Shown here piece after piece: positions 1 through 32,259 of a stretch of 32,259 nt of DNA. Position 1 is the first letter of the stretch, and every line of letters begins with the position of its first letter. A program made the position numbers and the translations under genes. The notes beneath the pieces are model-generated. The model did no database searches, was not told the origin of the DNA, and saw only the letters and a list, made by a program, of their open reading frames with translations. Origin of the DNA: Balneolaceae bacterium (GTDB lineage: Bacteria > Bacteroidota > Rhodothermia > Balneolales > Balneolaceae); the NCBI GenBank assembly GCA_007123715.1, contig SKKO01000008.1, positions 1 through 32,259 on the forward strand. The letters run 5' to 3'.

Positions 1-170
1 AACATAGCGAATTTTCAAGAATATGCAACATTGTTCATGAAATGGAAGCGTTTTTAATTTTCTTCGAAAAAATGTTTATATAAAAGCTATAGACCTTATA
101 GAGAATAGTGACCATATCATGCCATGTTTTTTCTTACATTTATAGTAGAAATAATTTAAAAAAAATACAT

Positions 171-1148
171 ATGAAAGATATTGAAGGAAAAACGTTTGAG
201 GTAGTGATCATTGGATCAGGCCCGGCCGGTTTAACTGCTGCATTATATGCTGCAAGGGCCGATCTAAAGCCAATAATTTTTGAAGGCCCTGAGCCCGGCG
301 GTCAGCTCATGCAGACTACAGATGTGGAAAATTATCCGGGATATCCTGAAGGGGTTCTTGGGCCAAAAATGATGCAGGATTTCAGGGATCAGGCCACTAA
401 ATTTGGAGCAGATTGCCGGTACGGTTTTGTTACAGATATTGATTTCAGCAAACGGCCTTATAAAGTAACCGTAGATGAAGAGGCCACGGTTCATGCAAAA
501 ACCATTATCATTTCAACAGGCGCATCAGCCAAATGGCTGAATCTTCCCAGTGAGCAGCGCCTCCGCGGGAGGGGTGTAAGTGCATGCGCCACATGTGACG
601 GTGCTTTTTTCAGAGACGAGCATGTGATTATTGTGGGAGGTGGTGATACGGCAATGGAAGAGGCCACATTTCTTACAAAATTCGCGAGTAAAGTTACCGT
701 AATTCACCGCCGTGATGAATTACGCGCATCTAAAGCCATGCAAAAGCGGGCTTTTGATAACGAAAAAATCGAATTTTTATGGGAATCTGCACTTGAAGAA
801 GTGCTTGGAGAACAGGTAGTACAGGGAGTAAAAGTTAAAAATCTGAAAACGGACGAAATAATTACGTTGGAGGATGTAACGGGAGTATTCATTGCAATTG
901 GCCATAAACCTAACACAGACCTGTTCAAAGGTGTACTTCACATGGATGATGTTGGTTACATCATTACCAGGGGCCAGTCTACGGAGACAAATTTGCCGGG
1001 CATTTTTGCAAGCGGTGATGTAATGGATCCGATATATCGCCAGGCTGTAACGGCTGCAGGAACCGGTTGCCGGGCTGCGTTGGATGCAGAACGGTTCCTG
1101 TCTGACCATGTGGATGAAAAAGCCATTGCACAGGCTCACTGGAAATAA
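171..1148 (+). CDS. trxB: Thioredoxin-disulfide reductase
   Basis: Cytoplasmic FAD flavoenzyme that uses NADPH to reduce thioredoxin. The 325-residue protein has the usual family length. An N-terminal FAD-binding GSGPAG motif lies at about residues 15-20, the redox-active CATC motif at C139-C142, an NADPH-binding GGGDTA motif follows soon after it, and the C-terminal FAD motif ASGDV comes near the end. The reading frame is open back to an ATG at 108, but that would add 21 residues unlike the family. I chose ATG 171 (MKDIEGKTFEV), which places the FAD motif where it normally sits. The gene is alone on its strand, converges with the DUF4342 gene and is followed by a long hairpin. Identification is very sure; the start is fairly sure. 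Confidence 0.96.
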   Translation: MKDIEGKTFEVVIIGSGPAGLTAALYAARADLKPIIFEGPEPGGQLMQTTDVENYPGYPEGVLGPKMMQDFRDQATKFGADCRYGFVTDIDFSKRPYKVTVDEEATVHAKTIIISTGASAKWLNLPSEQRLRGRGVSACATCDGAFFRDEHVIIVGGGDTAMEEATFLTKFASKVTVIHRRDELRASKAMQKRAFDNEKIEFLWESALEEVLGEQVVQGVKVKNLKTDEIITLEDVTGVFIAIGHKPNTDLFKGVLHMDDVGYIITRGQSTETNLPGIFASGDVMDPIYRQAVTAAGTGCRAALDAERFLSDHVDEKAIAQAHWK

Positions 1149-1163
1149 CAGAATGATGATCCG

Positions 1164-1209
1164 AATCATCGTCTGACGGGTGCTTTCCCTGTCTGACGAT
1201 GATTTAATC
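1164..1209 (+). terminator. Probable trxB terminator hairpin
   Basis: A perfect 10-bp inverted repeat (AATCATCGTC at 1164-1173, GACGATGATT at 1195-1204) encloses a second short GC-rich pairing (ACGGG with CCCTGT), starting 15 bp after the trxB stop. Only a poor T-run follows, so this could be an RNA-stabilising hairpin rather than a classical terminator. Confidence 0.45.
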
Positions 1210-1274
1210 TTCCATAACTGGCAGGATAAATCAAGATCTATCCATCAATCACAGCGAGTGAAGCAGGCTTTAAT

Positions 1275-1330
1275 CTAGTGTCATGTAAACGATGAAATGA
1301 ATCCCATGCTACTTTGCTTTTGACCACTAG
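1275..1330. repeat. 56-bp repeat with inverted ends, copy 1
   Basis: Starts CTAGTGTCA (1275-1283) and ends TGACCACTAG (1321-1330), which are inverted repeats with one bulged base. The interior (ACGATGAAATGA, then TCCCATGCTA) is shared in the same order and orientation with a second copy at 14411-14466. It sits between convergent genes, 3 bp beyond the stop codon of the DUF4342 gene. It could be a miniature transposon remnant or a dispersed 3'-end element. No open reading frame is present. Confidence 0.7.
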
Positions 1331-1333
1331 TGA

Positions 1334-1726
1334 TTATTGCTTTTTATTCTTGCCTACGGTTTTATCGGTATCTCCGTTATCTGATTCATCTTCGTCAACC
1401 TCATCTTCATCCCTTATTTCAATTACATCTGCCTGCACTTCATATTCATCCTGATCTTCTTCTACTTCGATTTCCACAATGACAGATACATCGTTTGCGA
1501 CCAGTAAAAGGGTGGTGATGGCTGTAATAACCGGTGCATAGAAAACGAAAAAGGCCAAGCCTGCAGCCCCGATTGTCAATTGACTCTGAAAAAGGGTTTT
1601 ACCATGTTTATTTTTAATCATTACTCGTCTGGCATTCCCTTCTTTGATGAGTTTTTTTATTTGATTGATGATCTCATCAACGGTTCCCTGGATCTCTTCA
1701 AGAATGGTATTGGACTGTTTTTCCAT
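1334..1726 (-). CDS. DUF4342-type small protein with acidic tail
   Basis: A protein of 130 residues. The first ~35 residues are helical and amphipathic. A segment reading KKLIKEGNARRVMIKN resembles the core of DUF4342, a family of unknown function. A hydrophobic stretch at about 58-78 (AAGLAFFVFYAPV onwards) could be a membrane segment or a buried hairpin, and the last ~45 residues are strongly acidic (runs of D and E) ending in KNKKQ. An upstream in-frame ATG at 1774 would give 146 residues. I prefer ATG 1726 because it starts like the family and leaves 92 bp for the divergent comM promoter. It converges with trxB. Function unknown; family call from memory of the motif. Confidence 0.7.
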   Translation of the reverse strand: MEKQSNTILEEIQGTVDEIINQIKKLIKEGNARRVMIKNKHGKTLFQSQLTIGAAGLAFFVFYAPVITAITTLLLVANDVSVIVEIEVEEDQDEYEVQADVIEIRDEDEVDEDESDNGDTDKTVGKNKKQ

Positions 1727-1818
1727 GATGGCACCACTTTTTTTAAATTTTTTTGTAAGGAATTCGCTTTTCATAGTTCATACTACGGGAACACACAAAA
1801 AAAGATACAGGATATACT

Positions 1819-3360
1819 ATGCTTTCGAGAGTATTTTGCGCATCCACAATTGGGGTGGATGCGAGATTAATTGAAGTGGAAGTGAATCTCAGTGGAGGAG
1901 TACCCAAATACTTTCTAGTCGGTTTGCCAGACAGGGCTGTCAGTGAATCAAAAGACCGTATTGATGCAGCACTGAAAAATGCCGGTGCATTTTTGCCGCG
2001 TGGTAAAATTACCGTTAATCTCGCACCGGCCGACCTGCCAAAAGAGGGTAGCGCATTCGACCTTCCCATTGCGGTAAGCCTTCTTGCAGTATCTGATCAG
2101 ATTGAAACAGATAAACTTCATAAATCACTGATTCTGGGAGAATTGGCACTGGACGGAAAACTGCGTCCGGTAAAAGGTGTTTTACCAATGGCTGTTGAAG
2201 CCAGAAACCGCGGATTGGAATATGTTTTAGTACCGAAAAGTAATGGTGCTGAAGCTGCTGTTGTTGATGGTGTAAAAGTGATTGCATTTGAAACCCTTCG
2301 GGAGGTAATTGAGTGGCTTCATGATGAAAGCCGTGTGGATCCTTTTGTTGTGGATCTGCAATCACTCTTTCATCAAAACGGTTCAGCTGAAATGCTCGAT
2401 TTTGAAGATGTTCGGGGGCAGGAAAATGTAAAACGGGCACTTGAAGTAGCAGCTGCAGGTGGGCATAATGTGATAATGGTAGGTCCACCGGGTTCGGGTA
2501 AAACGATGATGGCCAGAAGAATTCCTACCATATTGCCACCTCTTACCCTCGATGAAGCTCTCGAAACAACCAAAATTCATTCTGTGGCCGGCCTTATGGA
2601 ACCGGGTAATTCACTGGTAACAAATCGTCCGTTCAGAAGTCCGCATCATACAGTTTCTGATGTGGCACTGGTTGGCGGAGGGAGTATTCCGATGCCCGGA
2701 GAAATTTCAATGGCCCATAACGGAGTTTTGTTTCTTGATGAACTTCCCGAATTTAAGAGAAGTGCACTCGAAGTTATGCGGCAGCCACTCGAAGATGGTT
2801 CCGTGAGTATATCAAGAGCAAGAATGAGTGTGAATTATCCGAGCCGGATTATGCTGGTTGCTTCCATGAACCCATCACCTACCGGCGACTGGTATGACGC
2901 TACTGATGAAAAAGGGGCAACGAATATTCAAATGCAGAGATATCTCAGTAAAATCAGTGGCCCCCTTCTTGACAGAATTGATCTTCATATAGATGTAGAT
3001 AAAGTGAGTTTTGAGGAACTGTCAGCAAAAACGAAAGGTGAAAACTCCGAAAGCATAAGGAAGCGAGTCATTGCAGCAAGAGAGATACAAAGCAGAAGAT
3101 TTTTTGGTATCAAGGGTGTTTATTGCAATGCACAGATGAGTACGAAACTGGCAAGAAAAATTTGCAGGATAGATGAGGCAGGTGAACAGATGCTGAAAAA
3201 AGCAATGAATTCACTTGGCCTTTCAGCAAGAGCATTTGACCGGATCTTAAAAGTTTCCCGCACAATTGCAGATTTGGATAGATCAGAAAACATAAAATCA
3301 AATCATATAGCCGAAGCTATTCAGTACCGAACGCTCGACAGGGAAGGATGGCTGGGGTAA
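1819..3360 (+). CDS. comM: YifB/ComM family Mg-chelatase-like AAA+ ATPase
   Basis: The 513-residue length matches the YifB/ComM family. It has an N-terminal Lon-protease-like fold (MLSRVFCASTIGVDA onwards), a Mg-chelatase AAA+ core with Walker A GPPGSGKT at residues 222-229 and Walker B FLDELPEF near 306-313, the RSPHHT motif typical of the family, and a C-terminal helical domain (LGLSARAFDRILKVSRTIADL). ComM in naturally competent Gammaproteobacteria is a hexameric branch-migration helicase that helps integrate foreign single-stranded DNA. Whether the protein works in transformation here cannot be seen, and no other com gene is nearby. The gene stands alone, divergent from the DUF4342 gene and convergent with an SDR gene. 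Confidence 0.93.
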   Translation: MLSRVFCASTIGVDARLIEVEVNLSGGVPKYFLVGLPDRAVSESKDRIDAALKNAGAFLPRGKITVNLAPADLPKEGSAFDLPIAVSLLAVSDQIETDKLHKSLILGELALDGKLRPVKGVLPMAVEARNRGLEYVLVPKSNGAEAAVVDGVKVIAFETLREVIEWLHDESRVDPFVVDLQSLFHQNGSAEMLDFEDVRGQENVKRALEVAAAGGHNVIMVGPPGSGKTMMARRIPTILPPLTLDEALETTKIHSVAGLMEPGNSLVTNRPFRSPHHTVSDVALVGGGSIPMPGEISMAHNGVLFLDELPEFKRSALEVMRQPLEDGSVSISRARMSVNYPSRIMLVASMNPSPTGDWYDATDEKGATNIQMQRYLSKISGPLLDRIDLHIDVDKVSFEELSAKTKGENSESIRKRVIAAREIQSRRFFGIKGVYCNAQMSTKLARKICRIDEAGEQMLKKAMNSLGLSARAFDRILKVSRTIADLDRSENIKSNHIAEAIQYRTLDREGWLG

Positions 3361-3495
3361 TTTGTGTTTCATAAGTTGAAACATTCCCGAAGATTAATAG
3401 TATGAAAAATAAAAAAGGTAATGGACCGGGAATATCAAACATACTGGAAAGGCAACTGGGTATTTACCCTGCCATTTATTCTGCTTCTCTTATAT

Positions 3496-3518
3496 CTCTT
3501 TTTATAAGAATAAAAGAG
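3496..3518. terminator. AT-rich hairpin between convergent genes
   Basis: Inverted repeat CTCTTTT (3496-3502) and AAAAGAG (3512-3518) with an 9-base AT-rich centre, ending 3 bp from the stop codon of the minus-strand SDR. It is a possible bidirectional terminator for comM and the SDR, but stability is low. The rest of 3361-3521 holds nothing convincing. Confidence 0.3.
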
Positions 3519-3521
3519 TGC

Positions 3522-4232
3522 TCAAATTCTTTCAATCAGCCAATTTGGTGAAAACTTGATCAGCCAGGCAATGAATCTCCAGCGGCGGGTTATATAAGAA
3601 ATCTTTTTTTTCTTTTCTATGTCAATCAGTATTTGCCGCACCGCTTTCTCTGTGTCAGCTACCCAAAACATCCCCTTTTTCCCTTCAGTCATCTCACTTT
3701 CCACAAATCCGGGTTTTACATCCGTAATGGTAATATCATATTTATAGTGATAACAACGATTTCTGTATCCCTGCATGTATGTGGATATAAACGCTTTTGA
3801 AGCTGAATATGGGGCAGCCTTTGCACTCCCAAATAAACCTGCTATAGACGATATTCCCACGATATGTCCGTGCCCCTGCTGGCGGAAATAGTGGAAGGCC
3901 TCCCCGAATAGCCGTACAAATCCACTTACATTCACATCAATAATTTCCTGTTCCATTGCTGTGAAAGAAGAAGCCGGATAGTTGGAAATTCCTGAGTTTA
4001 AAACGATAATGTCCATACCTCCCATTTCTTCAATAAGTGAATGGAGACTTGAACTTGCATCCATTTGCTTTACCACATCCATTTCCCGGAAATGGAAACC
4101 TTTCCCCAACTCCTGGTGAAGCTGTTCCAGCCTTTCAACACGCCGACCGGTACCGCCCACTTCATAACCTTTGTCATGCGCCTGCCGGGCAAGAGAAGCA
4201 CCGATGCCGGAAGTGGCACCGATAATAATCAT
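3522..4232 (-). CDS. Short-chain dehydrogenase/reductase (SDR)
   Basis: Classical SDR of about 236 residues. It has the nucleotide-binding motif GATSGIG (residues 5-11), an NSG motif (79-81) in place of the commoner NAG, the catalytic Ser near 128, and Y142-x3-K146 in YSASK. Such enzymes reduce or oxidise carbonyl/alcohol groups with NAD(P)H; the substrate cannot be read from sequence. The GTGRR after beta-2 suggests NADP preference. The frame is open to an ATG at 4283 that would overlap the upstream membrane-protein gene. I start at ATG 4232, directly before the Rossmann strand; a TTG at 4244 is also possible. It is the last gene of the minus-strand cluster. Confidence 0.88.
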   Translation of the reverse strand: MIIIGATSGIGASLARQAHDKGYEVGGTGRRVERLEQLHQELGKGFHFREMDVVKQMDASSSLHSLIEEMGGMDIIVLNSGISNYPASSFTAMEQEIIDVNVSGFVRLFGEAFHYFRQQGHGHIVGISSIAGLFGSAKAAPYSASKAFISTYMQGYRNRCYHYKYDITITDVKPGFVESEMTEGKKGMFWVADTEKAVRQILIDIEKKKKISYITRRWRFIAWLIKFSPNWLIERI

Positions 4233-4257
4233 TCGTTTTTTCAAGAAAAGAAGATTT

Positions 4258-4821
4258 TCAGGATTCTGTGTATACAGGTGCAACTGAAGGGTATCTGTAT
4301 CTTAGCCATTCATATCCACCGAACAGAATTGCACTGTAAATAACATTTCCTGCAATGGTGTAATGAAAGAAAGGAACGGCAGCAACATAACAGGCGATAA
4401 GCCCTTCAAAGGTAAGCGGATACATCGGGCTGCCCACCCATACTCCAAAATTGCTGATGATGTAAAAAATGACAGATGCCCCCAGTGCTCCACCGAGTAC
4501 ACGGCCGAAAGTTACTTTTTTTAATAGAACATATCCCAGAAGAACGATCATGATAATACTGCCATAAAGATAAAGGAATCCGCCTGTTAACCACGTGAAT
4601 CCATCAAAGTAGGCGGTATATACGATATTGTTGAGGTAAATGTCACTCAACCAAAGAGCTGCCAGAGGCACAATCAATGCCCATTTTTTATCCGAAAAAT
4701 AAGCAGCCCCAAAAAGGGCAATCGCGCCGATCGGGGTAAAATTATAAGCATGTGGCAACAACCTTGACAAGACTGCGAAAATGATAAAACCGGCTATTAT
4801 GTAGATAGATTTTTTTGACAT
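4258..4821 (-). CDS. DUF6580-like membrane protein, putative transporter
   Basis: 187 residues with about five hydrophobic helices (roughly 6-24, 31-42, 50-62, 78-100, 108-130 and a C-terminal one). The N-terminal NFTPIGAIALFGAAYF signature is characteristic of the DUF6580 putative transport family, whose proteins resemble the membrane-embedded S component of ECF-type vitamin transporters. No substrate can be assigned and no ECF ATPase genes are nearby. The stop codon is 25 bp before the SDR start on the same strand, so the two are probably co-transcribed. Family call from memory of the motif. Confidence 0.75.
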   Translation of the reverse strand: MSKKSIYIIAGFIIFAVLSRLLPHAYNFTPIGAIALFGAAYFSDKKWALIVPLAALWLSDIYLNNIVYTAYFDGFTWLTGGFLYLYGSIIMIVLLGYVLLKKVTFGRVLGGALGASVIFYIISNFGVWVGSPMYPLTFEGLIACYVAAVPFFHYTIAGNVIYSAILFGGYEWLRYRYPSVAPVYTES

Positions 4822-4901
4822 CGTTACTTTTGGCTTTTTGTTATTGCCCTAAATATAAGAGTTGGGGAACAAAATGTGAGTAAGAATACAAAAGTAATCA
4901 T

Positions 4902-4929
4902 AAAAAAAGCCGCACTCCGGGAAAAAGTG
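4902..4929 (-). terminator. Weak terminator-like site after yceI
   Basis: Read on the minus strand, CACT/AGTG pairing around a GC-rich CCCGGAGTGCGG segment is followed by seven T residues. The stem is short, so this is only a candidate; it lies in the 143-bp gap between the YceI gene and the membrane-protein gene. Confidence 0.3.
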
Positions 4930-4964
4930 TCACCAAAATTGAGTTTGCAGGTAAAAATGAGTAC

Positions 4965-5585
4965 TTACCTGTTCGTTGTGAGCTCAAGATTAATTTGGAT
5001 GTTCACCCTGTCTCCAACTACGGCAGTAGCTGCCCAATCGCCTACACCCACTCCGAAATCAGTTCTCAATAACTGAGCATTTGATACGATACCTGCTACT
5101 GTCACATTTTCACGCATAGGATGATCCATGACACCAAGGAGTTCAAAAGGAAGTTCAAATTCTCGGGTGATGTCCCGGATGGTTAATTCACCTTTGGCAA
5201 TAAATTGATTATTCCCTGTCTGCTCGATTGTATTACTAACAAACCGGATGTTTGCCCACCTGGCAACGTGAAAGAAATCTTCTGATCTGAGGTGATTATC
5301 CCGGCGCTGATTTCTTGTGTTAATACTTTCGACGGGTATTGTAACATCAATACTGCTTCCCGGAAGGTTATCCGGATCAAAAAATACTTCTGCAGCATAA
5401 TCATCAAAATTGCCGTTGACCGGTGTAAAAAAATGATTAATTGTAAAGTTAATGGCACTGTGAGACCGGTCGATGATCCAGGCAGTTGCTGTATCTTCGT
5501 GTTGATTTTCAGATGAAAAAGCTGATGATACCGATGAAAAGGATATAAGAAAAAGTGTTATAACAAAGATTTTGATCATGTTCAT
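4965..5585 (-). CDS. YceI family periplasmic protein
   Basis: 206 residues with an N-terminal signal peptide (hydrophobic core at about 4-21, likely cut near SSA-FSS at residues 20-25). The mature part begins with the family hallmark W-x-ID-x-SHS-x-INF-x-I and continues through an 8-stranded lipocalin-like barrel with the conserved ST(V)PVESINTRN-like segment and RSEDFFHV. YceI proteins bind polyisoprenoids such as ubiquinone-like lipids in the periplasm; the ligand here is not known. The start could also be the third residue (Met at 5579), which makes no difference to the mature protein. It follows the glycosylase gene after 142 bp, so it may have its own promoter. Confidence 0.92.
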   Translation of the reverse strand: MNMIKIFVITLFLISFSSVSSAFSSENQHEDTATAWIIDRSHSAINFTINHFFTPVNGNFDDYAAEVFFDPDNLPGSSIDVTIPVESINTRNQRRDNHLRSEDFFHVARWANIRFVSNTIEQTGNNQFIAKGELTIRDITREFELPFELLGVMDHPMRENVTVAGIVSNAQLLRTDFGVGVGDWAATAVVGDRVNIQINLELTTNR

Positions 5586-5727
5586 ATTGTCAGGTTTATT
5601 TCTTGATTTATAGTGTCTTTCTAAGCAGAACTTTCCTGATTTTTCAAAAGTTCCGGAAAATTACGAATACTGCTTCGTGTAAAGGGGAATCTTAATGAGA
5701 AATGTTTTTAAAATCAGCACAATTGTA

Positions 5728-6324
5728 TCACAGTATGCCTGATGATATATGAAAGCGCCATAGTTTATTTGCATCTTCACCGGCATAATCTATTCCGATC
5801 CGTTTTGAATGTTGAATTTTTCCAGGGTCGATTTGAAATTTCCTGTCTTCAATCCACAATGGCGGTTTTGATAAAGAGACCGTATTCAGATGTCGTGTAA
5901 CTCCGAGAGCTTGAGTTAATTTTCCGGGTCCGTTGGCCAGATTAGCCGGTTGTTTGATGTTTCTCCGTTTGATCATCACATCCACTCCTTCAACAGGGTG
6001 AACAGCCCTTATCAATACGGCATCTGCCATTCCATTGATATTTGTGACAACATTAAGCATATGGTGAATGCCGTAACACAAATAGATATATGCATGGCCG
6101 GGATTTCCATACATCACCCCCGTTCGTTCAGTCCTGAGACCGTTGTAAGCGTGGCATGCCCTGTCGTTTCGCCCGCAGTAAGCTTCTGTTTCAGTAATGA
6201 TGCCGGCCGTAAACCAATTGTCAATAGTACTGCACAGTACTTTTCCAATCAGTTTTTTACTGACTTCCACAACGTTCGGGTTGGCATAAAAAGATTCAGA
6301 GAGCAGTACACCCGGGTTTCTCAT
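5728..6324 (-). CDS. mpg: 3-methyladenine DNA glycosylase (AAG/MPG type)
   Basis: 198 residues, the normal length for bacterial members of the alkyladenine glycosylase fold. Visible hallmarks are LIGKVL near the N-terminus, ETEAY (about 45-49) carrying the catalytic glutamate, H58-AYNG, MYGNPGHAYIYLCYG (71-85) with the residues that intercalate and bind the flipped base, and LIRAVHPVEG. The enzyme excises alkylated purines to start base excision repair. Its ATG lies 2 bp after the stop codon of the BrkB-like gene, so translation is probably coupled to that gene. Confidence 0.93.
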   Translation of the reverse strand: MRNPGVLLSESFYANPNVVEVSKKLIGKVLCSTIDNWFTAGIITETEAYCGRNDRACHAYNGLRTERTGVMYGNPGHAYIYLCYGIHHMLNVVTNINGMADAVLIRAVHPVEGVDVMIKRRNIKQPANLANGPGKLTQALGVTRHLNTVSLSKPPLWIEDRKFQIDPGKIQHSKRIGIDYAGEDANKLWRFHISSGIL

Positions 6325-6326
6325 GG

Positions 6327-7250
6327 TTAAGAAATAGCGGTATAGGGATTTTTTTCAATGGCGGGGATATTCCGCAAATATACATCCTGGTAGGCTCGTG
6401 CAAGTATGGATGTAAAAATGAAAAGAGCAGCTGCATAAAATGCCCAAAAAGTAATAATCAGCAATGCAGCATACCCCTGGTAAAAAAACCTGTAGGCTGT
6501 AAATGCATATTCAAGATAAATGCTGACACCGTACCGGGACGCTTCAAATAAAAAGGTATAAGATAAGGCTGCAACGAGTGCAGCCCGAATATTCATTTTG
6601 CCCTCGCTGATGAACCGGTAAATCACAAAGAAAAGGAGAAAGGTAAAACTCAGCGGAATGAGACCGGTGAGCCAATCAGACAGCCAGCCCAATTCAATCA
6701 CAATCTCTGTAAATGGTACATTGTAGTTATCAAAACTGAAAAAAGATATGAATGAAATCGCCATTGTAAAAATGATGAAAACCCCGCCGATGATTCCAAA
6801 GGCAAAAAAATTATGTGCAAATTCCATAGCAGGGCTCTTGCGGTCTTTAATATCGAATACGATAAACAATACATGTTTTAGCGAATGAAGCAATCCCTGT
6901 GCAAAAATGATTAAAATGATAAGGCCTGTTATCCCGAAAATTTGTCTTGCCCCGATAAGTGGTTCCAGCATCGCTTCTATGGTAACGGCGCCTTCGATGA
7001 TATCTCCGGTTTGTGATTCATAGGCAAATGAAGGGAGTAATTCTCTTCCATAACGAACAAGTTCATCAAACGCTGCATCAATGGAGAGAATATAACCAAG
7101 TATGGAAATGAGAATGAGTGTAAAGGGAATTGCGCAAATGAAAAGGTTAAATGTTATTGCAGATGCGTTAAATAGCACATCCTTTTTGTATAATAAGATG
7201 CCCACGCGTTTCCAGAAAAGTACTATGTTGCTTTTTGTGATCTCGCCCAT
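6327..7250 (-). CDS. YihY/BrkB family inner-membrane protein
   Basis: 307 residues with about six membrane helices and the family N-terminus (KKDVLFNASAITFNLFICAIP), where the NASAITF segment matches the usual A-x-x-x-AFx-x-x-LSxFP pattern. A loop of roughly 40 residues follows the first helix. Members were once annotated as ribonuclease BN by mistake. The true function is unknown, with links to envelope or serum-resistance phenotypes in some species. First gene of the minus-strand run and divergent from mutS across 184 bp, where both promoters must lie. Confidence 0.88.
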   Translation of the reverse strand: MGEITKSNIVLFWKRVGILLYKKDVLFNASAITFNLFICAIPFTLILISILGYILSIDAAFDELVRYGRELLPSFAYESQTGDIIEGAVTIEAMLEPLIGARQIFGITGLIILIIFAQGLLHSLKHVLFIVFDIKDRKSPAMEFAHNFFAFGIIGGVFIIFTMAISFISFFSFDNYNVPFTEIVIELGWLSDWLTGLIPLSFTFLLFFVIYRFISEGKMNIRAALVAALSYTFLFEASRYGVSIYLEYAFTAYRFFYQGYAALLIITFWAFYAAALFIFTSILARAYQDVYLRNIPAIEKNPYTAIS

Positions 7251-7434
7251 ACAATAAGCAAAATAAGTTGATCGGAACTTAAAGCAAAATGACCTTTTTT
7301 ATTAAATTGCCAGGCAGATACTGTTTGGAGCATTGTGTATGTTACGATACATGATTGAATGGACAATACAGGCTGGAAAGTTATTATTACAATGTTCTTT
7401 TTGAAAAGAGCGGAAGGTTTTCATAGAATTCAAC

Positions 7435-10110
7435 ATGAGTAAAAAGAAAAAACAGACGCCGCTTATGCGGCAATATTTTGAGATTAAAGAGAAGCACCCT
7501 GGTACAATCTTACTATTCAGGGTTGGAGATTTTTATGAGACTTTTGCAGACGATGCCGTTCTGATAAGCAAGGAACTGGGAATTACGCTTACCAAACGAA
7601 ATAACGGAGGCGACCAGACACCTCTTGCAGGCTTTCCTTATCATGCACTGGATACATACCTTCCCAGGCTGGTGAAGCGCGGTTACCGGGTGGCAGTTTG
7701 TGAACAGACCGAAGACCCGGAAACAGCCAAAAAAGCAGGGAAAAAAATTGTAGACCGTGAAGTTACCGAAATCACCACTCCGGGGGTCACACTATCCGAA
7801 AAGCTACTTGACCACAATCGCAACAACTATATTGTTTCTGTTTATTTTGCAGGAGGAACAGCCGGGGTGGCATTTTCTGATATTTCGACCGGAGAATTTG
7901 CACTTAGCCAGGTATCCAAAGCTGATCTTGATTCCCTGATGCAATCCCTTCAGCCTTCGGAGGTACTGGTTCAGAAGAAATTGAAGAACAATTTGCCTGA
8001 ATCTCTGACACGGCAAAGGTACAACATTACATATATCGATGACTGGGTTTACGAAGGCAATTACGGTTACAAACTTCTTACGAGCCATTTTAAAACCCAT
8101 TCACTAAAGGGTTTTGGAGTAGAAGAACTTGAAATTTCACATGTCGCAGCAGGGTCACTTCTGCACTACATGCAGGAGACTCAAAAATCTTCACTTGGGC
8201 ACCTGAGGCGCTTGTACGCTTATGAAAACAGCGAATATATGTCGTTGGATGGTTCCACCAAACGAAACCTGGAACTGATTTCAACCATGCAGGAAAACGG
8301 TATTGATGGTACGCTGGTTTCCATTCTTGATGACACGGTTACGGCGATGGGAGGGCGCTTGCTGAGGAAATGGATTATGCGCCCTCTAAAAAAAGTGAAC
8401 CCGATTGAGGCAAGGCTCGAAGCGGTTAGCTGGCTTCGGGAGCAACACGAACGAAGAAACGATTTGCGAGAGGAGATGGAACAGATCGGCGACTTTGAGA
8501 GGCTTATCAGCCGTATCAGTGTCGGGCGAACCAACGCGAGAGATCTGAAACAGTTACAGCTTTCTCTTGCGCAGATTCCCCGTGTAAAAATTCAACTTTC
8601 AAAAACTGACAATCCGCTTTTAACTACAATAACCGGTAACCTCAAATTACTGGTTGAAGTTCAGGAACGTATAGAAAGAGCCTTGATGGATGAGCCGCCG
8701 GCCGGCATACGTGATGGCGGAATGATAGCCGACGGGTTCAATAAGGATCTCGATGAACTTCGCGAAATTGCCCGGAACGGCAAACAATATATTGCGCGTA
8801 TTAAAGATAAACTGGTAAAGGAATCGGGTATACCATCTCTTAAAATTGGTTACAATAAAGTTTTCGGTTACTATATCGAGATCACAAATACCCACAAAAA
8901 TAAGGTGCCCCAACATTTTATACGGAAGCAAACCCTCGTTAATTCAGAACGGTACATCACACCTGAGTTAAAAGAAGTTGAAGAAAAAGTTCTTTCGGCA
9001 GAGGATAAAAGTAAAATGCTGGAAGGTGAACTATTTGAAGAACTTCGGCTGTATGTTGCCGAGTATGCAGATGACATTCAGCAAATTGCCAGGGCGCTTG
9101 CCGAACTGGATTGTCTCCAGAGTTTTGCAGAAGTGGCTTTTCGGAACAATTATGTCAGGCCGGTTATTAATACAGGAGATGTGATTGATGTAAAAAAAGG
9201 ACGTCACCCAGTTGTGGAAAAAACGCTGCCTGCCGGTGAGCCTTTTATTCCCAATGATATTTATCTGGATAATTCCGAATATCAGATTCTGATCATTACC
9301 GGGCCAAACATGGCCGGGAAAAGTATTATTCTGAGACAAACCGGGCTACTTGTTTTAATGGCACAGCTTGGGTGCTTCGTGCCTGCACAGTCGGCAACAA
9401 TAGGCCTGGCAGACAAAATCTTTACAAGGGTTGGGGCATCCGACAATCTCGCAGCCGGGGAAAGTACCTTTCTTGTAGAGATGAACGAAGCTGCAAATAT
9501 TCTGAATAATGCAACACCAAAATCATTGATATTACTTGATGAAGTAGGCAGAGGTACCAGCACGTTTGATGGCCTCAGCATTGCGTGGTCTTTATCTGAG
9601 TATTTGCACAACAAGCCGGAAGTAGCCGCAAAAACACTTTTTGCCACACACTATCACGAATTAAATGAACTTGAAAGCCGTTACGAGCGCATTAAAAATT
9701 TCAATGTCGAGGTGAAAGAGCATGATGGGAAGGTGATTTTTATGCGAAAACTTGTGCGCGGCGGTTCAGACCACAGTTATGGAATACAGGTGGCTAATAT
9801 GGCCGGTTTGCCACAGGTGGTTATCAATCGGGCTAAAGAGATACTTGCTAATCTTGAGAGCCATACCCTGGATGTAAGCCATGAAGGAAACGGGGCTGTC
9901 AATAAAACGGTCCTTAAAAAAGAAGCTGCGAAAAAAACGGTACAGCAGGTACAAAAGCAGCAGCAACTTCCTCAAATGACATTATTTGACACACGTTTAG
10001 ACCCAAATGTGGAAACGCTGCTAAACAAGCTTGAAGCAAGTGATCCTGAAAGAATGACTCCTATCGAGGCATTGTTGCTGCTTAGTGATTTAAAAAGGCT
10101 TGTAAAATAA
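7435..10110 (+). CDS. mutS: DNA mismatch repair protein MutS
   Basis: 891 residues, full length. The mismatch-reading F-x-E motif is in GDFYETF (F33, E35) of domain I. The clamp and lever domains occupy the middle. The ABC-type ATPase carries Walker A GPNMAGKS at about 623-630, the ASDNLAAGESTF signature, Walker B LILLDEVGRGTS near 697-708 and THYHEL. A basic, glutamine-rich linker (about 825-845) precedes MTLFD and the C-terminal dimerisation helix-turn-helix. This is a canonical MutS1 that recognises mismatches and recruits MutL. It stands alone in a plus-strand run; the next gene is 198 bp away. An in-frame ATG at 7435 preceded by a purine-rich stretch is the natural start. Confidence 0.98.
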   Translation: MSKKKKQTPLMRQYFEIKEKHPGTILLFRVGDFYETFADDAVLISKELGITLTKRNNGGDQTPLAGFPYHALDTYLPRLVKRGYRVAVCEQTEDPETAKKAGKKIVDREVTEITTPGVTLSEKLLDHNRNNYIVSVYFAGGTAGVAFSDISTGEFALSQVSKADLDSLMQSLQPSEVLVQKKLKNNLPESLTRQRYNITYIDDWVYEGNYGYKLLTSHFKTHSLKGFGVEELEISHVAAGSLLHYMQETQKSSLGHLRRLYAYENSEYMSLDGSTKRNLELISTMQENGIDGTLVSILDDTVTAMGGRLLRKWIMRPLKKVNPIEARLEAVSWLREQHERRNDLREEMEQIGDFERLISRISVGRTNARDLKQLQLSLAQIPRVKIQLSKTDNPLLTTITGNLKLLVEVQERIERALMDEPPAGIRDGGMIADGFNKDLDELREIARNGKQYIARIKDKLVKESGIPSLKIGYNKVFGYYIEITNTHKNKVPQHFIRKQTLVNSERYITPELKEVEEKVLSAEDKSKMLEGELFEELRLYVAEYADDIQQIARALAELDCLQSFAEVAFRNNYVRPVINTGDVIDVKKGRHPVVEKTLPAGEPFIPNDIYLDNSEYQILIITGPNMAGKSIILRQTGLLVLMAQLGCFVPAQSATIGLADKIFTRVGASDNLAAGESTFLVEMNEAANILNNATPKSLILLDEVGRGTSTFDGLSIAWSLSEYLHNKPEVAAKTLFATHYHELNELESRYERIKNFNVEVKEHDGKVIFMRKLVRGGSDHSYGIQVANMAGLPQVVINRAKEILANLESHTLDVSHEGNGAVNKTVLKKEAAKKTVQQVQKQQQLPQMTLFDTRLDPNVETLLNKLEASDPERMTPIEALLLLSDLKRLVK

Positions 10111-10119
10111 ATTATAAGT

Positions 10120-10153
10120 AACTTATAGTAAGTTATTGAAATTACTATAAGTT
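10120..10153. repeat. AT-rich palindrome after mutS
   Basis: Perfect 12-bp inverted repeat AACTTATAGTAA (10120-10131) and TTACTATAAGTT (10142-10153) with a 10-base loop, 9 bp after the mutS stop. There is no T-run on the plus strand; it may still act as a 3'-end hairpin. Two further ATAAGT-like words flank it. The remainder of 10154-10308 is AT-rich leader with no recognised element. Confidence 0.55.
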
Positions 10154-10308
10154 TAAAAAAATAAGTTAGTATATATATGAACTGTAATTGAGAAAATTGT
10201 TTTTCTTCAGTATCCTAATATAATAAGCAGTAAACTTATGGTGGTGTAATCGCTCAAAAGATTTTACTTCACATCCACCGAAACCAAAACTTAAAAGAAA
10301 AAATTGAC

Positions 10309-11172
10309 ATGGAATATACACGTCGTTCGTTTTTAAAAAGATCCGGAGCTTTGGCATCCGGCCTGGCTTTAGGGACTATACCATTCCTGAAATCCTGTGC
10401 ACCCGCAGAGGCCTCATACAACCCCTTCGGTATTCAGCTCTATACGCTGCGCCATGTAATCGGCGACGATCCTCAGGGAGTGATCCGGCAGGTAGCAGAA
10501 TTCGGTTATAATCAAATTGAAAGCTATGAAGGCCAGGCCGGAATTTTCTGGGGCATGGGCAACACAGGTTTCAAGCGTTTCATGGATGATCTTGGCATCG
10601 AAATGGTTTCAACTCACGCAAATGTTTTTCAGGGTTTTGAGCAAAAGGTTGAACAACTTGCCGAAATCGGAGTTCCATATATTGTTTGTCCGTTTATCGG
10701 TGATCAGGGGTCTATTGATGCCTATAAAGAAATGGCAGATACTTTCAACAGTCTGGGAGAAATTGCCAATAATGCAGGAGTGAAATTTGCTTACCATAAC
10801 CATGCTTACACATTCCATGAGTTGGAAGGTGAGATTCCCCAGGAAGTTTTAATGGAAAACACCGATCCGAACCTCGTTGAATACCAGTTGGATATTTACT
10901 GGGTCCATAACGGTGGGCATGATGCAATCGATTGGCTCAGAAGATATCCTAACAGGTTCACTTCAAGCCACGTAAAAGACGCATCTAATGGTGGAGGAGA
11001 CATGGAATCTGTGACATTGGGAACGGGTGTTATGGATTATGCTACAATCCTGCCGGTAGCACGCGAAAATGGGATGAAATATTTTCTGGTAGAACAGGAA
11101 GCCTATGCAGGTACTACTCCGATTGATGCTGTAAGGGATAACGCAGAATACATGAAGAATCTGGAATATTAA
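10309..11172 (+). CDS. Tat-exported sugar phosphate isomerase/epimerase-like TIM barrel
   Basis: 287 residues. The N-terminus carries a twin-arginine signal (TRRSFLKRSG) followed by a hydrophobic stretch and LKSC at residues 27-30, which resembles a lipobox, so the protein is probably exported folded and lipid-anchored. The rest is an AP-endonuclease-2-type (xylose-isomerase-like) TIM barrel with metal-binding positions visible in YHNH, QLDIYWV, SSHVKD and VEQE. Related Tat-signal enzymes in Bacteroidota act on sugars or keto-sugars in the periplasm; the substrate here is unknown. It lies between mutS and a GntR regulator on the same strand and is followed by a strong terminator, so it forms its own unit. 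Confidence 0.88.
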   Translation: MEYTRRSFLKRSGALASGLALGTIPFLKSCAPAEASYNPFGIQLYTLRHVIGDDPQGVIRQVAEFGYNQIESYEGQAGIFWGMGNTGFKRFMDDLGIEMVSTHANVFQGFEQKVEQLAEIGVPYIVCPFIGDQGSIDAYKEMADTFNSLGEIANNAGVKFAYHNHAYTFHELEGEIPQEVLMENTDPNLVEYQLDIYWVHNGGHDAIDWLRRYPNRFTSSHVKDASNGGGDMESVTLGTGVMDYATILPVARENGMKYFLVEQEAYAGTTPIDAVRDNAEYMKNLEY

Positions 11173-11215
11173 ATCTGTTTACCCGGGTTTATTTCACGAT
11201 CTTTCGAGCCACATT

Positions 11216-11263
11216 AAACCTGTGAAAGCGGCGCTGATTAGCGATGCTTGAGCAGGTTTTTTT
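11216..11263 (+). terminator. Rho-independent terminator
   Basis: Long segmented hairpin: AAACCTG (11216-11222) pairs with CAGGTTT (11253-11259), with inner pairings AAGC/GCTT and CGCT/AGCG around a GATT loop, followed by a seven-T run. It closes the sugar-isomerase unit before the GntR gene. Confidence 0.82.
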
Positions 11264-11290
11264 ATATGCAGTACTTATTTTTTCCACAAT

Positions 11291-12184
11291 ATGAAGCATT
11301 CAGCCAAACATATTGCTGATCGTATCCGCTTGTTGATAGCCACAAAACAGTTCCAGGTCGGGGAAATTCTTCCGTCAACAAGGGAATTGGGCAAACAACT
11401 TGGAACCAGTTTTCATACTGTGAGAAAGGCGTACCACCAGCTCGAAGATGAGGGGATGATCAGAGGTGAACAGGGGAGAGGGTTTGTCGTGTTGAGGCAG
11501 AGCACCACACTTGATAAAGCCGAAAGACTGGAACTTGCTGCTGAAAAAATGCATAGCCTGCTTGAAGAACTGATTGGCTTCGGGCTTGACGAATCGGAAG
11601 TGGAAGCTATTTTTGAAGAAAAAATCAGTTTTATGGAATGGCCGGAAAAAATTCAACGTATTGCTACAATAGGTGAGACTCATGAGCTTGCCAAGCTTCT
11701 GTCCGATTCGATAAGGAACCAGATTGGTGTAAAAAGTTCGACACTCAGTATCAATGATTACGATGAAGTGATCCATTTTGATGCTTTGTTTGTTCCGATT
11801 CAACTCGTAAACCAGTTACGAAACCTCAGGGAATCCATTCGTATTATACCCGTTATGTTTCACTATGATGCAGATGTCTTACTGTCCATTCTTGACCGGA
11901 CCGGAATTGAAGCCATAGGCCTGGTTACAGCAGAAGAAGACACCATTCCGAAAATTATCAATGAACTTAAAGCACTCATGAAGTTTGAAGGTGCTTTTGT
12001 GGCGGGGGCTACGTATGGTAAATCGCTGCCTCTTTTTGTGAGAAATACAGATCTGATTGTTTACACACCAGCAAGTGCCCGCCTTGTTGAGTCAAAAATA
12101 CCGGAGAAAAACCGAATCAGGCTCGAATATATCATTTCCGAAAAAAGTGCAGATTCGATCCGTTCGGAATTGTGGGATCAGTAG
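11291..12184 (+). CDS. GntR family transcriptional regulator with extended C-terminus
   Basis: 297 residues. Residues 4-70 form a GntR winged helix (PSTRELGKQLGTSFHTVRKAY recognition region, then QGRGFVV wing). Residues 75-112 are a helical segment like that of the YtrA/YhcF subfamily (EELIGFGLDESEVEAIFEE). Those short regulators normally end about here. This one continues for another ~185 residues with alternating strands and helices (IIPVMFHYDADVLLSIL, IEAIGLVTAEED, GAFVAGATYGKS), reminiscent of a periplasmic-binding-protein-like or response-type ligand domain that I cannot name. Effector and targets unknown. It begins 28 bp after a terminator, so it has its own promoter; the downstream helicase gene may be co-transcribed. 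Confidence 0.85.
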   Translation: MKHSAKHIADRIRLLIATKQFQVGEILPSTRELGKQLGTSFHTVRKAYHQLEDEGMIRGEQGRGFVVLRQSTTLDKAERLELAAEKMHSLLEELIGFGLDESEVEAIFEEKISFMEWPEKIQRIATIGETHELAKLLSDSIRNQIGVKSSTLSINDYDEVIHFDALFVPIQLVNQLRNLRESIRIIPVMFHYDADVLLSILDRTGIEAIGLVTAEEDTIPKIINELKALMKFEGAFVAGATYGKSLPLFVRNTDLIVYTPASARLVESKIPEKNRIRLEYIISEKSADSIRSELWDQ

Positions 12185-12293
12185 TGAAAAGTGGGGCTCA
12201 CAATAGCACAAGCGGCCATGTGCCAGCCTGATGGCACAAATACTCCGTTTACGCTATCTAAAGTTTTCAGCAGGCCAATTTTCACTTTTCACT
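12183..12293. repeat. Nested inverted repeats between gntR and helicase
   Basis: An outer 11-bp inverted repeat, AGTGAAAAGTG (12183-12193) and CACTTTTCACT (12283-12293), encloses an inner perfect 7-bp hairpin, TGTGCCA (12219-12225) and TGGCACA (12232-12238), with a 6-base loop. The left arm overlaps the end of the gntR gene. It could be the gntR terminator region, a small palindromic element, or chance pairing of the TTTTCAC heptamers on the right. Confidence 0.5.
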
Positions 12294-12313
12294 TTTGCCT
12301 TTTCACTTTTACA
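12279..12313. repeat. Degenerate TTTTCAC/TTTTGCC heptamer repeat
   Basis: Five consecutive 7-base units, TTTTCAC, TTTTCAC, TTTTGCC, TTTTCAC and TTTTACA, ending 10 bp before the helicase ATG at 12324. One unit is identical to the heptamer repeated before hemF when that array is read in the hemF sense, and the position relative to the start codon is the same. Confidence 0.75.
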
Positions 12314-12323
12314 ATTACTCTAT

Positions 12324-14240
12324 ATGAAAAACATCAAAGAAATTATTCATCAAGCAGTATCCGCACTTGAATCGGAAATAGAAACAGTACGTGAGAAACC
12401 ATCGTCCGATATTCTCTTTAATGGCAAACGTGTAACATCTGCTGCTTCAGAATATACCGATTATACTTTCGAGTGCCACCAGCCAGCAATCCGATTTGCC
12501 GAAGAAATAAAAGCAGGTATGGGTGAAAAAATCTGTACAGTGCATCCTGTATCCTTTGAAGATAAAACGGTGGTATTACGATTTCCTGAAAATATAGGAG
12601 ACAGTATCAGCCAGGTGCATCTTGAGTGGGAGAATGATTTTGTTCTGAAACGCACCTTATCTGAAATCCTGAGCCTTAAAGACTCAGAAAAGGAGATTAC
12701 AGAAAGGCTGAACCGGCTTTTTGAACCGGCCGGCGAAATCATTCCATTTTCTGGTAAAATATCACAGGATGGATCTCGCAATGAGGCTCAGGCCGATGCC
12801 ATATTCAAGGCGATGCAGTGTCGCACTCTCTTTATCTGGGGGCCTCCGGGAACCGGTAAAACCGATACGCTCGGCTATATCATTGCCAATTATCTGCAAC
12901 AGGGAAAAACGGTTCTATTTGCTTCAAACACGAATCGTGCGGTAGATGTTGGCCTGTTGAGTACATTGAATGCAATTAAAACTATCGGTATGCAAATCCG
13001 GCCGGAGAAAATAACCCGTTTCGGGGATACTGCTCTTGACAGCGTGGAACTTGAAGAATACCAGTTCGACAGTCAGAATGAAATCATCAGCAGGGAAAGA
13101 AAAAATGAGGCTGCTGAGTGGATTGATTTACTAAGCCGGCGCGAAAAAATATTATCAGCAATCAAAAAGCGCCTAGAGAATGGCAAACAGGCCACAACAA
13201 ACCAGGAACTGGAACTTAAACTCTCAGAACAGAAGATTGAAGATGCGGGAGGTATTGAAGGGCTCGAAAGCAGACTTGCTGATCTTACGGCTGTCAAAGA
13301 AAGGAAAGAACTCTGGAAAAAGCAGCTCGTTGCAACTACACTGGCCAAAGTGTGTACATCTGACCTATTTCACGATCTTGATTTTGACGCCGTGGTTGTA
13401 GACGAAGGCTCTATGGCCAGCCTGCCTTACCTGATGGTTCTGGCATCTCATGCCAGATGGCATATGGCGGTGGTGGGAGATCCTATGCAGTTGCCGCCAA
13501 TTGCTCTTACTTCGGATCTTTCATCGCGGGAATTTCTCGAACGGGATATTTTTACTACGGTTTCCGGAGCCGAAAACAGTGAACAGCTTTTTTTATGGCA
13601 CGATGAAAATCCTGGTTATACTTCTTTTTTTGATACCCAGTATCGCCTTGAATCATCACTGGCGGATGTTATCAGTTCGGTTTTTTATGAGGGCAGGCTG
13701 AAAACGGGAAAGAAGAATCAAAAAGATGAACGGAATGCCCGTGCTTTTCACTTGGTGGACACATCGAAGTATAGCCCTTTTCTAGAACAAAAATCAGGAG
13801 AAAAAGGTTTTAAACCGGTAAATCCCGTTCACCAGGAAGTAGTGGAAAGACTGGTGAGAAATATGCAGGAACGGGGAATATTTACAGAACAAATAGGGGT
13901 TATTGTTCCGTTTCGAAGCACGGTTTATGACCTGAGAAACCGCTTGTATGAAGCAGGAATACGAACCGTGGAAGTTGGTACGATACATACGTTTCAGGGC
14001 CGCGAAAAAGATTACATCATTTTTGATACGGTTATGAGCGGCGAACAGCAGCGCGGGCAAGTGCGGCACTATTCGGTTCGCCCGCTTGATGAAGAAAAAA
14101 ACGGCCTGAGTGTACCCAGGCTCTTAAATGTTGCTTTTTCACGAAGTAAAAAGGAATTGGTGGTAATTGCGGATATGAATCACATCAAAAAGGTTTACGG
14201 CAGAAAGTTTCTTGGGCGATTATTGATGAAAATGGTATAG
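12324..14240 (+). CDS. UPF1-like superfamily 1 DNA/RNA helicase
   Basis: 638 residues with all SF1B-type helicase motifs in order: a GSRNEAQADAIFKAM Q-like motif, Walker A GPPGTGKT (173-180), motif Ia LFASNTNRAVD, a coiled-coil-like insertion at roughly 245-335 rich in K/E, motif II VVVDEGS (D360-E361-G-S, where DEAS or DEAQ is commoner), motif III VGDPMQLPP (about 384-392), the QYRL motif IV region, TIHTFQGREKD (motif V) and NVAFSRSKKEL (motif VI). Eukaryotic relatives are UPF1, SMUBP2 and DNA2; the bacterial role is undefined. The frame extends upstream to 12231, but those 31 residues translate the heptamer repeat and are not credible, so ATG 12324 is used. Both flanks are rich in repeats. 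Confidence 0.88.
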   Translation: MKNIKEIIHQAVSALESEIETVREKPSSDILFNGKRVTSAASEYTDYTFECHQPAIRFAEEIKAGMGEKICTVHPVSFEDKTVVLRFPENIGDSISQVHLEWENDFVLKRTLSEILSLKDSEKEITERLNRLFEPAGEIIPFSGKISQDGSRNEAQADAIFKAMQCRTLFIWGPPGTGKTDTLGYIIANYLQQGKTVLFASNTNRAVDVGLLSTLNAIKTIGMQIRPEKITRFGDTALDSVELEEYQFDSQNEIISRERKNEAAEWIDLLSRREKILSAIKKRLENGKQATTNQELELKLSEQKIEDAGGIEGLESRLADLTAVKERKELWKKQLVATTLAKVCTSDLFHDLDFDAVVVDEGSMASLPYLMVLASHARWHMAVVGDPMQLPPIALTSDLSSREFLERDIFTTVSGAENSEQLFLWHDENPGYTSFFDTQYRLESSLADVISSVFYEGRLKTGKKNQKDERNARAFHLVDTSKYSPFLEQKSGEKGFKPVNPVHQEVVERLVRNMQERGIFTEQIGVIVPFRSTVYDLRNRLYEAGIRTVEVGTIHTFQGREKDYIIFDTVMSGEQQRGQVRHYSVRPLDEEKNGLSVPRLLNVAFSRSKKELVVIADMNHIKKVYGRKFLGRLLMKMV

Positions 14241-14318
14241 TGAGTGAATCCGGTTAGGGAGTTCTCTTTTTACCCACGTCCAACATTTTTGTTTTTATAG
14301 ACCTAAACAAAGTACTGT

Positions 14319-14367
14319 AACCACCCCCCTAACCCCTTCTTGAGAAGGAGAGGAGTATTTTTTTACA
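14319..14367. repeat. C-rich intergenic hairpin repeat
   Basis: A C-tract reading CCACCCCCCTAACCCC is followed by the hairpin CCTTC-ttga-GAAGG, then AGAGGAG and a seven-T run. This layout is like the dispersed C-rich/G-rich hairpin repeats seen in intergenic DNA of many Bacteroidota and Cyanobacteria. Just upstream, GGTTAGGG (14252-14259) is complementary to CCCTAACC (14327-14334). It could serve as the helicase terminator. Confidence 0.5.
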
Positions 14368-14410
14368 ATTTTAGATCGAACTTGGGTCTTGAGCAATTTG
14401 CTTATGAATG

Positions 14411-14466
14411 TAGTGTCATATCAACGATGAAATGACTCCCATGCTATTTTAATGTTGACACGATAG
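14411..14466. repeat. 56-bp repeat with inverted ends, copy 2
   Basis: Starts TAGTGTCA (14411-14418) and ends near TTGACACGATA (14455-14465), an imperfect inverted repeat. It shares ACGATGAAATGA and TCCCATGCTA with the copy at 1275-1330 at the same spacing and orientation, with roughly 80 percent identity by eye over the left 40 bases. Like copy 1 it sits between convergent genes, 7 bp beyond the minus-strand stop codon, here that of hemF. Confidence 0.7.
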
Positions 14467-14473
14467 TAGAGTA

Positions 14474-15391
14474 TTACACCCAATCTCTCGGGTTTTGCAA
14501 TACCTCAACCATCTTTTCTTCTCCTGAACCTTTTTCTGGATTAAAATCATAGTCCCACCTTACCCGTGGCGGTAAACTCATAAGTATGGATTCAATCCGG
14601 CCATTGGTTTTCAAACCGAAAAGTGTTCCGCGGTCATGAATCAGGTTAAATTCAACATACCGGCCACGGCGAATTTCCTGCCAGTAACGCTGCTCATCAT
14701 TCCAGGGCTCATGGATCCGTTTTTTTACTACAGGAAGATATGCATCTAAAAAAACGTGTCCGGCATCTTCTGTAAAAGCATGCCAGTCTTCTATTTTTCT
14801 ATCATCAGTTTTCCGGAGGTAATCAAAAAAAAGACCGCCGATTCCCCGTGCTTCCCCCCTGTGGCTGTTGTAGAAATATTCATCACACTGCTTTTTGAAA
14901 TCCGGATAAAGATTATCTCCGTGTTTGTCACATACGTCTTTAAAAACACGGTGGAAGTGATGGGCATCTTCTTCCCGCAGATAATACGGAGTAAGATCGG
15001 CTCCGCCGCCAAACCAGGCATCAACAGGATTATCCATACCCTCGTGATTGTAGAGTTCAAAATATCGGAAATTGGCATGAACGGTGGGCACCATCGGGTT
15101 TTCAGGATGGACTACCAGCGAAATTCCTCCGGCCCAAAACCATCCCTTATCCACTTTAAAATGGGTTTTAATGGGATCGGGCAAAACACCGTGTACCGTT
15201 GAAATATTTACACCGCCTTTTTCAAAAACATCCCCCTTTTCAATCACCCGGGTACGCCCGCCTCCACCGCCATCACGGTTCCACTCATCTTCCCTGAATG
15301 TTGCTCTTCCATCGACATCCTCAAGGGCGGTACAGATTTCGTTTTGCAGATTATGGATGTATTGGGTGAATTCTTTTTTTATGTGTGTCAT
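14474..15391 (-). CDS. hemF: Oxygen-dependent coproporphyrinogen III oxidase
   Basis: 305 residues, normal length. Oxidatively decarboxylates coproporphyrinogen III to protoporphyrinogen IX using O2. Visible family motifs are the glycine-rich [10 protein letters not shown] (40-49), [29 protein letters not shown] with the conserved H105, and [13 protein letters not shown] (127-138). The oxygen-dependent form implies an aerobic heme route ending in protoporphyrin. It is downstream of hemE on the same strand but separated by a terminator and 185 bp containing a palindrome and a tandem heptamer array that ends 5 bp from its ATG, so hemF probably has its own promoter. No Shine-Dalgarno sequence is visible. 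Confidence 0.97.
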
Positions 15392-15396
15392 ATTTT

Positions 15397-15466
15397 AAAA
15401 GGCAAAAGGCAAAAGGCAAAAGGCAAAAGGCAAAAGGCAAAAGGCAAAAGGCAAAAGGCAAAAGGC
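15397..15466. repeat. Tandem heptamer array (AAAAGGC x10)
   Basis: Ten perfect, uninterrupted copies of AAAAGGC followed by one more AAAA. The array is 5 bp upstream of the hemF start codon; in the hemF transcript it reads as repeated GCCUUUU. Perfect identity of all copies indicates recent slippage or strong selection. Because it lies between any promoter and the start codon, changes in copy number would alter leader length by 7 bases per unit. Confidence 0.97.
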
Positions 15467-15521
15467 AAAATCATGGTGCAAACGTGTCGTTAGTGTGATT
15501 TTCTGAGCTGCGAGTTCTCCC

Positions 15522-15542
15522 GGAATCAACTTTGTTGATTCC
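15522..15542. repeat. 9-bp palindrome in the hemE-hemF gap
   Basis: Perfect inverted repeat GGAATCAAC, loop TTT, GTTGATTCC. There is no T-run on either side. It may be a regulator operator or a hairpin in the hemF leader. It resembles but does not match an FNR-type site, in which the half-sites have the opposite order. Confidence 0.6.
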
Positions 15543-15554
15543 TTCCAAAGGGTG

Positions 15555-15587
15555 AAAAAAAACAGGATTTGGTAATCTATTCCTGTT
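15555..15587 (-). terminator. Terminator overlapping the hemE stop codon
   Basis: On the minus strand AACAGGA (15587-15581) pairs with TCCTGTT (15567-15561) across a 13-base loop, followed immediately by an eight-T run (15562-15555). The upstream arm includes the last codons of hemE, so termination occurs within a few bases of the end of translation. It separates the heme operon from hemF. Confidence 0.8.
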
Positions 15588-16626
15588 TATAATTTTTTAT
15601 CGTATCAACAAATGCCCTGGCATGATCTACGGGTACGTGCGGCAGAATTCCATGGCCAAGATTGGCGATATACCTTCGTGTGCCAAACCGGTGGATCATT
15701 CTGCGGGTTTTTTGCTCAATTTCTTTAATCGGCGCAAGAAGATGAGACGGATCAAAATTTCCCTGGAGGGTAATGTTGCCTCCGGTTTTTTCACGGGCAA
15801 ATTCGGGTGAGATGGTCCAGTCGAGGCCGAGTGCCGCAGCACCGCTTTTGTAAGCCAGCCGTTCCAATGCATACCAAACCCCTTTTGCAAAGATGATCAT
15901 TGGAACCCCTTTTACTGAAGCTGAAATTTCCATAAGACATGGAAGTGCCCATTCATTAAAATCCTCGGGGCTTAGCAGGCCTGCCCATGAATCAAATAGC
16001 TGCACAGCCTGTGCCCCGGCATCTATCTGAGCATTTAAGTATGAGATGGTAGCGTTGGTCAGTTCACGCATTACGTGTCTGGAGGCCTCAGGATACTGGT
16101 ATAAAAAAGATTTGGCTTTATCGAAGGTTTTAGAGCCTTCTCCCTCAACCATGTAACAGAAGAGTGTCCAGGGTGCACCGGCAAATCCAATCAAAGGTAC
16201 CCTGCCGTTTAATTCCCGGCGGGTAAGGGTGATGGCGTCCATTACATAGTGCAATTTTTCCGGTATATTTTCCGCTAATACCGAAAAAGCATCATCTTCA
16301 GTTTGGATAGGATTCCCCATCACAGGCCCTTTGCCGGGTATCATCTGAACATCAATCCCGAGTGCCTGTGGTACTGTGAGGATATCGGAAAATATAATTG
16401 CGGCATCGGGCTCCAGTTCGTCAATCGGCTGAATAGTGATTTCACAGGCCAGTTCCGGTGTCTCCACCCGCTCAAAAAAACTGTATTTGTGACGCAGTTC
16501 CATATATTGCGGAAGATAACGGCCTGCCTGTCGCATCATCCATACGGGCGGGCGCTCCACTTCTTCTCCTTTTAAGGCGCGGAGAAACAGGTCGTTTTTA
16601 AGGGCAGGAAAATTGTGATTTGACAT
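15577..16626 (-). CDS. hemE: Uroporphyrinogen decarboxylase
   Basis: 349 residues. Removes four carboxyl groups from uroporphyrinogen III to give coproporphyrinogen III. Family motifs are PVWMMRQAGRYLP near the N-terminus (R32 and R36 contact substrate), AIIFSDILTVP with the catalytic aspartate, GFAGAPWTLFCYMVEG, and the C-terminal GHGILPHVPVDHA. The frame is open upstream to 16707, but that would overlap hemD; ATG 16626 begins 19 bp after the hemD stop and fits family length. It is the last gene of the hemH-A-C-D-E run and ends in a terminator. Confidence 0.97.
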   Translation of the reverse strand: MSNHNFPALKNDLFLRALKGEEVERPPVWMMRQAGRYLPQYMELRHKYSFFERVETPELACEITIQPIDELEPDAAIIFSDILTVPQALGIDVQMIPGKGPVMGNPIQTEDDAFSVLAENIPEKLHYVMDAITLTRRELNGRVPLIGFAGAPWTLFCYMVEGEGSKTFDKAKSFLYQYPEASRHVMRELTNATISYLNAQIDAGAQAVQLFDSWAGLLSPEDFNEWALPCLMEISASVKGVPMIIFAKGVWYALERLAYKSGAAALGLDWTISPEFAREKTGGNITLQGNFDPSHLLAPIKEIEQKTRRMIHRFGTRRYIANLGHGILPHVPVDHARAFVDTIKNYKQE

Positions 16627-16645
16627 TTTCGAGAGATTTAATTCT

Positions 16646-17413
16646 TTAAGCCGAAAGACCCCCTGATAAGGGGTTTTCAATACGGTGATATAAAACCTGA
16701 GCCACAAATTTCAAAAATGCAGTTGTATCCGGTTTTGGGGAAATATGTACATGTTTACCACTCTCAATGCTCAGTTCCTCTGCAGTAGTGTTGCCGATTG
16801 CAAATAGTTCGGCAGCCGGCATATTTTTAAATCCTCCACTGTTTCTGTATGCCTGAACTGCACTCGGGCTGTAAAACAGTATGGCGTCATAATGCCGATC
16901 CGGAATATTCATGGATTTAAGGATCGTTTCGTACACAACTACATCCCAGACATTGATTTCAGATTTTTCAAGATATTGCCTGAATTCATCCCGGCGTTTA
17001 TCGCCGCAAAAATGAAGCACGGTTGCATCACGCAGTTCGGGAGTATTCAAAAAATCATCTGTAATTTTCTTTGCCAACCCAACGCCATCTTCCTGTTCAG
17101 GAACAAGGGCTTCGATTCCTGTCCCTTCAAAAGCTTCGGCAGTTTTATCACCAACGGCATAAACAGGTACTTTTTTTACCGGTGCAGGTCCCGAGCTTAA
17201 GTACCGTTGAAAAGCGAAGACCCCGTTTTGGCTGGTAAAGGCCAGTACGGGATTTTTAATGGTTTTAAAGTGTGACTCTACAACAGACCAGTTGTCCCGG
17301 TACTTGATTTGGATAGCCGGTTCCATATCCACGTTAAAGGCAAGTGAACCGGCGAGTGAAAGTTGTGCATCCGTCAGATTACGTGTGACCAGTATGTTAA
17401 AAATTTTTTCCAA
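16646..17413 (-). CDS. hemD: Uroporphyrinogen-III synthase
   Basis: 255 residues. Cyclises hydroxymethylbilane with inversion of ring D to give uroporphyrinogen III. Sequence conservation in this family is low, so the call rests on the two-domain pattern (N-terminal ILVTR, a VYAVGDKTAEAFEG segment, then DAILFYSPSAVQAYRNSGG and ELFAIGNTTAEELS), all typical of HemD, and on its place between hemC and hemE. The gap to hemC is 18 bp, to hemE 19 bp. Start at ATG 17413. Confidence 0.93.
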   Translation of the reverse strand: MEKIFNILVTRNLTDAQLSLAGSLAFNVDMEPAIQIKYRDNWSVVESHFKTIKNPVLAFTSQNGVFAFQRYLSSGPAPVKKVPVYAVGDKTAEAFEGTGIEALVPEQEDGVGLAKKITDDFLNTPELRDATVLHFCGDKRRDEFRQYLEKSEINVWDVVVYETILKSMNIPDRHYDAILFYSPSAVQAYRNSGGFKNMPAAELFAIGNTTAEELSIESGKHVHISPKPDTTAFLKFVAQVLYHRIENPLSGGLSA

Positions 17414-17431
17414 TATACTGTGAATAACTTA

Positions 17432-18349
17432 TTACGATGTTCTGATATCTTCAACGAGCTTATCTGCACCCTGGTTCATCAGCTCAGTGGCAGCTTCTCT
17501 TCCGATATTTTTTGCCTGGTCCAGCGGTACCCGTTTTTGAATGTCGTATTGAACGGAACCATCTGTTGTGAGTACGACAGCGTGGAGAAAAACTTCCCGT
17601 TTTTCCATCCAGGCAAAAGCCCCGACCGGAGCACTGCAGCCGGCTTCCATTTCATTTAGCAGGTCTCGTTCAATACCTGTACAAACTTCTGTTTGCCGAT
17701 GATTCAGGCCGGATGTTGCACGATACATGGCGTCATCTTCTTCACGGATCATGACAGCCATGGCTCCCTGTGCCGGTGCGGGTACCATCCAGTCAAGGTA
17801 AACAGAGATATGGTGATCCAGATTGATTCGTTTGAGGCCCGCAGCAGCGAAAATAGCACCATCCCACCCGTGTTCCTCTACCTTACGGAGGCGTGTGTTT
17901 ACATTGCCGCGTATATTGGTGATGGAGTGATTCGGATATCGGTGAAGCCATTGTGCTTTTCTGCGATTACTGCTTGTAGCAATTACTGCCTTAAATGAGT
18001 GATCATCCAAAAAGACCGTTCCTTTCGGTGCTACCAGCGAATCGCGATGGTCTTCCCTCTCCAGTACAGCAGATATTTTCAGGGGCAGCGGATTATCAGT
18101 GGGCAGGTCTTTGTAGGAATGAACGGCAATGTCAATACGATTTTCCAGCAGGGCATCATCCAGTGCTTTTGTGAACACGCCTTTACCGCCCATTTCTGTG
18201 AGAGGCGTTGTAAGGTCAAGGTCGCCCTCAGATTTTACAAATATAAGATCAGACTCAAAACCTTGCTCCCGTAACTTTGCAGCAACTGTTTTGGCCTGCC
18301 AGGTTGCCAGTTCACTATCTCTTGTCCCAATTCGTATGAGATTAGTCAT
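17432..18349 (-). CDS. hemC: Porphobilinogen deaminase (hydroxymethylbilane synthase)
   Basis: 305 residues. Polymerises four porphobilinogens into hydroxymethylbilane. IRIGTRDSELATWQA opens the protein, HSYKDLP (77-83) carries the catalytic aspartate D81, and EAGCSAPVGAF contains C238, which anchors the dipyrromethane cofactor. The frame extends to an ATG at 18385, but that lies deep inside hemA. ATG 18349 gives an 8-bp overlap with the hemA stop and the usual N-terminus, implying translational coupling with hemA. Confidence 0.97.
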   Translation of the reverse strand: MTNLIRIGTRDSELATWQAKTVAAKLREQGFESDLIFVKSEGDLDLTTPLTEMGGKGVFTKALDDALLENRIDIAVHSYKDLPTDNPLPLKISAVLEREDHRDSLVAPKGTVFLDDHSFKAVIATSSNRRKAQWLHRYPNHSITNIRGNVNTRLRKVEEHGWDGAIFAAAGLKRINLDHHISVYLDWMVPAPAQGAMAVMIREEDDAMYRATSGLNHRQTEVCTGIERDLLNEMEAGCSAPVGAFAWMEKREVFLHAVVLTTDGSVQYDIQKRVPLDQAKNIGREAATELMNQGADKLVEDIRTS

Positions 18350-19601
18350 GCCCGTTTTTAGCTTCAAGCTTAAACATTTTAGCAACCATTTCAGCTACTT
18401 CTTCAGAGTGATGATGGTCGCGTAAATGCTCAATACTGTAGGCAGCAATCTTTTTAACAATTCGCCGTGTTAGTTTGTCGATTTTGTCAAAATTATCCGT
18501 TTCAATTTTATTTCTGAAAAAATTGAGTTCGTCTTCACGGATTGTTTCAAACTTATGAGTAAGGGCTTTGATTGTTGGAACTACCCTTTGTTCGTCGAGC
18601 CAGAGTTTGTAGTTCGATAGCTCATCATCAATAATTTTTTTCACCAGAGGCACTTCTTCTTCCCGTTTTTTGTAAGCTTCATCCGTTACATCACTCAGCA
18701 TATCCATATTGGCAACGTCCACAAAGTCGAGGGCAGCGACTTTTGGATCGATGTTTCTGGGAACGGATAAATCAAGCATGACCTTGAATTTGGGTTTTTT
18801 TATAGACGGCAGCATATGTTCGGGCCGGATTACCGGCTCATTTGCACCCGTAGCTACTATTACAAGATCAGCATCGGCAATTTGTTCGGGCAGCTGTTCC
18901 ATGTCAGCAACCTGGAGGTTAAACTTGCCGGCAATAAATTCGGCACGGTCGCGTGTTCTGTTGATAAGAGTGAGTTTGCTCGCTCCGAGATTCACAAGAT
19001 TCTTGCAGGTTACTTTGCCAATTTTTCCGGTACCAACCAGCAGAATATTTTTATGAGTAAGGTTCTCGAATGTTCGCAGGGCAAATTTAACGGCAGCATA
19101 TGCAACAGTAGCTGCACCATGACCAAGTGATGTTTCATTTCGAGAGCGTTTATGCGCCCGGAAAACATGCTGTATCAGTCGGTGTAATTCACCGGAGATC
19201 ATGTCATGACAAGCTGATAGCTCATACCCTTCCTTAACCTGCTTCACGATTTGAAGGTCACCGAGTATCTGTGAGTCTAGGCCGGTTGCCACATGGAAAA
19301 GGTGCTGAATAGCACGCTGGCCTTCCAGTTCAAAACCATGGCTGTGAAAATCATCAAGTGAGCCATTACTGTAATTGGTAAGCAGCCTGATGAGCTCGCT
19401 TGTTGAGGCTCCCTGTGAAAAGATCTCGGTACGATTGCAGGTAGAAACTAAAAACATACTGCTTATTCCTTCTCTCCTGGCACCTTCAAGTAAACGTTTT
19501 TTGTTTACTTCGTCGAGGCTGAATTTTTCACGTACCTCAACAGGGGCATCCCAATGATTGATACCAATTGTTGTAAAATCCTGGATTGTTGGATGAACCA
19601 T
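18342..19601 (-). CDS. hemA: Glutamyl-tRNA reductase
   Basis: 419 residues. NADPH-dependent reduction of glutamyl-tRNA to glutamate-1-semialdehyde, the committed step of the C5 heme pathway. The catalytic cysteine C55 is in LVSTCNRTEI, the conserved histidine is in HLFHVATGLDSQILGD, the NADPH-binding GTGKIGKV lies at 190-197, and a C-terminal dimerisation helix bundle follows. Presence of HemA shows the C5 route rather than the Shemin (ALA synthase) route; the partner HemL is not in the window. Starts 2 bp after the hemH stop and overlaps hemC by 8 bp. Confidence 0.97.
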   Translation of the reverse strand: MVHPTIQDFTTIGINHWDAPVEVREKFSLDEVNKKRLLEGARREGISSMFLVSTCNRTEIFSQGASTSELIRLLTNYSNGSLDDFHSHGFELEGQRAIQHLFHVATGLDSQILGDLQIVKQVKEGYELSACHDMISGELHRLIQHVFRAHKRSRNETSLGHGAATVAYAAVKFALRTFENLTHKNILLVGTGKIGKVTCKNLVNLGASKLTLINRTRDRAEFIAGKFNLQVADMEQLPEQIADADLVIVATGANEPVIRPEHMLPSIKKPKFKVMLDLSVPRNIDPKVAALDFVDVANMDMLSDVTDEAYKKREEEVPLVKKIIDDELSNYKLWLDEQRVVPTIKALTHKFETIREDELNFFRNKIETDNFDKIDKLTRRIVKKIAAYSIEHLRDHHHSEEVAEMVAKMFKLEAKNGHD

Positions 19602-19603
19602 CC

Positions 19604-20740
19604 CTAAACGGTTACCGGTTTTTCAGTTAATGAGTGTTTCCATTGAACGGTATCTTCCGGAACCTCATGTTTCAGACATTGTAACGTTTCTTCTGCCAAT
19701 GCTTTAATAAAATCGGGGTGATCGTTTAATCCCTCCATCACCTTATAATTCTCAAATGTAAAACCTTCTTCTTCCATATCCTCAACCAACTCTACTCCAA
19801 GTTCGTAAAGCGTTTCAATGTGATCGGTAACGAATGCAACGGGTACCATTAAAAAGTTTTTAATGCCATACTCAAGGTGGCGTCTCACAAGGTCTTCTGT
19901 GTTGGGTTGTGTCCACTTCTGAGGGCCAACTCTTGACTGAAAACTAAGCCAGTAAGAATTTTTATCTTCGCGCCGTGCCATTACCGCTTCCATTGTTTCT
20001 TTGATCTCTACGGTATAGGGGTCTCCGCTGCGAACTTCGAGTAACGGGGTGCCATGTGCGCTGAAAATAAAATGTGTTTTATGCCTTGTATCTTCATCCA
20101 TCTCCGATAGTGCCTGGTCAATCCTGTCGTTGATTGAGCTCAGGTAACTCTCATTAAGATAATAGTTTTTTACATGAAACTCTTTCCAGGGCTTTTTTCC
20201 ATCTTTAAATTTTTGATTCAGAACGGTTTCCCAATCACGGAAGCTGCTTCCGGTAGTAGTCCAGGAAAATTGCGGGTAAAGGGGCATAAGCACAGCGTGA
20301 GTTATACCGTCTTCTACCATATCATCCATTACCTGGTCTGCAAACGGAAGCCAGTAACGCATACAGGTATAGACTTTTACTTCGTGTTGAGGAAGTATAT
20401 TTTTAAAATATTTTTCCAATGACCTTCGCTGTGTCTCGGTAAGGCCGTTAATCGGCGAGCAACAATCGGAGATGGTTTTATTTTGTCTGTTTAAACAGTG
20501 CTTGTTACCGGTACATCCTTTCGGGCAGCCGTTAATTTCTTTATAGTCTTTAGCTACATTAGGAGCACGAAATTTGGATATTACATTTGCGAAAAGATTT
20601 TGAACTGCACCACCGCCCAATTTTATGATATCTTCATCGCTAAATAGATTTTTCAGGAAGATTCTCACATTATCTTCGTGAGTTGGGCCTCCTAAATTCA
20701 TTAAAACTACTCCAATTCGCATATAATTTTTTTTAGTCAC
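19604..20740 (-). CDS. hemH: Ferrochelatase with cysteine-rich insertion
   Basis: 378 residues. Inserts Fe2+ into the porphyrin at the last step of heme synthesis. Recognised by VVLMNLGGP (11-19), PLYPQFSWTTTGS, IFSAHGTP with the catalytic H229, and the FVTDHIETLYEL motif with E309. An unusual feature is a segment of roughly 25 extra residues in the loop where most ferrochelatases read GG(x)SPL. Here it contains five cysteines, C72, C76, C82, C93 and C94 (C-x3-C-x5-C-x10-C-C), before SPINGLT. This could bind a metal or an Fe-S cluster. Start ATG 20740 is used; Met7 (20722) is also possible. First hem gene of the run, 116 bp after the histidine kinase. Confidence 0.95.
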   Translation of the reverse strand: MTKKNYMRIGVVLMNLGGPTHEDNVRIFLKNLFSDEDIIKLGGGAVQNLFANVISKFRAPNVAKDYKEINGCPKGCTGNKHCLNRQNKTISDCCSPINGLTETQRRSLEKYFKNILPQHEVKVYTCMRYWLPFADQVMDDMVEDGITHAVLMPLYPQFSWTTTGSSFRDWETVLNQKFKDGKKPWKEFHVKNYYLNESYLSSINDRIDQALSEMDEDTRHKTHFIFSAHGTPLLEVRSGDPYTVEIKETMEAVMARREDKNSYWLSFQSRVGPQKWTQPNTEDLVRRHLEYGIKNFLMVPVAFVTDHIETLYELGVELVEDMEEEGFTFENYKVMEGLNDHPDFIKALAEETLQCLKHEVPEDTVQWKHSLTEKPVTV

Positions 20741-20856
20741 TCAATGGGGGGTTTTCAACTACTAAAACAAAGGTTTTTTTATGAAGGATACGTGAAGAGT
20801 TGTAACTTAGAATCTGTCTAATTAAGAAGGGTGTGTCCGAATTAGTGCAGGGTAGG

Positions 20857-22248
20857 CTAAGCCTTTGGCAGGCTGAACCAAAACCTGCTTCCTTTTCCCT
20901 GTTTGCTTTCTACATGAACTGTAGAACCATGTGCGTCGAGGATACTTTTTACAACAGAAAGTCCCAGCCCTGTACCTCCTTTGTCACGAGACCTGGCTTT
21001 ATCAGTGCGGTAAAAACGGTCGAATAACCGGTCGAGATGTTCTTCGGATATGCCAATTCCAGTATCTGTAACTTCCACAATCACATTATCATTATCTTCA
21101 CGGGTGTTAATGACAATGCTGCCGCCGGATGTAAATTTAATGGCATTGGTGAGCAGGTTTTCCAATACCTGCTCTATTTTGTCGGGGTCGCCGATTACGT
21201 TATAAGGGTCTACATCTGCTTTTAGATGCAATCCCTTTTCATGGGCTTCAGGCTCAACTGTTTCTCTGACATAGGTCACAATTTTTTGAATGTCAAAAGA
21301 CTCTTTCTGTATAAACTGATCGTCAGAATCAAAACGCTGCAATGTAACAAGGTCTTTAAAAAGCCGGTTTATCCGTTGGGTCTGCCTTTCGGCAGTAAGA
21401 ATATATTTTTCTTTCAGGGCTTCGTCGAGGTTATTCATTTTCAGCATTTCCAGTGATCCGGCAATGGTATGCAGCGGATTGCGTATTTCATGGGTAATGT
21501 CCGCAAAAAATTGGTTCTGTTTCTGATAAAGGCGTTTTAGTTCAAGATTATCAGTCCGAAGCCGATCGGCCATTCGGTTCAAAGATTTGGCAAGTGTTCC
21601 TATTTCATCAGAACGGTCCAGGTTCAGGTTTTGGTCTGTGTTACCGTCCGATATATCACGAGCTGCTTTTTCGAGCTGTAAAATCGGCAATGTAATACTT
21701 CTTGCAAACGTGATGCTTACAAGCAGCACCAGTCCGATTGAAATAAACATGCCGGTATATATTATCCAGCGAATTGTTTTGATAGGCTCATATATGAGTT
21801 CTTTACGGATACTGACTTTAAGGTATGCTGCCGCATTGTGTATGGGCTGCAGGAGCACGTATGCCACGAGCTGATCGTCATTGATATGATCAGCTACGAT
21901 CAGCGTACCATCGCGAACAAAATGATCCCTCAGCCCGCTTTGCAGCTGTCTAGAAGCTACAGATGTCTCGTGATATGGCACTTCAGCATAAATTATTCCG
22001 TTTTCATCATAAATCGCGAGATGGTAGCCGGATGCAGATGCTATTTCATTGAGATTGGTTTCAAAATCTTCATCGGAACGAAGGTTTTGGATTGTGATGG
22101 CAAGCCAGCGCGTATCGTTGATGATCTGTTTTTCTCCTTCGCTGAGCAGGAAATTTCGTATAAACAAGATAGAATAACTGCTGATAGCTGTGATTCCAAA
22201 AATCAGCAGGAGAATGAACGTCCAGGCCAGTTTTGCACGGATGCTCAT
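20857..22248 (-). CDS. Membrane sensor histidine kinase
   Basis: 463 residues. TM1 at about 9-30, a periplasmic sensor region of ~130 residues (31-160, PAS/CACHE-like size with no recognised ligand motif), TM2 at about 161-181, HAMP to ~235, HisKA with the phospho-acceptor H253 in ADITHEIRNPLH, and an HATPase_c domain with N368 (N box), DTGIG (395-399) and GGTGLGLSVV (424-433). Its ATG overlaps the TGA of the response regulator gene by 4 bp, so the two are coupled. Signal unknown; the position just before hemH suggests a link to heme supply, oxygen or envelope state, which is inference only. Confidence 0.94.
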   Translation of the reverse strand: MSIRAKLAWTFILLLIFGITAISSYSILFIRNFLLSEGEKQIINDTRWLAITIQNLRSDEDFETNLNEIASASGYHLAIYDENGIIYAEVPYHETSVASRQLQSGLRDHFVRDGTLIVADHINDDQLVAYVLLQPIHNAAAYLKVSIRKELIYEPIKTIRWIIYTGMFISIGLVLLVSITFARSITLPILQLEKAARDISDGNTDQNLNLDRSDEIGTLAKSLNRMADRLRTDNLELKRLYQKQNQFFADITHEIRNPLHTIAGSLEMLKMNNLDEALKEKYILTAERQTQRINRLFKDLVTLQRFDSDDQFIQKESFDIQKIVTYVRETVEPEAHEKGLHLKADVDPYNVIGDPDKIEQVLENLLTNAIKFTSGGSIVINTREDNDNVIVEVTDTGIGISEEHLDRLFDRFYRTDKARSRDKGGTGLGLSVVKSILDAHGSTVHVESKQGKGSRFWFSLPKA

Positions 22249-22946
22249 ATTGGCAGTGAGTCGCGGTTTAGTCCGTACCCTATGCCGCGATAGGTGCGGA
22301 TCATATTGGCAGCATCTCCCAGTTTTAACCGGAGATTTTTGATGTGAACATCAACGGTTCGGTCAAAAACGAACCGGTCATCACCGCCAATATGTTCAAG
22401 TATTTCCTGACGGCTGAAAACCCGTTTTGGATTTTGAAAAAAAAGCTCCATTAAAGCATACTCGGTTGATGTAAGGTCAATTCTGGAATTTTTATGAAAA
22501 AGGTCTTTCCCGTTAACGTCCAATAGCAAGTCGCCATGGTGAATCCATTTGCTGTTATGTGGTTGCTGGCGCCTCAAGAGTGACTCAATCCGTGCTTTCA
22601 CAAGTTTTAAACTTGCAGGTTTAGAGATGTAATCATCGGCACCAAGTTCCAGGCCTTCAATTTCGTCTTTCTCTTTATCTTTAGCGGTGAGGAATATGAC
22701 GGGAATACTATTTAATACAGGATGGCGCCTGATAACCCGGCAGATTTCCTTACCGTCAACATAGGGTACCATAATATCAAGTACTGCAAGGTGTATGTTG
22801 CCCGTTTGTTTTTCGATAAGTTCGAGTGCTTTTTTCCCATCGTGAGCAAGCAGGACGTTATATTCATTCATCTCCAGAAAATTTGCAAGCATTTCTGCAG
22901 GCTCAACTTCATCTTCAACCAGTAATATGGTATGTTTGGGTTTCAT
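22245..22946 (-). CDS. OmpR-family response regulator
   Basis: 233 residues. Receiver domain 5-120 with acidic pocket E11-D12, phospho-acceptor D57 in LAVLDIMVP, T87 and K109, followed by a winged-helix DNA-binding domain (DLTSTEYALMELF, DRTVDVHIKNLRLKLGD, IRTYRGIGYGL). A complete OmpR/PhoB-type regulator. It is the first gene of the regulator-kinase pair and is divergent from an SDR gene across a 139-bp gap that should hold its promoter. Confidence 0.95.
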   Translation of the reverse strand: MKPKHTILLVEDEVEPAEMLANFLEMNEYNVLLAHDGKKALELIEKQTGNIHLAVLDIMVPYVDGKEICRVIRRHPVLNSIPVIFLTAKDKEKDEIEGLELGADDYISKPASLKLVKARIESLLRRQQPHNSKWIHHGDLLLDVNGKDLFHKNSRIDLTSTEYALMELFFQNPKRVFSRQEILEHIGGDDRFVFDRTVDVHIKNLRLKLGDAANMIRTYRGIGYGLNRDSLPI

Positions 22947-23085
22947 AAATTCTTACTTTCTGTTGAACTGCTATGTTTTAATGGCATAAAATAATCAATT
23001 GGAACAAAGATTTTATAGAAATCATTAAATCTGCTGCATTCAGTTTGATTTCTCTGAAGGTTACAATTTTTCCGGTAAACGAATC

Positions 23086-23880
23086 ATGGAACTTTTCAAA
23101 AAAGTAGTTTGGATAACAGGAGCATCTTCAGGTATAGGAGAGGCCCTTGCTTATGAATTTAACAAAAAAGGCACACACTTGATTCTTTCCTCCCGCAGGA
23201 TTGAAGAGCTTACGCGTGTGAAGGAAGCCTGTATTGACCATGTTGACACTGTGAAGATTTTACCTCTGGATCTTGCTGATACAGGTGAATTATCAGGCAA
23301 GGTTCAGGAAGCAATTTCACTTTTTGGGAGTGTGGATATGCTGATCAACAACGGGGGGATAAGCCAAAGGGCCTATGCCGCTGATTCAAACATGGAAACC
23401 ATCCGGCAACTGATGGAGGTCAATTTTTTTGGTACAATTGCATTAACAAAAGCTGTACTTCCATTCATGATCGAACAGAATTCGGGTCATATTGTAGTGA
23501 TCTCGAGTGTGATGGGCAAGCTAGGCACCAAACATCGATCAGCATATGCAGCGTCGAAACATGCCCTGCACGGCTGGTTCGATTGTCTGCGGCAGGAGAT
23601 GTATCAGCACAATATCCATGTGACCCTTGTTTGTCCGGGGTTTGTAAAAACCAATATCACTGTAAATGCATTAACTGCCGACGGAGAAAAATACTCCAGG
23701 ATGGAAGATGCCCAGAAAAAAGCGATGAACCCGGAAGAATTTGCCCGTAAACTGCTCCCTAAGCTGGCTAAAGAGAAAGAGGAAGTCTATATCGGGGGTT
23801 ATGAAATTTTGGCGGTTTATATGAAACGCTTTTTCCCGGGAATCCTTAACAGAATACTCAGACGTGTAAAGGTTACCTGA
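23086..23880 (+). CDS. Short-chain dehydrogenase/reductase (DHRS7-like)
   Basis: 264 residues. TGASSGIG at 11-18, a dibasic SSRR after beta-2 suggesting NADPH use, INNGG at 87-91, catalytic S140/S141, Y154 and K158 in YAASK, and a longer C-terminus with PEEFARKLLPKLAKEKEEVYIGG, a pattern found in the DHRS7-like subgroup. Substrate unknown; it may be a lipid or hydrophobic carbonyl given that subgroup and the basic, hydrophobic C-terminus. Its stop is 1 bp from the convergent stop of the next gene. Confidence 0.92.
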   Translation: MELFKKVVWITGASSGIGEALAYEFNKKGTHLILSSRRIEELTRVKEACIDHVDTVKILPLDLADTGELSGKVQEAISLFGSVDMLINNGGISQRAYAADSNMETIRQLMEVNFFGTIALTKAVLPFMIEQNSGHIVVISSVMGKLGTKHRSAYAASKHALHGWFDCLRQEMYQHNIHVTLVCPGFVKTNITVNALTADGEKYSRMEDAQKKAMNPEEFARKLLPKLAKEKEEVYIGGYEILAVYMKRFFPGILNRILRRVKVT

Positions 23881-23881
23881 T

Positions 23882-24475
23882 TTAAAAAGGGATATTTAGA
23901 GATAGAGCTGTGCCGTTAACTTGAATATAGTTTAATGAATCAATCAATCGGCTGCTTTCCGAGCGGCTTAAAAAATAGAGAACAGCATCAAACACAAAAA
24001 GAAAGCCGCCCTGTAAAATCATGGACTGTCCATATCCCACCATTCGGGTACTATCTTTCCGAAGCCCGCGCTCCCACAGAAAAGCTCCGATAGCCATATA
24101 GCCCACATCCAGGCCTGCATTAAATAGCAGAATTTTTTCGAAATTGTGAAATTCAGTGATTGTCTCTGAAAGCCCAATACCTGTAGATTGATTACGAAGC
24201 CCGTAATACCCAAAACCTGCAATGGCCAGATTTACTGTATTCCATGCTGCATTCATCTGGTGAAAATATTTCGTGGTACCGCTGGTCTGCGTCATGCCAA
24301 TACCTCCAATAAACAGGTTGCTCACTGCCCAGCCGCCTAAAACCAGCATGCCGCTGCTGTTGATGGATAATCTTTTTTCATTGATCTCTTCAAGATCTAC
24401 GAGATTGGTTTGAGCATGCAGCCAGCCGTAAAAAAGGAACTGAACAAGGATAAATAGCAGAAGTCTCTTTTTCAT
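23882..24475 (-). CDS. Membrane protein of unknown function (DUF6992-like)
   Basis: 197 residues. A signal peptide (residues 1-21, cut likely after HAQ) is followed by about four hydrophobic segments (near 43-60, 78-95, 118-135, 148-168) typical of an integral membrane protein. The N-terminal pattern of leucine-rich helix then GMLVLGGWAVSNL is one I associate with a Bacteroidota family of unknown function, tentatively DUF6992. It starts 5 bp after the pdeM stop, so it is in the lhr-pdeM operon. Confidence 0.75.
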   Translation of the reverse strand: MKKRLLLFILVQFLFYGWLHAQTNLVDLEEINEKRLSINSSGMLVLGGWAVSNLFIGGIGMTQTSGTTKYFHQMNAAWNTVNLAIAGFGYYGLRNQSTGIGLSETITEFHNFEKILLFNAGLDVGYMAIGAFLWERGLRKDSTRMVGYGQSMILQGGFLFVFDAVLYFLSRSESSRLIDSLNYIQVNGTALSLNIPF

Positions 24476-24480
24476 AGGAG

Positions 24481-25146
24481 TTAAGTTTGATTGATGATTT
24501 CCATTACATTTCCTTCAACCGCAACAAACACCCGGTCCGTTTCCTTTGGTTTGATGGCATGATGTCCGGTAAATTCTCCAAAAGCGGGAAATAGAACCCT
24601 GTCATCAGAAAAAAGAAAACAGGGAAGACGCAGGGATTGACGCCCTTTTCCACGCAATATGATACATGGATGGATATGGCCTGCAACTAAAACCTGTTTT
24701 TGGCCAGCTGGTTGAACATCAGCCGGGTTGTGTACAAATATAAAGGAATCCTTTTCCCAGTGGTGCGATACTTCAATACGCGCTGCTTCATAAAACGAAG
24801 TATGAAGGCTGTCGTGATTTCCGGAAACAAGCTTGAATGTGATGCCGGGAAAAGAGTCCAGCCATGTCTCAAAAAGGAACCATTCACGGTTGGCATCACT
24901 GTGAAACAGGTCTCCCAGAATCAAAACAGTTTCGGGCTGGTATTGCTCAATCAACGACCCGATACGCACGAGATTTTTTTGTGTGATACTTTCCGGTGCG
25001 GGGATACCCGATTTTCTGAAATGTCCTGCTTTTCCAAGGTGAATGTCCGACAAAATTAAAATATGTCTGTCGAGCCAATAAACTGCTTTTTCAGGAAGCA
25101 ATTGCCAGGAATGACCTTTTATTTGAATAACCGGGAATTCAGTCAT
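24481..25146 (-). CDS. pdeM: Ligase-associated DNA damage response endonuclease PdeM
   Basis: 221 residues. Calcineurin-like metallophosphoesterase with all metal-binding motifs: D34-x-H36 in SDIHLGKAGHFR, GD79LFHSD, GN110H111D and GHIHP (156-160). The GKAGHFRKSGIP signature is specific to the PdeM group, found beside Lhr-type helicases and an ATP-dependent DNA ligase in bacterial repair clusters. Here it follows an Lhr helicase on the same strand (72-bp gap) and precedes a small membrane protein. The ligase and the metallo-beta-lactamase-fold exonuclease that often complete the set are not in the window. Confidence 0.93.
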   Translation of the reverse strand: MTEFPVIQIKGHSWQLLPEKAVYWLDRHILILSDIHLGKAGHFRKSGIPAPESITQKNLVRIGSLIEQYQPETVLILGDLFHSDANREWFLFETWLDSFPGITFKLVSGNHDSLHTSFYEAARIEVSHHWEKDSFIFVHNPADVQPAGQKQVLVAGHIHPCIILRGKGRQSLRLPCFLFSDDRVLFPAFGEFTGHHAIKPKETDRVFVAVEGNVMEIINQT

Positions 25147-25218
25147 GGATATATCATTAACAATAAATTAAGTTGTGTATGTTTCAGCGGCAATATATAT
25201 GAATACACTGAAGATTTG

Positions 25219-27681
25219 TCAGTCAGCTTCCAGATCTTTCTGCATTTTCATAATACGGTCTGCAAGTTTTTCTGATGACATCCGCTCTCTTAGCCTGTCC
25301 ACAAATATTGGAAAAGCAAAGGGAGAAAAACGGGCAACTTCTTTTAATATGATTTCCTGTTTCTGTATTCTCTGAAGTACCTGCCGCAGCCGGGCTTCAT
25401 CCAGCTGAATCTGGAGCACTTCATCAAATGCCTGCTGAATGAGGAGGTTATCCGGTTCATATTCCATGAAAACATCAAAAAATAACCCTGATGACATTTG
25501 CAGGTGCCTTCCTGTTTTTTGGTTACCCGGGAAGCCGGGAAAAACAAGCCCTGCAATCTGGCTGATTTCCCTGAATCTGCGCCTGGCAAGCTCGGTATCA
25601 TTTAAACTTCCCATAATATCTCTTACAAGGTATGATTCAGAAAACAGATCGTTCTTCAGTGCCTCCCTGATGGGTATATCACGGTCGGACAGCAGTTCAA
25701 ACCCGTAATCGTTCATGGCTATAGAGAAGGTGATGGGTACCATTTTGGAGATACGGTGAGCCACCAGTGCAGACATGCCTTCATGAACATATCGCCCCTC
25801 GAAAGGGAAAAAGAAACAGTGGCAGCCCTCTTTTGACCAAGTTTTTTCAATTAAAAATTGACCGGTACCGGGCAAAACAGAGCGTTGTTTCTGGATTTCC
25901 AGAATTGGGTGAATGGTTTTTAATTCAATGCTTTCATTACTTCCGGAAACCGCCTCCTGCAGCTTTTCGCGCAAAAGTTCCGACATATTGGAAGAGAGTG
26001 ACATCCGCCCGCCAAGCCAGCTGGGTATTTTACCGGCTGAGCCTGATGATTTACGCACATATGCTGTCAGATCTTTGATTCTGACCAGTTCAAGGTTTCG
26101 TCCTGCAAACCAGAAGGTATCCCCGGTGTTTAGCTGTGAAATGAACCATTCTTCAATATTGCCAAGGGTTGCACCTTTCAAGTACTTAATTTTAAGCATG
26201 GTATCGCTGGCAATTGTTCCGATGCTCATACGGTGCCGGCTGGCAATTTTCCGGTCATGCACCCGCCAAAAGCCGGCCTCATCCACATCAACCTTGGAGT
26301 ATTCATCATATCTGGAGAGTGATTTCCCACCCGATTGTATAAAGTTCAGAATCCAATTCCATTCATCATTCCGTAAGGTTTGGTATGCAAAAGTTCTTTT
26401 TATTTCCCGGTACACCTTGTCTGGTTCAAAACCGTCTGAAACGGCAAGCGTTACCAGATACTGGATCAAAACGTCATAAGGTTTAAGATGCGGGATTCTG
26501 TTTTCAGTTTTTCCATATTTCACGGCATCTTTCAGTGCGGCAGCTTCAATGAGTTCGAGGGCATGTGTTGGTACAAACCAAATTGTGCTGACGGATCCGG
26601 GCTGGTGTCCGCTTCGCCCGGCACGCTGTATAAACCTTGCTACTCCTTTCGGGCTGCCGATTTGTATAACCCTGTCAACAGGCGTAAAGTCTACACCCAA
26701 ATCGAGGCTGGAGGTGCAGACTACGATTTTTAGCAGCCCGCTGTGCAACGATTCTTCCACCCAATCGCGAATTTTACGATCCAGTGATCCATGGTGCAGA
26801 GCAAGGGTACCTGCAAGCTCCGGCTTTGCCTCAAGTATTTGTCTGAACCATATTTCTGACTGGGCCCGTGTATTGGTAAAAATTAGTGTGGAACCGCTCT
26901 TTTCAAGAATTGGCAAGATCTTTGGCAGTAAATTTATGCCAAGATGGCCCGACCACGGGAATCTATCAACATCGTCGGGAAGTACGGTATGTACCACAAT
27001 TTTTTTAGAATCATCTGCTTTGATGATGACTGCATTTTCGGGAACGGGTAACCCAAGCAGCACATTACATGCTTCGTCAAGATTACCGATTGTAGCAGAA
27101 ATACCCCAAACCTGTAAACCGGAATTCATTCCATGAAGCCGTGACAGGGCCAGTTCTGTTTGTGTGCCGCGCTTGGAGCCTGTTAATTCATGCCATTCAT
27201 CCACCACTACTGTTTTCAGGCTTTTGAAACGGGAAGGATATCCTTTTTGTGCCAGCAAAACATGAAGGCTTTCGGGTGTAATGATGAGCACTTCCGGCAT
27301 TTGCTTCTTCTGCTTTTGTTTGATGGATGATGGTACATCACCCGTTCTTCGCTGAACCTCCCATGAAATGCCAAGCTCACCTACAGCCCGTTGCATGGCC
27401 AATTCGATATCTTTTGCCAGTGCACGGAGTGGTGTAACCCAGAGCAGCTGCAAACCATTGGACTTTTTTTCCTGATAATCGCCGGGATTGGATTCGATCC
27501 ATCTCATCAGGGCAGGCAGAAAAAGTGCGTATGTTTTGCCGCTTCCGGTTGGAGCATTCAGCAAACCGGACCGGTTTGAAAGAAAAGCATCCCAGGTTTT
27601 TTTTTGCCAGCCGAATGGCGTCCATCCTTTTGCTTTAAACCAGTTTTCGATGATGGATTTTGCGTCCAGATTTCTGTTCAT
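25219..27681 (-). CDS. lhr: Ligase-associated DEXH-box helicase (Lhr core type)
   Basis: 820 residues, the size of the Lhr-core group rather than the ~1500-residue long Lhr. Superfamily 2 motifs: a Q-motif-like FGWQKKTW, Walker A APTGSGKT (43-50), TPLRALAKD, DEWH (161-164), SATIGN, LIFTNTRAQSE, VVCTSSLDLGVDF and QRAGRSGH. The Lhr-specific winged helix and C-terminal domain follow. Lhr-core enzymes unwind DNA 3' to 5' and are linked to damage repair. First gene of an operon with pdeM and the DUF6992-like protein. Confidence 0.94.
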   Translation of the reverse strand: MNRNLDAKSIIENWFKAKGWTPFGWQKKTWDAFLSNRSGLLNAPTGSGKTYALFLPALMRWIESNPGDYQEKKSNGLQLLWVTPLRALAKDIELAMQRAVGELGISWEVQRRTGDVPSSIKQKQKKQMPEVLIITPESLHVLLAQKGYPSRFKSLKTVVVDEWHELTGSKRGTQTELALSRLHGMNSGLQVWGISATIGNLDEACNVLLGLPVPENAVIIKADDSKKIVVHTVLPDDVDRFPWSGHLGINLLPKILPILEKSGSTLIFTNTRAQSEIWFRQILEAKPELAGTLALHHGSLDRKIRDWVEESLHSGLLKIVVCTSSLDLGVDFTPVDRVIQIGSPKGVARFIQRAGRSGHQPGSVSTIWFVPTHALELIEAAALKDAVKYGKTENRIPHLKPYDVLIQYLVTLAVSDGFEPDKVYREIKRTFAYQTLRNDEWNWILNFIQSGGKSLSRYDEYSKVDVDEAGFWRVHDRKIASRHRMSIGTIASDTMLKIKYLKGATLGNIEEWFISQLNTGDTFWFAGRNLELVRIKDLTAYVRKSSGSAGKIPSWLGGRMSLSSNMSELLREKLQEAVSGSNESIELKTIHPILEIQKQRSVLPGTGQFLIEKTWSKEGCHCFFFPFEGRYVHEGMSALVAHRISKMVPITFSIAMNDYGFELLSDRDIPIREALKNDLFSESYLVRDIMGSLNDTELARRRFREISQIAGLVFPGFPGNQKTGRHLQMSSGLFFDVFMEYEPDNLLIQQAFDEVLQIQLDEARLRQVLQRIQKQEIILKEVARFSPFAFPIFVDRLRERMSSEKLADRIMKMQKDLEAD

Positions 27682-27727
27682 GAGATAGTGATGATCATTT
27701 CACCGATATAACAGCACTATGATGGGG

Positions 27728-27758
27728 AAAAATTCGAAATCCGGGAAATGCCGGTTTC
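27728..27758 (-). terminator. Terminator of the TonB-receptor operon
   Basis: On the minus strand GAAACCGG (27758-27751) pairs with CCGGATTTC (27744-27736) with one bulge and a 6-base loop, then GAA and a run of five T. It begins 4 bp after the receptor stop codon. Confidence 0.7.
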
Positions 27759-27762
27759 TGTT

Positions 27763-30123
27763 TTAAAATTCAATCGAGATTCCCGCAACCGGGAGTGTAT
27801 TAAATTGGAGAATCCTGTCAACTGTGCCATCATCATTGTATTGAAAACTCCAGATGTTATTCCGGTTATACAGATTTACAATATCGAAGAATATCACATA
27901 ATTCATTTTGGGATATGCAAAACGTTTGTCAATTCTGAGATCGAGCCGATGGTAGGCCGGGTAACGCTCTGTATTCAGGGATAGGCTTTCATCAACAATC
28001 CATCTGCGTAAATTGGGCATGTAAACCGGGGCTGTATATGGCCTGCCGCCAAGGTATCTGAATTTAAGGCTTATTTCAATCTCATCGGCAGGCATGAATG
28101 GTATCCATGAAAACATCGAAAACCACCAACTCGACTTCATGCTTTGATACCAATCTTTATGCTCAAAGCCAAACCTGTATCCTGAAATAAGGGTGAGCAT
28201 ATGCCTGTAGTCGAAGTCCCAGTTATAGGTATCGCCGGTTCTGGGGTCGGTTGCCATGGATTCAGAGTAAGAATAGCTTGCAATTCCGGAAAATCGGTTC
28301 AAGAGTTTCTTTTGTAAAAAAAGTTCAACACCCTTTGAATTTGCCTTACCTGCATTTAAAAAAGTGCCATCATCAAAAACCAACGGATCGTTAGTCGTAA
28401 GTGTTTTTCTGATGGGTACATCCACATAATCCTTGATAAACGCTTCCAGTGTGAGTTTTATGTCTTCACGAATATGGCGTTCCACACCAACAACATACTG
28501 ATCGGTATATTTGTTTCTGAGAAAACGGTTTACATCATTGGCTGCAAGCTCATTATAAGAGGGCGACTGAAAATGTCTGCCATAGGCAGCGTTCAGGTTA
28601 GTTTTTGAACCTGCAGGAATTGCGATGCCAAGTCTGGGGCTCAGGGAATTGAAATTGTTGTAATCGAAATAATCGTAACGTAAACCACCTGACAATCGAA
28701 GTATGCCAGGAAATTCATAGGTGATTTGTGAGTAAATAGCAGATTTAAAACTTGATTCATCAAATGCAACCCTGTACTCAGGGTAAATATCATAAATCCC
28801 TGTTATTAAATCCGGATTGCCATCTTGATAGGTATAAAGGGTATCGGCATCATTCGTGATGTCATATTTCATGTTTAGTAATTTATGACCACCGCCAAAC
28901 CCCAATTCAAGATTTCGGTTTACAAGCCAGGTGAAGTCGGTTTTAAAAGTGATTTCCCTTTCTTTTGAATCATTTACAAAAAAAACATCACGGCCTGGTG
29001 TGTCATAAACTTCCACGTAATAATTGTTTTGGACGACTGATGCTGTAGTGAATGAGAATAATTGTTCGGACCAGACAGAGCGGATGGTAGCGCCGCTGAT
29101 AATTTGAGAATTTTGTGTATCGAGGTTTTCAGCACCTCTGCCATAACCTGCTTCATCGCCACCTTCAATGTTAATCCTGTCGCTGCCAAATACTCCATTC
29201 AGGAACAATGTATGAGATTGGTTAAGGTTATAAGTGAGTTTTCCCTGGGTGTTGTAATAGTTTGGGACCGCTGTTAAACCGGTAGCAGCAATGATCCAGT
29301 CGAGATAACTTCGCCTTGCTGAAAAAATAAAACTGCTATTCGATGAAACAGGTCCTTCCAAAAGAGCTCCTGCACCAGCCATACCGATTGAGGCTTCTCC
29401 CTGGAACCTATCGAACGAGCCATTTCTTAAGCGGATATTCATTACGGAGGATGCTTTATCACCATAACGGGCGGGGAAAGCCCCTGCATAAAAATCAATT
29501 TCCCGTACCATGTAACTGTTCAGCAGATTGATAGGTCCGCCACCTGCACCCTGAACCGCAAAATGATTGGGATTGGGGATTTCTATATGATCCATTAAAA
29601 ACAGATTTTCGCCGGGGTTACCGCCTCTCACGATAATTTCATTAAACTGGTCGCTGCCGGATGCAACAGATGGCAAAGCCTGCACAACACGCTGAATATC
29701 GACAAGATCTCCGGGACTTCGGCGAATTTCTTCAAAGTCCATAGAATTGGCACTTACAATTGCATCTCTGGGTCTTTCGAAATAAGTACCTCTTACCTCA
29801 ACCGCCTGGCCTTCAATCAGGTCCATATTCATTCGAATCTCAAGTGTGGTAGTGCGGTTTGGTGCCACAACTACATTTCCCCGGTTTACCGGCGTGTAAC
29901 CGATAAACCGAATGATAAGATTGTAACTGCCGGCGGGGATATTTTGAATTAAGAAAAAACCTTCGTTATCTGTTACTGCCCCCCTGTCTAAAGATTCAAT
30001 ATAGACGGTAGCACCGGGTAATGGCTGTAAATTTCTGCTGTCTGTGATTGTACCGCCTATATTGCCTTCATTTTGGTGCAACAACATGGAAAAACTTACA
30101 ATCATCAGTATACTGGAAAACAT
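27763..30123 (-). CDS. TonB-dependent outer-membrane receptor
   Basis: 786 residues. A short signal peptide (1-16) precedes a carboxypeptidase-regulatory-like beta-sandwich (about 20-100, GGTITDSRNLQPLPGATVYI), the plug domain (about 110-220, IIVRGGNPGENLFLMDHI and SVMNIRLRNGS) and a long beta-barrel ending in the aromatic GISIEF expected for outer-membrane insertion. It takes up a ligand with energy from TonB-ExbBD. The ligand is unknown. No SusD partner is present, which argues against polysaccharide import. It is the last gene after a carotenoid oxygenase (19 bp gap) and so may handle a carotenoid-related or other hydrophobic compound. Confidence 0.93.
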   Translation of the reverse strand: MFSSILMIVSFSMLLHQNEGNIGGTITDSRNLQPLPGATVYIESLDRGAVTDNEGFFLIQNIPAGSYNLIIRFIGYTPVNRGNVVVAPNRTTTLEIRMNMDLIEGQAVEVRGTYFERPRDAIVSANSMDFEEIRRSPGDLVDIQRVVQALPSVASGSDQFNEIIVRGGNPGENLFLMDHIEIPNPNHFAVQGAGGGPINLLNSYMVREIDFYAGAFPARYGDKASSVMNIRLRNGSFDRFQGEASIGMAGAGALLEGPVSSNSSFIFSARRSYLDWIIAATGLTAVPNYYNTQGKLTYNLNQSHTLFLNGVFGSDRINIEGGDEAGYGRGAENLDTQNSQIISGATIRSVWSEQLFSFTTASVVQNNYYVEVYDTPGRDVFFVNDSKEREITFKTDFTWLVNRNLELGFGGGHKLLNMKYDITNDADTLYTYQDGNPDLITGIYDIYPEYRVAFDESSFKSAIYSQITYEFPGILRLSGGLRYDYFDYNNFNSLSPRLGIAIPAGSKTNLNAAYGRHFQSPSYNELAANDVNRFLRNKYTDQYVVGVERHIREDIKLTLEAFIKDYVDVPIRKTLTTNDPLVFDDGTFLNAGKANSKGVELFLQKKLLNRFSGIASYSYSESMATDPRTGDTYNWDFDYRHMLTLISGYRFGFEHKDWYQSMKSSWWFSMFSWIPFMPADEIEISLKFRYLGGRPYTAPVYMPNLRRWIVDESLSLNTERYPAYHRLDLRIDKRFAYPKMNYVIFFDIVNLYNRNNIWSFQYNDDGTVDRILQFNTLPVAGISIEF

Positions 30124-30142
30124 ATATCACAAACTGAGATGA

Positions 30143-31555
30143 TTAATTATTCAGGTAAAAATTACCATGATAGCCAAACAGTATGGGTTGTGGAATAACG
30201 GCACGGGCAATTTCGGTAAAAGTAACCGAATCCAGTATCAGTAAAAAGGAATTACCGTTCGCCTCATCCAAAACAACTGAAAGGTTTACTCCGTCATCTT
30301 CGCTTTTTCTGTTTGGGTTAGCAAGGAAAACCGGTTCACCTGGAAAACAATTTTTTTCATGCCAGATTTTTGCCTGTTCCGTCTTGAGATCACTCTTTAC
30401 AACTTGATCATAAAAACTATTATTACCGGCTTTATTCACTCCAACAGAATAGACATACCGGTAATCACTGTCCATATGATAGTGTTCATAATCAAAACGT
30501 GGTAATTCGATGGCTTCATCCGAAAGGATGCGATAAGAAATATCTTTGTTCCCAGCCATATCAGCATGAAATCTTCGGATTTGGCCACCCGGAAGCTTTT
30601 TCCCCTCAGACCTTATTCTGTCCAGATAAAAAGATTGTATAATTTCAGGGTCAGGATAAGTAACAATGTCGAAATATAATTCTTCTCCTCTTTCGAACGC
30701 ATTGATATGATGAAATGCAAAAAAAGGATCTGCTTCGAATTGCTTAACAAGAGTGCCATTTTTCCTGTTAAAAATAAAAATCCTTGTTCCCCGACGCGGT
30801 TTCCAGACATAGTTTTCTATAAAAGGCTTCGCATGAAAAAGGATTTTAAGGGGATTTACAACATAGGGGAATTCTGTAAGAATTAGATAAGATGGACTTA
30901 AACCGAAGCTATGTAGATATGCCGGTTCTTTAACCTTATGACTTGCAATTAACTGTGGATTCTCACCTTCAGGCCTACTCATAAAGCGATAGGAACTCAC
31001 TCTGCCAAAACGGGTGGTAAGATTAATAACTTCATTGTCAACTTCGTGCGGATGTACAGTGGTAATGTGCTGCTTTGGTTTATCATCATACGTGTAAACC
31101 CCGAGAGAATTGAGGGTATCCGGGTCGAACTCCATTTGCAGTGATGGTTCTCCCATTGCAACGAATTTACCCCCGAGTCTGGCCACGTTTACTTTTGCAC
31201 TGTCGGTTATTTTCGGGTCAAAAATTTCTTTAACCCTGTCGAACAATGAATAACAGGGGTCGGTAGCAAATTCAGAATAACTGATTCTGTTATTTTCTTT
31301 TGCCTCATGATATGCCTTGCACTGCAAAAATTTATTGGCATATGATATATTTCCGGCTTTAAAGCTAAATTTGTGAAGCATAGATAAGCCATCGAACCAA
31401 TGACGATAATCCTGATTCCCGGCTTTAAACATTCCTGGGCCGTTTCTGAACAAAGTACCTTCAACCCATTCCGGAAGTTTGCCGGTTACACTGAGTTTAT
31501 CGATAACCAGTTCATCTTCTATATTAGCGAAACCTAATTGATATGCTTTCCGCAT
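30143..31555 (-). CDS. Carotenoid cleavage oxygenase (BCO/RPE65 family)
   Basis: 470 residues, no signal peptide. The iron-dependent family that splits carotenoid double bonds. All four iron-binding histidines are visible: H168 in TVHPHEVDNE, H215 in YLHSFGLS, H282 (or H283) in AFHHINAFE, and H463 in the C-terminal FGYHGNFY. LFRNGPG (35-41) and HWFDGLSMLHKF (52-63) match the metazoan BCO1/BCO2-like branch better than the plant CCD branch. It likely produces retinal or another apocarotenal; which bond is cut cannot be read. It follows the CrtI-type gene after 27 bp and precedes the TonB receptor, consistent with one operon. Confidence 0.94.
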   Translation of the reverse strand: MRKAYQLGFANIEDELVIDKLSVTGKLPEWVEGTLFRNGPGMFKAGNQDYRHWFDGLSMLHKFSFKAGNISYANKFLQCKAYHEAKENNRISYSEFATDPCYSLFDRVKEIFDPKITDSAKVNVARLGGKFVAMGEPSLQMEFDPDTLNSLGVYTYDDKPKQHITTVHPHEVDNEVINLTTRFGRVSSYRFMSRPEGENPQLIASHKVKEPAYLHSFGLSPSYLILTEFPYVVNPLKILFHAKPFIENYVWKPRRGTRIFIFNRKNGTLVKQFEADPFFAFHHINAFERGEELYFDIVTYPDPEIIQSFYLDRIRSEGKKLPGGQIRRFHADMAGNKDISYRILSDEAIELPRFDYEHYHMDSDYRYVYSVGVNKAGNNSFYDQVVKSDLKTEQAKIWHEKNCFPGEPVFLANPNRKSEDDGVNLSVVLDEANGNSFLLILDSVTFTEIARAVIPQPILFGYHGNFYLNN

Positions 31556-31582
31556 TCGATTTAAATAGAATAAAGATTGAGA

Positions 31583-32259
31583 TTAGCGGGCATCAATTAA
31601 TTCTGCAACAATCTTACCCGAAGACATCACTGCAGGCACTCCTGCACCGGGATGCGTTCCCGCTCCGGCAAAATATAAATTTTTAAACTCTTCAGACCGG
31701 TTATGGGGCCTGAAATATGCTGATTGCAATAAATTTGGGCGTAAAGAAAATGCGGCTCCATAATGGCTGTTCAATGTATCACGGAAGTGTGGCGGATTTA
31801 TGAAATGTTCAGCAACAATATTTTCTTTTAAACCGGGCAAATAATTGTCTTCAAGATATTGCAGAATTTTATTTTTGTAGATTTCTGATACGTCCTGCCA
31901 ATGGATATCAGCTTTCAGATTTGGTACAAGGGAAAGTACATAAAATGATTCACAACCATCCGGCGCTATTGATTTATCCGTTATCGTTGGCATATGAAGA
32001 TAGAGTGCTAAATCATCGGGTAATGAAGTGCCATCAAAGATTTCTTTGAGGAGGTTTTTATAATTCTTACACATGATGATATTGTGATGTGAAAAACCGG
32101 ACTCGGTATATCTTTTTTTGGTTCCAAAGTAGATCACAAACAGAGAGGAACTGTATTGATACCGATCAATTTTACGATTTGTAAATTTTTTCCGCAGATT
32201 TTCGGGAATCAGGTTCCGGTATGTATTGGCTATATCGGCATTTGAGATTACCACATCTG
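31583..32259 (-). CDS. crtI: CrtI-type phytoene desaturase, C-terminal part
   Basis: Partial: the frame runs off the right edge, so only about the last 225 residues are seen. The end carries the family signature NLYFAGAGTHPGAGVPAVMSSGK, the FAD-binding C-terminal motif of CrtI-like carotenoid desaturases, and VISNADIANTY, typical of the substrate-domain side. These enzymes desaturate phytoene towards lycopene; relatives include isomerases and ketolases, so the exact step is not certain. It is upstream of the carotenoid oxygenase on the same strand. Confidence 0.88.
   Translation of the reverse strand, partial: DVVISNADIANTYRNLIPENLRKKFTNRKIDRYQYSSSLFVIYFGTKKRYTESGFSHHNIIMCKNYKNLLKEIFDGTSLPDDLALYLHMPTITDKSIAPDGCESFYVLSLVPNLKADIHWQDVSEIYKNKILQYLEDNYLPGLKENIVAEHFINPPHFRDTLNSHYGAAFSLRPNLLQSAYFRPHNRSEEFKNLYFAGAGTHPGAGVPAVMSSGKIVAELIDAR

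Follow-up and report, generated by a model that had tools for sequence, protein, structure and literature searches.

The heptanucleotide array before hemF in a Balneolaceae bacterium is one of many gene-edge heptamer arrays in its genus and probably a known type of mutable DNA

Results and Discussion

Sequence and comparative analysis of a 32,259 nt window (the whole stretch of DNA analyzed) revealed that the AAAAGGC array directly before hemF is one of many heptamer arrays at gene edges in the genus, taken as Rhodohalobacter, and therefore probably belongs to a known type of mutable DNA. The array, its class, the dominance of period 7, a rule of placement at genes, and the variation in unit and copy number among orthologous hemF leaders were directly observed. 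The explanation that we consider likely is a slippage-prone heptanucleotide simple sequence repeat (SSR) of known kind that possibly tunes hemF as a by-product. In this view, slipped-strand copying would have extended a short seed between hemE and hemF into an array, one of a class of AAAAGTG, AAAAGGC, AAAAGGG, and other units that accumulate at the gene edges of Rhodohalobacter and its relatives. Slippage is its likely cause and may be the source of ongoing length change. The effect on hemF would be at most modest and graded, exerted through the length of the leader or the spacing of the promoter, and would be a by-product and not an evolved switch.

The array and its genomic context

The features of the hemE-hemF region are as follows:
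14474..15391, minus strand: hemF, oxygen-dependent coproporphyrinogen III oxidase, 305 aa (NF003727, 413.6 bits; PF01218)
15397..15470, plus strand: (AAAAGGC)10.57 heptamer array (Tandem Repeats Finder, 100% match; sequence)
15467..15502, plus strand: imperfect inverted repeat adjoining the array, AAAATCATGGTGCAAACGTGTCGTTAGTGTGATTTT (sequence; one 83% match in congener G013, similar core in G007)
15516..15546, plus strand: spacer stretch with palindrome GGAATCAAC-TTT-GTTGATTCC (BLAST, dispersed in two congeners)
15560..15588, minus strand: terminator-like hairpin over the hemE end, with an 8-bp low-GC stem and a 13-nt loop, then a T run (leader fold)
15577..16707, minus strand: hemE, uroporphyrinogen decarboxylase, upstream neighbor of hemF (TIGR01464, 431 bits)

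hemF is the final gene of a minus-strand run hemH-hemA-hemC-hemD-hemE-hemF and is separated from hemE by a spacer of 185 nt. Its identity was given by profile matches to the NF003727 equivalog (413.6 bits) and PF01218 (436 bits), a named relative is Rhodohalobacter sulfatireducens (77%), and its annotated start is supported since relatives and congeners aligned from residue 1 or near it. hemE is also the immediate upstream neighbor of hemF in congeners with a measurable spacer, with gaps of 24-335 nt. A second, partial hemF C-terminal piece of 54 residues (70% identity) was identified in G007 (C235:48958-49119), approximately 3 kb from the complete hemF.

The ten perfect AAAAGGC heptamers at 15397-15466 described by the original prediction were confirmed, and the perfect period extends even to 15470 (10.57 units; sequence and Tandem Repeats Finder). 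The coordinates likewise bear out the location "against the start codon", as the array ends 5 nt from the hemF ATG (complement of 15389-15391), and the hemF sense strand reads it as (TTTTGCC)n. It was also correctly described as a non-triplet array that lies outside the coding sequence and could, through its length, alter the hemF leader; translation of the array as an in-frame N-terminal part of HemF was ruled out because a TAA directly precedes the ATG. The longest period-7 run of the window comprised 67 matches compared to 10 or fewer in 20 copies of the window generated by a first-order Markov model, such that the array, at 10.57 units, exceeds chance length as a long heptanucleotide SSR.

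A Shine-Dalgarno sequence is absent before hemF, as had been noted, but this is the norm here: one was present in only 8% of 490 sampled genes of the genus, and its rarity is the rule for Bacteroidetes (PMC6847099; PMC9976891). The hairpin after hemE, missed by a consensus terminator scan with a loop limit of 8 nt versus its 13-nt loop, resembles an intrinsic terminator and hemF may therefore have a separate promoter downstream of hemE. A sigma-70 scan of the hemF leader displayed one weak match only, inside the array, which is implausible as the hemF promoter as its -10 abuts the ATG. A search for the Bacteroidota -7 element gave two 5/6 matches at the upstream edge of the array, judged no better than AT-rich expectation, and folding of the hemF leader RNA was no better than that of shuffles (z = 0.03).

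Heptamer arrays in the genome and the genus

The source genome (G000) is a fragmented 3.9 Mb assembly of 390 contigs that was surveyed through sampled contigs and pattern searches. The family pattern search identified at least 25 separate AAAAGTG/AAAAGGC/AAAAGGG-family arrays, a count for which the reversed-unit control is invalid, since reversing GTGAAAA yields a rotation of AAAAGTG. A pure AAAAGGC array of at least three units occurred a single time. AAAAGGC triplets were present in 8/28 genomes of the genus, including the source, and in only 8/394 genomes of the phylum, all from the same family. The congener G003 held AAAAGGC arrays of up to 18 units in about a dozen places and 37 period-7 runs in 399 kb, denser than the source genome, with loci partly picked around arrays. 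Period 7 was the dominant short tandem period in the sampled sequence of G000, G003, and congeners, with the dominance weak in the nearly array-free G011 (one array in 400 kb); array abundance is thus strongly species-dependent within the genus. Among edges with a spacer of at least 40 nt, period-7 arrays were found at 9/713 starts compared to 0 to 3 for each of the other periods from 5 to 11. Heptamers are the most abundant long repeats in most genomes and polymerase slippage is their proposed cause (Mrazek, 2007, as relayed by PMC4679880 and PMC4692102).

The window itself contains a further member of the class:
12279..12310, plus strand: second, mixed heptamer array TTTTCAC/TTTTGCC, 4.6 units, approximately 15 nt before the likely ATG of a helicase gene (12325)

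The listed start of the helicase open reading frame (12231) would place this array inside the coding sequence and is probably too long.

Placement at gene edges

Arrays flank both starts and stops and lie beside unrelated genes. The purine strand points away from the gene in 36/43 arrays with a clear purine strand (p = 9e-6), a rule that the hemF array obeys. Degenerate doublets located up to 80 nt from an edge displayed the same orientation, with ratios of 71:4 in G000 and 93:4 in G003, which are non-independent counts from loci that were in part picked for holding arrays, though not for orientation. An edge rule of this kind has been published for the GGGAATC heptamers of Xanthomonas and the GGGGA(C/T)T heptamers of Nostoc in a study focused on G-quadruplexes (PMC4692102), and its orientation, in which the purine strand is antisense ahead of starts and sense beyond stops, was that of the 36/43 arrays. 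The AAAAGGC unit lacks the G-tracts of those heptamers, its sole G run being GG, and without a G3 run quadruplexes are an unlikely reason for placement here. The strict rule is a counterpoint to slippage, as slippage alone leaves it unexplained.

With the purine strand directed away from the gene at starts as well as stops, some spacers are bounded by inverted arrays. Examples among the G000 and G003 loci (L087-L146, L176-L195) are L091 2870-3106, L180 1332-1760, and L188 2975-3276.

hemF leaders across congeners

Comparison of the hemF leaders of one genome per species identified a period-7 array in 4/20 leaders of the genus while most had none, so no conserved function is apparent. The arrays were TTTTGCC x10.6 in the source genome, TTTTGCC x3.4 in G025, TTTTCAC x4.6 in G026, and degenerate in G022, and the G007 leader retained a short degenerate heptamer remnant. 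All five leaders fall within one 12-member clade of the hemF tree (support 87/93, under the starred level) and none among the other eight congeners (Fisher p = 0.055). Apart from the source genome, arrays were found in 3/19 hemF leaders, above the 9/713 rate at starts (binomial p = 0.0017), and the hemF site may therefore be held by something; common ancestry in the 12-member clade would also account for the excess. The same excess suggests an old array, altered in length and unit and often lost, a history that is in keeping with slippage and speaks against a conserved regulatory role. Slippage over evolutionary time is supported by unit sequence and number differing between species at the same site.

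The hemE-hemF spacers of G015, G005, and G011 (L012, L013, and L019) contained different filler with inverted-repeat parts, among them CCCCTCTTGAGAGGGG, seen in G015 and in G005, as well as a CAGGGGTGTGTT ... ACACACCC pair.

HemN, the oxygen-independent route, was detected in all 28 genus genomes searched, above the cut-off in 26 of them and at 566 bits in the source genome. hemF was not found in G004 (97% complete) and G020 (99% complete), both of which carry hemN. The presence of hemN throughout the genus and the missing hemF in two near-complete genomes indicate that hemF is replaceable in the genus, which makes its variation cheaper, yet also less important.

Alternative explanations

The original prediction placed hemF under possible stochastic control. 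As a contingency locus analogous to hmw1A/hmw2A, the array would, through the number of units, alter promoter spacing or leader length and vary hemF expression between cells. Repeat-based expression variation is indeed known elsewhere, the 7-bp repeats in the hmwA promoters of Haemophilus being a functional precedent in which more repeats accompany less mRNA (PMC2424069), and the hemF array is perfect, exceeds ten units, and lies directly before the start. The terminator-like hairpin after hemE would permit hemF its own promoter, and the array is bordered upstream by two weak -7-like sites. Against this, the scans yielded no strong promoter, most hemF orthologues have no array, similar arrays sit beside unrelated genes and after stop codons, and HemN provides a second route. 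Stochastic control was thus unsupported, the array being part of a genus-wide class at the starts and stops of unrelated genes, with no convincing promoter and with a missing Shine-Dalgarno sequence that is normal for these genomes; it is possible, without support specific to hemF, and we consider a contingency locus unlikely. A literature search identified no link between hemF and repeat-driven phase variation, its one match, in the part of the article available, dealing with Staphylococcus epidermidis small colony variants. A variant of switching was considered at the level of translation via a putative leader ORF:
15388..15474, minus strand: possible leader ORF of 28 codons running through the array, peptide end PFKI (translation; frame versus copy number)

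Its ATG at 15474 lies just upstream of the array, no stops occur within the array, and at ten units its TGA overlaps the hemF start as ATGA. As each unit gained or lost shifts the frame, the ORF end cycles with unit number modulo 3 between the hemF start, 3 nt before it, and 38 nt past it, and slippage could in principle switch translational coupling to hemF among three states. G025, a congener whose hemF leader has an array, lacks the ORF, and such coupling is very improbable.

Two further explanations concern the nature of the element itself. The array could form the end of a palindromic element dispersed among intergenic regions instead of a free-standing repeat, since by inspection roughly half of the listed G000 AAAAGTG arrays adjoin a AGCTGGAGCG...CAGTCCCG repeat, and the hemF spacer holds another palindrome that is dispersed in G005 and G015 (the GGAATCAAC-TTT-GTTGATTCC stretch with flank matched by BLAST at 90-96% in six places of G005, two of G015, and one of G016). 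The hemF spacer was however found only once in the source genome, the interior flank of its array had no match to a repeated element within the sampled portion of that genome, and array-bounded spacers have no middle part in common, making this origin slightly less probable than the contingency locus. The idea that a common mobile element surrounds the hemF array was rejected, the spacer being single-copy in the genome. The dispersed repeat adjoining many source-genome AAAAGTG arrays has the form AGCTGGAGCG..GCGACAGTCCCG..CGGGATGAAAA (L176, L177, L180, L183, L185, L186, L187, L190, and L194). Lower still is the probability that we assign to a protein-binding or RNA-level regulatory element (compare TAACTGA of the Beggiatoaceae), or a structural element with inverted arrays bounding the spacer. 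Its position at the ribosome-binding region, a genus-wide placement rule that has the look of selection, and inverted arrays at both edges of some spacers argue for it, but arrays also follow stops, units vary by species, most hemF leaders are empty, the leader RNA folds as its shuffles do, and GG runs render a stable G-quadruplex unlikely as judged from the sequence.

Comparison with known heptamer systems

The slippage-prone SSR reading is consistent with the long heptanucleotide SSRs of bacteria, which share with the present arrays period 7, long perfect arrays, a mostly intergenic location, and several units per genome (Mrazek et al., 2007, in the part conveyed by PMC4679880 and PMC4692102). 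Rhodohalobacter and the Balneolaceae were not the subject of PMC4679880 or PMC4692102, and the present units are AAAAGGC, AAAAGTG, and related heptamers. The Xanthomonas and Nostoc heptamers similarly lie near ORFs (within about 50 bp), antisense before starts and sense after stops, with unit-number variation between species and some paired inverted arrays; their units carry G3-G4 runs and fold into G-quadruplexes, whereas the Rhodohalobacter unit has GG only at the same placement (PMC4692102).

The Haemophilus influenzae hmw1A/hmw2A promoters also have a perfect heptamer array upstream of the start, in 9-28 copies, but encode surface adhesins with a measured effect on transcription (PMC2424069), while hemF codes for a housekeeping heme enzyme. 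In marine Beggiatoaceae, TAACTGA heptamers occur directly before Shine-Dalgarno-less starts with no common downstream function, as a single fixed unit mostly in few copies and mainly before starts, compared to several units at both gene ends here (PMC4679880). The hemF array is not of that type, its unit being AAAAGGC and related arrays occurring at both gene ends.

Biological significance

On its own, the hemF array is ordinary for the genus. The Rhodohalobacter heptamers share the edge rule of Xanthomonas and Nostoc though they are hardly able to form quadruplexes, and a shared rule without this ability points to a cause other than quadruplex folding. If hemF varied by slippage, oxygen-dependent heme synthesis would be under bet-hedging, and HemN in the same genome would make such variation tolerable.
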